From positions 1-55,734 of the forward strand of contig NJBI01000016.1 of NCBI GenBank assembly GCA_005222975.1: a DNA stretch of 55,734 nt, read 5' to 3'. The notes beneath the pieces were generated by a model, which was not told the DNA's origin, did no database searches, and saw only the letters and a program-made list of their open reading frames with translations. The stretch comes from Promethearchaeota archaeon Loki_b31. Its GTDB lineage: Archaea; Asgardarchaeota; Lokiarchaeia; Sigyniarchaeales; SOKP01. This document shows, piece by piece, positions 1 through 55,734 of this stretch (its first letter is position 1; each line of letters opens with the position of its first letter). The position numbers and the translations under genes were made by a program.

Positions 1-137
1 CTTCTACTAAAGTCCATGAATTTAAAAGTGCCAAATATTGTTATAATAAGCTATAATATCTACGTGATACCATTAAACGAAAACTTTTTTTTTTGCCCAT
101 CCATACACAAAGTATAGGAATTAATCCCTTTCAACAA

Positions 138-150
138 TTTTTATAAAAAG
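138..150 (+). promoter_or_regulatory. Candidate TATA box for the RuBisCO gene
   Basis: A TTTTTATAAAAAG stretch, a good archaeal TATA element, lies about 60 bases before the RuBisCO start. This would give a leader of roughly 35 bases containing the GGTGG ribosome-binding site at 200-204. Position and sequence are seen; promoter function is inferred. Confidence 0.35.
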
Positions 151-210
151 ATTTAAATGAACTTTTTCTACATAATAATCATAAAGTACTTTTGAATATG
201 GTGGAATGAT

Positions 211-1488
211 TTGGTAGATTATGTAGATTTAAGTTATGAACCGAACGAAAATGATCTTGTTGTTATGTATTTCGTTGAAAAAGCTGTTGATTGTGAAAGT
301 CTGGAAAAAGCTTGCGAGGAAATCGCTAAAGAAAGTTCAATAGGCACATGGACAGATATTTTGACGATGTCTGCAGATATTGCCGAACGCCTTGAACCGT
401 CTGCTTTTTATATAGATCCACAAAATCAAATTATAAAAATTGCTTATTCTGAAGAATTATTTGAAGCCGATAACATGTCTCAAATTCTTAGCGCTATTGC
501 TGGTAATATTTTTGGTATGAAGGTGATTAATAATTTAAGGCTTATAGATATCACATTTCCTAAATATATAGTCAGTAAGTATAAAGGACCTAAATTCGGG
601 ATTAAAGGTATCAGAAAATTAACTGGAGTGGAAAAAAGACCTTTGTTAGGAACAATCGTAAAACCTAAAGTAGGTTTAAATGAGATCGAACACGCAAAAG
701 TTTGTGAAGAGGCATGGATGGGCGGTTTGGACATAGTAAAGGACGATGAGAATTTAACTAGTATGGTCTTCAATAAATTCGATAAAAGAGTTGAGGAATC
801 TTTAAAAGCTCGAGATAGAGCTCAAGCTGAAACGGGTGAAAAAAAGATTTATATGCCCAATATCACAGCAAAATTAAGTACAATGGAAGAAAGAGCAAAT
901 ACAGTAATAAATAACGGTGGAGAATATGTAATGGTTGACATATTTACCGTAGGATTCTCAGCTTTACAAGAACTTCGAGATTATCTAGACGATAAAAATA
1001 TCGTAATTCACGCTCATAGAGCTATGCATGCCGCCTTTACACGCAATAAAAAACACGGAATAACGATGTTGGCTTTAGCTAAAATAATGAGGCTAATCGG
1101 AATGGACCAATTGCATACTGGTACTATCGTTGGAAAAATGGAGGGTGGTAAAAAAGAAGTTTTAGAGATAAATCAAGTAATTTCAGAACCAAATATTACA
1201 GGAAACAATACAACAATTCTGGATCAAGAGTGGGGTGATATCAAACCTACTCTACCCGTTGCTTCAGGAGGTCTAAGCCCATTACACATTCCTGATTTAA
1301 TAAAGTATTTAGGTAATGATATCGTGTATCAATTCGGAGGGGGTTGTCATGGACATCCAGATGGTACTAGAGCCGGCGCAAGAGCGATAAGACAAGCAGT
1401 TGATGCTACTTTGAATGGAATTGAATTAGAGGAATACGCAAAAACGAAAGAAGAATTAGAAAAAGCAATCAAAAAATGGAGAAAATAA
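211..1488 (+). CDS. rbcL: Form III ribulose-1,5-bisphosphate carboxylase (RuBisCO large subunit)
   Basis: 425 residues, the usual length for archaeal form III RuBisCO, which carboxylates ribulose 1,5-bisphosphate made from nucleotides in the archaeal AMP pathway. Active-site segments are all present: TWTDILT near residue 46, GTIVKPKVGL, the carbamylated-lysine motif GLDIVKDDEN, HAHRAMHAAFTR, HTGTIVGKMEG (loop-6 lysine), ASGGLSP, and the phosphate-binding FGGGCHGHPDGTRAG. It therefore looks catalytically competent, not a form IV RuBisCO-like protein. The start is a TTG: GGTGG lies 6 bases upstream and no in-frame ATG or GTG exists before the upstream stop. The gene converges on the R15P isomerase gene (25-base gap), its partner in the AMP pathway. 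AMP phosphorylase, the third enzyme, is not in the window. Confidence 0.93.
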   Translation: MVDYVDLSYEPNENDLVVMYFVEKAVDCESLEKACEEIAKESSIGTWTDILTMSADIAERLEPSAFYIDPQNQIIKIAYSEELFEADNMSQILSAIAGNIFGMKVINNLRLIDITFPKYIVSKYKGPKFGIKGIRKLTGVEKRPLLGTIVKPKVGLNEIEHAKVCEEAWMGGLDIVKDDENLTSMVFNKFDKRVEESLKARDRAQAETGEKKIYMPNITAKLSTMEERANTVINNGGEYVMVDIFTVGFSALQELRDYLDDKNIVIHAHRAMHAAFTRNKKHGITMLALAKIMRLIGMDQLHTGTIVGKMEGGKKEVLEINQVISEPNITGNNTTILDQEWGDIKPTLPVASGGLSPLHIPDLIKYLGNDIVYQFGGGCHGHPDGTRAGARAIRQAVDATLNGIELEEYAKTKEELEKAIKKWRK

Positions 1489-1512
1489 TTAAAATTTAAC
1501 TTTTTTTAAGTT

Positions 1513-2463
1513 TTATAACATATCAGGATATAATTTTGCAAAGTAATTATGGACATGGCTACTTGCGAAGATCCCTGCTTCAGTTATAAGTCCATCTATA
1601 TATCTTCTACTTACAGTCTCAAAAGCAGGATTTAGGATGGTTAAACCCTCTGGGGCGTCCTCCCATACTTCTTTTGGGTCTCTCATTTCAATTTTTTCCA
1701 AAATACCAAAGGAAGTCTGAGGATTATATTTTAAAAGAGGGGATGCAACATAGAAAGGTACATGTTCTTCATGGGCTACTAATGCTAGCAATCGAGAACC
1801 AATTTTATTAATAATCGTACCCTCTGAAGTAATAGAATCTGCTCCAATAATTATTAAATCAACTTCGTAATGATTAACAACCCAACGCATAGCACTATCA
1901 ACTACGTGAATAACTTCAATTCCAGCATCAAGTAATTTTCTGACGGTTTTTCTTCCTTGTAATCTAGGTTGAGTTTCTGTTGCTACAACTTTAAAATGGT
2001 CTTTCCCCTGTCTTTTTGCTTCTAATAGGATAGCATTTACGATGCTTGAATGACAATGAGTCATTATAATAAAGTTATCGTCCGTACTTACATCAGGAAT
2101 TCTCCTTGCACCTATTTCAGCTATTTTCTGCTTTGAATTTTGCATCAATAATTTATACTCATCCTTACAACTGCTAATTAATTCCAAAATTTCTTTTATT
2201 GATAACGAATCTATTTTTTTTTTTAATTGATTCATAATATAATTAAGTCCATTTCTCAAAGCAGGCTCGGTCGCCCTCGTTTGGAATAAGATGGCTTTAG
2301 CTTCTATTAATTTATTAAATAAATCTTCTGAAGTAATAGTTTCACCAATTCTTTGCGCATAATCGCTTAAAAATTGTATTGCACTAATTGCTACACTTGA
2401 AGCACCCTGAATTTCTAAGGATTTAATCCTTTCAGCGTCCTTTAATAATTGTTGTATATTTAT
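1513..2463 (-). CDS. Ribose-1,5-bisphosphate isomerase (eIF2B alpha/beta/delta-like)
   Basis: Converts ribose 1,5-bisphosphate to ribulose 1,5-bisphosphate, the substrate of the convergent RuBisCO. Family motifs include DNFIIMTHCHS, ATETQPRLQG, HVVDSAMRWV, IIGADSITSEGTIINKIGS and EMRDPKEVW. The first standard start codon in frame is a TTG at 2259, but the frame stays open to 2463. The extra 68 residues carry conserved N-terminal features of this family (AERIKSLEIQGA, and QTRATEPALRN running into the TTG-initiated part). Including them gives about 316 residues, matching characterised archaeal homologues of about 320. No ATG, GTG or TTG lies in that extension. A GGTGA ribosome-binding sequence at 2464-2468 is followed by ATA codons at 2463 and 2457. 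Either initiation is at ATA or an indel hides the true start. Identity is firm, the exact start is not. Confidence 0.88.
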   Translation of the reverse strand: MNIQQLLKDAERIKSLEIQGASSVAISAIQFLSDYAQRIGETITSEDLFNKLIEAKAILFQTRATEPALRNGLNYIMNQLKKKIDSLSIKEILELISSCKDEYKLLMQNSKQKIAEIGARRIPDVSTDDNFIIMTHCHSSIVNAILLEAKRQGKDHFKVVATETQPRLQGRKTVRKLLDAGIEVIHVVDSAMRWVVNHYEVDLIIIGADSITSEGTIINKIGSRLLALVAHEEHVPFYVASPLLKYNPQTSFGILEKIEMRDPKEVWEDAPEGLTILNPAFETVSRRYIDGLITEAGIFASSHVHNYFAKLYPDML

Positions 2464-2512
2464 TCACCAATTTTTTTAATGTTAATATATAGGATATTCT
2501 TATTTTATTATC

Positions 2513-2725
2513 TTACTTTAATTGATCTTCATTATCTGAATTCTGGGTCAACTCTAAATCCTTCGGATTTATCTCTATATAGAGAGCTCCAATATAATCA
2601 CACGATGTACATTCAAATATGTTTGGTGTTAACCAACCAGCAACATTAACAGCGGTTTTCAAAGTAGCTTTTTTACACTTAGGACAAATTCTTATGCGTA
2701 CCTTTTTGCTTTTAATAAATTTCAT
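2513..2725 (-). CDS. Small zinc-ribbon protein
   Basis: 70 residues with a lysine/arginine-rich N-terminus followed by two CxxC knuckles (CPKCKK and CTSCDY) about 23 residues apart, the layout of a rubredoxin-like zinc ribbon. The C-terminal third is acidic. ATG start at 2725. It could be a nucleic-acid-binding or ribosome-associated factor, as are many archaeal single-ribbon proteins, but nothing here proves a function. It lies on the same strand as the R15P isomerase gene and 50 bases upstream of it, so the two may be co-transcribed. Confidence 0.7.
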   Translation of the reverse strand: MKFIKSKKVRIRICPKCKKATLKTAVNVAGWLTPNIFECTSCDYIGALYIEINPKDLELTQNSDNEDQLK

Positions 2726-2866
2726 TGTAATTAGAAATGAATAATTCTTTTATTTCTTGATCTATATTCAATAATCACAAATAATTTTTTAGTTCCTAAA
2801 AAATTGTTTATATCTTTTCTGTGATTTTACAATTTAACTTAAATAATCACTGCTTAATCTATTAAA

Positions 2867-4702
2867 ATGAATGATTTAGAGATAAAACGAAAAAGTATGC
2901 CAAACGAACCTGGAGTTTACTTTTTTATCAACAAAAAGGGTTCTATTATTTATGTGGGTAAAGCTCTAAATCTTAGAAAGAGAGTAAATCAATATTTCCA
3001 AAAAACAAATTACAACGATCCCTTTTACGAAGAAAAAATTAAGGAGCTAGTTAAAAAAATTCATTCTATTGATTTCTTCGTTACAGAAAACGAAAAAGAA
3101 GCTAAAATTTTAGAAAACATACAAATTAAGAAATATCAACCTCGTTTTAACGTAATAATGCGCGATTCCAAGACCTATCCATGGGTTGGGATATTTTTTT
3201 CAGAAACATACCCTAGAATCCGACTTATAAGAGGACCAGAAAAGTATTCCCAAAAAAATTTGTTTTTAGGACCTTATACAGATAAAAAGGAAATCAGTAG
3301 AATCTTAAGAGATTTGCGAAAAATTTTCCCCTATTGTTCTTGTAAAAATAAAGTTAAAAAAAAAAAGATAAGACCTTGTTTGTATTACCAATTGAAACTA
3401 TGTCCGGGACCATGCATTGAAGCAGTAACTAAAGAAGAATATTTAGAAAATGTAAAACAAATAGAACTGTTTTTAAAAGGTCAGACTGAAGAATTAAAGG
3501 GTCAAATTGAAGAAAAAATGAAAGATGCAGCACAATTGCAAGATTTCGAAAGTGCTGCTTTTTGGAGAGATAAACTCAACGCAATAGATAATTCTACAAT
3601 AACTCAAAGTGTTTTATTAGAAAACAAGGAAGATAAAGATATTATCGGCTACTATAATGACGAGGGACAAAAATACATAGCGATGGTTATGATTCATATA
3701 CGTGAAGGAAAGATATCGAATAAAAGTTCCTTTTTGTTAAATATAAAAGAGAAATTAATTCATAAGGATGAGATTTTCCCATCAATAATGGAACAGTTTT
3801 ACCAAAATGTGACACACAATTTACCCGATGTTATTGTTGTTCCGGAATTTTACGATGGAGTAGGTGTATTTAAAGAAATTCTTAAAGATTTTCGTGCCAA
3901 TTTAAAGATTCGAACACCTATGGAAGAAGAATATGGCTTGGTTCGAATTGCGGATAAAAACGCTAAAATTATTGTGGAACAAGAAATTCAAATGGAGGAA
4001 ATTAAAAAGAAAGAGGAAGATCAAATTAAAAAAGCGTTGGAGGAAGCTAAAGAGATTTTTAATTTACCCAAAGCGCCTAGAATAATTGAAGGGTTCGATA
4101 TTTCAAATATTGAAGGGACAGATGCAACTGGATCTATGGTTTATTTTCTTGAAGGGCACCCTTATAACAAGAATTATCGCCATTTTAAGATTCACACAAA
4201 ATCTACTCCGGATGATGTCGCTATGATGAAAGAGGTAATTAAACGGAGATACACCATGATTTTAGAGCGTAATTTAGAGTTACCAGACTTAATCCTCGTT
4301 GATGGAGGAAAGGGTCAATTGAACGCAGGACTTTCAGTTTTAAAGGATTTAGGCATTGAAGGCATTCCAATTATTGGCTTAGCAAAGAAATTTGAGGAAA
4401 TTTATGTTCCCAACAAAAAGGACCCTATTATTTTACCTAAAAATTCACACCTTCTTAAAATATTTCAAAGGGTCAGAGATGAGGCTCATCGTTTTGCAGT
4501 AAGGCTTCATAAAAAACAACGAATAAAAAGGGTAAAAAGATCTATTTTGGATGAGATAAAAGGTATAGGCCCAGCAACTAGAAATAAACTCCTTACAACA
4601 TTTGGCAGTGTGAATAATATTAAGGAAGCTTCTCCTGAAGAAATCGCTAAGGTTGTTGGAAAAAAGTTGGCTGATACAATATTAAAAAAGCTGAATAGTT
4701 GA
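2867..4702 (+). CDS. uvrC: UvrC, excinuclease ABC subunit C
   Basis: 611 residues, a normal UvrC length. UvrC makes both incisions during UvrABC nucleotide excision repair. Domains in order: GIY-YIG nuclease (about 12-95, PGVYFF...YVGKALNLRKR), the cysteine cluster that ligates an iron-sulfur cluster in UvrC proteins (Cys157, 159, 171, 179, 183), a UVR motif that binds UvrB (about 210-245), the RNase H-like endonuclease domain (IEGFDISNIEGTDATGSM, LILVDGGKGQL), and C-terminal helix-hairpin-helix motifs (IKGIGPATRNKLL). ATG start with an AT-rich upstream region. UvrA and UvrB are not in the window. In archaea this system is generally regarded as acquired from bacteria. Confidence 0.97.
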   Translation: MNDLEIKRKSMPNEPGVYFFINKKGSIIYVGKALNLRKRVNQYFQKTNYNDPFYEEKIKELVKKIHSIDFFVTENEKEAKILENIQIKKYQPRFNVIMRDSKTYPWVGIFFSETYPRIRLIRGPEKYSQKNLFLGPYTDKKEISRILRDLRKIFPYCSCKNKVKKKKIRPCLYYQLKLCPGPCIEAVTKEEYLENVKQIELFLKGQTEELKGQIEEKMKDAAQLQDFESAAFWRDKLNAIDNSTITQSVLLENKEDKDIIGYYNDEGQKYIAMVMIHIREGKISNKSSFLLNIKEKLIHKDEIFPSIMEQFYQNVTHNLPDVIVVPEFYDGVGVFKEILKDFRANLKIRTPMEEEYGLVRIADKNAKIIVEQEIQMEEIKKKEEDQIKKALEEAKEIFNLPKAPRIIEGFDISNIEGTDATGSMVYFLEGHPYNKNYRHFKIHTKSTPDDVAMMKEVIKRRYTMILERNLELPDLILVDGGKGQLNAGLSVLKDLGIEGIPIIGLAKKFEEIYVPNKKDPIILPKNSHLLKIFQRVRDEAHRFAVRLHKKQRIKRVKRSILDEIKGIGPATRNKLLTTFGSVNNIKEASPEEIAKVVGKKLADTILKKLNS

Positions 4703-4709
4703 AAAAACT

Positions 4710-6152
4710 TCATTTTAAATCTGAAATTACTAGCCTAATAAGTTCAGCTGTGGTTTCGCAATACATTCGAGCTAAAGAATCGCTTTTAGCTTCGCTAATA
4801 ACCCTGACTATAGCTTCTGTATTTGAAGGATGAATAAGGACGAACCATTCCTTTTCTTTACCAAATCTAAGGTCATGATCTATTTGGTTAACCACTTCAC
4901 CCTCATCCACCAATTCTTTCTTAGTTCTATCAATTATTAGTTTTACATCCTTTCGAGCTAATTTTATACTTTTTCTATAGGAAAAGAATTTCGGTAGTTT
5001 AGAGACGAGCTTTGATATTTTTTCTCCTGAATCTACTAGTATCTCAACAATTTTAGCAGCAGCAAAAATTCCATCTCTAGTGTTATTAAAACTTGGGAAC
5101 ATTACGCCCCCACACGAACCTTCGCCGCCAAAAATTAAACTGTTTTTCGAAGTTTTACTTCGATCTTCTATCAAATTGTACATTTTTTCAACTAAAAATA
5201 TCTCTCCTATTGGAGTTCTTATTACTCGCGCGCCGTATTTTTCAGCAATTACATCAAACATTAAAGAAGACGCTAAATTTGTTATAAAAATGACTTCTTC
5301 TGTTTGGTTCTCGTAATTTTTTAATTGGTATTCCATAATAAGAGCTAAGCCAATATCCTCAGGATAACATATACCATTCTCTCCTATAATTGCCAATCTA
5401 TCGGCGTCGCAATCGTGGGCAAATCCAACATCGTATTTACCTTGCCAAACCTTCATAATTAAATCTTTCAGGTTAATTTGTATAGGTTCAATCTCCCTTG
5501 GAAATTTCTTGCTTTTAGTTAAATCGTTGTTGATTACTTTAACTTCACACCCCATTCCTTCAAGCATTTGAGGTGTAGCATGTTTGCCCGCTCCCGCTCC
5601 AGTATCTATAACGACTCTAAGATTGTTTTTTTTTTTAATACTTCCGATATTAAGATCTTTAAATAGGGCTTGAATGTAGTTTGGGATAGGATTGAATTTA
5701 GAGATATTTTTCTTTAAATTTCGTTTAGTTATTTTGTAAGTTTTCAAATCAATATCTTTTAACATACGAGCAATCTGTTCTAGATCCTCGTTATGTAAAT
5801 AAGTTTTTGAAGATAACAGTTTTAAACCATTACATTCTTGAGGATTGTGAGAGCCTGTAATAACAATTCCCACAGGAATGTTTAACTTATTTTTTGCATG
5901 AATAATAATTGGTGTTGGACATACTCCGACATTTACTATATTAAATCCTGTAGAAATTAAGCCCTCAACAATACCCCTTTCAAGAGTCTTTCCACTTGGT
6001 CGCGTATCTCTACCTATTATAATTTTTTTATTATCGCCTTTAAACCATTCGCCAAAAGCGATAGCAATCTTTTTTGATGTTTTAAAATTCAAATCTTTAC
6101 CTGCAATTCCCCGAATTCCACTAAAAGTAAAAATTAAATTATTTATTTCCAT
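4710..6152 (-). CDS. Phosphohexomutase, phosphoglucosamine/phosphomannomutase type
   Basis: 480 residues of the alpha-D-phosphohexomutase superfamily, interconverting hexose 6- and 1-phosphates for nucleotide-sugar synthesis. Seen: N-terminal FSGIRGIAGKD, the phosphoserine loop TGSHNPQ (Ser101), the metal-binding loop DCDADR (247-252), the sugar-specificity loop GGEGSCGG, and the C-terminal phosphate-binding segment HPSNTEAIVRV. The GEGSCGG loop and overall length fit archaeal GlmM-like enzymes best, though phosphomannomutase activity cannot be excluded. ATG start at 6152. It converges with uvrC (7 bases between stops) and lies 24 bases after the ROK kinase gene on the same strand, suggesting a sugar-phosphate operon. 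It ends with TGA at the family's natural C-terminus. Confidence 0.92.
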   Translation of the reverse strand: MEINNLIFTFSGIRGIAGKDLNFKTSKKIAIAFGEWFKGDNKKIIIGRDTRPSGKTLERGIVEGLISTGFNIVNVGVCPTPIIIHAKNKLNIPVGIVITGSHNPQECNGLKLLSSKTYLHNEDLEQIARMLKDIDLKTYKITKRNLKKNISKFNPIPNYIQALFKDLNIGSIKKKNNLRVVIDTGAGAGKHATPQMLEGMGCEVKVINNDLTKSKKFPREIEPIQINLKDLIMKVWQGKYDVGFAHDCDADRLAIIGENGICYPEDIGLALIMEYQLKNYENQTEEVIFITNLASSLMFDVIAEKYGARVIRTPIGEIFLVEKMYNLIEDRSKTSKNSLIFGGEGSCGGVMFPSFNNTRDGIFAAAKIVEILVDSGEKISKLVSKLPKFFSYRKSIKLARKDVKLIIDRTKKELVDEGEVVNQIDHDLRFGKEKEWFVLIHPSNTEAIVRVISEAKSDSLARMYCETTAELIRLVISDLK

Positions 6153-6176
6153 AATAAATCGTTAGTAAAGAGAAAA

Positions 6177-7190
6177 TTAGGGTATTATTGGATTTCCTTC
6201 TAACTTATACTTCACGAGAGTCAACGCTCCCATTACGCCGATAGCATCCAAAAATTTTGTTACTTTTATTTTTGGAGGGTGATTTATCGTAAATAATACG
6301 GGGTCTGTATTGAATTGTTCAATAACGGGAGGTAAAATTAAATCGTGATCTTTCATCATAGCTCCACCAAAGTATATCGAAGTACAATCGTAATAATTGT
6401 TTACGAGTCCAACTCCCACTTTAATATAAAATATACACTGCTCTATAACACTCTTAGAAAATTTATCTCCTCCTCTTTTTGCTTGAAAAATTTCTTTCGC
6501 CGTAATCTTAGACTCGTCGTTATCAATCATGTACATCAAAATTTTAGAGCTCAACTTAGTTGTTTTTATCGCGTCTAATGCTAAGTTTTTAACTCCTGTA
6601 GCAGAACTATATACTTCCCAACACCCATAAGCACCACAATTACATTGAAAATTACTCTGTCGATTAACAATCCCATGCCCGATTTCTGCAGCATTCCCAT
6701 CCTTTCCGAGAAGTAAATGCCCGTTACAAATAACTCCACCACCAATTCCCGTCGACACTGTTATATAAACTAGATTATCTTTTTCATCGTCACTTGCTTC
6801 AAAATAATGTACCCCTAAAACCGATGCGTTGCCATCATTAATTAAATAGATCGGGACTCCTGGAAATCTTTCTTGAATTGGTTTTTTTAGCGGTATTTCT
6901 TTAAAACCTAAGTTAGCATTATTGAAAACTTCGCCAGTTTCTGCATCTAAAGGACCGGCTGATGCTAGACCAATACCTAAAACTTGTTCTTTATCAATAT
7001 TGTTTTCAATTAACAACTGCGTAATTAAGGAAATTACTGTATTGCTGATTGAAAACTCGTTATCTTTAGGTGTTTGGGCAACTTTAGTTATTATATTTTC
7101 TTCCTTTAAATCAGAGGTACATAGAGAGACTCGAATCCATGTACCTCCAATATCCGCCCCAACGATAAATTCCTTTATTATTATCACCAA
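6177..7190 (-). CDS. ROK-family sugar kinase (glucokinase-like)
   Basis: Up to 337 residues. ROK proteins phosphorylate glucose, N-acetylglucosamine, N-acetylmannosamine or similar sugars using ATP. Seen: the N-terminal phosphate loop GADIGGTWIR, substrate loop NDGNASVLG, TVSTGIGGGVI, and the ROK zinc motif EIGHGIVN...CNCGAYGCWE. No DNA-binding domain precedes the kinase, so it is an enzyme, not a ROK repressor. The TTG at 7190 and GTG at 7187 overlap a GGTGA ribosome-binding sequence, which would be too close to serve them. An ATA at 7178 would sit at proper spacing and give a protein starting (M)KEFIVGADIGG. It precedes the phosphohexomutase by 24 bases, so the pair may feed sugar phosphates into one pathway. 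The sugar substrate is not predictable from sequence alone. Confidence 0.9.
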   Translation of the reverse strand: MVIIIKEFIVGADIGGTWIRVSLCTSDLKEENIITKVAQTPKDNEFSISNTVISLITQLLIENNIDKEQVLGIGLASAGPLDAETGEVFNNANLGFKEIPLKKPIQERFPGVPIYLINDGNASVLGVHYFEASDDEKDNLVYITVSTGIGGGVICNGHLLLGKDGNAAEIGHGIVNRQSNFQCNCGAYGCWEVYSSATGVKNLALDAIKTTKLSSKILMYMIDNDESKITAKEIFQAKRGGDKFSKSVIEQCIFYIKVGVGLVNNYYDCTSIYFGGAMMKDHDLILPPVIEQFNTDPVLFTINHPPKIKVTKFLDAIGVMGALTLVKYKLEGNPIIP

Positions 7191-7207
7191 TTATATTTGT
7201 TCAAAAC

Positions 7208-8008
7208 TTAATAATAATTTATCTCTATTAAATCATTTTTGATTATTTCTTTAAAAATCTTTACGATCTCTTTTTTTCTCTTTTTATCAATTGCGTATAC
7301 AAAGTATTCTGAAGGTATTCTTGCGATTGAATATAATTGTACAATATCGGGTTTAATTTTTTTTATCGCATAAGCTAATTGCTCAATATTTTCTTTATTA
7401 TCATTGGAAATAAAATCTTCTCTGTAAGAATTATAAATTAAACATTGAATTGCTAATTTCTTATTTTGCATATCTTTTCTCAATTTAACAAGCGATTCAA
7501 CAATAGTGTTAACATCTGGACTATCTTTATGTGGTCTATTGGTGTTTGTAAAGTCGTTTTCAGTAGCGGCGTCTAATTTTGCTAATACAAGATCAAAGTG
7601 TTTTACTCTTTCTCGAACTTCGCTTGAATAAAGAGTACTTGAATTAGTAAAAAGCGTAATAAGAGGAGGTTCGTTGGTCCATTTCAAATCTCTTCTAACA
7701 TCTAAAGTAATAGAGTAAAAATCTAATAAATTTTCGTTGAGCGTAGGCTCACCTTGATATCCTGTAAAGCTTAAACTTTTTAAATGGGGGACATATTTTA
7801 ATATATCTTTAAGTTCTCTTCTAAAGTTAAACGACGGCGGAGCATTAATTCTATATTCTGGAGAAACTAAGTTTTCTTTATTTGTTGCGCCGATCTCACA
7901 ATAGACACAATCATAAGAACAAACTTTATAATTTAACAGTATATTTATTCCCAATGAGAGACCTAAGCGTCTTGACTGGAAAGGTCCATAGGTATATTTT
8001 CTAGGCAT
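7208..8008 (-). CDS. Radical SAM protein (COG0731-like Fe-S oxidoreductase)
   Basis: 266 residues. The N-terminus [18 protein letters not shown] leads into the radical SAM cluster motif CSYDCVYCE and then a glycine-containing SAM-binding strand (FTGYQGEPTLNE), with NRPH near residue 150. This matches the COG0731 group of small radical SAM enzymes related to the wyosine enzyme TYW1; the substrate is unknown. ATG at 8008. It lies 18 bases upstream of the ROK kinase reading frame. A second, truncated copy of its first 50 or so codons lies at 16718-16918 in the same orientation, so the two copies bracket the accessory island. Family assignment is firm, reaction not known. Confidence 0.85.
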   Translation of the reverse strand: MPRKYTYGPFQSRRLGLSLGINILLNYKVCSYDCVYCEIGATNKENLVSPEYRINAPPSFNFRRELKDILKYVPHLKSLSFTGYQGEPTLNENLLDFYSITLDVRRDLKWTNEPPLITLFTNSSTLYSSEVRERVKHFDLVLAKLDAATENDFTNTNRPHKDSPDVNTIVESLVKLRKDMQNKKLAIQCLIYNSYREDFISNDNKENIEQLAYAIKKIKPDIVQLYSIARIPSEYFVYAIDKKRKKEIVKIFKEIIKNDLIEINYY

Positions 8009-8198
8009 GGGATACGGATTTGCGAAATACTATTAATTAGATCAAACTATTTATCATAATCTATTTATCCTAAAAAATTTTGCTTGTAGGCAATATGAAT
8101 TTAGCTTTTTATATAACTCATCCATTTTCCGCCAAATACTGTTTTTTAAAATCGTTATATGTTTCAATCTCGAAGTGATCATCAAAAAATTGTCGAAT

Positions 8199-9503
8199 TT
8201 ATGAGGAATTCATTCCGAAAAAGAGTCTTTGACTAACTCTAGTATGATTATGAGCTGTGGACTTGCTCCAACCATACTTATGATAAATTGAGCTAAAAGA
8301 TTCATAACATTTAATTTCTTTAATTATAAGTGGTATAACTAATTCTTTTCTAGCTTCTTCCCATGTCGAAAAACCTAATTGATTATATATTTGTCTTTGT
8401 AAGGCATATCGGTAATAAGGTTTTTTATATTCATGTAAATATTTCTCAATTCTTAAATCATTAAGGGCTACGTTTTGTTTTAGGTACTTAATAATTAATT
8501 TTTTTAGAAGACTTGCTGGAATACTTAATTTTGTTACTCCTTCCCAACCATCAAGTTTTCCTATAACTGGTAAATTAAGAATGTTTTCTGTATCAACAAG
8601 ATATTTCAATTTTTGATATGATTTACCACCAAACAATGTTTCAATATATTTTCGAGTGAAACGATTAAAAACATTATTTATTTCATGAAGTTCAAAATGA
8701 TTTTTTAATAACAGATAAAAGACAGGTCTTAAAAATTTTATTTGAGCTTCTTCAAATGATCCCCAAAATTGATTAATTCTCCTTCTAACTGTAGACACAC
8801 TGCATACTATACCATGTTTTTTTAGTTTTCTTTGAATTTCAGTTTCCATATCGCCTAATGCTATATAATAAGCAATTGCTATCATTGGTAGATTCATTTT
8901 ACTCACCCCTCCTCCCCCTCCTGTATTTATATTAAGACCAGAACTTGTCAGATTATGTTCTGAAATGTAATCAATTTCTCCAGATCTTAAAGAATTTGAG
9001 GAAAAATGGATTTCTACAGGTGTTCTTGTAAATCTTGAATTTAATATACCAAAAATTAATCTCCAATTATAATTTTCATTGACTTTAAGATTCTCAAAAC
9101 CAACTTGATTTAATATGTTATAAATTAATCTATGGAGTTTCCCTCCTTCACCATGTTTAAAAACAGCTTTATAAACATAAGACATCCATCGAGAATTCAT
9201 CGTATCTGTTGTAAATCCCGCAATGGTTTCACCCTTAGATTTGTCAGATTTTATTTCAGTTATCTCATATACTAAACCATACCATAGATATTTCCCTCTT
9301 GAATTAACAATTCTTTCAAATTTGGAAATATCTTCAAAATCAGATCTTTTAAAACTAAACTCTCCGCTCAAGCGTAGTTGCTTAGGTTTAAATCCTAATT
9401 CCTTGAATGCCCTTAAAATCTCCTTTTTATAGCTCTCAGAAGTGATTTTTGCATATTTTCTAAGAAATTGTTTTCCAAATTTTAATTTCTGCGTTAGGCA
9501 CAT
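8199..9503 (-). CDS. GIY-YIG nuclease fused to tandem helix-turn-helix modules
   Basis: 434 residues. Residues 75-192 look like a divergent GIY-YIG nuclease: YGLVYEI, then TIAGFTTDTMNSRW (the YIG strand and conserved Arg105), the metal-binding glutamate Glu176 in SGEIDYISEHN, and the closing GLNIN. A glycine run (195-199) separates it from a C-terminal half of repeated HTH-like modules, each with a WGSFEEA or FSTWEEA element followed by a phenylalanine/leucine-proline helix. The layout resembles homing or mobile-element endonucleases whose HTH array reads DNA. A second protein of the same architecture is encoded at 41753-43312. Its start overlaps the end of the upstream small gene by 44 bases, so translation is probably coupled. 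It ends the overlapping four-gene operon 10142-8199. Confidence 0.65.
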   Translation of the reverse strand: MCLTQKLKFGKQFLRKYAKITSESYKKEILRAFKELGFKPKQLRLSGEFSFKRSDFEDISKFERIVNSRGKYLWYGLVYEITEIKSDKSKGETIAGFTTDTMNSRWMSYVYKAVFKHGEGGKLHRLIYNILNQVGFENLKVNENYNWRLIFGILNSRFTRTPVEIHFSSNSLRSGEIDYISEHNLTSSGLNINTGGGGGVSKMNLPMIAIAYYIALGDMETEIQRKLKKHGIVCSVSTVRRRINQFWGSFEEAQIKFLRPVFYLLLKNHFELHEINNVFNRFTRKYIETLFGGKSYQKLKYLVDTENILNLPVIGKLDGWEGVTKLSIPASLLKKLIIKYLKQNVALNDLRIEKYLHEYKKPYYRYALQRQIYNQLGFSTWEEARKELVIPLIIKEIKCYESFSSIYHKYGWSKSTAHNHTRVSQRLFFGMNSS

Positions 9504-9840
9504 TCATATCTTCTTTTTGTTCATTAGAATCTTCTTTTTCTGATCGTTCTTTGGGTTTATATTTGTCAAATTCTTCGATAATAAACTTTTGGATTTCTTT
9601 CAATAAGTTGGGATAAAAAAGGTTTAATTGTCTTAAAGTTTTTAACGATTTGAATAATCCACCACTTGAAGTTAATATTTTATGCGTGTTATCTTTGTCA
9701 ATTTCAGTTATTGGCAGATTATCTAAAAGAATTTTAGCTATATTCTTTTTATAGTCAAAATTAATTTCAAATCTATCAAAATCCTTTTCTAGTTCCTTTC
9801 CTATTTGATTAGGTATTTCTTTAATATCATTTTTTACCAT
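9460..9840 (-). CDS. Small acidic protein encoded with the GIY-YIG/HTH nuclease
   Basis: 126 residues from the ATG at 9840, chosen because a strong GGGGGA ribosome-binding site lies just upstream; an earlier ATG at 9873 would add 11 residues but has no such site. The protein is mostly helical and charged, with a lysine/glutamate-rich tail (about 105-120). No known domain was recognised. Its 3' end overlaps the nuclease gene by 44 bases and its 5' end overlaps the preceding RHH gene by 14 bases. By position it may be a partner or inhibitor of the nuclease; the second nuclease cassette also has an overlapping upstream partner gene (43260-43829), though the two partner sequences look unrelated by eye. 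Confidence 0.6.
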   Translation of the reverse strand: MVKNDIKEIPNQIGKELEKDFDRFEINFDYKKNIAKILLDNLPITEIDKDNTHKILTSSGGLFKSLKTLRQLNLFYPNLLKEIQKFIIEEFDKYKPKERSEKEDSNEQKEDMNVPNAEIKIWKTIS

Positions 9841-10012
9841 TATACTTCCCCCGATTTGAACTTGGGTTATCATATTTAATTCCTTTCGATTTAAAGTAAA
9901 AATCGATACATTTTCTTATATATGTCGCAATCGTTTCATTTGTATTGCATAAATCTTTAATCTTGTTAATCAGACTTAGCGATATTCTTACTCGGATCGT
10001 CACTTTTTCCAA
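9827..10012 (-). CDS. Ribbon-helix-helix (CopG/Arc-like) DNA-binding protein
   Basis: 61 residues. A short alternating beta strand (KVTIRVRIS) is followed by two helices (LINKIKDLCNTNETIATYIRKC), the pattern of a ribbon-helix-helix dimeric repressor. The start is TTG at 10012, 8 bases after GAGGG; there is no better start in frame. It overlaps the preceding RHH gene by 47 bases and the following gene by 14. In plasmids and integrated elements such proteins usually repress their own operon or control copy number; here it probably regulates the operon ending in the GIY-YIG/HTH nuclease. The target site is not identified. Confidence 0.65.
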   Translation of the reverse strand: MEKVTIRVRISLSLINKIKDLCNTNETIATYIRKCIDFYFKSKGIKYDNPSSNRGKYNGKK

Positions 10013-10142
10013 TTGTAATTCCCTCTTTTTCTAATTTTTCTTTAACTAGCTTGTGAATCCATTTAGAAATATTTAGACAGTGCTCCTCTGTGTATTTCCT
10101 TAGAGCTTCATCAATCTTTTCTTTTAAGTGTATTGCTGTCAT
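9966..10142 (-). CDS. Second small ribbon-helix-helix-like protein
   Basis: 58 residues, found by reading the minus strand directly. It starts MTAIHLKEKIDEALRKY, with a short strand and two amphipathic helices (ISKWIHKLVKEKL), resembling an RHH or antitoxin fold with a charged tail. ATG start with AAGGT about 8 bases upstream. It is the first gene of the overlapping operon 10142-8199 and shares 47 bases with the next RHH gene in another frame. Two tandem RHH-type genes at the head of an operon suggest regulation of the element. The RHH call is by pattern only. Confidence 0.5.
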   Translation of the reverse strand: MTAIHLKEKIDEALRKYTEEHCLNISKWIHKLVKEKLEKEGITIGKSDDPSKNIAKSD

Positions 10143-10730
10143 AATTTTAACCTTTTTGTTTATAGGAATAAAAATAATTTTTTTATCCTTACTATACTAT
10201 AGCAAGATTTTTGGATTTGGGTATATTTGTACTTTTTAAAACTTTTTTATCTCCAATAATATTACTAGGAGAATTATTATTTAAATCTTTACAATTCTAT
10301 CAATTTGACGATTAGAAAAGTATTTAATTATTAATCTGCTCGATGTTTTACAGGTTTTTGATGCAGGAAATTGTCGATAGGGAAATATGTGATAGATGCG
10401 TACTTTTGCATACTTTGTTTACAAAAAAATATATTTGTATATATTTCTCAATTGGGAAATAGGGAAATTTTAACAATTTAGTCAAAAACATGTCAAAAAG
10501 TCTAAAATTCGATTGCAAAAGAGTGGAATTAGTTAATCTTCTTCCTTTTTTATCGCGTTTTAAACGATTTTATCAAATCCCACTAAAAACCCATTATGAG
10601 TAGAGTTATAACTGAATTATATGTTATTATATACTTGGCTAACGTGTAAATTTTAATCACGTTCTATAAATTTAAATTAAAAACATATAAATAATAAAAA
10701 GAAAAAAATAAAAATCGAAATGAGGGAAAA
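10143..10730. other. Gene-poor intergenic region between divergent operons
   Basis: About 590 bases separate the minus-strand RHH operon from the plus-strand caspase-like gene. It is very AT-rich, with T- and A-runs. Only a 33-codon reading frame (10361-10462) is present and is not convincing. The right part contains an inverted repeat (10641-10663) and a TATA-like ACATATAAATAAT (10684-10696) about 40 bases before the caspase-like gene. No RNA gene was recognised. It probably holds both promoters and regulatory sites of the island. Confidence 0.5.
10641..10663. promoter_or_regulatory. Inverted repeat, possible operator upstream of the caspase-like gene
   Basis: AACGTG and CACGTT form perfect 6-base arms separated by 11 bases. 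The site lies about 20 bases upstream of a TATA-like element for the gene at 10731. It could be bound by one of the RHH proteins encoded across the same intergenic region. The symmetry is seen; the role is inferred. Confidence 0.3.
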
Positions 10731-11954
10731 ATGTATAATAAAAAATTAAGAATCTCAGTAATAATAATAATAAGTTTATTATTAGTAGGCACAAATATTG
10801 TTTCTATTGCAAACGCGGCCGTTCCAACTACATCTTCTTCTGACGTTTTATTTGTACAACTAGGGGATGATTCTATAATTGAAGAAACTACTCAAATAAT
10901 AATGGATAATCTAAATGACAGAAACGAACATTTGTTACAAGAACTTGAAAAACAGGAGATGGAAGAATATGTTGAAAAATTATACGGAATGATTGGTACA
11001 ACTTCTGATATTAATTTTGGTCAACTAAATATTATTGGTCCCCGTATTCTCGATATCAATGTGATTCAAATATCCGTTGAAAGCCTTGAAAATGGAATTC
11101 TGGAGAGTTATAAGACTCAAGTACTGATAATAATAGGGCATGGAAGTGAAGAAGGTCTCATAGGTGAAAATGATAAAATACTTTGGGACGATATTAAGAA
11201 AATAATTACAGATAATTCTGCGAAATATTCGATAATTGCATCCTGTTATAGTGAAAGAGCAACAAAAGATCTTCCGAATGCTATTGGTTTTCCGAATATC
11301 ATAGATGGAATTGTTGCAGCTAACATTGTTTCAGCAATACTTTTTAAAATGTTGGAAGAGACAACTTTAATGAAAAATTGTCTTAATAATGCACTTAAGC
11401 GCTATATGTATATCAGTATTAATCCTAAATCTGCTCAAATTTTGGAACTTGACCCTGGAGGTCCAGGTGGTGGTGGTGGTTCTCCTCCTCCTCCTTCAGG
11501 TCAGTACTTTAGTGATATGGAGATTGAATATTACATTATTGCATTTATAATTTTAATTTTTGCATCGACGATAAATGCAGTGATACCTGCAGACGCTTCT
11601 TGGGCAATAAAACTCTTTAGCGCTTTTAGTGTCATTGGAGTAGGGAGCTATATTTTTAATTTCGCTCTTTACGCAGCTGGTCTGATGACAGAGGCAGCCA
11701 TGTTGTCTAGTTTAGTGGGCTTTTTCAATGTGATGTTAGCGGCACTAATTAATCTTTTTTACATAGTAGATCCGTTTGAGCTAAGTTGTATGATCATTGT
11801 ATTTGGGGTGGGAGCACTTTTGACGATAATTGAACTTCTTGCATCAGGAGGTACTCTTGTAGTTGCAAAATTTTGTCTTATGGCAATAGCATTTGTTTCA
11901 TTAGGATTAGCTTGTTATTTTGATTGGTTGGATTCTGATGGCATTGTAGGTTAA
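10731..11954 (+). CDS. Secreted, membrane-anchored caspase-like (clan CD) protease-like protein
   Basis: 407 residues, not matched to a named family. Order of parts: signal peptide 1-29 (hydrophobic core, cleavage after ANA), a mixed alpha/beta domain about 38-230, a Gly/Pro linker at 242-257, then about five hydrophobic segments to the end. The soluble domain has the clan CD hallmarks: a hydrophobic strand before His-Gly (VLIIIGHGSEEG, His137) and a second strand before the putative nucleophile (YSIIASCYS, Cys172), 35 residues later. Caspases, gingipains, separases and CHAT proteins share this dyad arrangement. The topology puts the protease domain outside the membrane. ATG start with GAGGG 5 bases upstream. 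A polytopic membrane protein follows. Function unknown; regulated proteolysis or an element-encoded effector are both possible. Confidence 0.6.
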   Translation: MYNKKLRISVIIIISLLLVGTNIVSIANAAVPTTSSSDVLFVQLGDDSIIEETTQIIMDNLNDRNEHLLQELEKQEMEEYVEKLYGMIGTTSDINFGQLNIIGPRILDINVIQISVESLENGILESYKTQVLIIIGHGSEEGLIGENDKILWDDIKKIITDNSAKYSIIASCYSERATKDLPNAIGFPNIIDGIVAANIVSAILFKMLEETTLMKNCLNNALKRYMYISINPKSAQILELDPGGPGGGGGSPPPPSGQYFSDMEIEYYIIAFIILIFASTINAVIPADASWAIKLFSAFSVIGVGSYIFNFALYAAGLMTEAAMLSSLVGFFNVMLAALINLFYIVDPFELSCMIIVFGVGALLTIIELLASGGTLVVAKFCLMAIAFVSLGLACYFDWLDSDGIVG

Positions 11955-12135
11955 AATAATACTCTAACTATTTTTTTTTTCTAAAGTTTTATTACGAATT
12001 AATCTTAAAATAATCATAAAGGAGAGGATAATTATAAACAATAATTCTAAAAAAACTCAAGATTACTATATTGAGATAAAAAATAACATTAGTGTCTCGA
12101 AAAATGGTATAGTCGGAAAGATTTTTGTTGGAATT

Positions 12136-13143
12136 ATGTTTACATTTTTTCTAACCATTTTTTCAGTCACGGCATATTCAAATATCTTTTTTGCCGTTCC
12201 AACTTATGCTAAAATGTTAACTATACTTGGAACCGGATTTTTATTTGTAAATATTGTATTCGATAAAGCAGAAGCTATCTTATATTGGAAAGATCCGGGA
12301 AAAAGACCCGTGATTTTGAATATAAAGATGAAACAATCGTTCATTGAGACCATAGTTGTATTTTTTGTTAATTTTATTATTATTATACTTTCCCAATTTT
12401 TAGGATTATTAAATTTTATATATGAACGTGAAGGGATGAAATATTTTATTTCTTATTATCAACCACCCCTCTTTGAAACAGTATTAATTGCCATAATTAC
12501 AACTCTATCGTTTTTCGTCATATGGACATCTATGTATTGGTGTGTAAGTAGATTCCTTCAAATTAAAAATTATTCACACGATTTCAAAAAATTTGATATA
12601 AAAAGATTAGGTATTTTTTTTGGTGGAATGATTTTATTAATAATTTTTTGGGTTGTTCTTTATATACCGGATATGTTATATAAAGAGGTTAAAGTGAATG
12701 GGGACTTCAGTGGTATATTATTTTTTAAAGAATTTGCTCAAAAAGATTATCTTAGGATATTGACGGCGGAGATATTTATTCTTATTGGCTTAAATCTATT
12801 ATTCTATTTTCTAGGTGATAAAAATTTGAGCGAAAGAGATGATTTTGTTCTATTGGAGAAGGAAAACAGTGAGATTAAAAGTAAAAAAGAAAAATACCAA
12901 AAAAGAGCGATCGAAAAACGTTTTATAATAGCAATGTTTGAAATTATAATAGTAACGCTAATTTTTATGCCTTTATTTTTTATATTCGCGTTATTCTATT
13001 CAACAATTGGATCTATTTTAATTTCCGTTCCCTATTTTCTTATGTTAGGAACTATAATTGTCGTATTTATTTTATATGGCGCTATACTGACTGGGAGGAT
13101 TTCGATAATTAAATCAAAATCGAGACAAAGTATCGAAAGTTAA
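12136..13143 (+). CDS. Polytopic membrane protein of unknown function
   Basis: 335 residues from the first ATG, with about seven hydrophobic helices and a charged cytoplasmic loop (about 225-260, lysine/glutamate-rich). No family recognised. The frame is open for another 34 codons upstream: a very strong GGAGAGG ribosome-binding site (12021-12027) is followed 6 bases later by an in-frame ATA at 12034, which would add a polar N-terminal segment (NNNSKKTQDYY...) and begin the first membrane helix cleanly. The ATG itself has no ribosome-binding site. The true start is thus probably about 12034, at a non-standard codon. It lies about 80 bases after the caspase-like gene and may be co-expressed with it. 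Confidence 0.6.
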   Translation: MFTFFLTIFSVTAYSNIFFAVPTYAKMLTILGTGFLFVNIVFDKAEAILYWKDPGKRPVILNIKMKQSFIETIVVFFVNFIIIILSQFLGLLNFIYEREGMKYFISYYQPPLFETVLIAIITTLSFFVIWTSMYWCVSRFLQIKNYSHDFKKFDIKRLGIFFGGMILLIIFWVVLYIPDMLYKEVKVNGDFSGILFFKEFAQKDYLRILTAEIFILIGLNLLFYFLGDKNLSERDDFVLLEKENSEIKSKKEKYQKRAIEKRFIIAMFEIIIVTLIFMPLFFIFALFYSTIGSILISVPYFLMLGTIIVVFILYGAILTGRISIIKSKSRQSIES

Positions 13144-13267
13144 ATGCAATAAATCAAAGAATTTTAGAAGTAATCTTTTTTTTCTAACTCTATAAATCAT
13201 TAAATCGTTAAAACCAACAAGTACATATAACGTGTCAAATTTTAAACAATTCAAAAACTTTAAACAT

Positions 13268-13346
13268 GGGGGAGGATTAAAACGATACGTTCAGGAATGA
13301 TTGCCATCTGATGTATGTGTCAACCTAATCCTTTCCCACCTTTTTT
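13268..13346 (+). terminator. Long-loop hairpin followed by T-run
   Basis: A 12-base stem (13268-13279 with 13326-13337, two G-U pairs) closes a loop of about 46 bases and is followed by six Ts (13341-13346). Two similar arrangements lie at 14038-14117 and 14550-14630. It could be a terminator for the membrane-protein gene or the 3' end of a small structured RNA. Confidence 0.4.
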
Positions 13347-13410
13347 AAATTACAAATATTCGAACGTTTAAAAGAAAAAATTAAAGATTTTGATAAGGAG
13401 ATTTAAGAAA

Positions 13411-13626
13411 ATGTTAGAATGTATCTTATGTGGGAAAATAATCGTTCAAAACGATAATCCTAAGCATTATAGCGTTTGTTCTAAGTGCGACGTAAACGAT
13501 TTAACCGAAGAACAAAAGAAATTCATAGAAATGGGAATAAATTACATAAAGTTAGGAAAAATCGTTAAAACAAAAAGCAATTCGCGATCTTTGCAATTTA
13601 CTCGACGATCTATATTTTTACGCTAA
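13411..13626 (+). CDS. Small zinc-ribbon protein, apparently frameshifted
   Basis: The intact frame gives 71 residues from the ATG at 13411, chosen because AAGGAG lies about 10 bases upstream; the frame's earlier TTG at 13390 precedes that site. CILCGK and CSKCDV form a zinc ribbon in the first 30 residues. The last 16 residues look non-coding. Shifting frame by one base at the A5 run near 13570 restores a plausible helical tail (AIRDLCNLLDDLYFYAKEL...) to a stop at 13715-13717. That tail ends KEKLKEEIETKINEL, nearly the same as the end of the small protein at 14145-14297. So a homopolymer error, a real mutation or programmed slippage is likely. Confidence 0.55.
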   Translation: MLECILCGKIIVQNDNPKHYSVCSKCDVNDLTEEQKKFIEMGINYIKLGKIVKTKSNSRSLQFTRRSIFLR

Positions 13627-13756
13627 GGAATTAATCCCAAAGAATATGAAACATAACTTGAGTTTTAGAAAAGAAAAATTGAAAGAAGAAATCGAAACAA
13701 AAATAAATGAATTGTAAGAAATTAATCGAAATTACAAATAAGGAGTGATTAAGAAA

Positions 13757-14029
13757 ATGAAAATAAATTTTTACAAGTACATGTTAATGACGATGGCTTT
13801 TCTCTTAGGTTTCCACTTGTATTACGTTGTTCAATACGAAGCCATATTTTTAAGATACATAAGTGAAAATCGTGATGAGCTCGTATATATAACGCTAATG
13901 AGACTAGAAATGAGTTTCCAACACATAATAACTTTTATGTTCTGTGTGGCATTACTCGTTATAGCTATCGTCTTGTACCTTGCAGAGTTTTACGCTTGTA
14001 AGTACATTAAAAGCAAGAGGGCAGTTTAA
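13757..14029 (+). CDS. Small two-helix membrane protein
   Basis: 90 residues from the ATG at 13757, preceded by AAGGAG at 10-11 bases spacing; the GTG at 13745 overlaps that site and is rejected. Two hydrophobic helices (about 8-27 and 58-80) flank a charged loop, and the tail is basic. No family recognised. Its leader (AAGGAG, then TTAAGAAA, then ATG) closely matches those of the genes at 13411 and 14326, suggesting a shared origin or translation signal for this set of small genes. Confidence 0.5.
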   Translation: MKINFYKYMLMTMAFLLGFHLYYVVQYEAIFLRYISENRDELVYITLMRLEMSFQHIITFMFCVALLVIAIVLYLAEFYACKYIKSKRAV

Positions 14030-14037
14030 ACTAATAT

Positions 14038-14117
14038 GGGGATTTTGAGAAGGGATAGGGTTTGATTCTCTCAGCCCCCAACATGGTTATCTACTTCTTA
14101 AAAATCCCCTCTTTTTT
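14038..14117 (+). terminator. Long-loop hairpin followed by T-run
   Basis: GGGGATTTTGAGAAG (14038-14052) pairs with 14094-14109 (ends AAAATCCCC), closing about 41 bases, followed by CTTTTTT. A nested GAGAA/TTCTC pairing is possible. It sits just after the small membrane-protein gene. Either a terminator with an unusually long loop or a small RNA. Confidence 0.45.
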
Positions 14118-14144
14118 AAATTAAAAAAATGAGCGTGATAAAAA

Positions 14145-14297
14145 ATGAAAAAACTAAAGTTTGATAAAAAAGGGTTTCTAATACTTCAAAAATTAAATTA
14201 TGAAATACAACACAACGATAGAACCAAAGATTTAATTGATAATATTAAAAAAGAAAAACTGAAAGGGGAAATCGAAACTAAAATAATGAAATTGTAA
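14145..14297 (+). CDS. Small charged helical protein
   Basis: 50 residues, lysine-rich, predicted helical, starting MKKLKFDKKGFL and ending KEKLKGEIETKIMKL. The ending is almost the same as the out-of-frame tail of the zinc-ribbon gene at 13411-13717, which supports both being real coding sequence. ATG at 14145; the ribosome-binding site is weak. Function unknown. It lies between two long-loop hairpins and 16 bases upstream of the next small gene. Confidence 0.45.
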   Translation: MKKLKFDKKGFLILQKLNYEIQHNDRTKDLIDNIKKEKLKGEIETKIMKL

Positions 14298-14325
14298 ACA
14301 ACAAATAAAGGACATGATAAAAGAA

Positions 14326-14508
14326 ATGAAATACTGCATAAATTGTAAGCTAATAGTACAACCTAAAAAGGATTTTAATTTATGTGCTTTTCTTTTTCTT
14401 GCTTTGTTGGGTAGTTTTTGGATATATATAATATATTATGTTTTGAAGTCTAAGAAATGTCCTATATGTAATAGCACTAATTGGGGGGGCAATTATTTAA
14501 ATCTCTAA
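14326..14508 (+). CDS. Small zinc-ribbon protein with a membrane segment
   Basis: 60 residues from the ATG at 14326. CINCKL and CPICNS form a split zinc ribbon around a central hydrophobic stretch (about 20-42), so the zinc knot would sit at the membrane surface. The ATG at 14314 is only 2 bases from AAGGAC; the later ATG has the same spacing as two neighbouring genes with the same leader. No named family recognised; similar small ribbon-plus-membrane proteins are common in archaea. Confidence 0.5.
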   Translation: MKYCINCKLIVQPKKDFNLCAFLFLALLGSFWIYIIYYVLKSKKCPICNSTNWGGNYLNL

Positions 14509-14549
14509 TCAGTTCGATTAGAAAGAATAACGCTAACCCTTTTATTCTC

Positions 14550-14630
14550 GGAGATGCGAGCACTCATTTATGTCTTTTGAAACTTTTACCCTCTCTAACC
14601 CTTTCATTTCTCGCATCTCCACACTTTTTA
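14550..14630 (+). terminator. Perfect 11-base stem with long loop and T-rich tail
   Basis: GGAGATGCGAG (14550-14560) pairs perfectly with CTCGCATCTCC (14610-14620) across a 49-base loop, then ACACTTTTTATTTTT. It follows the zinc-ribbon membrane gene. Third of three such elements within 1.4 kb. Confidence 0.45.
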
Positions 14631-14674
14631 TTTTTACGTTCATTTTAATTAATCTAATGTTAGATGTGTAAAAA

Positions 14675-14809
14675 ATGCCATATAATTGGAAAATAGAATC
14701 TCAAGAACTAAGAAAAGAAAAAAATCGTTTGTTAGATAAGTTAAAAGAGTTAAAACGATCTTATGAGAAATTTAAAAAGGAATTCGAAACAATATTAAAT
14801 AAAAAGTGA
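14675..14809 (+). CDS. Tiny coiled-coil protein
   Basis: 44 residues (MPYNWKIESQELRKEKNRLL...), lysine/glutamate-rich with leucines at heptad-like spacing, so a single coiled-coil helix. Similar in composition to the 50-residue protein at 14145. ATG start, no clear ribosome-binding site. Could be a regulator or capsid-scaffold-like peptide of the element; no evidence for any role. Confidence 0.35.
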   Translation: MPYNWKIESQELRKEKNRLLDKLKELKRSYEKFKKEFETILNKK

Positions 14810-14952
14810 AAAACGTTCAAATTTGCTAAAATGGATTCTATGGGTATTTTATTGATAAAATTATAAATTGTCGGTAAAAATACGGCAGTTTAATTATAAT
14901 AAATATTTCACAAAGTATTTAAAGAAAAAATGAAAAATTTCTTTACTAGAAT

Positions 14953-15045
14953 TTAAAGAAACAAGGGAAGGCAAGTTGTAAATCCCGCTATTAATCCCGT
15001 TACGATGCCAGTAATTAGATAGATTATTGATTTTTTTGTATTCAT
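14953..15045 (-). CDS. Possible 30-residue single-pass membrane peptide
   Basis: MNTKKSIIYLITGIVTGLIA and ten more residues: a basic N-terminus and one hydrophobic helix. It begins 3 bases after the stop codon of the membrane-protein gene at 15049-15579, with AAGGA directly before the ATG. The tight coupling favours a real gene, but the size makes it uncertain. Confidence 0.3.
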   Translation of the reverse strand: MNTKKSIIYLITGIVTGLIAGFTTCLPLFL

Positions 15046-15048
15046 TCC

Positions 15049-15579
15049 TTACTTATTAATTATCTGCCATAGACTTATTGTAATCGTCAAGAGAGCTAGA
15101 AACGAGAAAATACCCATTCCATAGTATGTAGTTTTCTCGTAAGGATACACTGTCTTACTTATATCCGAAATGCTATTCGTAGCAAATGGATCGATTATAC
15201 CTGAAAGAGAGATAAAATTAAAAATGAGTCGATCTGGTAGTGGGTCTAAAACGACAAGCAAGAAGTATGTGAACCAATCGAGCAGAATTCCAAACGCAAA
15301 GACTATGTATGATGACCCCAGAATCATGCGAGGCTTTGTCATAGGATTGTCTCCTAATTTTTGTTCCTTGCTGTATCTTATTCTTTCTAAAAAGTATTTA
15401 CCTCTTAAACTTAATAAGGTTAAAATCCCGATAATTAAGAGTATCGCAAAAAAGATGTATTTAATATACCCAAAAAACAATTCAATAAATGAATTAATCT
15501 CGATAAACAGACCGTCAAGGTTGGGTAAAAATGGGTCAATTATACTTAAAAATTTTACACGAAAAAGATAGGTGATCAT
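15049..15579 (-). CDS. Four-helix membrane protein of unknown function
   Basis: 176 residues with about four hydrophobic helices (about 36-58, 85-108, 115-133, 152-172) and no recognisable motif. It probably shares a transcript with the upstream membrane gene at 15624-15962, 44 bases away on the same strand. Together with the island's other membrane proteins it gives the region a strikingly high share of hydrophobic gene products. Exact function unknown. Confidence 0.5.
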   Translation of the reverse strand: MITYLFRVKFLSIIDPFLPNLDGLFIEINSFIELFFGYIKYIFFAILLIIGILTLLSLRGKYFLERIRYSKEQKLGDNPMTKPRMILGSSYIVFAFGILLDWFTYFLLVVLDPLPDRLIFNFISLSGIIDPFATNSISDISKTVYPYEKTTYYGMGIFSFLALLTITISLWQIINK

Positions 15580-15623
15580 CTATATTACCTTTAAAATCAC
15601 CTATTTAAATTCTACAGATTAAC

Positions 15624-15962
15624 TTATTTTTTCACTGCAAGATCTTTTCTCGAACTTATGTTTTCCTTAGTAATTATGAATTCATATATTCCAGCAGATA
15701 CGCCTAGAAGTAGAACATATATATTGCTTAGAATTATGTTAAATACTGGAACATCAAAAATATCTATAAATAGATACGGAATAGAATCTAGAATAAAAAC
15801 AGTGATACTTGATATCAAAAGAAATCTACTAACTATAACCCATGTTGAGACTTTGCGATTTCTATGACGAAAGATTAAGACAACAATATTTAAAATATAC
15901 AATCCTATTAACCAACCAAGAAAAACTAGATAAAAGAGCTCTGAATCTAAATAACCAATCAT
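15624..15962 (-). CDS. Three-helix membrane protein of unknown function
   Basis: 112 residues with three hydrophobic helices (about 7-32, 43-68, 74-95) and a lysine-rich C-terminus (SSRKDLAVKK). ATG at 15962. First gene of a probable two- or three-gene minus-strand unit with 15049-15579. No conserved motif recognised. Confidence 0.5.
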   Translation of the reverse strand: MIGYLDSELFYLVFLGWLIGLYILNIVVLIFRHRNRKVSTWVIVSRFLLISSITVFILDSIPYLFIDIFDVPVFNIILSNIYVLLLGVSAGIYEFIITKENISSRKDLAVKK

Positions 15963-16099
15963 TATATTATTACTGAGAAAAAGTCATATAAACTCCTAAC
16001 TTTTTAATCTAAGATTTAAAAAAAAAAATTTAAGAGACATATTTATCTAATGTTTCTAAAGTTTTCACAGCTATACTTGATGAGATCTTAGTCATTACA

Positions 16100-16375
16100 A
16101 TGATACCCTTAACTGAAGATCCTGAAAAATGCATAATTTTAGGATTATTCAATAACATAATAGGAAAAGGGGTATATTTTGAAAGCAGTTTGATATGGTT
16201 GGATAAATGTATAGATCAAAAACGCAACGAATTTGATGATTTTACAAGGGAACCAGCTCTAACTTATGGAAATAGTACAGATCAGTACTTTAACACTTAT
16301 TTGATGATTATGTTTAAAATAATCTCTATCCAAAAGATTTCAGTAGATCACCCTGTATTAGGTAAACTAACCTAA
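16100..16375 (+). CDS. Unknown small protein, possibly a gene fragment
   Basis: 91 residues (MIPLTEDPEKCIILGLFNNI...) with no recognised family. The frame is open for about 22 further codons upstream (ETYLSNVSKVFTAILDEILV...) without a standard start, and that part also looks protein-like, so the gene may be 5'-truncated or use a non-standard start. It is followed by a clearly broken methyltransferase remnant, so decay in this area is plausible. Confidence 0.35.
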   Translation: MIPLTEDPEKCIILGLFNNIIGKGVYFESSLIWLDKCIDQKRNEFDDFTREPALTYGNSTDQYFNTYLMIMFKIISIQKISVDHPVLGKLT

Positions 16376-16521
16376 TTGAGATTAATCATGTTTAATGAGA
16401 TATTAATAAATAAGAATAAAACAAACAAAAATTGTTATTAATCTAATTTTAGTAATAAAGATAAATTAATTTGTATTAAGAAAATTAATCCAAGAATAGA
16501 TAAGAAAAAAGATGAAATTTC

Positions 16522-16763
16522 ATGTCTAAAAAGACGGAAAGTTATGTACATAAAGAAAAAAAGCGTAAAAATAACCCTGAAGTAGGATTATCAGTATATG
16601 ATAAAGAATTCCCAAGAAAATCCAAATATGATATGATCCGTATTTAGATCCTCAATTAATTTGGACAAATAAATCAGAGAAAACTTCATTCGAAGTTCCA
16701 ATTGTATCACTATTAACTCAAGAAAAAATTAATCCAAAACAAATAATTACCAACACGATATAG
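16522..16763 (+). pseudogene. Remnant of a type III-like (Mod) adenine DNA methyltransferase N-terminus
   Basis: Two reading frames joined at about 16625 give KKRKNNPEVGLSVYDKE, then YDPYLDPQLIWTNK, then [20 protein letters not shown]. This is the characteristic N-terminal segment of Mod-type DNA methyltransferases (NNPEVGL, YDPHLDPQL, TSFEV...SLHVHE) as I know the family. A one-base frameshift breaks it, and it stops at TAG 16761-16763, exactly where homology to the radical SAM gene begins on the other strand. No methyltransferase catalytic motif follows. It is therefore the stub of a gene cut by deletion or recombination. Confidence 0.6.
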
Positions 16764-16918
16764 ATTCTATATTCTGGGGAAACTACTTCTTTAGTAGGGC
16801 CTATTTCACAATATACGCAATTGTAGGTGCATAATTTATTTTTTGGTAGAATATCTATTCCTAACGAGAGCCCTAGCCGTCTTGATCGAAATGGACCATA
16901 AGTGTATTGACGTGGCAT
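16718..16918 (-). pseudogene. Truncated copy of the radical SAM (COG0731-like) gene
   Basis: The first about 53 codons, from ATG 16918, match the start of the intact gene at 7208-8008: [15 protein letters not shown], the cluster motif CTYNCVYCE and SPEYRI are shared, with scattered substitutions. Homology stops at about 16764, after which the frame runs through unrelated bases to a stop. The SAM-binding and substrate parts are missing, so it cannot be active. It has the same orientation as the full copy, with the accessory island between them. The sequence divergence argues against a fresh exact duplication. Confidence 0.8.
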
Positions 16919-16928
16919 GTGATTATTC

Positions 16929-17693
16929 TTAATTAAAATAATTAATGATAAAATTCTCTATCGATTTATTGACCTCACTTGGTTTTTCTAACATAACCAT
17001 GTGTCCAGCATCGTTTATTATGTTTAAATCTGAATTCTTAATTTTATCGAGAAAAAATTGCGAAAATTTAACCGGCGTCATCTTATCTTGTTTCCCTACG
17101 ATAATTAGGCATGGAACTTCAATACTATCTGTTTTATCTATGGTATCAAAGTTATCGCAAATTTTAAAATCTTCATATGTGACTTCTGCCGTAATTTTCG
17201 AAGTTTCTTGAACATAATTATCTATTAATTCTCTTGGTGTTTTTCTATAGAATATCCCATCGGGTAAAGAGTCTAAAAACTCTTGGTAATTGGATCTTAA
17301 AGAGTTTAGGATAATTGGGGCAACTCTTAACCTTCCCCCGGTGCCACATAAAATTAAACCTGAGATTTCTTTAGGGTATGTAAAATAATATTGTTGAGTA
17401 ATAGCTCCTCCCAAAGAATGTCCACATAATATTACATTGTCATAGTTTAAAGATTTAATTAGGTGCCGAATTACATCGACATACAAATCGAGATTTAGCT
17501 CCGAAAATTCATTTGAATTGTTATGGGAAGGTAAATCGATAGCGATAAGATCGTAATTAACTTCAAGATCGAATTGATTTTTCCAAGTATTTGAACTTCC
17601 TCCTGAGCCGTGTATAAAAATAATTACATTTTTACTTTCGGTTTCTTTAATCCGATAAAAGATCTTCTTCTCTTTATAACTCAAGAAAGGCAT
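16929..17693 (-). CDS. Alpha/beta-fold hydrolase
   Basis: 254 residues, a typical single-domain alpha/beta hydrolase. Oxyanion-loop [13 protein letters not shown], nucleophile elbow GHSLGGA, acid loop GKQDKMTP and the final histidine in [11 protein letters not shown] are all in place, so the Ser-Asp-His triad is complete. The fold covers esterases, lipases, dehalogenases and C-C hydrolases; this one cannot be assigned a substrate. ATG at 17693. Only 10 bases separate it from the truncated radical SAM copy, so it marks where the ordinary chromosome resumes after the island. Confidence 0.88.
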
Positions 17694-17789
17694 TATTTTT
17701 TGTTGAAATTATTATTTAATCTAATTAATAATAACTGAAAAGAAGAATTTAATTTAGTTTTTTCACTTAAGAAATAAAAAAAATTAAAG

Positions 17790-20330
17790 TTATTGATTGT
17801 TAATTTCAATATCTCGGCGTTGCATTTCTAAAAGACGATAATATTTACCGTTTAAAGCTAATAAACTTTCATGGTCCCCTTGTTCTACGATTCCATGTTT
17901 ATCAGAACCTAGAACGATAATCTGATCTGCATTCTTTATCGTTGATAAGCGGTGTGCGATGATAATGGTGGTACGACCCTTGCGAGCTTTATTTAAAGCA
18001 TCTTGGATCAAAGTCTCGGTGTATGGGTCCACAGAAGAAGTTGCCTCGTCTAAAATCAAGATTTTAGGGTCAGTAATTAGAGCTCGAGCAAAAGCAATTA
18101 ATTGACGTTGTCCTATAGAAATGTTAGACCCATTTTCTTTTAATTTTTTATCGTATTTCTTGTTTAAACTCTCAACAAAATTGTGTAATCCTAAGAATTT
18201 AGAAACTTCAATCATCTTATTTTCGATTTCAGAGGTGGGATTATCAATACCATAGAGTAAATTCTCTTTGATCGTTCCCGTAAAAAGAAAGGCATCCTGA
18301 GGAACAAATCCTATTAATCCTCGTAAGTCCTTTTTGTTTACTTTCCGAATATCGATCCCATCAATAAGTATTTTTCCGCTATTTACATCGTAAAATCGAG
18401 AGAGAAGTTTTACTAAAGTTGTTTTTCCTGCTCCTGTCTCACCAGCAATCGCTAAAGTAGCACCAGGAGGAACCTTGAAGCTTAAGTCTTTTAACACGTA
18501 ACCTTTAGATTGTTGGTGTCTAAGTAAAATCTTTTTTTCTTCTATAGCATCTTTCACTACTTTTGGAATCTTATTTGAGATCTCCGGAGGAATTGATATG
18601 CTGGCAAGAGATTCGAGGATTGCTTGAGGAGACATCTGCATAGCGCCACCACTCATTAGTCCTTGACTGTCTCCTCCCATTCCACCACTAGTTGGTTGTT
18701 TAAAACCTGATTTTGAGCGAAGTATTTTTTCTAAGTTTTTAACCATCATTTCGATCATTTTGGGAGGAATTAATTGCCCCATTGACGATAGATCTTTTGA
18801 AGGTCTGCCTTTCTTTAGATCGCTATCTTTACTTTTAAAGGATGTCCCATATTCAGGATGTTTTTCTGCTAAATCTGTATTTGGAACGGCATAATGGTAT
18901 TCGTCTAAAATTTCGTCAATTATCTTAGGAGCGTCCTCGGGCTTAACTCCCATTAAGCTCATGAACAATTTCTGTCGAATATTTTGAGGCATGTACATGC
19001 TGTTTTTAAGTAAGAAAGAGGAATATGGTTCCGGGAAAGTTTTCATCATTTCTATTGCTTTTTTAATCATTGGATTTTGCAACATGAATTTTCCTGCGTC
19101 AGGTGCTTGAGATCCAGATGTAATTTCGGGTGATTGTTTTCCCTTATTATTATCTAAAACATAGCCAAAACTAACGTTAATAAACTCAATATTTCCTTTA
19201 GGTTCGGAAAATGTTTTCGCACTTATTGGCTCAGGTATTTCTACGCTCTCTTCCAACACAGATAATATTCGATCTGAAGCTGCCAAAGCGCTCCCTATAA
19301 TCTGTTGCATTTGTAATAACATCATAAAAGGGCGGAAAAATTGAGAGAGTAACGAAATAAAGGCAACTAGAACTCCAACCGAAATTGTTATACCAAAAAC
19401 ATTAATTTCTCCAATTGCGATAAAACCTCCAAGTAATAGTATAATCACTGTGAGAACCGTAACTATTAAGGTAAATAGAGGGAAAATTGTAGCCATAATT
19501 CTTCTAATCTTAACCATTATCTTATAATTAGCTGTATTTGCTTGATCAAATTCGGAAGATGCTCTTTCTTCTTGCCCATATGCTTTTACTATCCTAGCTC
19601 CTGCAATATTCTCTTGAATCGAAGTTGTAACTTGACCAATAGTTTCTCTAGCCTTCTTAAAAACACCTATTATAATTTTTTGAATAAATATTGCCATAGC
19701 AAAAAATATAGGAATTATTATCAAGCTGATTAAGGCTAAATAGATGTTGAGCAAGAACATAATTAATATAGTAATACCAATGGATACAATATTGGTTATT
19801 ATCTGTACAAATTGCCCTCCTACTAGTAAGTTTAGTTGAGTAACGTCGTTAGTTGTAATTGAGATTATATCTCCTGATGGACGTTGATCAAAATAATTAA
19901 GAGACATGTCTTGCAATTTAAAAAAGAGATCATTTCTTACTTCGTATGTAACTTTTTGCGATATTTTTCCCATTCCATATTGAGAAATATAAGTCGTGCT
20001 TGCCATGAAGACGAGTAGGCTTAAAAACACTACACTCATGATTATTACGTGATATGGATCCCTTGCTACAATCCCATTATCTATTATAGTCGCAGTAACT
20101 AGTGGACTTATGGTTAAAATCATGGTCCCTAATAAGAGAAATATAGTATACAACACAAATTTCCATTTAAACGATTTTAGATATGAAAGCATCCATTTCA
20201 ACAGAATCTTGCTAGGATGTTCTAAGTCTTGTTTACTTTCTCCAAACGAGCCATGCCGATGAAAACCTAAAGATGGCTGATTGATTTTTTTTTCTTCGCT
20301 TTTATCTTTCTTTTCTTCTGCATTACTCAT
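17790..20330 (-). CDS. ABC exporter half-transporter with a large insertion in its ATPase domain
   Basis: 846 residues, against about 600 for a normal half-transporter. Transmembrane domain about 40-350; the ATPase domain begins with FINVSFGY (A-loop Tyr390). About 220 extra residues (391-610) follow before the strand YVLKDLSFKV resumes. Walker A GETGAGKTT (630-638), Q-loop FVPQD, signature degenerate (NISIGQRQL instead of LSGGQ), Walker B LILDEATSS with the catalytic Glu, and H-loop AHRLSTI are visible. The insertion has helical parts, SGGMGG-type Gly/Ser runs and methionine-rich stretches. With the partner at 20327-22114 (4-base overlap) it forms a heterodimer in which this subunit supplies the catalytic Walker set and the weak signature. 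Substrate unknown. Confidence 0.9.
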   Translation of the reverse strand: MSNAEEKKDKSEEKKINQPSLGFHRHGSFGESKQDLEHPSKILLKWMLSYLKSFKWKFVLYTIFLLLGTMILTISPLVTATIIDNGIVARDPYHVIIMSVVFLSLLVFMASTTYISQYGMGKISQKVTYEVRNDLFFKLQDMSLNYFDQRPSGDIISITTNDVTQLNLLVGGQFVQIITNIVSIGITILIMFLLNIYLALISLIIIPIFFAMAIFIQKIIIGVFKKARETIGQVTTSIQENIAGARIVKAYGQEERASSEFDQANTANYKIMVKIRRIMATIFPLFTLIVTVLTVIILLLGGFIAIGEINVFGITISVGVLVAFISLLSQFFRPFMMLLQMQQIIGSALAASDRILSVLEESVEIPEPISAKTFSEPKGNIEFINVSFGYVLDNNKGKQSPEITSGSQAPDAGKFMLQNPMIKKAIEMMKTFPEPYSSFLLKNSMYMPQNIRQKLFMSLMGVKPEDAPKIIDEILDEYHYAVPNTDLAEKHPEYGTSFKSKDSDLKKGRPSKDLSSMGQLIPPKMIEMMVKNLEKILRSKSGFKQPTSGGMGGDSQGLMSGGAMQMSPQAILESLASISIPPEISNKIPKVVKDAIEEKKILLRHQQSKGYVLKDLSFKVPPGATLAIAGETGAGKTTLVKLLSRFYDVNSGKILIDGIDIRKVNKKDLRGLIGFVPQDAFLFTGTIKENLLYGIDNPTSEIENKMIEVSKFLGLHNFVESLNKKYDKKLKENGSNISIGQRQLIAFARALITDPKILILDEATSSVDPYTETLIQDALNKARKGRTTIIIAHRLSTIKNADQIIVLGSDKHGIVEQGDHESLLALNGKYYRLLEMQRRDIEINNQ

Positions 20331-22114
20331 GGAAGATCTCCTTTTTTACTATTATTTTGTTTAAAATCTGGTAATGACTTTTGTTTGTAATATAATGTTT
20401 CATAAATTTGTCTATATAACACATTAGTTTTAATTAAATCATCGTGAACACCAAAACCTATTACCCTTCCTTTATCTAAAACTAATATCTTATCAGCATT
20501 ACGAATGGTCGAAATTCGTTGAGTAATAATGAAAGTTGTAGTTCCCTTAGTGATTTTTTCTAATCCTTTTTGAATTTCAAATTCGGTCTCAACATCTACA
20601 GAACTGGTAGAATCGTCAAATATTAGAATTTTTGGCTTTATAATTAACGCACGAGCAATAGAAAGACGTTGTTTTTGACCCCCTGACAGCCTTGTACCAC
20701 GTTCACCTACTATAGTATCGTATTCTTTTGGTAAAGAAATGATAAAATCATGTAAATTGGCAATTTTAGCCGCTTCAATTATTTCTTCCATAGTTGCGTT
20801 TTCTTTGCCATACGAAATATTATCAGCAATGCTCTTATTGAACAAAAATGTTTCTTGAGAGACAATCCCAACATTTTTCCTTAAATCTTGTAGACGATAC
20901 TTTCGGATATCTTCTTGATCAATTTTGATTACCCCATCATTTACTTCATAAAACCGAGGAATTAAATTGATAATTGTAGATTTTCCAGAGCCTGTCGTTC
21001 CGAGGATTGCTAATTTTTTTCCAGAAGCAATATTAAATGACACATTTTTTAAAATCCTATGGTCAGAAATGTAACCAAAAGAAACGTTTTCAAATTCTAC
21101 ATCGCCTTTCAAATGTTCAATCGGGGCTGCGTCTGGTAAATCTTTAACTTCTGGAGTTGATTCTAAAACATCTCTCACGCGAGTTAAAGCCGCATCGGCT
21201 TGAATGTACATCAACATAATTTGTCCTAACATAACTAAAGGGAATCCAAGAGTCGCGATAAACGATTGTAAAGTAATCAAGGTAGCTAACGCCATTACCC
21301 CTTCTATTACCCAAATTCCACCAACTAATAATGTGAATACGGTCATGAAGCCAATAATTATGTATATGCTTGGCATATAGAGTGAATTCAATTTTACTGA
21401 ACGAACGCTAGCTTTATAAAACCGCTCATTGTTTTTAGAAAATTTTTGAAGTTCTTTACCTTGAGTATTAAACATCCTTACTACTTGAGCACCTACTATA
21501 TTTTCTCTAATTGTATTAGTTAATTCCCCAAAACTATTCCGAGTCTCTAAAAATATTGGTTTTAACTTTTTAGCAAGATAATATGATAATAAAAGAGAAC
21601 TTCCAATGGCTATTGATAATAACCAAGATAATTCTATGCTAAAAAGAATGAACCCGATAGTGACCCCTCCTAATTGGAGAATGGATCTAAGTCCTAAAGT
21701 TAGCCCCATACCAAAGATTTGTTCGCTTTCTTCCACATCACTTGTAGCTCGTGAAATTAATTGACCCGTCTCAGTTTTATCAAAATAAGAAAAAGATTGA
21801 CGAGAAATGGCGTTATTGATATCCGTGCGAAGATAATAAACTGCTCTTGAGGAAACTTCAGCGCCTCTTAATCGCGCGGCTCTTTCCAATATAAAGGCTA
21901 GAAAACCAAACATAAGAATTAAGCTAAATGAAATAATTAGCTCACTAGCATTAGAAAGCACTGAAAGATTCGGATCTAAACCACCAATCATTCTTCCTAT
22001 TAATATTGGGACGATTACTAAAAACAGCGTAGACATTAATAAATAGATTATTTCAAGAATGAAATCCTTCTTAGATTTCATCCAATATTTTAAAATCATT
22101 TTAAATGTATTCAT
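20327..22114 (-). CDS. ABC exporter half-transporter, degenerate-site partner
   Basis: 595 residues: six-helix transmembrane domain (about 1-310) and ATPase domain with Walker A GTTGSGKST, Q-loop IVSQETFLF, canonical signature LSGGQKQR, Walker B ILIFDDSTSS and TQRISTI. The catalytic glutamate after Walker B is Asp and the H-loop histidine is Gln, so its own ATP site is non-hydrolytic. Its good signature completes the active site of the 846-residue partner, as in heterodimeric exporters of the BmrCD and TM287/288 type. It overlaps both neighbours by 4 bases, giving a tight padR-ABC-ABC operon, an arrangement typical of drug or lipid exporters under substrate-responsive PadR control. Confidence 0.92.
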   Translation of the reverse strand: MNTFKMILKYWMKSKKDFILEIIYLLMSTLFLVIVPILIGRMIGGLDPNLSVLSNASELIISFSLILMFGFLAFILERAARLRGAEVSSRAVYYLRTDINNAISRQSFSYFDKTETGQLISRATSDVEESEQIFGMGLTLGLRSILQLGGVTIGFILFSIELSWLLSIAIGSSLLLSYYLAKKLKPIFLETRNSFGELTNTIRENIVGAQVVRMFNTQGKELQKFSKNNERFYKASVRSVKLNSLYMPSIYIIIGFMTVFTLLVGGIWVIEGVMALATLITLQSFIATLGFPLVMLGQIMLMYIQADAALTRVRDVLESTPEVKDLPDAAPIEHLKGDVEFENVSFGYISDHRILKNVSFNIASGKKLAILGTTGSGKSTIINLIPRFYEVNDGVIKIDQEDIRKYRLQDLRKNVGIVSQETFLFNKSIADNISYGKENATMEEIIEAAKIANLHDFIISLPKEYDTIVGERGTRLSGGQKQRLSIARALIIKPKILIFDDSTSSVDVETEFEIQKGLEKITKGTTTFIITQRISTIRNADKILVLDKGRVIGFGVHDDLIKTNVLYRQIYETLYYKQKSLPDFKQNNSKKGDLP

Positions 22115-22698
22115 ACTACTTTTTTCTCCTCCTCTGAGTTTTTATCAATCGCTTTATTTTTTAATTGTGAGATTACTTCCTCAATTTTCTGATATTGTTT
22201 GTTAAATCGGTTAATTTTTTGCGAAAGTTTCAATTTGTGAAACTCTAATAATTTTAATTTCTCCTCGTCGGATTTTTCTTCAAGTTTTTCGAAAAAGAAG
22301 TTAAATGGCCCATATTTTGGAAAAAAATGTCCTGATAATTCCTTATCTGAGCCTATAGTTGCCGCTATTAGTGTTTCTATTGACTCATTAATTATTTGTT
22401 GCTTTTCAACCATTAATTTTAGTGTTTCTTCTCCTTTTTTTGTTACTTCGTAAATTTTCCTAGTTCTTCCTTCTTCTTGTTGCTCTATGTATTTAATTAA
22501 GCCATTTTTAGTCATTTCCTTAAGCACTGTATACATTGTAGATGCGGGAGGGGTCCATATTCCGAGAGTTCGGTTAGTTATATCTTTGCTAATTTTATAA
22601 CCGTATGAAGGGTTCTTCTCGAGAATTAACAATATAAGCGCGCTAATGAAGCCTTTTTTCATTGCTTTTTCAAAATTCTTTGTAATTTCTTCAACCAT
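22111..22698 (-). CDS. PadR-family transcriptional regulator
   Basis: 195 residues. The N-terminal winged helix has the PadR pattern (ALILLILEKNPSYGYKISKDI, STMYTVLKEMTKNGLIKYIE, GRTRKIYEVTKKGEETL) and a long C-terminal coiled-coil half (about 125-190) for dimerisation. PadR proteins usually repress adjacent transporter operons and release DNA on ligand binding. It is the first gene of the operon with the two ABC subunits (4-base overlap). A near-perfect palindrome at 22764-22786, between it and the divergent DUF362 gene, is a good candidate operator. Confidence 0.92.
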   Translation of the reverse strand: MVEEITKNFEKAMKKGFISALILLILEKNPSYGYKISKDITNRTLGIWTPPASTMYTVLKEMTKNGLIKYIEQQEEGRTRKIYEVTKKGEETLKLMVEKQQIINESIETLIAATIGSDKELSGHFFPKYGPFNFFFEKLEEKSDEEKLKLLEFHKLKLSQKINRFNKQYQKIEEVISQLKNKAIDKNSEEEKKVV

Positions 22699-22763
22699 CC
22701 TATTAAACCTTCAAAAAAGTTGTTTATAAGAAAATATAAATTATATAATATCTCACTTATGGA

Positions 22764-22786
22764 TATATATCGATTATTGATATATA
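22764..22786. promoter_or_regulatory. Palindrome, candidate PadR operator
   Basis: TATATATC and GATATATA form perfect 8-base arms around a 7-base spacer, in the 159-base region between the divergent padR and DUF362 genes. Size and place fit a PadR operator that also overlaps a TATA-rich promoter. In such AT-rich DNA some chance symmetry is expected. Confidence 0.4.
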
Positions 22787-22857
22787 AATTTTGTTATGAA
22801 ATATTATAAATATCATAATAAACAACATTGTTACTAAATATAATTGGTGTTTGAAGA

Positions 22858-24186
22858 ATGACAGAAGTGTTTATAGTCGATACTAAACAAGGTTTAGAAT
22901 CGGCAGTTAACGAAATGTTTAATAATTTAGAAAAGATTGAACCAATTTTGAAAAGCTCGAAGGAAGTTTATATTAAAGTAAATGGTATAGATTTTCAGAA
23001 ACATAGTTATACATCTCCAGAAGTCTTAAAAGCAGTAATAGAATATCTCAACAATATTGGTGCAGATGTATACGTCATGGAAAACTCTACGCAAGCAAAT
23101 ATGACTCGAATTGTTTTTGCAATTAACGGTTTTAAGGATGTATGCGAGGAGACGGGTGCCAAAATCATATTTTTAGACGAAGAAGATACTAAAACTTTTG
23201 AATTTAAAGGGAAACCTTCCGTGGCAGAAAATTCTAAAGGATACATCTTAAAAACCTTTCGATTACCTAAAACAATTACTAAAATTATGGAAAATAGAGA
23301 TTCTATGACTTATATTAATCTTCCGAAACTTAAAACCCATTCAATGGCAGGAGTGACGCTAGGAATTAAAAATCAATGGGGTTTTCCCCAACACGCAGAC
23401 CGGGGTAAAGACCACAATTATAACTTGCATTCAAAATTAGTAGATGTGTATGAATACATTAAACCAGATATTTGCATAATTGATGCACTTGAAGGCACAA
23501 TCCATGGACATTATCCTCCTACAGTATGGGAAGATAAATTAGTGATTCCCTTTAATATTTTAATTGGCGGGAGAGATACTTTAGCAGTTGATGTCGTTGG
23601 TGCGAGAATTTTTGGTTTAACTTTAGACGATGTGCCTCATTTAAAAATAGCTTTTAAACGAGGTTTAGGAGAAGGTGATTTGAGCAAAATCAAGGTTACG
23701 GGAAAGAATTTAGAAGAATATAAGGAGAAGTACGACACGAATATATTGCAAGAGTTCCCCGAAGATGTAAAAATTATTAAAGGTAAGGAATTATTGTGTC
23801 GGGAAGGCTGCGAAAACAACCCGTTGTCGATGATGCAGGTATTTGCTAATGATCATAAGGACAAATTTAAGGGAGGCTGGTTTATCGTCATGGGTAAAGG
23901 TCACGACGAAAACATTGTGGAACAACTGAAGAAAGAAGGCTATACTAAGGGACTCGTAGCAGGCCATTGTGCGATTGAAGAGGTCGGAGATAAGATTTTA
24001 AAAGAATTTGGGAAACGCAAAGTATTTTTTTCTGGTGATTGCAACAATCTAGCTGAGACTGCAAAAGCGATATTAAAACTATCCAAAATGACTGTTTTTG
24101 ATTTAGTTCCAATTTCAAATGAAGAGTTAATGGCTCTCATCGATGCTGCTAATGAACAAGGTAGTACCGCATTAGTCCCACTGTGA
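22858..24186 (+). CDS. DUF362 family protein
   Basis: 442 residues. The pattern of an N-terminal alpha/beta domain (VYIKVNG...), then YINLPKLKTHSMAGVTLGIKN, then DICIIDALEGTIHGH and IGGRDTLAVDVVGARIFG is characteristic of DUF362 (COG2006). In other members this domain is often joined to ferredoxin modules; here there is none, but Cys residues occur in the C-terminal half (CREGCENN, GHCAIEE, SGDCNNLAE). The biochemical role of the family is not settled. ATG at 22858. Divergent from the PadR operon with which it shares a 159-base promoter region. Confidence 0.8.
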   Translation: MTEVFIVDTKQGLESAVNEMFNNLEKIEPILKSSKEVYIKVNGIDFQKHSYTSPEVLKAVIEYLNNIGADVYVMENSTQANMTRIVFAINGFKDVCEETGAKIIFLDEEDTKTFEFKGKPSVAENSKGYILKTFRLPKTITKIMENRDSMTYINLPKLKTHSMAGVTLGIKNQWGFPQHADRGKDHNYNLHSKLVDVYEYIKPDICIIDALEGTIHGHYPPTVWEDKLVIPFNILIGGRDTLAVDVVGARIFGLTLDDVPHLKIAFKRGLGEGDLSKIKVTGKNLEEYKEKYDTNILQEFPEDVKIIKGKELLCREGCENNPLSMMQVFANDHKDKFKGGWFIVMGKGHDENIVEQLKKEGYTKGLVAGHCAIEEVGDKILKEFGKRKVFFSGDCNNLAETAKAILKLSKMTVFDLVPISNEELMALIDAANEQGSTALVPL

Positions 24187-24301
24187 TATAAGGAAATGTA
24201 AAATGAATTGATTCTCACATATCTTAATTAACTCTTATTTTTTTACTTTTTTGTAAAATAAAATAACGCTCTATTAATAATATGGTTCAATAAAATAATT
24301 A

Positions 24302-24826
24302 ATGGATTTGGGATCAAAATATTTTGAAATAAAACAGTTCTTATCGATATCTGATGAGAAATTTAATTTGGATCAGAAAATTGAGAATAATTTTGATTCA
24401 GACAACCTAAAAATAGAAATATTAGGTAAGATTGTCCAGTTTATCTATTATTTCTCGATGTTTAAAAATATTAAACCGTTTATGAATTCCGTTTATAATT
24501 GCATTGAATCTACTTTAGATTTAAGAACCGAATCTGTAAATGATTTTAAAGAACTACTAATAAAAAACGCATTGATGAGATTTATTCAAGATTATATAGA
24601 TTACGCACAATTAACGCAGAAAACGCAAATATTGAGACTTTTTTCAGATTCCTTGGATAAACTTCAAATCCAGCCACTAATAATAAATTTAGGATTGCTT
24701 CTTAAACCAATGTATCAAGATCAAGAATACCTTGATAGAGCTAATAAATTTCAAGAAGTGGAAATCTCTTATTCTCTTAACGACGATATTGAGATTAAAA
24801 TAAAGGACGCAATTGACAAATGGTAA
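24302..24826 (+). CDS. Unknown helical protein
   Basis: 174 residues, almost entirely predicted helix, no Cys pairs, no membrane segments and no recognised motif. ATG at 24302 with no ribosome-binding site, so probably leaderless. It is the first of a run of poorly known genes up to 28168. A small reading frame follows at once and may be co-transcribed. Confidence 0.5.
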   Translation: MDLGSKYFEIKQFLSISDEKFNLDQKIENNFDSDNLKIEILGKIVQFIYYFSMFKNIKPFMNSVYNCIESTLDLRTESVNDFKELLIKNALMRFIQDYIDYAQLTQKTQILRLFSDSLDKLQIQPLIINLGLLLKPMYQDQEYLDRANKFQEVEISYSLNDDIEIKIKDAIDKW

Positions 24827-24874
24827 AAAAATCAAATCATAAATTTAGACAACCAAGATAGTTTAAAAACGAAC

Positions 24875-25054
24875 TTGAAAGACAGATACGATACCTTAGC
24901 AACAGAATTCAATATTACAAAGGGGTCAGAATTTTATCAAAAATTATCAACGGAAATTATGGAAATGCTATCAATGAAACTTACAATGATTAGTCTAATG
25001 GATTCGATGTCAGACGAATCATTTGAACCAATTCCAATAAAATCTTCTCTTTAA
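24875..25054 (+). CDS. Possible small protein
   Basis: 59 residues from a TTG (MKDRYDTLATEFNITKG...), methionine-rich near the end. The open frame extends about 15 codons further up to just after the previous gene's stop, with protein-like sequence (LDNQDSLKTN) but only ATA or ATC as possible starts. Codon pattern and lack of stops favour coding, but no family is recognised. Confidence 0.35.
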   Translation: MKDRYDTLATEFNITKGSEFYQKLSTEIMEMLSMKLTMISLMDSMSDESFEPIPIKSSL

Positions 25055-25215
25055 TCGAAAATATATTTGTTTTCCTTTTCCTATTCCTTGAGTAATTTCG
25101 AAAATTTGTCATTTCAAGATTTAAAATATTGAAATCTATTAATTCTTGGATAAGTAAATTATTAAATACAAATTTTGATATTATATTTTAAAAAACCCAT
25201 TAATCAATTCCTCAA

Positions 25216-26697
25216 GTGAGAAAATTGGAAGAAAATGAAAAGCCTTTAACACCCGAAGAAATTGAAGCCCAAAAGAAGGTTGTTGAAGATCTATATAAAA
25301 AAGAAAAGGAAGAAAGAGAAATCTACTTAAAGAGTTTCGAGGTAGAACGGAAAGCTGCTTTTGAAGAGAGTAAAGAAATGATTTCTGCCTTGATATCCGA
25401 GAAAAGTTTCATGAGAGAAAAACAAAGAGAACGAGATTTAGAAAGAATGGAACTAAAACTTGACATTGAACAAACTGGTGAAGCTATCGAAAAAGCCATC
25501 GGAGAAAAAGCATTTATGAGAGAAAAACAAAGAGAAGCAGATTTTAAAAGGACAGACCTAAAGCCTGACTTTAGAGGTATTAGTGAAGTAATAAGTAAAA
25601 ACGTCGATGATAAAGCGTTTTTAATTGAAAAGAAAAGGGAAACTGATATCCAACGATTAAAAATAAAACCTGATATGGAAAGCACAAGGGAAGCAATTAG
25701 TAAAAGTATTAATGAAAAAGCTTTTATGATTGAAAAAAAGAAAGAGAGCGATTCGCGTCGGTTAGAATTAAAACCTGATATAGAAAAAACAGGAGAAGCA
25801 ATCTCTCATTCAATAGGTGAAAAAGCTTTTTTACGAGAAAAACAAAGAGAACGAGATTTTGAAAGAATGGAGCTAAAACCAGACTTTATGAAAACGGGAG
25901 AAGCAATAAGTAAAACCGTGGCGGAAAAAGCGTTTAGAAGAGATAAACAACGCGAAATGGATCAGAGAATGTTAAATTTACAACCCAAAATTATTGAAAA
26001 AAGCGAAGCTATTAAGGAGTCTATTGACGAAAAAGCTTTTATGATTGAAAAAAAGAAAGAGAGCGATTCGCGTCGATTAGAAATAAAACCTGATATAGAA
26101 AAAACAGGAGAAACAATCTCTAAATCAATAGGTGAAAAAGCGTTTTTACGAGAAAAACAAAGAGAACGAGATTTTGAAAGAATGGAGCTAAAACCAGACT
26201 TTATGAAAACGGGAGAAGCAATAAGTAAAACCGTGGAGGAAAAAGCGTTTAGGATCGATAAACGGCGCGAAATTTACGATAAACAAAAAGAATTAAAACC
26301 TGATTTTTGGACAACTTCGGAAATAATTAATAAATCGATACAAGAAAAAGCCTTTTTGCGTGAAAAACAACGCGAAGACGATCTCAGAAGGATGGAACTT
26401 AAACCTGATTTGGAAAAAGTAAGTCAAGCTATTAAATCTTCAATTGATGAGAAAGCGTTTAGAATTGAAAAACAAAAAGAAATAGATCAAAGAAGAATAA
26501 ATATTAAACCTAACTTTGAAAAATCTAGCGAAGCAATCGAAAAAATCATTGAAGAAAAAGCATTTGTTAGAGAAAAACAAAGAGAACGAGATTTAGAAAG
26601 AATGGAGCTTAAGCCCGATATAAAAGGTATTAGCTCTAAAATTGAAAGCGAAATTGAAAAAATCGAACAAAAGAAAAAGGATGAAGATCTTACTTAA
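25216..26697 (+). CDS. Protein of twelve 35-residue charged helical repeats
   Basis: 493 residues. After a lysine/glutamate-rich leader (1-60), a 35-residue unit recurs 12 times to about residue 475. Each unit has an EKAF core, then REKQRERDFERMELKPD, then a softer helix (GEAISKSIG). The EKAF, arginine/glutamate-rich block and KPD are near-invariant. The unit is five heptads long and each KPD proline would start a new helix, so a long rod of jointed helices or a coiled coil is likely. No membrane or signal segment: cytoplasmic. GTG start; a TATA-like element about 28 bases upstream suggests a leaderless transcript. Function unknown; a scaffold or filament is the natural guess. Confidence 0.75.
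   Translation: MRKLEENEKPLTPEEIEAQKKVVEDLYKKEKEEREIYLKSFEVERKAAFEESKEMISALISEKSFMREKQRERDLERMELKLDIEQTGEAIEKAIGEKAFMREKQREADFKRTDLKPDFRGISEVISKNVDDKAFLIEKKRETDIQRLKIKPDMESTREAISKSINEKAFMIEKKKESDSRRLELKPDIEKTGEAISHSIGEKAFLREKQRERDFERMELKPDFMKTGEAISKTVAEKAFRRDKQREMDQRMLNLQPKIIEKSEAIKESIDEKAFMIEKKKESDSRRLEIKPDIEKTGETISKSIGEKAFLREKQRERDFERMELKPDFMKTGEAISKTVEEKAFRIDKRREIYDKQKELKPDFWTTSEIINKSIQEKAFLREKQREDDLRRMELKPDLEKVSQAIKSSIDEKAFRIEKQKEIDQRRINIKPNFEKSSEAIEKIIEEKAFVREKQRERDLERMELKPDIKGISSKIESEIEKIEQKKKDEDLT
25402..26640 (+). repeat. In-gene tandem repeat, 105-base period, 12 copies
   Basis: The coding repeat has a 105-base period. A three-unit block (about 25714-25940) recurs almost base-for-base 315 bases later (about 26029-26255), including shared synonymous codons, which points to a recent in-frame segmental duplication. 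Other units are more diverged. Confidence 0.85.
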
Positions 26698-26728
26698 AGA
26701 CTAAAATCTTCTAATGAACTATTGGAAG

Positions 26729-27232
26729 TCATAAATGAATATCAAATTTAAATAACGAATTTAAATTCATATTTTCTAACCTTTTTTTATATTTTAAAAT
26801 TGATGGATCAATATTTCCATTAAAATGATTTATGCTATATTCAAATTTATTATAGAAATCCACCATAATTTGATGTAATATTACTCTTTCTACTTGCAAA
26901 TTTGTTTTCTTTGTAATCGCAATAACGGATAATCTACCTTTCCTTTCGTATAATATTCGGGTTTCTTTAAAGTTGATTTCTTGAATTTCGTCATCCATTG
27001 AATCGGGTTTGAGTTCAGCTATAAATTGGTTTAAAGCGTTTAAAAAACCACTAATTAAATCCCCATGAGATAAAAATTTTGTCTTATTTGTATATTTATT
27101 GCTTAATAGTAAAGAACCCGTTAAATTATCTAAAAAATATAAAGCATAAAACCGATTTTCATTTGAATTAAGTTTTTCTAATTTAAATCCATATGTTTTT
27201 TCTATACCTCTATTATTCCAGTTGTACGACAT
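26729..27232 (-). CDS. Longin/roadblock-like small protein
   Basis: 167 residues from the ATG at 27232 (MSYNWNNRG...); the frame's earlier TTG at 27283 adds an unlikely hydrophobic stretch. The order of strands and helices (FYALYFLDNLTGSLLLS, then HGDLISGFLNALNQFIAEL, then strands with RILYERKGRLSVIAITKK, then a long helix ending in FEYSINHFNG) matches the longin/roadblock-type proteins abundant in Asgard archaea, which in eukaryotes assist small GTPases and trafficking. A related pattern occurs at 54324-54788. No GTPase is adjacent, but three Rab-like GTPases lie in the window. Placement in the superfamily is by pattern only. Confidence 0.6.
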   Translation of the reverse strand: MSYNWNNRGIEKTYGFKLEKLNSNENRFYALYFLDNLTGSLLLSNKYTNKTKFLSHGDLISGFLNALNQFIAELKPDSMDDEIQEINFKETRILYERKGRLSVIAITKKTNLQVERVILHQIMVDFYNKFEYSINHFNGNIDPSILKYKKRLENMNLNSLFKFDIHL

Positions 27233-27397
27233 TTTAATAAGACTAATGATCTCAAGAATTTTCCTATTAAAACATAAAGTCAATCTTGATTTAAAACATA
27301 AATAATATCTCAGTGTTATGATATTTTCGAGTTTTTAAACGATTAACTTCTTGTTTTAAAAATATCATACGAGTCAAACATCATATTATGAAAATAA

Positions 27398-27949
27398 TTG
27401 GAAAAAAAAATAAAAATTAAAAACAAACATAATTTATTATTAGACATATACTCTTCTTATCACATTTTATTTTTGATGAAAATGGTTGTAAATGACAACG
27501 AGGGAAAGCAGAAAAACAAAATTTCTGTTGGTTTAATTATATCAAAAGATGATTTTAATTCTACTATTTTTCCCGAAGAAGTTAAAAGTGAGATTATTGG
27601 CACCCCCTATTATCTTTTAATTTTTATTTCTCGCGAAGATTCTATCAAAATTAGCTGTTTTCCAACTGAAACGAAAAATATTAAGAAAATCTTAATAAAA
27701 TTAATCGAATTTTCTCCAGATCTAGTTAAAGGGATATCTACAGTGTTAGGCGAGCTTAATTTAAGTCGAGACATCTTACATACCACGGGAATATGCTATG
27801 AGCTTGAAAAGTGTTTCTATGAAACTTATCTACTTGGAGAATCACTAAATGCAGGGGACATTACTAATGAGGTAATAAAGGAAAGCTTTCTGGCAATTGA
27901 TAAAGTTGTTAATGTTGAAATTGAAGATATTTCAATTCATAATGAATAG
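27398..27949 (+). CDS. ACT-like regulatory domain protein
   Basis: 183 residues. The middle and end (TVLGELNLSRDILHTTGICYELEKCFYETYL) resemble the ligand-binding ACT fold as found in stand-alone archaeal ACT proteins. The N-terminal 40 residues are lysine-rich and helical. The start codon in frame is TTG at 27398, with no ribosome-binding site, so it is uncertain. The gene is followed 12 bases later by a tiny zinc-finger gene on the same strand. Ligand and target unknown. Confidence 0.45.
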   Translation: MEKKIKIKNKHNLLLDIYSSYHILFLMKMVVNDNEGKQKNKISVGLIISKDDFNSTIFPEEVKSEIIGTPYYLLIFISREDSIKISCFPTETKNIKKILIKLIEFSPDLVKGISTVLGELNLSRDILHTTGICYELEKCFYETYLLGESLNAGDITNEVIKESFLAIDKVVNVEIEDISIHNE

Positions 27950-27961
27950 AATTATTGAAAT

Positions 27962-28168
27962 ATGAATAACAAAAAATTACCCCCGCCTCCAACTCTCCCA
28001 CCAAATTTTACGGTTTCAGAAAAATTTTGTTTGTTACATAAAGGTGAATTGTCAGAGGAAAATTATACTTGCCCTAAATGTAAAACTAAATACTGTTTAA
28101 AGTGTGCAAAAAAAGCCAAAATTGAAGGCAAATCGTGCGTAAAGTGTAAACAATTAATATTAATGTAA
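27962..28168 (+). CDS. Small treble-clef or RING-like zinc finger protein
   Basis: 68 residues. A proline-rich N-terminus (LPPPPTLPP) is followed by eight potential metal ligands: CLLH, CPKC, CLKC and CVKC. The spacing would bind two zinc ions in a cross-brace-like or B-box-like way. Asgard genomes encode many small proteins of this type, some in ubiquitin systems, but there are no ubiquitin genes here. ATG start 12 bases after the ACT-like gene, so a two-gene unit is likely. Confidence 0.6.
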   Translation: MNNKKLPPPPTLPPNFTVSEKFCLLHKGELSEENYTCPKCKTKYCLKCAKKAKIEGKSCVKCKQLILM

Positions 28169-28195
28169 TTCTTTTCCTTTAAAAACTCGTTCTCG

Positions 28196-28594
28196 TTATC
28201 TAGTTTTAATTGAACTTAAACTACGCCATGTTTTCCAAAATATTAACCATAAAATTATGAAAATAAAAATTGTAGTAGCAAATGTGTAGCCACCAATAAA
28301 GAGATCAACAAAAATCAAAAATGGAATACCCGCGCTCGCGAACCCGATTAAATAACCGTACCCCCAATATCTATTAATTATGGCTATAATCACCCCAGGA
28401 ATTATTGTCGTAATTATGATTGATAAAAACGCTAGAACTTCTATCGCCCGAGGAGCTTCCAAAATAAAGATCATATTAAACCACGATGCGATAAAACCTA
28501 TAACGGTAAATAATAACGTCCAAATCTCTAACTTTAGGTCAGGCTCCGCCTTTTCTCTCGCTTTATTTATTTCGTTGTTCTTTGTTTCCATCAA
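28196..28594 (-). CDS. Four-helix membrane protein of unknown function
   Basis: 132 residues: a charged N-terminus (about 1-22) and four hydrophobic helices ending in a basic tail (KTWRSLSSIKTR). No motif recognised. ATG at 28594; 27 bases from the convergent zinc-finger gene. Confidence 0.5.
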   Translation of the reverse strand: MMETKNNEINKAREKAEPDLKLEIWTLLFTVIGFIASWFNMIFILEAPRAIEVLAFLSIIITTIIPGVIIAIINRYWGYGYLIGFASAGIPFLIFVDLFIGGYTFATTIFIFIILWLIFWKTWRSLSSIKTR

Positions 28595-28879
28595 AAATCT
28601 CTTTGTTTTTTGTTTTATGCTTAAAAAAAGTTAATCTATTTTTTTTGTTGTATGTGATAATTAAACCATATTTAAAAAATTATTAACAAATCAAATTAAT
28701 GAAAACAACATTGTGATTGTTGTAAAATCAACAATTCTTTTAAATATCACTAAATATATTAAATACTTAAGATAAAAATATATATGTTTAAAACATATAA
28801 TAATCGTAGAAGATAAGAATTATTAAACAAAGTAATATAAATTAAAGCTAAATAAAATAGGGAATTTGTATAAAACCAT

Positions 28880-28999
28880 GACTCCTGCCCCACCCTGGAT
28901 TTTTGTCTTTTGGTAGTGTGTTTTACACACTTATTTCGCCCTCCCCCTATTTTATTTCTGACCTTATCATTAGGTCGAGGTGGCAGGAGTCTCCCTTTT
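28880..28999 (+). ncRNA. Candidate structured RNA
   Basis: In a 670-base stretch without a gene, GACTCCTGCC (28880-28889) pairs perfectly with GGCAGGAGTC (28982-28991), extended after a one-base bulge by CACC/GGTG. Inside lie two local hairpins: AGTGTGT-TTT-ACACACT (28914-28930) and GACCT...AGGTC (28960-28976). A T4 tract follows (28996-28999). The three-way layout and locally high G+C in AT-rich surroundings strongly suggest an RNA of about 112 bases. It lacks the conserved sequences of 5S rRNA, tRNA, SRP RNA or RNase P RNA that I could look for. Orientation is set by the T tract and is less sure than the structure. Confidence 0.55.
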
Positions 29000-29275
29000 A
29001 TATCGATTTTATTTGATTATAATTTGCTCTGTGAGGTTTTTAAAACAAACATTTATCTTAAAGAATCTTAACTTTAGACGAAGATAAGACTTGAATTAAA
29101 TGAATTGTTGGATTTTAATAATTTATTAACTCTTTTTTAATAATAAATAATATTGATAATACTATTAATAATACGAAAGGTACGAAAACAAATAAATACA
29201 ATAATGTTTTTTCTAATCAAATAAATAATTATTTAATCATAATTTTGTTAAAAAAAATAAGTTAAATTGATACTT

Positions 29276-30976
29276 ATGACAGAAGAAATTATAAGACGAA
29301 CTACAAGCATATGTCCAGAATGTTTACAACTTATCGCAGCGGAAATCTATGTCGATCCTGAAACTAACTGGGTCATGATGAGAAAAAATTGTGAAGAACA
29401 CGGTGACTTTAAAGATAAACTCTCAATTGATCCAGAAGAATACAAATGGGGTGAGACCTTTACGGATGATGTCGGGTCTACTATAAATAATTCTACTAAA
29501 CCTGAATATTTAAGCTCAGGAATAAAAAAGAGTGTGAAAGGATGCCCATACGATTGCGGACTTTGCGAAAATCATCAAAGCGCTCCTAACATATGCCTTA
29601 TTGACATTACTAATCGTTGTAATTTAACATGTCCAATTTGTTTTGCAAACGCAAGCGCGAAAGGGTATGTTGTAGAACCCACATTTGATCAACTTGTTAA
29701 AATAATGGAACACTTCAGATCAATGAAACCCATCGCTGCTGTTATGTTACAAATATCTGGTGGAGAACCCACTATTAGAGATGACCTACCAGATATAATT
29801 CGTAAAGGGAAAGAACTTGGTTTTATTGAAGTTATGGTCACAACTAACGGCATCAGATTTGCAAAATCTATCGATTTCTTAGAACAATGTAAAGATGCCG
29901 GGATGGATGCCATCTATTTACAGTTTGATGCAACTGACGATCCAGAAGCCTGGAAAAAGGTACGGGGAGTTAACCTATGGCCTTTAAAAAAGCGAGTAAT
30001 CGAAAATTGTCGAAAAATAGGATACTTTGGAGTAATGCTAGTTCCCGTAATAGCTAAAGGCGTTAACGATCACGAAGTAGGTAACATTTTAGACTTCGCA
30101 AGGGATAATAGCGATGTGATTTCTGGAGTAGTGTTTCAACCAGTTGCTCTCTGTGGGCGAATAAGTTTCGAGGAATTAATGGATTTGAGATATACAAGTT
30201 CAGATCTAAAGGTAGCAATTAATAAACACACAAATAATGCAATACCAAGATTTTATCCCATAGCATTTACAGCAAAAATGACTAGATTATTAGCTTGGTT
30301 CGATAATGTGCCAGAGTTTAGTATGACGAGCCATAAAGACTGCGGATTCGCCAATATCATGATAATTGACGAAAAAGAGCAGTGGAAGTCGCTCGACCAT
30401 TATTTTGACGCGGAAGGGCTTGTAAGATGGTCAAATAAAGTTTATGACATGGTTCAAGGAAAAGAAGTTCCAAAACCTACGGGATTCTTAAAAGGTATAA
30501 ACCTAGAAGATTTTGGCGCTGTTGCCAGTACTGTTGGAAAATTCATTGACGATATGACCAACCTCGGATATCGGCAGATGATGAAGGCTTATTACTTTGC
30601 AGGCGCAGTTAAGTTTGTGAAGCAACCAGAGAAATTCTTAACCAGCAAAACTTATCAAGGTTTTGTACGATTGATTGTGTCTCCGAATTTAGCCTCTGCG
30701 GCGAGTTTCTTGCATACGCGCAATCTAATGATCAGTGCGATGCATTTCCAGGACGCTTACAACTTTGATCTCGATAGAGTTAGCAAATGTTTGGTACACT
30801 ATGGTGTAATTGACCCTGAAGACCACTCAAAAGTTTTAGAAATCCCGTTTTGCGCTATGAACACGCTACATAGAGAACGCATCGAATTGGGCAACGCCAT
30901 TACAGATCAAATTGCCAAAAAGCCAGATATTATCCAAGCTGAAATAAAGGAATTGTTAGAAACTGTTAAAGAATAA
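29276..30976 (+). CDS. tes: Tetraether lipid synthase-type radical SAM protein (MJ0619 family)
   Basis: 566 residues from the ATG at 29276; the TTG at 29267 has no support. N-terminal zinc or Fe-S knot (SICPECLQ...NCEEHGDF), then CPYDCGLCENHQ, then the radical SAM motif CNLTCPICF, the GGE motif (ISGGEPTIRDD), and a Cys in the C-terminal half (HKDCGF). This order is that of the MJ0619/COG1964 family, which includes tetraether lipid synthase (Tes), the enzyme that joins archaeol chains to make GDGT membrane lipids. Related members act on other substrates, so the reaction is an inference. It probably has a leaderless transcript; T-rich stretches after the stop resemble archaeal terminators. Confidence 0.75.
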   Translation: MTEEIIRRTTSICPECLQLIAAEIYVDPETNWVMMRKNCEEHGDFKDKLSIDPEEYKWGETFTDDVGSTINNSTKPEYLSSGIKKSVKGCPYDCGLCENHQSAPNICLIDITNRCNLTCPICFANASAKGYVVEPTFDQLVKIMEHFRSMKPIAAVMLQISGGEPTIRDDLPDIIRKGKELGFIEVMVTTNGIRFAKSIDFLEQCKDAGMDAIYLQFDATDDPEAWKKVRGVNLWPLKKRVIENCRKIGYFGVMLVPVIAKGVNDHEVGNILDFARDNSDVISGVVFQPVALCGRISFEELMDLRYTSSDLKVAINKHTNNAIPRFYPIAFTAKMTRLLAWFDNVPEFSMTSHKDCGFANIMIIDEKEQWKSLDHYFDAEGLVRWSNKVYDMVQGKEVPKPTGFLKGINLEDFGAVASTVGKFIDDMTNLGYRQMMKAYYFAGAVKFVKQPEKFLTSKTYQGFVRLIVSPNLASAASFLHTRNLMISAMHFQDAYNFDLDRVSKCLVHYGVIDPEDHSKVLEIPFCAMNTLHRERIELGNAITDQIAKKPDIIQAEIKELLETVKE

Positions 30977-30983
30977 TTTTTTT

Positions 30984-31035
30984 TCTTTAATTTTTAGATG
31001 TTTTTATACTATTTTTTAATTTTTTTCTAATTTGA
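30984..31035 (+). terminator. Oligo-T terminator region
   Basis: Several T-runs follow the radical SAM gene, ending with TTTTAATTTTTTTCTAATTT. The same sequence recurs at about 32932-32951 after the next gene. Repeated oligo-T tracts are the known signal for archaeal intrinsic termination. Confidence 0.45.
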
Positions 31036-31132
31036 TATTTATTTATATAATTAAGAAAGTTAATTTTGAAATAGTAATTCTAAATTATAATTAAATTGTA
31101 AACTATAACATGAAGTGAAAAAGGTTATTATT

Positions 31133-32872
31133 ATGAATATTTTATTAAATCCGAAACAACATAAAAGGTATTATCCGGACGCGAAGTCAAAAGAGATTAT
31201 GCTTAAAACCATAGAATTTTTCGAAAACAAAGGGAAAGCGAAAATTAAGGAGGATGATCATAAGCGAGTATGGTATTCTGATTTCCTTGAATTTCAAAAA
31301 AAAAATAAGATTTTTGCCCAACTATTAACCCCGTCTCAATACGGAGAAGACGAGAATTATCGATGGGATACATGGAGAATATGTGAGTTTAATGAAATTA
31401 TTGCATTTTATGGACTGGCCTATTGGTATACTTGGCAGGTTACAATTCTAGGACTCGGACCTATTTGGATGAGTAAAAATGAAAAAGCAAAGGAGAAAGC
31501 AGCGAAATTAATTGAGGAAGGCGCTATATTTGCGTTCGGACTATCTGAGAAAGCACATGGCGCAGATATTTATGGAACGGAAATGGCATTAACTCCTCAA
31601 GAAGATGGTTCATATAAAGCTAATGGAGAAAAGTATTATATTGGTAATGGTAACGAAGCGGCAATGGTCTCAAACTTCGGTAAATTTGCTGATAAAGATG
31701 GCAATATCCCTCCCTATGACATGAAAAATAAAGAACAATACGTTTTCTTTATAGCAAATTATAAACACAAAAACTATGAATTAATAAAAAATGTCTGCGA
31801 CAGTCAAAATTATGTTGCAAATTTTGCACTTCACGATTATCCCATAACCGAAGAAGATATCCTTTCCAAAGGAGAAGAGGCGTGGAATTCATCCCTTAAC
31901 ACGGTTAACGTGGGGAAATATAATTTAGGATGGGCTTCAATAGGACTTTGTACACATGCATTTTATGAAGCAATTCATCATGCAGCTAATCGAAGGCTCT
32001 ATAATATGTATGTGACTGATTTTCAGCATGTTAAACAAAACTTTGTTGATGCTTATACTCGTTTAGTTGCTATGAAATTATTTGGGCTAAGAACGGCTGA
32101 TTATATGAGAATAGCATCTAATAAAGACCGTCGATATCTACTTTATGCTCCCGCTATGAAAATGAAAACAACTACTCAAGGAGAGGAAGTTATCAATCTT
32201 TTATGGGATGTGATTGCGGCAAAAGGCTTCGAAAAAGATATGTTTTTTGAAAGCGCTGCAAGGGATATTCGTGCTTTACCGAAACTTGAAGGCACCGTTC
32301 ATGTAAATATCGCCTTAATTTTGAAATTTATGATGAACTTCTTTATGAATCATAAGAAATATGAGGAGTTTCCAAGACAAGATCAAGCTAAAGACGATAC
32401 ATTCCTTTTTAATCAAGGTCCAACTCGTGGGTTGGGAAGGGTTCGTTTTCATGATTGGAAACCAGCGTTTGAGCAATTTGATTTACCTAATGTCAAAATC
32501 TTTTTGGAACAAATTAAGATGTTTAACCTTATGGGCGTAAAGGCTATGCCTAGTATCGAACAACAAAAAGATATGGACTTCATGCTTTCAGGGATTGGCG
32601 AAATCTTTTCTCTTATTGTATACGCCCATTTAATCATTGAAAACGCTAAAATATATGATATTGGTGAAGATACTATAGACCAAATATTTGGTTTTCTAGT
32701 GAGAGACTTTTCCAAATACGCATTAAATCTATATAATAAAACTAGTACTACTCCTGAACAGATGGAATGGTGTTTGAAGATGATTAAGAAGCCTAATGTC
32801 GATCCTGAGCGGTTTGGTAAAGTGTGGAAGATAGTTCATTCATTAAAGGACGCATATGAAATGAATGAATAA
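31133..32872 (+). CDS. Acyl-CoA dehydrogenase family flavoprotein
   Basis: 579 residues from the ATG at 31133, which has AAGGT about 7 bases upstream; the GTG at 31115 lies before that site. The family's FAD-binding segment is visible (FAFGLSEKAHGADIYGTEMAL), followed by the substrate-domain strand (ANGEKYYIGNGNEAAMVSNF), and the helical C-terminal half (ADYMRIASN...TTTQGEEVINLLWDVIAAKGFEKD). It is about 200 residues longer than short-chain enzymes. Acyl-CoA dehydrogenases oxidise acyl-CoA thioesters to enoyl-CoA with electron-transfer flavoprotein; no partner genes are nearby. Substrate chain length and even direction are unknown. Confidence 0.82.
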   Translation: MNILLNPKQHKRYYPDAKSKEIMLKTIEFFENKGKAKIKEDDHKRVWYSDFLEFQKKNKIFAQLLTPSQYGEDENYRWDTWRICEFNEIIAFYGLAYWYTWQVTILGLGPIWMSKNEKAKEKAAKLIEEGAIFAFGLSEKAHGADIYGTEMALTPQEDGSYKANGEKYYIGNGNEAAMVSNFGKFADKDGNIPPYDMKNKEQYVFFIANYKHKNYELIKNVCDSQNYVANFALHDYPITEEDILSKGEEAWNSSLNTVNVGKYNLGWASIGLCTHAFYEAIHHAANRRLYNMYVTDFQHVKQNFVDAYTRLVAMKLFGLRTADYMRIASNKDRRYLLYAPAMKMKTTTQGEEVINLLWDVIAAKGFEKDMFFESAARDIRALPKLEGTVHVNIALILKFMMNFFMNHKKYEEFPRQDQAKDDTFLFNQGPTRGLGRVRFHDWKPAFEQFDLPNVKIFLEQIKMFNLMGVKAMPSIEQQKDMDFMLSGIGEIFSLIVYAHLIIENAKIYDIGEDTIDQIFGFLVRDFSKYALNLYNKTSTTPEQMEWCLKMIKKPNVDPERFGKVWKIVHSLKDAYEMNE

Positions 32873-33229
32873 TATTAAGTATTTTTCTTTACTTTTTTTT
32901 CTTTACTTTTTATATAGTTTAAATCCTAATTTTTAATTTTTTTCTAATTTTTAAGGATATATTAATTTTAATGAAATTACATCCTAATTTAGAAAGCAAA
33001 AGCGTTTTATACTTAAAATAAACAACTAACATGAATTTTGTTGAAAGAGAAATAGTTAATATTGGGAAAATAAAACTAACATTGAAAAAAAAACCTTAAA
33101 TGTTTTAAAAATTCTAAAAATATAGAGCTAGGCAACACGGAGATTTTAGCAAATAAATTAGCTTTTTAAGTTTAACATTAATATCTAAAGTTATAACATG
33201 TATAAAAATGATTTATTAATTCAGACTCT
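32873..33229. other. Intergenic region with T-rich direct repeats
   Basis: About 357 bases without a gene. It opens with two tandem copies of TTCTTTACTTTTT (32884-32911), then T-rich sequence shared with the previous terminator, then AT-rich DNA. A 22-codon frame at 33031 is not convincing. It likely holds the terminator of the acyl-CoA dehydrogenase gene and the promoter of the next. Confidence 0.45.
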
Positions 33230-33820
33230 ATGGCAAATAATTCGGAAATAATAGGGGAATATCGAGGAATAGTTAAAAATAGAGTACTAACCGCGTTATT
33301 GCAATCTTATTTAGATAACTTAGATTACGATGGGATGAAATCGATATTGAGAGAAGCCGAATTATTGGAACTAAAAGATATAAGAGATGTAGATCCCGAT
33401 GGTGTAATTGACTTCTTTTCTTTTAAAAAAATTATATCTGCTCAAAATTGTTTGTTGTACGATTCTACTAAATTATTATACGAAATTGGACGGAAGTTCT
33501 CGTTTTATTTGTTTCCTTTTGGAAAAGATTTCGGAGAAATAATTAAAGAAATTAATCAATTGATTGATGCTGATTGGCAAGTTAAAATTGTGGAAAGCAC
33601 ACCTGAATTGGTGGTCATTCGAGTTGATAAATGTATGTTTTGTTCAGAAATTGGAGTTTCTTGTGATTTATTCAAAGGCTTTATAATTCATTCGTTGGAA
33701 AAAAATTTACCTTCGGGTTTTTGCGTGGTTCCATTTGGAACCATAAAAGAGAACGTTAGCGATCCAAATCACAACTCATTTATTTTGAAATTAAAAATTG
33801 AGAAAACATTTATATCCTAA
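33230..33820 (+). CDS. V4R-like (predicted hydrocarbon-binding) domain protein
   Basis: 196 residues. The C-terminal part (VVIRVDKCMFCSEIGVSCDLFKGFI) has the paired cysteines and spacing seen in V4R/4-vinyl-reductase-type sensor domains, which bind small hydrophobic ligands or metals. The N-terminal half is helical. ATG at 33230. It precedes a Rab-like GTPase on the same strand; V4R proteins and small GTPases also lie near each other at 48965-50360. Assignment is tentative. Confidence 0.5.
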   Translation: MANNSEIIGEYRGIVKNRVLTALLQSYLDNLDYDGMKSILREAELLELKDIRDVDPDGVIDFFSFKKIISAQNCLLYDSTKLLYEIGRKFSFYLFPFGKDFGEIIKEINQLIDADWQVKIVESTPELVVIRVDKCMFCSEIGVSCDLFKGFIIHSLEKNLPSGFCVVPFGTIKENVSDPNHNSFILKLKIEKTFIS

Positions 33821-33901
33821 AATAACAAAAGCTTATATATAACAAAAATCAAAATAAATTTTGTTGTATTTATATCTTTTATAAAAATCACAAGTCATTA
33901 A

Positions 33902-34474
33902 TTGGTAAAATTGCCAGCAGATGGATTATCCACAGAAACAAAGGAATATGTTTTTAAAATCACAATTCTAGGAGATTCAGCCGTTGGTAAGACGTCACTT
34001 ATTAATCAATTTGTAGAAAGCTCGTTTGAAGACGACTACAAACCTACATTAGGAGCTAATATAATCAGGAAGGATGTTACTATAGGCGATGTTAACGCAA
34101 AAGTGCGATTAATAATGTGGGATCTTGCAGGTCAAGAAAAGTATAACGTTATAAGGTCTATGTACTTCCAAGGATGTGTTGGTGCATTATTAGTTTTTGA
34201 TCTTACACGGCATAACACCTTTGACAATATTAAGTCAAAATGGTTAAAGGATTTTAAAAATTATGTCAAAAAAGAAGGCGCATACATATTAATCGGCAAT
34301 AAAGTCGATTTAAAAGACCAACGCGCAGTCACTAATGAAGAGGGTACTAACCTCGCTAAAGAGGTTAATGCTAGCGATTTTATTGAAACGAGCGCTAAAT
34401 ATGGCGAAAATGTAGAGAAGGCCTTTAAAAACCTAGTTTTCCAGATCTTGAGAAACTATGGAGAAAAAATTTGA
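33902..34474 (+). CDS. Rab/Ras-like small GTPase
   Basis: 190 residues with all five G motifs: P-loop GDSAVGKTS, switch I threonine in KPTLGANI, WDLAGQE, NKVD and ETSAK. The switch II Gln needed for hydrolysis is present. There is no C-terminal cysteine for prenylation, typical of Asgard GTPases and unlike eukaryotic Rabs. The start is TTG at 33902; a TATA-like TTTTATAAAAA about 20 bases upstream implies a leaderless transcript, with no ribosome-binding site. One of three such GTPases in the window. Regulators and role unknown; longin-like proteins in the window are candidate partners. Confidence 0.93.
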   Translation: MVKLPADGLSTETKEYVFKITILGDSAVGKTSLINQFVESSFEDDYKPTLGANIIRKDVTIGDVNAKVRLIMWDLAGQEKYNVIRSMYFQGCVGALLVFDLTRHNTFDNIKSKWLKDFKNYVKKEGAYILIGNKVDLKDQRAVTNEEGTNLAKEVNASDFIETSAKYGENVEKAFKNLVFQILRNYGEKI

Positions 34475-34542
34475 GATAAAATTGGTTGGTTAAGAAATCT
34501 TCAATTATATTTCTTTTAAATTAGTAATCATTCTATTTAATT

Positions 34543-35694
34543 ATGAAGGAGTTATCAAAAAAGGTTAATTTAGCACCAAGATCGAAGATTAGAGAACTTT
34601 TCAATCTTGCCGCAGGGCGCTCTGATGTTATAAGCTTGGGAATTGGACAACCAGATTTCCCAACCCCTGAACCTGCAATAAAAGGAAATATTAAGGCGTT
34701 AAATGAGAAAATTACATATTATGCTCCGACTAAAGGCGTTCCAGAATTATTGCAGCAACTTGAACATAAATTGAAATCAGCGAATAACATTGAAGCAAAT
34801 TGGAAAGAAAACATTATTGTTACTAACGGGGGCTCACAAGCGCTTAATCTCACGTTTGCTTCGTTGTTTAATCCTAGTGATGAGCTTATTATATCGTCTC
34901 CAAATTTTATCTCATATTTCTATTTATGTGTTTTTTTTGGCGTAAAAGTAATTGAAGTTGAGAGGAAGAATGATTTTAGTCCAGATATCGAGAAAATAAA
35001 AAAATTAATCACCGATAAAACTAAAGCGATTTTGATAAATTCGCCTAACAACCCTACAGGACATTCTTTAAGCAGAAATGAATTACAAGGAATGGTTGAA
35101 ATTGTTAAGAATAATGATTTGTATTTAATCTCCGACGAAGTTTACGAGAATTACCTTTACGATGGGACGGAACATACGAGTCCAGCTTCGTTAAAAGGTA
35201 TGTTTGAACGGACTATTACCTTAAACGCTATGTCAAAACTGTATTCCGCTACGGGATTTAGATTGGGATATGTGGCTGCTAATAAAGAAATTATTGATTT
35301 AATGGAAAAATACCATCAATACACAGCAGCAGGCACAAATCACGCGGCTCAATATGGTTTCTTAGAGGCTTTGAAAATGGGAATTGGCTTTTTTGACGAG
35401 ATTTTGGAGAGTTTTAATACAAGACGTTTACTAGCTTATAACCGGCTAAAGGAAATGGGTTTTGAAGTTGTAAAACCGAAAGGAGCGTTTTATATTATGC
35501 CAAAAATTAACCAATTTGGTCTTACGGGAGCTGAATTTTCGAAAAAAATAATGGAAGATCAAGCAGTTGCAGTAGTACCGGGTAATATATTTGGATCCTA
35601 CTCAGAATACATGTTAAGAATGTCGTATGCTACGAAATTAGAAAGGCTTGAAGAAGCTATGGATAGGGTCGAAAAATTTGTTAAAACTTTATGA
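34543..35694 (+). CDS. Class I/II PLP-dependent aminotransferase
   Basis: 383 residues, normal for aspartate/aromatic aminotransferases of fold type I. Seen: GIGQPDFPTPE near the N-terminus, TNGGSQALNLTF, NSPNNPTGH, SDEVYENYLY, the PLP lysine in AMSKLYSATGFRLGY, and the carboxylate-binding arginine in MLRMSYAT. It transfers amino groups between an amino acid and 2-oxoglutarate; substrate (aspartate, aromatic or alanine) cannot be told. ATG at 34543, 68 bases after the GTPase gene. Confidence 0.93.
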   Translation: MKELSKKVNLAPRSKIRELFNLAAGRSDVISLGIGQPDFPTPEPAIKGNIKALNEKITYYAPTKGVPELLQQLEHKLKSANNIEANWKENIIVTNGGSQALNLTFASLFNPSDELIISSPNFISYFYLCVFFGVKVIEVERKNDFSPDIEKIKKLITDKTKAILINSPNNPTGHSLSRNELQGMVEIVKNNDLYLISDEVYENYLYDGTEHTSPASLKGMFERTITLNAMSKLYSATGFRLGYVAANKEIIDLMEKYHQYTAAGTNHAAQYGFLEALKMGIGFFDEILESFNTRRLLAYNRLKEMGFEVVKPKGAFYIMPKINQFGLTGAEFSKKIMEDQAVAVVPGNIFGSYSEYMLRMSYATKLERLEEAMDRVEKFVKTL

Positions 35695-35702
35695 ATATTT
35701 AA

Positions 35703-36857
35703 TTATTTATCTTTTTCTTTGCTGTAAGTTTGTAGGAGAGCGTTTGTTAAAAACTCCGTTGCTTGAAATACTTGTTCTAATTCAATAAATTCATCTATTT
35801 TATGAATATTGTTTGGATCTCCCGGGCCAAATATTACAAAAGGGATTGGACTATTAACACTAATGAGATGAGCGGCATCAGTTGCATAGGATAAACCTAA
35901 AAGCTCGCTTTTAGAAACTCTTTTTAGGTTTTGAATGAATAGATGGTTTGAGTCTGTTTGAAGAGCCGGCAACTCTTTTAAAATCTCAATATTTATTGGA
36001 AATTTAATGAGTTGTAAATTATCTAAATTATTAATTAAAGTGTTATGATCTTGTTCGGGGATTAACCTATAGTCAATATCTAAGACAGCTTGATCTGGAA
36101 CTATATTAATTGCGGTACCTCCACTAATTTTTCCAATATTCAATGTTGATTTTCCTAAAACAACATTTCTTTTTTTTTCTAAACAATTATATAATTGAGG
36201 AATAATTTTTATTGCTCCTTCAATTGCATTAATTCCTTCATGGGGCATTGATCCGTGAGCAGATTTTCCAATAATTTTCAATTTAACCCATAACAAACCT
36301 TTTTCAGCAATTCCTATCTTTAAATTTGTAGGTTCTGCTATTATTAGAAGGATTGAGTTGTTCATAACCCCTTGTTTTGAAAGAGAAAGAGAACCCATCA
36401 TTCCTATTTCTTCATCAGCAGTTCCTACAAACACTAACTTATATTTCTCTAAAAAACGGGGAATTTTACTTAAAATTTTTATCACGCCAATTAAGGACGC
36501 TATACCACCTTTCATATCAGCTGAACCACGACCATATAATCTACCATTTTTAATTTCAGCGGAAAAAGGATGGTATTTCCATTGAGCGGGATCCCCTGTA
36601 GGTACTACATCAAAATGTCCAGATAAGACAATTTTTTCCTTTCCATTTCCAATAGTAGATATAAGATTATGAAGTTCTACACCATTTTTTCTATTAATAA
36701 CTACCTGGTTTTGAAAACCGTGTTCTTCTTTAAAGACATCTAAGATGAGAAATTTTACTACACTTGCAGTTATACCAGGAGGATTTTCTGTAGGTAGTTG
36801 AACTAAGTTTTTTAAAATTAAAATAATTTCATCTCTTAGGGGTTTTGAAATCTTCAT
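35703..36857 (-). CDS. M20 family metallopeptidase / deacylase (ArgE/DapE/ACY1-like)
   Basis: 384 residues. Metal ligands and catalytic residues are visible: SGHFDVVPTGD, GRGSADMKGG, the base and ligand pair TADEEIG, AEPTNLKIG, and the late histidine NNIHKIDEF. The lid domain for dimerisation carries KSAHGSMPHEG. Family members remove acyl groups from amino acids or cleave dipeptides with two zinc ions; the specific substrate is not clear. ATG at 36857. It converges on the aminotransferase gene (8-base gap), so they could share a pathway but not an operon. Confidence 0.92.
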   Translation of the reverse strand: MKISKPLRDEIILILKNLVQLPTENPPGITASVVKFLILDVFKEEHGFQNQVVINRKNGVELHNLISTIGNGKEKIVLSGHFDVVPTGDPAQWKYHPFSAEIKNGRLYGRGSADMKGGIASLIGVIKILSKIPRFLEKYKLVFVGTADEEIGMMGSLSLSKQGVMNNSILLIIAEPTNLKIGIAEKGLLWVKLKIIGKSAHGSMPHEGINAIEGAIKIIPQLYNCLEKKRNVVLGKSTLNIGKISGGTAINIVPDQAVLDIDYRLIPEQDHNTLINNLDNLQLIKFPINIEILKELPALQTDSNHLFIQNLKRVSKSELLGLSYATDAAHLISVNSPIPFVIFGPGDPNNIHKIDEFIELEQVFQATEFLTNALLQTYSKEKDK

Positions 36858-36935
36858 TTTCTAATTAGTATGATTTTTGTTCTTATTTTAATTTAATAAA
36901 AAGTTATATTTTTTATAAAAAAGTATTAAATATAA

Positions 36936-38120
36936 TGCAATAATCATTTTGATTTTGATGAATATATCGATCGGTCAAATACCCATTCAGAGAAATGGGA
37001 TGGTGTTAGTCATATCTTCCAAAAACCTAATCTTTTACCATTATGGGTAGCAGATATGGACTTTCTTGCACCACTTCCTATTAGAAAGGCACTTATCAAG
37101 CGGGCAAAGCATGGAATATATGGTTACACATTTTTTCCGACTGAGTATTATACTGCTGTAATTAACTGGTTTAAACGGCGCCACAATTGGGATATAAAGA
37201 AAAATTGGATTACTTATACACCAGGTGTTATTCCTGGAATCAATCTAACAATTCAGTCATTCAGTAAATCTCGTGATAAAATTATTATTCAGAATCCAGC
37301 TTATCCTCCATTTTTTAGTGCAGTGAGAAATAATGATAGAAGACGATTATTAAACCCATTAAGGTTTTCTAATAAATATTATGAGATTGATTTTGAAGAT
37401 TTAGAAGTTAAAACTAAAATGCCGTCCACGAGAATTTTAATTTTGTGTAATCCGCATAATCCTACTGGACGTGTTTGGACAAAAAAAGAATTGATTCATC
37501 TTGGAGAAATCTGTTTACAAAATAATATTTTAGTGCTTTCAGATGAAATTCATTGCGACTTAATCTATCCCAAATATAAGCACATACCATTTGCATCGAT
37601 ATCAGATGAATTTGCCCAAAATTCAATAACATGTACTTCTCCAAGTAAAACATTTAATTTGCCTGGTTTAAAAGTATCCAATATTATAATACCTAACCAA
37701 AAACTCCGTAATATATTTAGGAAATCTTGTCAAAGTATTGGAATCACACAAGCTACTTGTTTTGGATCGATTGCTCTTGAAGTAGCATATAATAACTGTG
37801 AGAATTGGTTAGCTGAGGCGATTTTATACATACAAAAGAATCTAGAGTTTTTAAAAGCATATCTTGAAGAAAGTCTACCGGAGCTCGAGATAATCGAACC
37901 TGAAGGGACCTACTTCGCCTGGATTGATTTTAGAAAATTGGGATTCGATGCTAATCAATTAAGTACAATCATGCTTGAAAAAGCAAAAGTAGCATTGTTT
38001 GAAGGTTATCTATTTTGAAAAGGTGGTAAGGGTTTTAATCGGATAAATCTTGCTTGCCCACGCTCTATTTTAGAAAGGGCTTTAAATCAAATCACAAAAG
38101 CCATAAAGGATAGTTTATAA
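36936..38120 (+). pseudogene. Broken PatB/MalY-type aminotransferase (cystathionine beta-lyase-like)
   Basis: The conserved protein runs from FDFDEYIDRSNTHSEKWD through LWVADMDF, NPHNPTGRVW, SDEIHCDL and the PLP-lysine motif SPSKTFNLPGLK to GGKGFNRINLACPRS and a final TAA at 38118. Two lesions break it. No start codon exists for the N-terminal part: an ATG at 36935 is followed in its frame by TAA, and removing one T at about 36941 would join it to the gene. An in-frame TGA at 38016-38018 replaces the family's glycine (FGxGGxGF). The longest intact frame (37056-38018) lacks both ends. The rest is well conserved, so decay is recent or these are sequencing errors. Confidence 0.75.
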
Positions 38121-38130
38121 GGTTTGAAAT

Positions 38131-38305
38131 ATGAAACACATAGAAGGAGAAAAGTTGTACCAAAAATTGTTGGATAACCCTTTCGAACGAGAAAGGGGAT
38201 AGCGTTTCTTTTTTCTACGAGAAAGAAGAAGACCTAAAGGAAGCCTTGCGAAAGGCACACGTTCCCCTAGACGAGTTTAGCGGTTCGCCACCCGAAACAA
38301 ACTAA
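38131..38305 (+). pseudogene. Small frameshifted reading frame of unusual composition
   Basis: MKHIEGEKLYQKLLDNPFER ends at a TAG in frame 1, and a +1 shift continues as DSVSFFYEKEEDLKEALRKA, then HVPLDEFSGSPPETN to TAA at 38303. The two halves read as one helical protein of about 58 residues. G+C is visibly higher than in the surrounding DNA. A CCCTTTC/GAAAGGG hairpin (38178-38197) lies right at the shift. No family recognised. It may be a remnant of a transferred gene, or a frameshift-dependent small protein. Confidence 0.35.
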
Positions 38306-38322
38306 GTAAAATCTTCTTTTTT

Positions 38323-40596
38323 TTATTTATATAAATCCGCATTTGATTCTTTGATGTTTCTAGACGTTGTAATTACTTTTGCCATATCTTCATACTTTTC
38401 AATAATCTCAGTTGGTAAAGTAGATTTGATTTTAGAAAGTGCAAATTCAAAATGTTTATATTCGATTTTATCTATATCTTCCATTTTTTCTCTAATTGCT
38501 TGCATTCCCGCTTCTCTACAGACATTTTCTAAGTCCGCACCGCTATAACCATCAGTAATTTGGGCAATATGTTTCAATGAAACGTCGTTGGCCAAGGGCA
38601 TATTGCTTGTATGGACTCCTAGTATCTTTTTCCGCGATTCTAAATCAGGGGCCATTACATATAATAATCTATCAAAGCGCCCAGGTCTTAAGAGAGCAGA
38701 ATCTACTAAATCTGGACGATTAGTACTAGCAATTACTATAACTCCTTTTCTATCTTCTAATCCATCCATTTCTACAAGGATTTGGTTAACAATTGAAGAA
38801 GTTACTCCTGATCCCGTTCCGTCATAAGACATTCTAACCGCTGTTATTGCATCAATTTCGTCAAAATAAATGATCGAAGGAGACGCTTGACGTCCTTTTC
38901 TAAAAATTTCGCGGATTGATTTTTGACTTTCTCCAACCCATTTTGATAATATTTCGGGTCCTTTCACGGTAATAAAATTACATTTACTTTCACTAGCCAC
39001 CGCTTTAGCTAAAAGAGTTTTTCCACAACCCGGGGGTCCAAAAAGTATAATCCCATTTAAAGGTCTAATTCCAGCTTTCTCGAAAAGTTTAGGATACTTA
39101 AGAGGCCACTCAACAGCTTCTTGCAACTCTGATTTTATATCTTCTAAGCCTCCAACATCTTCCCAACTAATGTCAGGAATGTCTATCATTATTTCTCGCA
39201 TTGCTGAAGGTTCAACCATATTAGTTGCCTGTATAAAATCTTTATCGGAAATCCTTAATTCTTGAATAATATCGCTAGGTATAGGTTCATCTAAATTAAT
39301 TTTAGGCAATATTCTTCTTAAAGCGAACAGAGCTGCTTCTCTACACACTGCCATAATATCGGCTCCTGCAAATCCATAAGTTATTTCCGAATATCGATTG
39401 AGAGCAACATCCTCTTCAAGCGGCATCCCCCTTGTATGAATTTGAAATATTTCTTTTCGTCCTTTCACCGTAGGAACTCCAAATTCTATTTCGCGATCAA
39501 ATCTTCCCGGTCTTCGTAAAGCTTCGTCTAATGCATTTATTCTATTTGTAGCACCTACAACTATTATATGACCCCTACCTTGTAACCCATCCATCAAAGA
39601 AAGTAATTGAGATACAACTCGTCTTTCTACTTCTCCAGAAGTATCGCTCCTTTTTGGAGCGATAGAATCAATTTCATCAATAAATATTATAGAGGGTGCA
39701 TTTTTTTCCGCATCGTCGAATATCTCCCGAAGCCTTCCCTCACTAGCTCCATAAAATTTGCTCATAATTTCTGGACCATTTATAGAAATAAAATAAGCGT
39801 TTGATTCTTGAGATACAGCTTTTGCCATTAAAGTTTTCCCCGTACCTGAAGGTCCATAGAAAAGTACGCCTTTTGGGGGGTCAATATTTAACCTATGAAA
39901 AAGTTCTGGGTGTTTTAAGGGCAATTCTACCATTTCTCGAATTCTCTGGATTTCGTCAGTTAAACCACCTACATCATCATAAGTAACTATTCCTCCAGAT
40001 ACGTTTAGTAAAGCAACTCGTTTATTAACTTTAATTCTAGTATCACGAGTGATTTTTACAATTTTTTTAGCCGGTGATGTATTTTCAACGACCAATCTTA
40101 ATAGACCTAAAGTTGGTCTCCTCTTATGGCTTCTCATGAACATATTCATCATCTGATTCATTGGATTATCCGGATCTGTCTTTTGATAAACAGCTCCTAA
40201 AACTTCGACTATATCTCCTGTAACAACGGGTTTATCAATTAGTTTTGCTAAAATGGATTCGGATTGTTTTTTTAAATCTATATTGGCTTTAGTTGGTGTT
40301 AATACAATCTCTTCGGCAGGATATATTTTCGCAAGTCTAATTGAAATAAACTCACCAATCGTTGCCCCAGCATTAAGTCGTTGAAGTCCATCTAATCTTA
40401 TTGTCCCTCTCCCTTTATCAGCAATGCTAGCTACGACTATACCCGTAGTTTTCTTTTTTCCCCTCATTTCAATTATGCTTCCCGTGCTTAAACCCATATT
40501 TTCAACAATTTCTTGGTCAAGATAACATAATGAACGGCCGCTACGAGATTTTTCTAGCTCTTCTATTCTTACTTTAATTTCTTTTATTGAAGACAT
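38323..40596 (-). CDS. cdc48: Cdc48/VAT-type AAA+ ATPase
   Basis: 757 residues. N-terminal substrate-recognition domain (1-200, double-psi-barrel type), D1 ATPase with Walker A GPSGTGKT (248-255) and Walker B IIFIDEID, and D2 with Walker A GPPGCGKT and Walker B IIYFDEID. Both second-region-of-homology arginines are present ([12 protein letters not shown] and [12 protein letters not shown]). The hexameric ring unfolds proteins for the proteasome or remodels complexes. A short insert rich in Met and Asn ([13 protein letters not shown], about 142-154) is unusual. ATG at 40596. Essential housekeeping gene, with long AT-rich upstream DNA. Confidence 0.96.
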
Positions 40597-40716
40597 GATT
40601 AAAATTGATTAATTATTTATAGTATTAAAAAAATACAATTTCAAATTTATATAGTAAATGGTAATTTATGTTTTTTTCTATTTTTTTTTATAATTGTCTA
40701 GTAAGAATTAATAAAT

Positions 40717-41517
40717 TTAATAGGAAATTTCTAAGTTTAAGTTCTTTTCTAGAAATGTTATATATTCCTTTGAAATTTTTGAATCTTTAAGAGATAAATT
40801 TAAAGATTTTTTGATAAATAATTTTCTTAATTTTAATATTCTATTTTTATAGATTTGCAACTCTGGATTCTTTAATAACTCTCCAACAATAAGCCGAGTT
40901 TGTTTATCTAATACCTCGTGATACTGATCAATAATTTGAACTTCGTTTCTCCTTGCTGTATCGCTTATTCTCGCCAATTTTAATTTAGTATTAAAAATTT
41001 TAACTAAATTCGTTATTTCTATTTTTAGATTCTCAGTTTTCGATAAATCATAGCTTTTTAGTGTTTTATCCCAATTATAATTATGAAAAGAATCAAATTT
41101 TACATTCACATTAGAAATTACTTGGTTTGGAATCGTACAGCCCCTTTTTTCATTCCATTTAACACATACTTCGAAGGGTGTTGCTATATAAATAAAAAAG
41201 AAGGATTTTTTTAAATTCTCAGCGATTTCTTTTAAATCATGTCTCATGCTTGTATAATAATTTAAATCGTCGCTAATAACAATAAAATTATTCTTTAAAG
41301 CAGATTCTACTCTCTCTAAATTAGTTTTTCTTACAAAATGTTCATTTTTGGAATTAAATTTATTTGGAAAATGAATATTCCTAATTTTGTCAGGGTCTAT
41401 TATTTTAACCTTATACGAAGTTATTTGCTCTATAGTTTCTTTTAGCAAGATTGCAAATGTAGTTTTACCCGAAGCTGGTAATCCAACTAAAACTATTAAA
41501 AAGTTTTGATCAATCAC
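40717..41517 (-). CDS. pstK: O-phosphoseryl-tRNA(Sec) kinase (PSTK)
   Basis: 266 residues, matching archaeal PSTK length. It phosphorylates Ser-tRNA(Sec), the step before SepSecS makes Sec-tRNA. Seen: P-loop GLPASGKTT (12-20), the family segment DDLNYYTSMRHDL, then KRGCTIPNQVI and KFDSFHNYNWD, all with close counterparts in methanogen PSTK as I know it, plus a C-terminal helical domain that reads tRNA(Sec). Lokiarchaeota are known to encode selenocysteine machinery. A generic zeta-toxin-like kinase is the alternative but fits less well. ATG at 41517. Its presence means UGA can be recoded in this organism. Confidence 0.8.
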   Translation of the reverse strand: MIDQNFLIVLVGLPASGKTTFAILLKETIEQITSYKVKIIDPDKIRNIHFPNKFNSKNEHFVRKTNLERVESALKNNFIVISDDLNYYTSMRHDLKEIAENLKKSFFFIYIATPFEVCVKWNEKRGCTIPNQVISNVNVKFDSFHNYNWDKTLKSYDLSKTENLKIEITNLVKIFNTKLKLARISDTARRNEVQIIDQYHEVLDKQTRLIVGELLKNPELQIYKNRILKLRKLFIKKSLNLSLKDSKISKEYITFLEKNLNLEISY

Positions 41518-41752
41518 TTACTTCTTCAGCTTCATAAAAGGTTTTTATTAATTTTTTTTTTTGTTTCCTAGAAAAAGTTTTAAATCTTACATTTTTCTGC
41601 TTACTTTCCTAAGAAAAAAATGTTATTCCTTATATAAATATTTACATGTTTATGCCATTCAGTTATACTAAAATTAGTACTCTTTAATCCATATTTAGAT
41701 AATGTTTATCAGTAATTTAAAAAAATAATATAATTATTCTTTAATTATCGAT

Positions 41753-43312
41753 TTAATCCAAAAAATCGTTGACTTCATGAAATCCGAGGTAATTGGTTGC
41801 AAAGAAAATTTTAGCATCTTCAAAAATATTAAAATTCCATTTTCGTTTAAAATAACGAGCAGTAAATCCTTTACGACCAAGCATTAGATCAATTTTAGTA
41901 TGTGGTGTATTTCTTCTTATTAAGTTTTCAATAATAGGTTCCAAAAAGATGTCTCTCATTGCGTCCCACGACTTACCCGTACCTGTATCCCATAATCGGT
42001 TCTTAAGCATCCTGAATAACGAATCTTTGTCGTATAAGGCTCCTTCTGCTCTTGGGTTAGCAATACTCATTGCTTCGAACACTTCAATAGCTTCATACAT
42101 CTGAAAACCACTTTGCAAGAGAGAAATAACTATTGGTTTAATGAAAAATCTTTCGTAAGCTATTGAAGGATCCATTTTTAGATAATCATTTGTCCACTGG
42201 TAAATAGCACTCAAGGAATAAGATTTTTCAGAGATAGTCCCACTTATAAATTGTTCATGAGCTTTTTTAATATCTTTGAAAGCGGTGGCCTTATAATCTT
42301 CATCAAATTTTACAAATTTTTTAGCAATTTCGTGAGCCATCAACCCTTGACTATAATACTCTATAAGTTTTTTAGTCCGTAAGTAAGTAGAGACTTCTTT
42401 ATATCCCACATTACTTCCAAATTGATCGGAATACCATGTTTTTAGCCTATTAAGAATAGTTGACGTCGTAACACCGTATCTCACAGCAATATCGAGCATT
42501 TCATACCCCCTCTCGATTAAGTGATTTACATCATCAAAAAAGATTCCTTTAATATATCCAGAATGCTCATCACCTTTTAAAGAAGTCAAATCCCCGACAT
42601 GTTTATTATAATCCAAATTAATAGATAAATCAAAACCATATTTTGACTTTGCATCTCTATTGAAAGAAATAGTAAAGAAATCTTCGCTTATAATTGCGTT
42701 TTTTCGCCCTATTTGAACATCGAGAATTATCATTTTAAAACTTTCAATACCTTGTAATTTTATATCTTCATATAAAGGAAAACCTTCATATTTTTTCAAT
42801 TTTGAATCTTTCTGATATAATTTAGCTCTTATTTGCGGAAGGTTTTTAGTCATTCCTATTCTTATACCATCTTCAGGTCTCTCCTTATTAACGAATGCGT
42901 ATATAATATATGGTATTTCTTCAACTTTAGTAGCTTTTTTCGAAAGATCTCTATACTTATGAAGAAGTTTATCTTGAGTATTAGGATATTTTCTTGCGTT
43001 ATTGATGTTTAAACTTTTTACGCCTACGGAATTACTAAGATCTAAAGATTTGAATTTTTCAGAATAAACATTGTTGAAATGCTGCTTATAAAACTCAAAG
43101 AACTCAAAATACGACAACTTATCAATTATTCTTTTATTAAAAAAAACACTTAGATTATTGTAAGTGAGATTTTTATATTTCTGAGAGAAATTTGCAAAGA
43201 AACGGCAAAGAAGTTGATTAACGCGCGTTTTATTTGAGAAATTGTCAGAGTTTTTATCATTAAAATAACGTGTGATAGCCCTTATCTTCGTGAATAACGA
43301 AGATATTTTCAT
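41753..43312 (-). CDS. GIY-YIG nuclease with tandem helix-turn-helix modules (second cassette)
   Basis: 519 residues. A helical N-terminal 130 residues, then a GIY-YIG domain (about 134-240): IPYIIYAFVN, RIGMTKNLPQIRAKL (Arg162), the glutamate Glu210 in ISEDFFTISF, and GFDLSIN. The C-terminal half has several HTH-like units (MLDIAVRYGVTTSTILNRL; HEIAKKFVKF; modules with KSWDAMRDIFLEPII), as in the protein at 8199-9503. The GIY-YIG core is diverged, so activity should not be assumed. Its ATG overlaps the end of the upstream gene by 53 bases. Both cassettes lie next to normal chromosomal genes, consistent with a mobile or selfish unit. Confidence 0.6.
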   Translation of the reverse strand: MKISSLFTKIRAITRYFNDKNSDNFSNKTRVNQLLCRFFANFSQKYKNLTYNNLSVFFNKRIIDKLSYFEFFEFYKQHFNNVYSEKFKSLDLSNSVGVKSLNINNARKYPNTQDKLLHKYRDLSKKATKVEEIPYIIYAFVNKERPEDGIRIGMTKNLPQIRAKLYQKDSKLKKYEGFPLYEDIKLQGIESFKMIILDVQIGRKNAIISEDFFTISFNRDAKSKYGFDLSINLDYNKHVGDLTSLKGDEHSGYIKGIFFDDVNHLIERGYEMLDIAVRYGVTTSTILNRLKTWYSDQFGSNVGYKEVSTYLRTKKLIEYYSQGLMAHEIAKKFVKFDEDYKATAFKDIKKAHEQFISGTISEKSYSLSAIYQWTNDYLKMDPSIAYERFFIKPIVISLLQSGFQMYEAIEVFEAMSIANPRAEGALYDKDSLFRMLKNRLWDTGTGKSWDAMRDIFLEPIIENLIRRNTPHTKIDLMLGRKGFTARYFKRKWNFNIFEDAKIFFATNYLGFHEVNDFLD

Positions 43313-43829
43313 GAATACTTAGTATAATCGCAGATAAAACTTCTGCTTGAATTTCCATTCGAAGTGGATTATAAATTTTTTTAAATACGGGTTCTACAGG
43401 TTTTAATTCTGTAAGTGTTCGTATAATGGTAAATGTCAACATTGACAACATATCTTTTGTATCATGTAAAGTTATAGGAGTATTATAATAATCATAATCA
43501 ACAATTTTTTCTTCAAATTTAGTGAAAGTATCGTAATTCTTTAGCCTTCCTATTAAATTTACTATATTATCAGCAAAATACCTAATAAATACATCAATCA
43601 TTTTCACTTCTGTCTGTAGAGGATCTCCGTTAGGTATTAAAACCTTTTTTTGGATATAAGATTTTTCGTGATAAAATTCATAAAAAAACATAATTACTAA
43701 ATCATATATTTTTTCTTGCGGACAAAATTGTTCCAATCGATAAAATTCTCCATCATGTCTATTGATCATAGAAACCTTTAAAATCTTGTTAGCTTTTTCG
43801 GCAATTTCAGAATTAAGATAGATTTTCAA
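43260..43829 (-). CDS. Unknown partner protein of the second GIY-YIG/HTH cassette
   Basis: 189 residues, mostly helical, rich in aromatic residues and lysine. No recognised motif. ATG at 43829. Its 3' end overlaps the nuclease gene by 53 bases, so the two are almost surely co-translated. The analogous gene in the first cassette (9460-9840) is shorter and not obviously related. A DNA-binding or specificity subunit is one possibility; no direct evidence. Confidence 0.55.
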   Translation of the reverse strand: MKIYLNSEIAEKANKILKVSMINRHDGEFYRLEQFCPQEKIYDLVIMFFYEFYHEKSYIQKKVLIPNGDPLQTEVKMIDVFIRYFADNIVNLIGRLKNYDTFTKFEEKIVDYDYYNTPITLHDTKDMLSMLTFTIIRTLTELKPVEPVFKKIYNPLRMEIQAEVLSAIILSIHENIFVIHEDKGYHTLF

Positions 43830-44168
43830 TTATTTTGACACCTTATTTGAATTATTCCTATAAATATTAAATTATCAAAATCATATTTATAATCCTTTTT
43901 TATCGGGTAAGACACATCCACAATACTCACAAATTTTTTGTCCAGCTTCATTTAATTTCATATCACACTCATTCTTTTGGTCGTATATTTATTCTAATAG
44001 AGCTGTTAAAAGCACAGGTAGAATAAACATTAAAACGAATATTAAGATACTAGTTTATTACAAATGATTAGTTACTTTTTTAATCTACAGTATTCTACAA
44101 ATCTATAGGGTTCATTAACACTTCCATGTTTTTGGTTCATTTTATCGTCGTTCACCCTTAGACTCCTT
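43830..44168. other. Intergenic region between two GIY-YIG genes
   Basis: About 340 bases. The minus strand holds a very short open frame with a knuckle-like KICEYCGC, perhaps the stub of a zinc-ribbon gene (43892-43985), too small and without a sure start. Otherwise AT-rich, with no promoter or RNA recognised with confidence. Confidence 0.35.
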
Positions 44169-44471
44169 TTAAGGCTCCTCTTCACTGAAAGTTCCTATAA
44201 GCTGAACTTTCTCTTTCCTTGAATATCTCTTAATTTCTAACTCCCTCTTCAAAGCATCACTTTTTTCGTAAAATGTTTCGAAATATTTTAATTGAATTTT
44301 CTTTTTCCCTCGACAAAATTTAGCCCCAGTTCCCTTTTTATGTTCTTGTAATCTTCTGTTAAGATTATTAGTATATCCCGTATAGAATCTTTTTTTGTTA
44401 TTTTTCGCAATTGTTTCTAATATATAAACATAATAAAGAGACATGTCAGCTTCACTATTTATAAAATGCAT
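44169..44471 (-). CDS. Small GIY-YIG nuclease-like protein (UPF0213/YhbQ type)
   Basis: Up to 100 residues (91 from the second ATG at 44444, MSLYYVYILE, which matches the usual N-terminus). The whole protein is one GIY-YIG module: YYVYILE, RFYTGYTNNLNRRLQEHKKG, AKFCRGKKKIQLKYFETF, SDALKRELEIKRYSRKEK. The catalytic Tyr, Arg and Glu are in place. This family is widespread in bacteria and of poorly defined role in DNA repair or horizontal transfer. It lies about 340 bases upstream of the other GIY-YIG cassette on the same strand. Confidence 0.85.
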   Translation of the reverse strand: MHFINSEADMSLYYVYILETIAKNNKKRFYTGYTNNLNRRLQEHKKGTGAKFCRGKKKIQLKYFETFYEKSDALKRELEIKRYSRKEKVQLIGTFSEEEP

Positions 44472-44665
44472 TTTTTTCTATTTATTCTTTTAGGCAGATA
44501 TTTAATCTTTTAATGTTGTTAAAAGAAAGTGCGCAATTCAGTATATATACATATTATATTTTTTTAATTAAAAATTAAAAATTAAATTTATTAATAAAAA
44601 CTTTTATAATTTTTAAAGGAAGCTTTTGATTTTTTAGGTGTGATGCTATTCCTCTAGGTATTTGC

Positions 44666-45283
44666 TTGATTAAGTGGGATGAGATTCTTGGCGGAAACAT
44701 ATACATGAAATATCCCAATGATCTAGGAATTCTTGATAATGTCGTGCAACAGATCCAAATTTCACACAATTTCGTTGAATCGTACATTACTATTGAAGAA
44801 AAGAATTGGAATTCAATTTCATATTATAACGAAAACAAAGAAATCATTATCGTATTAGTTTTAGATAAATACGACGACAGTTCAGATTATACCGTTATTT
44901 TAGATGAGTTCAAAAAAGAGCTAGAGTTAGAGTTAAACGAAGATAGGCTCAAAGAACATATAGAAAGAATATATAATCTTTCCTTAAAAGTTTTTAGAAC
45001 GAGAGACGAAGTAATAGCAAAATTAAGCAATGAAGTAGCTCAATTGAAAACTTTAGAATATGATTTTAAAAAGAAATTTGAAATGATTTTAAAATCAGAT
45101 CATCTAAAAGTAAAGAGCAAAATTCAGTTTTTATTAGCTATTAACGAAGAAATGAAATATGAGGATATTAAAAAATCTATTAATACGAATAAAAGATGGT
45201 TAGATAGTGTTCTTGACACTCTTTCTAAAAATAAAATAATCAAGTATGATAACGAAAAAGGTACCTATTATCTTATTGTTTGA
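44666..45283 (+). CDS. Unknown protein with longin-like N-terminus and winged-helix-like C-terminus
   Basis: 205 residues from the TTG at 44666. The open frame continues upstream, and an ATT at 44648 sits 7 bases after an AGGTG ribosome-binding site, giving (M)PLGICLIKWDEILGG, a natural strand for such a protein. N-terminal part: alternating strands (SISYYNENKEIIIVLVLDKY) resembling longin or roadblock-type domains; middle: helices of coiled-coil type; end: a winged-helix-like unit (MKYEDIKKSINTNKRWLDSVLDTLSKNKII). It may be a regulator linking a sensor fold to DNA binding. Function not known. Confidence 0.5.
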   Translation: MIKWDEILGGNIYMKYPNDLGILDNVVQQIQISHNFVESYITIEEKNWNSISYYNENKEIIIVLVLDKYDDSSDYTVILDEFKKELELELNEDRLKEHIERIYNLSLKVFRTRDEVIAKLSNEVAQLKTLEYDFKKKFEMILKSDHLKVKSKIQFLLAINEEMKYEDIKKSINTNKRWLDSVLDTLSKNKIIKYDNEKGTYYLIV

Positions 45284-45393
45284 ATATTTCTAAACACTCT
45301 TTAATAAAAAAAATACATTATTAAAAAAGTTCTTACTTTTATTATTATAAATTCAAATTTTGAATCTTTTAAAAAATAATTGGGTAAAAAACC

Positions 45394-46527
45394 ATGAACC
45401 TTTCAGATGAAGAACAAAATGAAGTCCTAAAAGTAATGAAATCTCAAATGTTGACCCTTTTACACGGCGAATATGTAAAAAAATTTGAGGAAGAATTCGC
45501 TCGTTACATTGGCGTTAAACACGCTATTGGTGTTAATGCCGGAACTGCTGCGTTACATATGTCTATAGCTGCTTTGGACATAGGACCCGGAGATGAGGTT
45601 ATTATCCCTCCTTTTACATTTATAGCAACCGCAAGTTCAATATTACACAATAATGCAATACCGATATTTGCGGATATTGATAATAAATCCTATACGATCG
45701 ATCCCGAATCCGTGAAAAAACATATTACGGATAAAACTAAGGCAATTATTCCAGTTCATTTAGCGGGCATTTCAGCCGATATAGGTGCCCTTAAAGACAT
45801 TGCAAACGATTTTAATTTATATTTGATTGAAGACGCTTGCCAATCGCACGGAACAAAATATTTGGGTAAGAATGTTGGTTCTCTTGGAGATATTAACACT
45901 TTTAGTTTTTACCCTTCAAAAAATATGACTACTGGAGAAGGCGGCATGATAACAACAAACAACGATGAGCTAGCTGAACAATGCCGTTTACTTAGACATC
46001 ACGGTGAACCAGAGTGGTATGTATACAATCGTTTAGGTTATAATTATAGGATGACTGAAATACAAGCCGCAATAGGAAGGGTTCAATTAAAGAAAATCGA
46101 TAAATTTATAAAAATAAGAAATAAAAATGCTATGTACTTAACAGAAGCAGTAAACAAAATAGACGGAATTGATCCACCTTATATCCCAGATTATTGTGAA
46201 CCCGCTTTTAATTATTGGATAGGGCGTATTCATCCAAATAAACTCGGTTTGAATAAAGCTGAATTTTTAAACAAATTTCCTAAGAGTAAAGTCCTTTACC
46301 CTAAACCCTTATACGAAACTAAATTATTTAAGGAAAAAATTGCGTATCCAAAAGGATGTCCCTGGTCGTGTCCTTTTTATGGCAAAGAAATAGATTATAA
46401 TAAAATAAAATTACCTATAGTTGAAAAAGTTACCAAAGAGATTTTTGCTTTAGATATCCACCCAAAAACGACTAAAGAGGGTTTAGATCACAACATTAAT
46501 TCAATGCAGAACTTAATCAAGAAATAA
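45394..46527 (+). CDS. DegT/DnrJ/EryC1/StrS-family aminotransferase
   Basis: 377 residues. GVNAGTAALHMSI, PGDEVIIPPFTFIATASSI, IPVHLAGISADI, IEDACQSHGTKY and the PLP-lysine segment FYPSKNMTTGEGGMI are diagnostic. These enzymes aminate keto-sugar nucleotides for surface glycans or antibiotics. ATG at 45394. The acylphosphatase gene follows 25 bases later. No other sugar-nucleotide genes are nearby, so the substrate is unknown. Confidence 0.93.
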   Translation: MNLSDEEQNEVLKVMKSQMLTLLHGEYVKKFEEEFARYIGVKHAIGVNAGTAALHMSIAALDIGPGDEVIIPPFTFIATASSILHNNAIPIFADIDNKSYTIDPESVKKHITDKTKAIIPVHLAGISADIGALKDIANDFNLYLIEDACQSHGTKYLGKNVGSLGDINTFSFYPSKNMTTGEGGMITTNNDELAEQCRLLRHHGEPEWYVYNRLGYNYRMTEIQAAIGRVQLKKIDKFIKIRNKNAMYLTEAVNKIDGIDPPYIPDYCEPAFNYWIGRIHPNKLGLNKAEFLNKFPKSKVLYPKPLYETKLFKEKIAYPKGCPWSCPFYGKEIDYNKIKLPIVEKVTKEIFALDIHPKTTKEGLDHNINSMQNLIKK

Positions 46528-46552
46528 ATAGTAGGGTGAGAATCTTCTTTTT

Positions 46553-46834
46553 ATGAAAAGAATTATAATCAAAGTATATGGAAGCGTTCAGGGCGTTTTC
46601 TTTCGTTACACTACACGTCAAGTGGCACGTAAAATAGGTTTAACTGGATTTGTTAAAAATTTAGCTGATGGAAGCGTTTATATCGAAGCTGAAGGAACTG
46701 AAAGCGAGTTAAAGGAATTACTTAAGTTCGCAAAAAAAGGTCCGAAATATGCTAAAGTTGAAAATATAAAATATGAATTTAAAGAAGCTCAAAATAAATA
46801 TAAGGGTTTCGATTACTACTTTAATTTCCAATGA
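46553..46834 (+). CDS. acyP: Acylphosphatase
   Basis: 93 residues, standard size. The phosphate-binding loop VYGSVQGVFFRYTTRQVA has the catalytic arginine, and the asparagine in GFVKNLADGSVYIEAEG is present. It hydrolyses acyl phosphates such as 1,3-bisphosphoglycerate, carbamoyl phosphate or acetyl phosphate. ATG at 46553, preceded by a GGGTGAG ribosome-binding site about 12 bases upstream. Confidence 0.95.
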   Translation: MKRIIIKVYGSVQGVFFRYTTRQVARKIGLTGFVKNLADGSVYIEAEGTESELKELLKFAKKGPKYAKVENIKYEFKEAQNKYKGFDYYFNFQ

Positions 46835-46889
46835 ATATATTACGTAGATATTATTAAAGAAAATAAATAATATTTCGATATTATTACTC

Positions 46890-47243
46890 ATGTCGGTATT
46901 ATTAAAGAGAAATAAATTCCTTCAATTCTTTCAATCTATCAACCATAACAAAATCAAATATCAAGGACCATTAATTTTAAGGATGTATGGTTTATTAAAT
47001 GAATTAGAATTGCGTAATGAAAATAGATACATTCTATGTAATTTCATAGATCAAAATAGTGAATTATTCGATTTAAAAAGGGATATATACAAACGCAATC
47101 ACGATGTATCCTTGAATCAATTATTTCTCTTTGCCTATCATAAAGCTAGGACAAATAATCTATTAAACAACTTATATGGGGAATATTTTAACTGTATTGA
47201 TGCTATATCGAAAAAAGTTGACACTCAGACTAATTTAACTTAA
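46890..47243 (+). CDS. Unknown helical protein
   Basis: 117 residues (MSVLLKRNKFLQFFQSINHN...), helical, rich in asparagine and leucine, with no motif recognised. ATG at 46890 with no clear ribosome-binding site. It follows the acylphosphatase by 55 bases and precedes a Rab-like GTPase. Confidence 0.45.
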   Translation: MSVLLKRNKFLQFFQSINHNKIKYQGPLILRMYGLLNELELRNENRYILCNFIDQNSELFDLKRDIYKRNHDVSLNQLFLFAYHKARTNNLLNNLYGEYFNCIDAISKKVDTQTNLT

Positions 47244-47371
47244 ATCCCGTTAATCGAGTTGAAACCTCATTACACCACAATTAAATACTCCTAAATATTT
47301 AGGTGAAAATTATTAATAAGGATAAGTATTATTATGAAAGTAAATAAAGTCAATAATTTATGTGAACAATT

Positions 47372-47908
47372 ATGACCACTGAACATGAACCAAAATATAT
47401 TATAAAAATTTGTTTACTTGGAGAAGCCAATGTCGGTAAAACCTCATTAGTTTATAGATTTATCGAAAATAAATTTAAAGACAATTATAAAAGCACTCTT
47501 GGCGTAAACCTTTTAAAGAAAGATATGGAACTTAAAGGATATGGCGATGTTTCTGCTCAGATATGGGATCTTGGCGGTCAAGAAAGCTTTAGAAGTCTCC
47601 GGAGGTTGTATTTGGAAGGTGCAAATGGCGCTTTAGTTATATACGATTGTACTAAAAGAAATACTTATGAAAAACTTCATGATTGGATCCAAGACTTTAA
47701 AGATGCTAGAGGAAACGAGCCTTTGGTTCTAATTGGAAACAAAAACGATTTATCCGATAAAATCAAAATTACTGAGAGCGAAGCAAGCCAATTTGCAAAG
47801 AGTTATAACATGGAATTTGTATCCACTTCTGCTAAAACAGGATCTAATGTAGAAGACGCTTTTTTAGAAATCACAAAAAAAATTTTGGATAAAAATTTGA
47901 ATAAATAG
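47372..47908 (+). CDS. Rab/Ras-like small GTPase
   Basis: 178 residues. G motifs: GEANVGKTS, KSTLGVNL (switch I Thr), WDLGGQE, NKND and STSAK. The switch II motif has GGQ in place of AGQ, an Arf-like feature. No C-terminal cysteines and no N-terminal amphipathic helix, so membrane targeting would need another route. ATG at 47372. The TBP gene follows on the same strand. Second of three GTPases in the window. Confidence 0.93.
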   Translation: MTTEHEPKYIIKICLLGEANVGKTSLVYRFIENKFKDNYKSTLGVNLLKKDMELKGYGDVSAQIWDLGGQESFRSLRRLYLEGANGALVIYDCTKRNTYEKLHDWIQDFKDARGNEPLVLIGNKNDLSDKIKITESEASQFAKSYNMEFVSTSAKTGSNVEDAFLEITKKILDKNLNK

Positions 47909-48065
47909 AGATGTAGATTTAATCTCGACATATTTTATATCTGAATTTTTTCTCATTTATAAAGACTTTATAAACAAAAAATCATTTATAAAGAAATACC
48001 CCTTTTTAAAAGAATTTAATTTTTCTTAAATTAATTCAAATCATATTTATCAATATTGATGTAAG

Positions 48066-48779
48066 ATGGTAAAAGAAGTAAAAGAAATAGAGGAAGAAGA
48101 AGAAGAAGAAGAAAAGGAAGAAAAGGAAGTAGAGGGTGTAAAAGAAGTAGAGGACGATGAGGAATTCAACGATGAGGCTGATAAGGCCGAAGGAATCGAT
48201 TACAAGATTGAGAATGTTGTAGCGACAGTTGTTGTCGAAATCACAGAAAAAATCGATTTAAATATAATAGCTCGCAAACATGCTGATGTTGAATATAATC
48301 CTGAAAGATTTCCAGGATTAGTTATGAGAATTCTAAAACCGAAAGCAACTATCTTAATTTTCTCGACGGGAAAGATGGTAGTTACCGGTATGCGCAAAGC
48401 TTCAGAAGCTGATAGGGTTGTGGAGAAAGTGTTAAAGAATATAAGAAAAGCAGGGATAAAAGTATCCAATCCCGAAATTACGATTCAAAATATTGTAGCA
48501 AGTGGAGATTTACACACTAATATAGATTTAAATATGGCAGCTATCGTTATGGAATACGCTATGTATGAACCAGAAGTATTTCCCGGTTTGATCTATAGAA
48601 TGCAAGAGCCTAAAACGGTTTTTTTAATTTTCAGCACAGGTAGGATAGTTTGTACTGGAGCAAAGAAAAAAGAAATAGTTAGAGAGGCAGTGAAGAAATT
48701 AAATAAGGAAGTACGCGATTTAGGTGTAGCGAAAAAGGATTTAGGAAATCCAGACTACCAAGATATTACTTTTATTTAA
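48066..48779 (+). CDS. tbp: TATA-binding protein with a long acidic N-terminal extension
   Basis: 237 residues. The two pseudo-symmetric TBP repeats are at about 45-135 and 136-225, each with the phenylalanine-containing stirrup and the FSTGK/FSTGR strand (ILIFSTGKMVVTG, FLIFSTGRIVCTG) and the PERFPGLVMR/PEVFPGLIYR motif. Before them lies a 44-residue tail almost entirely Glu, Asp, Lys and Val (EEEEEEEEKEEKEVEG). Typical archaeal TBPs are about 180-200 residues with little or no N-terminal extension, though many carry a short acidic C-terminal tail. The ATG at 48066 gives the whole tail; no internal start is better. Confidence 0.96.
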   Translation: MVKEVKEIEEEEEEEEKEEKEVEGVKEVEDDEEFNDEADKAEGIDYKIENVVATVVVEITEKIDLNIIARKHADVEYNPERFPGLVMRILKPKATILIFSTGKMVVTGMRKASEADRVVEKVLKNIRKAGIKVSNPEITIQNIVASGDLHTNIDLNMAAIVMEYAMYEPEVFPGLIYRMQEPKTVFLIFSTGRIVCTGAKKKEIVREAVKKLNKEVRDLGVAKKDLGNPDYQDITFI

Positions 48780-48964
48780 TAACTTTTATTTTTTTTTAAG
48801 GATACTCGCTTTTTTTAAAGTTGTAATGGTAATAATGCTAAAGCTATCAATATTTTAACCCAAATAATGATTATAAATATTCTTATTACTTAATTGCTAA
48901 ACCTATCTATTTTTTAAAACAACTATTTTGGATTGGAAATTATTGAAAGTTAAGGGCCTGAAAA

Positions 48965-49444
48965 TTAGTCTTTTTGAAACACAATCATAAATTCACAATG
49001 ATCTTTACCTGATTGTAGGCTACAATCTACCTCTTGTGCAAAACAATGATTATTTGTCATTTTTTCAACGAGTCCTGCCAATAAACCTGCTTCGAATGAA
49101 CAAAAGCTTCCTTCTGTTTTTATACCTTTATTAATGAGATCCTTTATTGAAGAATGCCCTTTAAGTTTTAATTGCACAATTTCTTCGGTACTTTCTGTAA
49201 TCTCGACATCGCCTAGGTTAAATTCAGAGATTTTTTCTTTTAAAGCATTAGGAATATTTTTTACATCATCAATTTGTTTAACTTTTAGAATTGTTCCTAA
49301 TTCGTGGCCTAAATAGTAGAAAATAGCTTCTAACTGATGACCTAGAGCCAACAAAGCTCCTACTTTCATATCTCCAATCTCTTTTCCACCTTTCAAATGT
49401 TTCCTCATTTGTACTAAAATTTTTGAAAGCAATTGTCTATCCAT
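48965..49444 (-). CDS. V4R domain protein
   Basis: 159 residues. The C-terminal half has the V4R (4-vinyl reductase) signature: CSFEAGLLAGLVEKM followed by CFAQEVDCSLQSGKDHCEFMIVF, with the conserved Cys/Gly/Asp pattern. V4R domains bind small hydrophobic or metal ligands and regulate partners. ATG at 49444. It sits after a thioredoxin-like gene and a GTPase gene on the same strand (49478-50360), with gaps of about 33 bases each, giving a plausible operon. Confidence 0.8.
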   Translation of the reverse strand: MDRQLLSKILVQMRKHLKGGKEIGDMKVGALLALGHQLEAIFYYLGHELGTILKVKQIDDVKNIPNALKEKISEFNLGDVEITESTEEIVQLKLKGHSSIKDLINKGIKTEGSFCSFEAGLLAGLVEKMTNNHCFAQEVDCSLQSGKDHCEFMIVFQKD

Positions 49445-49477
49445 TTTTTTATCCTCACTCTTTTTCTTTAATTTGTA

Positions 49478-49774
49478 TTATTCAATTTTTACGGAGCTTA
49501 TAAATCCATAGAGTATAGCGTCAATAATATCTTCCTCTTGGATATTTACAGATAACCTCCTATCTGCCACAATAATTGTTGGTAACGAAGTAATCTTATA
49601 TTCATTAGTTAATTGGTAATTTTTTCCTACATCAATTTTTTCTATATACAATTTTTTTCCAAACATAGAAATATTTATTCTCTTTAACATCTGCTCAATT
49701 GGGAGGCACGGACCGCAATGGGAAGATGAAAAAAATAAAATTTTTGGATAACCTTGCTGAAACTCTTCTAACAT
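49478..49774 (-). CDS. Thioredoxin-like protein
   Basis: 98 residues. One thioredoxin fold: strand ILFFSSSHCGPCLPIEQML with the redox pair Cys20 and Cys23 (CGPC), DVGKNYQLTNEY, and the cis-proline in TSLPTIIV. It reduces disulfides or acts as an electron carrier. ATG at 49774. No thioredoxin reductase is close by; it lies between the V4R and GTPase genes on one strand. Confidence 0.85.
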   Translation of the reverse strand: MLEEFQQGYPKILFFSSSHCGPCLPIEQMLKRINISMFGKKLYIEKIDVGKNYQLTNEYKITSLPTIIVADRRLSVNIQEEDIIDAILYGFISSVKIE

Positions 49775-49811
49775 ACATCACCTATATGTGCCTGAAGATC
49801 CTTTTTTTAAT

Positions 49812-50360
49812 TTATTGATCCTTGTATTTTTCATAAAGGTCTTTAATTATTGCTTGGAACGCTTTATAGACGCCATTACCTGTTTTTGCGCTAGTTTTGT
49901 AGTACCCAAGAAAATCTCTTTTATCAACAATTTCTTTTACTTTATTTTCGTATAGTTCTTCGTCATTAACTAAATCAATTTTATTTCCAAATAATACGAT
50001 TGGAATATTTCCACAATATTTCTTAATATCCTCATGCCATTCTGAAATATGCTTAAAGCTACTACTAATTTCTTTTGGAGCATGAGAAAAAACTATAATT
50101 GCGGCTTTGCTACCCTTGTAAAAAGTAGGTCTCATGAATGAGAACTCAGATTGACCAGCAATGTCCCAAAAAAATAATTTCACTGCGCTATTTCCTATTT
50201 TTTCATCATATTTAGAGAACTGTGCTCCTAATGTCTTGATGTACTCTTTCTTAAAACTCCCTTTAGTATATTTTTTTATTAAGGATGTTTTACCTACACC
50301 ACCATCTCCAATTACAGTTATTTTGAAAACGAAATCTTTCCTCTCATCCCTTTCACTCAT
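49812..50360 (-). CDS. Rab/Ras-like small GTPase
   Basis: 182 residues. G motifs: GDGGVGKTS, switch I threonine in IKTLGAQFS, WDIAGQSE, NKID and KTSAKTG. No prenylation motif. ATG at 50360. First gene of the likely GTPase/thioredoxin-like/V4R operon (50360 to 48965). The repeated presence of a V4R-type gene beside a GTPase here and at 33230-34474 is notable. Confidence 0.93.
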   Translation of the reverse strand: MSERDERKDFVFKITVIGDGGVGKTSLIKKYTKGSFKKEYIKTLGAQFSKYDEKIGNSAVKLFFWDIAGQSEFSFMRPTFYKGSKAAIIVFSHAPKEISSSFKHISEWHEDIKKYCGNIPIVLFGNKIDLVNDEELYENKVKEIVDKRDFLGYYKTSAKTGNGVYKAFQAIIKDLYEKYKDQ

Positions 50361-50542
50361 AAAATCACATTATAGTTTTAACTTGAATGTATTTGTAATT
50401 TCTTTTACTTCTTAAGAATATAAATTATAAATAGTCTTTTTTATTTATATTGCTTTTTATTATTAAATGAATTCCTATAAATTGTCCAATATTTTAAAAT
50501 ATTAACCAGATAAAATAATAATTAAAATGTGATAGATTACTA

Positions 50543-51019
50543 ATGGATTTCTTAGAAAAAATCAAAGACATTATTATTAAATTTACAACTAGAGAAATTA
50601 CTTTAGCTATTGCCGAATCTTGTACAGGAGGGTATATTTCGAATATGTTTACCAATATTTCTGGCGCCTCTAAAGTTTTTGAGAGGGGAATAATATGTTA
50701 TAGTAATGCATCTAAAGTTGCGCTATTGAATGTTGATCCTGAAAGCATAAATCAGCATGGAGCCGTATCGGAAACGGTAGCAAAGCAATTGGCATATAAT
50801 ATTAGAGTCCTCTCCAATGTTGACATAGGAATTGGGATTACTGGTATCGCAGGACCTACGGGTGGCACGCTTGAGAAGCCTGTGGGATTAGCATATATAG
50901 GGATTTCAACTACCGAAAAAATTTTCGTGGAGAAACATCATTTTGATGTAGATCGGATAACTTTTAAAGCTAAAATTTTGGAAAAAATCCTTTTACTATT
51001 ACAGAATCTCATACAATAA
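50543..51019 (+). CDS. pncC: CinA C-terminal domain protein (nicotinamide-nucleotide amidohydrolase, PncC)
   Basis: 158 residues, the stand-alone CinA_C domain. The catalytic serine segment AIAESCTGGYISN, ICYSNASKVALL, HGAVSETVAKQLA and GITGIAGPTGGT...KPVGLAYI are characteristic. It deamidates NMN to nicotinic acid mononucleotide in pyridine-nucleotide salvage. ATG at 50543. The N-terminal molybdopterin-binding-like domain of full CinA is absent, as is usual for stand-alone PncC. Confidence 0.93.
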   Translation: MDFLEKIKDIIIKFTTREITLAIAESCTGGYISNMFTNISGASKVFERGIICYSNASKVALLNVDPESINQHGAVSETVAKQLAYNIRVLSNVDIGIGITGIAGPTGGTLEKPVGLAYIGISTTEKIFVEKHHFDVDRITFKAKILEKILLLLQNLIQ

Positions 51020-51160
51020 CTCATCAACACTCATTCTATTTTCTAAATTGGGGTGGAGAAGAACAAAAGATTCAATAAAACCTTTTTCTTTAAATATTAA
51101 ATTCCTAAAAATATTGTATATATCGATTCTGGTTAGAAATAAAGTGTGAAGGTCCTTTAG

Positions 51161-52399
51161 ATGAATGTTAAAAAGATGTATGGAATATTTTTCTTGGTAT
51201 ATTTCACATTAGGAGTATTTGAAGCTTATTTTGTTTTATACATTCCGTTGTTTTATTACGAGATTTTGGCTGTTAATCGAAACAGTTTAGCATTCATCCA
51301 ATTTTTTGGGTATCTATCATTGATAATAACTCCTCTTGTTGCCTATATTTTTGATGCTCATGTAAAATCTGAACGAAATCATAAAATATTTGTATATCTT
51401 TGCGTTATTTTACTATGTTCGTGCTTCTCTATTTTTCTTATTAATAAAAACATACTATTTTTGTATGGAATCTTTTTGGGCGTATATTTTCTTGCCAGGA
51501 TGTTTATTCGTACAATTATGAGTAAGATTTTCCTCACCCTTAGCGTGGAATCGCCAAAAATTAAACATCATATGATATTAATCGTAAATGGAGCAAGAGG
51601 CGTTAGTTTTCTTTTAGTGTCTTTGTTTTTCGATTTAATTATTAAAAATATCTACTCTTTACCGCAATGGGAATTGTTCTTCATGGTTGGTTGGATGTTG
51701 ACGTTACCATTGCTTTCTATAATTCTGTTTTTAAGAAATAACACCATATTCAGCGATCAAAGTTCAAAAAATAATATTAAAGATATTGAAGTCAAAAATA
51801 TAAAAAAAATGAGCCAGAAAAGGGTTTTATGGTTTGTTATTTTCTTGTATATTGCGTTCTTTTTAGCGTCTTCAGATTTAATCTTTTTATCGTTAGTTAG
51901 TTCGTGGGTTTTAACGAGATATAATGAGTTTTCGCTAAGAATTTTCTTTTCCTTATATTACGTGATATCGATATTTGCACTTCTTGGATATTACATTGCT
52001 TCAAAAATAGCTAAAAGGATAAGTAATATTTTTCTACTCTTTGTTTTTTGTTGCTTCTATTTATTTTTCCTTGTTCTCTTACCGTTCTCAAATTTCCCAA
52101 TGTTTTTAGTGATTCAATGTGGTCTTGCATTTGCAGGTTATATAGCTAATTATATGTACGTCTCTATCGCTCAAACTATTTCAGTGAAGACGCGATATAA
52201 AACTTTTGTGTATCAGCTAATATTAACATGCCAATCAATCGCAAATATTGTGTTTGCTCCTATAGGAACATCCCTATCTGCTTATATCAGTGTGGAAATG
52301 TTAATTTTTCTTTCTTCAATCTTTCTTGCTTTTTCTTGCGGAATTCAGTTAATTCTCGTATTGGTAAATAAAATCAAACAAATTAAAGAATTTAAGTAA
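51161..52399 (+). CDS. Major-facilitator-like membrane transporter
   Basis: 412 residues with about 12 hydrophobic helices in two halves joined by a charged loop at about 200-220 (SSKNNIKDIEVKNIKKMSQK). The first half has a loop with FDAHVKSERNHK between helices 2 and 3, similar in place to the MFS signature; the closest resemblance is to the nucleoside-proton or LacY-like group (MFS_1-like). ATG at 51161 after AAGGT. Substrate unknown. It follows pncC on the same strand. Confidence 0.65.
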   Translation: MNVKKMYGIFFLVYFTLGVFEAYFVLYIPLFYYEILAVNRNSLAFIQFFGYLSLIITPLVAYIFDAHVKSERNHKIFVYLCVILLCSCFSIFLINKNILFLYGIFLGVYFLARMFIRTIMSKIFLTLSVESPKIKHHMILIVNGARGVSFLLVSLFFDLIIKNIYSLPQWELFFMVGWMLTLPLLSIILFLRNNTIFSDQSSKNNIKDIEVKNIKKMSQKRVLWFVIFLYIAFFLASSDLIFLSLVSSWVLTRYNEFSLRIFFSLYYVISIFALLGYYIASKIAKRISNIFLLFVFCCFYLFFLVLLPFSNFPMFLVIQCGLAFAGYIANYMYVSIAQTISVKTRYKTFVYQLILTCQSIANIVFAPIGTSLSAYISVEMLIFLSSIFLAFSCGIQLILVLVNKIKQIKEFK

Positions 52400-52662
52400 T
52401 CGTTTTTTTTCTATATTGAGTATATGACTTAATTTAATTGCTTTAATTAGCTACATTACAGCTTCCTTTACTATTAGAAAGCTTGTTCAAAGACCAAACA
52501 TTGCCAGATATTTCGCATCATCCTTACAAAAAAAGAGAGAAAATATGGTTTTCCCGCTTAGAGTTATGCGATAACTCCAAATGCAGGAGAACAATTTAAG
52601 GACAAATTCCTGAATTTGGCATTAACATCTTACCTCAACAAATTTAATGCTACAGTAAACTT
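52400..52662. other. Intergenic region with a possible decayed reading frame
   Basis: An open frame at about 52437-52595 reads LATLQLPLLLESLFKDQTLP, then DISHHPYKKREKIWFSRLEL, then CDNSKCRRTI, with no standard start. It looks protein-like but is too short and unrecognised. No RNA structure seen. It may be a remnant of a lost gene. Confidence 0.25.
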
Positions 52663-52776
52663 ATGTCGAATAAAATCGCTCTTAATATTACTAGCGATTC
52701 TATGAACCCTTTCTATAGCAACATTATTTCAGAAACTTTATATTTAAACGTGAAGAAAAGAAAATGGGACATATGA
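52663..52776 (+). CDS. Possible small protein
   Basis: 37 residues (MSNKIALNITSDSMNPFYSN...). Its TGA overlaps the ATG of the next small frame (ATGA at 52773-52776), an arrangement typical of translational coupling. No family recognised; both could also be parts of one frameshifted gene. Confidence 0.3.
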   Translation: MSNKIALNITSDSMNPFYSNIISETLYLNVKKRKWDI

Positions 52777-52907
52777 GTAGTTTAAATAGTTTAAAAAAAC
52801 GCTTTCTTGAAGATTTACTTCAAGAAATTGAATCGTACCTCAATTTAAAACCAATTGATTATAGCCTTGATCTAGCCATTAAGGACGAAGAAAAGATTGA
52901 TTATTAA
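52773..52907 (+). CDS. Possible small helical protein
   Basis: 44 residues (MSSLNSLKKRFLEDLLQEIE...), charged and helical, acidic at the end. An alternative ATG at 52764 adds 3 residues. Coupled to the previous small frame by ATGA overlap. The stop overlaps the convergent aminopeptidase stop by 4 bases. Confidence 0.35.
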   Translation: MSSLNSLKKRFLEDLLQEIESYLNLKPIDYSLDLAIKDEEKIDY

Positions 52908-54085
52908 ACTAATATGCCTTTCTCCATTATTTGTTTTTTTGTTCCATTTTTGTATTCAACGGTAATATTAGCCTGCGGAGCCGTAACAAAATCCCAATGA
53001 ACTTGTGAAACCGAAGTTCCTCCCATCATTTTATTTGAACCAAACGCTAAATGTACGCTTCCATTTATCTTCTCGTCCGTTAGAATATAACCGATAGCTT
53101 TTGTAATTTCTGGATTGCATCCAATACCTAATTCCGCAACATTATAAGTCCTTAACTCTGGTAAATTCTTCTCCCTGTCAATTTTTTCGCTTTCCTTAAA
53201 TGTATTAATTAAATCACTTTGATTCTCTTCAGAGGTAACTTCATCGATTAATAATTTTCCCTCCTTAAATCTTAAATGAGTGTTTTTAATGATCTTATTA
53301 GTCATTCTGTCTCTAGTGAGGGGACAAAAAAGAGTACCTTCGCCAATTTTCTCGTGGGGTGGGAAAAATACTTCTCCTGCAGGTAAATTCCCCCCTAGTA
53401 AGCCTACTGAAATTCTTTCATCGGAAAGTAAACCGTTATCTAAAATCATAGGGCGATCTTGAATTGTTACCGTAAAATCCGTCCCAAGATCATCTGAAAC
53501 ATGAACATTTTTTGCATTTTCAAAGAATTTTCCCAAGTTTATTGTAATTTCGTCCATTTTGTCTTGAGGAACGCTCATTCCACCCACTATGAATTTTTCT
53601 AATAATTCATATTCAATATTATAATATTTGGCAGCTTTCATCGAGGGCCATCCCGCATAGCACCACTTTTTCCCTGGAGCGTATTCTGGTTTGCCTCCAT
53701 ACAATATGTCTTTCAAAGGTGCGTTAAACTTAATTTTTGCATTGAGTTTTTCTCTAGGGGCGTTTCCTAAAATACCAGGATCTTCATAGGGCTCAATTAC
53801 AATATACGCGTCGATATTTTCGATTAATTTTAAATAATGAAGCGGTGTAATCTCTAAAATTTCACTACTAATGCTTGTGTCTTGGTACATCGTATTTATG
53901 TAATTATCGCTGTTTGATATAATAACGGGAATTCCATTGTTTCTATAGACATTCAGGGCAATTTCTTCTAGTAAATCTTGACTATAAGTACCACCCTTTA
54001 CTAGAATGTTTTCCCCTTTTCTTTGAATATTAATAGCATTAACAATATTTTTAGCACATAACTTAATTTTTTCTTTATCAATCAT
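52904..54085 (-). CDS. M29-family aminopeptidase
   Basis: 393 residues from the ATG at 54085 (MIDKEKIKLCAKNIV...); the frame's earlier TTG at 54139 would add a basic stretch with no family counterpart. Metal-site glutamates and histidines are visible: GNLPAGEVFFPP, AELGIGCNPEI, GSVHLAFGSNKM and SQVHWDFVTAP. M29 enzymes are dinuclear metallo-aminopeptidases that trim peptides, probably in amino-acid recycling. Length fits the family (about 400). Confidence 0.88.
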   Translation of the reverse strand: MIDKEKIKLCAKNIVNAINIQRKGENILVKGGTYSQDLLEEIALNVYRNNGIPVIISNSDNYINTMYQDTSISSEILEITPLHYLKLIENIDAYIVIEPYEDPGILGNAPREKLNAKIKFNAPLKDILYGGKPEYAPGKKWCYAGWPSMKAAKYYNIEYELLEKFIVGGMSVPQDKMDEITINLGKFFENAKNVHVSDDLGTDFTVTIQDRPMILDNGLLSDERISVGLLGGNLPAGEVFFPPHEKIGEGTLFCPLTRDRMTNKIIKNTHLRFKEGKLLIDEVTSEENQSDLINTFKESEKIDREKNLPELRTYNVAELGIGCNPEITKAIGYILTDEKINGSVHLAFGSNKMMGGTSVSQVHWDFVTAPQANITVEYKNGTKKQIMEKGILV

Positions 54086-54323
54086 ATTTGAATATATTTT
54101 TTTTCTAATATTAATCTTAAACATCTTAAAAAAAAGCAAAAATGATACTTTTAGTTTTCTTCTATATACTCTAACATTTCTGATGAGATATCTAAAACAT
54201 GAAAAAACATCTTTGACAACATTAGATTTATTACATAGAATTGTTTTAAATTAAATATCTATAGGTTGAATTCTTAATAAGACCAAAGTCTATAGTAGCT
54301 TTACTAAAAAACAAATTAGAATT

Positions 54324-54788
54324 ATGGTAATTCGAGAAGTAGGTTTATTATTTAGGGGATTTACTTTAGTAAAGAAGAGTTACCATAAAACTACCTTAGG
54401 AAAAATAGATTCTGATTTAAGAAGCGGTTTGCTCACCGCACTCTTAAATTTTGCTGAAACTGCATTTTCTACGGGGTCTGTGGAGTACTTTCAAGGTAAT
54501 AGATTTACAATCGCTTTCATAAACGCAAACATCTTAGCAGACGACAGCGTAGAACCTGAATTATTAATATCTTACGCAATTATAGATAAGCATAAAAGGA
54601 TTGACAAATATGTGAATAAACTTGTCAATCCCCTATTAATTAAGGTTGCGGAGAATTTTAAAGCACAGTACGAAGGTAAAAATTTATCTGAAGTATCTCA
54701 ATTCAAAATCTATAAAAAAACCCTAGACATTATTTTCGGATCTAATACGAAAAAAGTTGATCAAAAGCTAGCCGGCTTGTTTTATTAG
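54324..54788 (+). CDS. Longin/roadblock-like small protein
   Basis: 154 residues. Strand-rich opening (VIREVGLLFRGFTLVKKSYH), then the helix DLRSGLLTALLNFAETAF, strands (VEYFQGNRFTIAFIN, LLISYAIIDKH) and a long helix with LLIKVAENFKAQYEG. The same overall pattern as 26729-27232 and typical of Asgard longin/roadblock-type proteins that may accompany small GTPases. ATG at 54324, probably leaderless. Confidence 0.6.
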   Translation: MVIREVGLLFRGFTLVKKSYHKTTLGKIDSDLRSGLLTALLNFAETAFSTGSVEYFQGNRFTIAFINANILADDSVEPELLISYAIIDKHKRIDKYVNKLVNPLLIKVAENFKAQYEGKNLSEVSQFKIYKKTLDIIFGSNTKKVDQKLAGLFY

Positions 54789-54823
54789 ATGTAATCCGAT
54801 TTATTTGTAATAAAGAATGAATT

Positions 54824-55734
54824 TTACAACAAACTTTTCTTTAAAAACCATAACATTACAGGTAGAGCGATAGTCGCGTCTGAAATAACTGTGGAGAATT
54901 TTGCGCTTTGATGTACTTTTCCCCAAGAAATTGCTTCATGTAAAGTCGCTCCACTAAGACCACCCTGTTCTGGACGATCCATTGTTATCTGAATCGCATA
55001 TTGTGCAGAGTTTGGGCAGAATTGAAGCGATTGCATAATAAAATTTTTAGGCACGCCCCCACCAACAATGCAAACGCCGGCATGTTTTGCATCCCAAGCC
55101 AAGTTAACCATATTAAGCATGTCTTTAAAGTGATTAAGGTTTAAATTTTGATGGTGGAAACCTAATTGAAGTGCTAAACCGGAGTCAGTAAATGCAGGAC
55201 AAAAAATTGGAACATTTTTTTCTGCACAAATCTTTAAAATAGAGTTATTATCTGGGGGCAGATTCTCGCCAAGGTACTTTAAAAAAGAACTAACGGACAT
55301 GTCATTATTAGGAATTTTTAGCTGGGATACAAAATCTTCGATACCCTCGTAAACTTTATTTGGTAAGTATACGTCGTAGATTCTATTAAGGGCTTGGTCG
55401 TGTAACTCAGAATCACTAACATCTTTAATGTTGAGTTCTCATTGTAGATGGTGAAACCCTAGCGTTTCGGCAATATCATGAGTCAACGAAGCGCCCGTAG
55501 TAACAAGTATATCAATGAATCCTTCTTCTATAAAATCGTGAATAACTTTCTGCATTCCTGCTGGTACTAATGCTCCAGCAAGCCCAAAAAATTTAACGCA
55601 ATCTTCATTTCTAATCATTTCTTTATAAATTTCGCATGCTACGGCTAATCGCTTTGCGTTAAACCCCGTATTCCCTAAAGATTGAATAAACGTAGTTATA
55701 TCTACATTCTCGTCTATGTTAATTTGTTCTACTT
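54824..55734 (-). pseudogene. dys: Deoxyhypusine synthase, interrupted by an in-frame TGA; 5' end outside the window
   Basis: The frame reads continuously as deoxyhypusine synthase from the window edge: GLAGALVPAGMQKVI, LVTTGASLTHDIAE, LNRIYDVYLPN, CPAFTDSG, GGGVPKNFI, ITMDRPEQGGLSGA and the active-site lysine segment EAISWGKV. The enzyme makes deoxyhypusine on translation factor aIF5A and is normally essential. One TGA at 55439-55441 breaks it, in the turn after LGFHHLQ, where the family usually has glycine (Hxx-Gly). Upstream and downstream parts are otherwise intact, with no other stop. An ATG at 55300 could restart the C-terminal 158 residues. Point mutation, sequencing error or recoding are the options. 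Confidence 0.85.

Follow-up and report, generated by a model that had tools for sequence, protein, structure and literature searches.

Polymorphic toxins carry caspase-like peptidases just 5′ of a variable C-terminal toxin domain, which the peptidases are thought to release (Zhang et al. 2012, PMC3482391, in the portion available). In Thermococcales, the VARTIG systems have as their hallmark a large protein, arCOG07710, in which several immunoglobulin domains occur, and conflict, innate immunity or self-recognition have been offered as hypotheses for them (Makarova et al. 2021, PMC8416519, in the portion available). Here, we describe a two-gene locus, A-B, in Promethearchaeota archaeon Loki_b31, within a stretch of 55,734 nucleotides (assembly GCA_005222975.1, contig NJBI01000016.1), which we call the window. 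To our knowledge, little is known about conflict, kin recognition and cell death in Asgard archaea. If our reading is true, a caspase-fold protease outside the cell and a diversified membrane partner, moved between genera, would make up a testable conflict or self-recognition system in the lineage closest to eukaryotes. Its arrangement would be unusual, with the exposed part constant and the membrane part shuffled. A literature search of partial coverage found no prior account of A-B.

Sequence features of genes A and B

Gene A encodes a product of 407 amino acids and is co-directed with gene B. The features of A and its upstream region are as follows (window coordinates, strand, feature, basis).

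10547..10714, +, promoter-like region upstream of A (putative role); other genomes have stretches 81 to 85% identical to it ahead of other genes
10722-10726, +, Shine-Dalgarno-like GAGGG 5′ of A; sequence
10731..11954, +, gene A, with signal peptide, caspase-like ectodomain, Gly/Pro linker and five membrane helices; ORF list, fold model, alignment, Kyte-Doolittle scan
10731..10817, +, signal peptide of A, residues 1-29; hydrophobicity scan and sequence
10827..11450, +, ectodomain of A as modelled alone, residues 33-240; structure model
11139..11141, +, His137, predicted catalytic residue where the third core strand ends; alignment and model
11244..11246, +, Cys172, predicted nucleophile, following core strand four; alignment and model
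11304..11306, +, Asp192, invariant in 56/56 sequences; alignment
11448..11504, +, Gly/Pro linker of A, residues 240-258, where identity drops; pairwise comparison
11535..11912, +, diversified membrane domain of A, five helices, residues 269-394; pairwise comparison and Kyte-Doolittle
11913..11951, +, C-terminal tail of A, ending in DWLDSDGIVG; sequence and relatives

The signal peptide consists of a hydrophobic stretch (residues 8-26) followed by A-N-A at 27-29, and from it we infer that the ectodomain faces outward. His137 and Cys172 lie in the contexts IIIGHGSEEG and IIASCYSE, respectively. The linker reads DPGGPGGGGGSPPPP and is absent from the relatives P0006 and P0008. Membrane segments were placed by Kyte-Doolittle at residues 269-287, 295-313, 328-346, 353-371 and 376-394; the scan additionally flags 190-208, a helix within the modelled ectodomain. 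A VG/AG tail similar to that of A terminates 28 of the 52 distinct relatives collected, and the remaining relatives have other ends. The region upstream of A resembles stretches 5′ of a secreted rhodanese-like gene (L149 and L152; named by eye) and another 5′ of a membrane-protein gene (L151). This similarity may reflect a common promoter block or a recombination point.

Two features were delimited in B.

12034..13143, +, gene B, polytopic membrane partner; ORF list, profile search, Kyte-Doolittle
12868..13140, +, C-terminal two-helix extension of B; a separate ORF of 71-88 aa in six congeners

Read from its first ATG, B spans 12136-13143 (335 aa). As this ATG falls within the first membrane helix and the frame stays open as far upstream as 12034, which a GGAGAGG at 12021-12027 precedes, B probably starts at a nonstandard codon near 12031-12034, or else its start has been lost in this allele. 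Kyte-Doolittle gives B six core membrane segments and two more in the extension. Lys/Arg is abundant in every other loop (4, 6, 6 and 11, versus 0, 2 and 5), which fits an N-in protein. The lone extension ORFs (L135-L140, in G002, G004, G016, G011, G010 and G006) sit between aminotransferase-like and D-3-phosphoglycerate dehydrogenase-like genes (named by eye). An earlier note, made from the sequence of this DNA alone, had described a signal peptide, the His137 and Cys172 motifs, a Gly/Pro linker and about five helices in A, followed by a second multi-helix protein. All of these are present where the note placed them, with the start of B corrected as above.

Predicted fold and family assignment of A

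The model of the A ectodomain has a clan CD-like core in which strands b1-b4 and helices a1-a3 are present. Model residues 105 and 140, corresponding to His137 and Cys172, stand at the ends of b3 and b4, the positions that the clan CD rule gives for the catalytic His and Cys (PMC4357240, in the portion available). Both residues are invariant in 23/23 sequences of alignment A3. They are also invariant in 55/55 sequences covering both sites, a count drawn from 56 collected sequences that include near-duplicates and one fragment without the sites, and one that takes in a subset of the matches to A in 66 genomes. In fold comparison, the closest structural match of the ectodomain was a SAVED-CHAT protease. 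By itself, Foldseek produced no match at E ≤ 0.001, and legumain came below flavodoxin-like folds and other unrelated chains in its ranking. The model and the structural comparison support the earlier claim of a clan CD fold, and we regard A as a predicted clan CD peptidase (caspase-haemoglobinase fold). A fold of another kind, or homologues in which His137 and Cys172 are not conserved, had been named as grounds against that claim; we checked for both and found neither.

Membership in Peptidase_C14, Peptidase_C25 and Peptidase_C13 was rejected. Peptidase_C14 (PF00656) matched neither A nor the members scanned and is a separate family in the genomes examined; it occurs above cut-off in at least 54 of 227 genomes (a lower bound, because the search missed the C14 protein of G080) and has no match in the window's genome. 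For Peptidase_C25, the best match was at E 0.0089, with 15.7 bits against a cut-off of 23 (2/23 members), and Peptidase_C13 matched 1/23 members below cut-off (E 0.0013). A T9SS sortase profile also matched one of the 23 relatives below cut-off (E 0.17). No CHAT profile was among the Pfam hits to A or the members scanned. Pfam, NCBIfam and PADLOC recognised no known toxin domain in A. Neither repeats nor a known trafficking domain were found in A. With PADLOC, neither A nor B of the window gave a match, nor did any of the five island proteins in the scan, B among them and the small island ORFs outside it; 2/23 A relatives gave weak matches (BovA, E 0.0051; HEC-01A, E 0.059). Pfam found no immunoglobulin domain in A. 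As VARTIG is built on such domains, A-B was rejected as a VARTIG member.

Distribution and linkage of A and B

Eleven close relatives of A were found among public proteins, and A has matches in 66/227 genomes at E ≤ 0.01, some of them merely tails or fragments. The five named loci with A relatives lie in Candidatus Lokiarchaeia ABR06, Candidatus Prometheoarchaeum CSMAG_2396 and a Lokiarchaeota, a Heimdallarchaeota and a Hodarchaeota genome. Outside the phylum, relatives were sought by word-limited protein searches and by genome, viral, plasmid and phage scans. The B profile found copies in 15/227 genomes at E ≤ 0.001, and a single-sequence search found 19 genomes, counting short matches to the C-terminal extension.

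We tallied 28 copies of B, counting two contig-edge fragments (G012 and G113:C39) apart. Twenty of the 28 lie in a cluster with A. A is directly upstream on the same strand at 14 copies; among these 14, it is interrupted in three (G114, G116:C108 and G113:C20) and runs off the contig end in two (G117 and G113:C30). One copy has A fragments upstream, one has a divergently oriented A, two have only an A tail beside them and two are a second B behind an A-B pair. Six copies have neither A nor a C14 neighbour, one is at a contig end and one adjoins a secreted Peptidase_C14 caspase (G080). Seven B copies lack A. Conversely, A of full architecture occurs without an adjoining B at L014 and L020, and the Prometheoarchaeum A is followed by a different multi-helix protein that the B profile does not match. 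The A-B pairing that the earlier note proposed to seek in other archaea by profile search is therefore found in other genomes of the phylum.

In G080:C166 (L044), the C14 caspase (120-1226; E 3.5e-11), which carries a bacterial Ig domain, occupies the place of A directly upstream of B (1357-2223). Many distant A relatives have other architectures. Those at L008, L009 and L038 (Heimdallarchaeota, Hodarchaeota and G100) are long proteins; L009 carries TSP3-type repeats, and L038 is fused to an alpha/beta hydrolase domain.

A near-constant ectodomain and a diversified membrane half

Comparison of the window with L005, which belongs to a different genus, revealed a mosaic. Over ectodomain residues 112-239, identity reaches 93% at the protein level and 97% at the DNA level (dS 0.04); in the membrane half it falls to 52% (dS 0.53), before recovering in the last residues. 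B is a patchwork in the same comparison: DNA identity is 98% over codons 41-80, and other codons have diverged. DNA homology is limited to 10668-12997, and the flanks differ. A Cdc48-like protein (named by eye), used as a single yardstick, is just 77% identical between the two genomes; the ectodomain therefore probably moved recently. The dN/dS ratios, 0.87 for the ectodomain and 0.77 for the membrane half, indicate that this pair shows exchange, not selection. They support neither strong constraint on the ectodomain nor positive selection on the membrane half, and the near-identity of the ectodomains may reflect recent exchange.

Similar mosaics occur in other pairs. Among public relatives, P0002 and P0011 are 97% identical in the ectodomain and 50% in the membrane half, and P0006 combines an ectodomain of the P0008 type (94%) with a membrane half closest to that of P0001 (77%, versus 56% to P0008). 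In a second subfamily, P0013 and P0018 share 89% of the ectodomain and 53% of the membrane half; P0013 and P0016 show the opposite (78% and 86%, respectively). Within G113, the paralogues C4 and C22 are 93% identical in the ectodomain, 65% in the membrane half and 75% in B, and the copies C30a and C30b, on one contig, are 94%, 48% and 65% identical, respectively.

Likelihood tests in two groups of 10 sequences each rejected the membrane tree for the ectodomain data and the reverse (all four P < 0.001). Of 18 hand-chosen pairs, 15 lost identity past the catalytic Cys, and the other three showed no drop. The drop fell at residues 229-243 in 5/9 pairs of group 1 and at 214, 262 and 269 in three, the exception being P0001/P0006, with a reverse trend. 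In group 2, it fell at 125-160 in 5/7 pairs; of the other two, one was reversed and one flat. The drop is present in both G113 pairs, and the mosaic pattern occurs in three subfamilies. The membrane half of A and B have thus apparently been diversified by recombination while the ectodomain stayed near-constant, a feature that is invisible from one sequence and by which the earlier description was incomplete. Across 11 A-B pairs, B distance was correlated with membrane-half distance given the ectodomain (partial r = 0.55) and about as strongly with ectodomain distance when the membrane half was controlled for (partial r = 0.53), so that cognate covariation of A and B is not isolated; covariation of B with the membrane half of A is suggested.

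An inserted island and its remnants

The A-B pair lies on an island whose borders were mapped in the window.

8014..16763, no strand, island of about 8.7 kb with the A-B pair; the flanking genes abut directly in two congeners
16764..16918, −, 155-bp 5′ remnant of a second radical SAM-like gene copy at the right border; 93.5% identical to G022

The island is flanked by a radical SAM-like gene (7208-8008) on the left and an alpha/beta hydrolase-like gene (16929-17693) on the right, both named by eye. G022:C82 and G012:C17 align to the window up to 8013, and alignment resumes from 16764 (G022) or 16800 (G012), with the two flank genes 10 bp apart. A third genome searched, G006, was uninformative. 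The stretch of the full radical SAM-like copy at the left border that matches the remnant is 69% identical to G022. The abutting flank genes in G022 and G012, together with the 155-bp leftover, place the pair on an inserted island, in support of the earlier proposal that the module is element encoded.

Copies and fragments occur elsewhere. G113:C30 carries a tandem A-B-A-B, and G097 carries A-B followed by an A copy without most of its catalytic part and a further, split B, which is left out of the tally of 28. At a second site in the window's own genome (G000:C75:70417-71977; L104), an A tail stands with a full B but no ectodomain; an actin-like gene (named by eye) lies nearby. In G012 (L133), where the neighbour gene of the C75 site is shared (92% in DNA), the start of a B at a contig end is 93% identical to B of the window and just 75% identical to the C75 copy.

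Other repeated material was seen in the window. Downstream of B lies repeat debris: 13250-13359 and 13372-13547 are 91% and 97% identical to contigs C14 and C81 of the same genome, and the fragments in 13250-13547 include a truncated zinc-finger-like protein. A membrane-protein segment of the island (14950-15828) is 85% identical to a G022:C27 stretch (L164:4125-5005) that adjoins a Rab-like GTPase gene (named by eye). Two similarly arranged GIY-YIG-like cassettes (by eye), each with a small upstream gene, lie at 8199-10012, on the island, and at 41753-43829; the second alone has a weak T5orf172 match (E 0.0032), and both are possibly selfish nuclease cassettes. An ORF of 493 aa at 25216-26697 consists mostly of a 35-residue repeat (EKAFxREKQRE...RMELKPD), with EKAF every 35 residues.

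Proposed function and alternative explanations

We tentatively favour, with rather less than even confidence, the reading of A-B as a polymorphic-toxin-like conflict or self-recognition module, because A is laid out as a caspase-like peptidase 5′ of a variable C-terminal domain. It builds on the predicted fold, the invariant dyad, the linkage of A and B, the mosaicism, the B copies without A, the A tails and the carriage on an island. A would be exported by Sec and anchored in the membrane with its ectodomain outside, where the His137/Cys172 dyad would act as a trigger or releasing peptidase. On firing, it might cleave the Gly/Pro linker or a neighbouring protein, and the hydrophobic C-terminal domain, freed or rearranged, could then insert in the membrane or permeabilise it. 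B may be a cognate immunity protein that restrains the membrane domain or a reader of its identity. Several observations count against this reading: A has no recognised toxin domain, its variable halves are alleles of a single family, B follows the ectodomain as closely as the membrane half, neither half of the window/L005 pair bears the mark of strong constraint or positive selection, three of the chosen pairs show no drop, P0006 and P0008 have no linker, some A genes have no B next to them, many distant relatives are built differently, Foldseek by itself gave no significant match, and most sequences are metagenomic. A fuller version of this proposal, in which one caspase-like protease, shuffled membrane effectors and matching membrane guardians form a polymorphic, horizontally mobile surface system of Asgard archaea that works as a protease-gated, allele-specific killing or self-recognition device, strikes us as somewhat unlikely.

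Were A a surface protease for ordinary work, such as protein scavenging or surface-protein processing, with B as a stabilising or assembly subunit and a membrane half that tolerates change, the dyad would be kept, as it is in the relatives, and membrane-half dN/dS would lie below 1, as the value of 0.77 does, giving no sign of positive selection. Extracellular gingipain- and clostripain-type peptidases are mentioned in the portion of the literature on sediment microbes that was available. Relaxed constraint, however, should neither raise dS tenfold within one gene (0.04 to 0.53) nor yield conflicting trees, and patchy presence, an island and remnants are atypical of housekeeping; we consider this reading unlikely, even though we take such sediment peptidases to be linked to Asgard archaea. 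The mosaicism itself could be an assembly artefact, since most A and B members come from metagenome assemblies, in which chimeras at near-identical ectodomains joined to the wrong membrane halves could mimic swapping, and several B fragments end at contig ends (G006:C258 and G012:C5). The tandem copies of G113:C30, with ectodomains 94% and membrane halves 48% identical on a single contig, argue against chimeras as the whole explanation, as do the recurrence of the pattern in three subfamilies and the drop after the catalytic Cys in most of the chosen pairs, and we hold this to be highly improbable.

An infection signal, outside or in the membrane, might activate the protease as an abortive-infection-like antiviral effector that causes cell death or blocks entry, with the membrane half and B diversifying to escape viral inhibitors. 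The closest fold is that of a SAVED-CHAT protease, which belongs to type III CRISPR defence, and island carriage, patchy distribution and the weak PADLOC matches in relatives are in keeping with this. The lack of a sensor domain found in A, the lack of PADLOC matches among the island proteins scanned and the predicted export of the protease, which would not be cytosolic, make it quite unlikely in our view. A sortase- or transamidase-like clan CD maturation machine, comparable to GPI8/PIG-K and PorU, for attaching or releasing surface proteins, with B as its membrane subunit and the VG tail as a sorting signal, would explain the signal peptide, the outside clan CD domain, the membrane tether and the tail shared by over half of the distinct relatives. 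It would also fit the weak Peptidase_C13, Peptidase_C25 and T9SS sortase matches, but these all lie below cut-offs, and a dedicated machine should need no allele swapping; we judge it very unlikely.

Comparison with known systems

Among clan CD proteins, the CHAT peptidases (SAVED-CHAT and TPR-CHAT) share with A the best structural match and a His-Cys dyad. Known CHAT peptidases work in the cytosol in association with CRISPR or other sensors, whereas A carries membrane helices as well as a signal peptide and lacks a Pfam CHAT match. Caspases and metacaspases (Peptidase_C14) are alike in fold, but A has no C14 profile match. GPI8/PIG-K, legumain (C13) and gingipain/PorU (C25), which have an exported clan CD domain, resemble A in weak profile matches below cut-offs; we know of no polytopic diversified membrane domain in them.

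The earlier note had known of no described system with this architecture. Close analogues are in print (PMC3482391 and PMC8416519, in the portions available). Like bacterial polymorphic toxins as described in the available part of PMC3482391, A-B has a Sec signal, a caspase-like peptidase just before a variable C-terminal domain, a partner gene next to it, further copies of the partner and tail cassettes that lack the full gene, and apparent recombination. A also shows their combination of an export signal, a constant N-terminal part and a recombining C-terminal part, as seen in metagenome assemblies. The variable part of A is one alignable multi-helix membrane family, whereas that of polymorphic toxins comprises unrelated enzyme toxins (PMC3482391, same portion). 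VARTIG, as far as the available part of PMC8416519 describes it, is likewise archaeal, with a secreted protein that has a recombining C-terminal region, is patchy and exchanged between strains, and is followed by co-directed membrane-protein genes. It differs in lineage (Thermococcales rather than Asgard) and in what varies: an immunoglobulin domain, with no clan CD peptidase described in that part of the source, versus the membrane part in A-B, where the outside is constant. On this comparison, we regard VARTIG as the closest archaeal analogue of A-B. The protease-gated device sketched above would have parallels in caspase-gated pore systems and in vertebrate-style diversification, except that its variable part would lie within the membrane.
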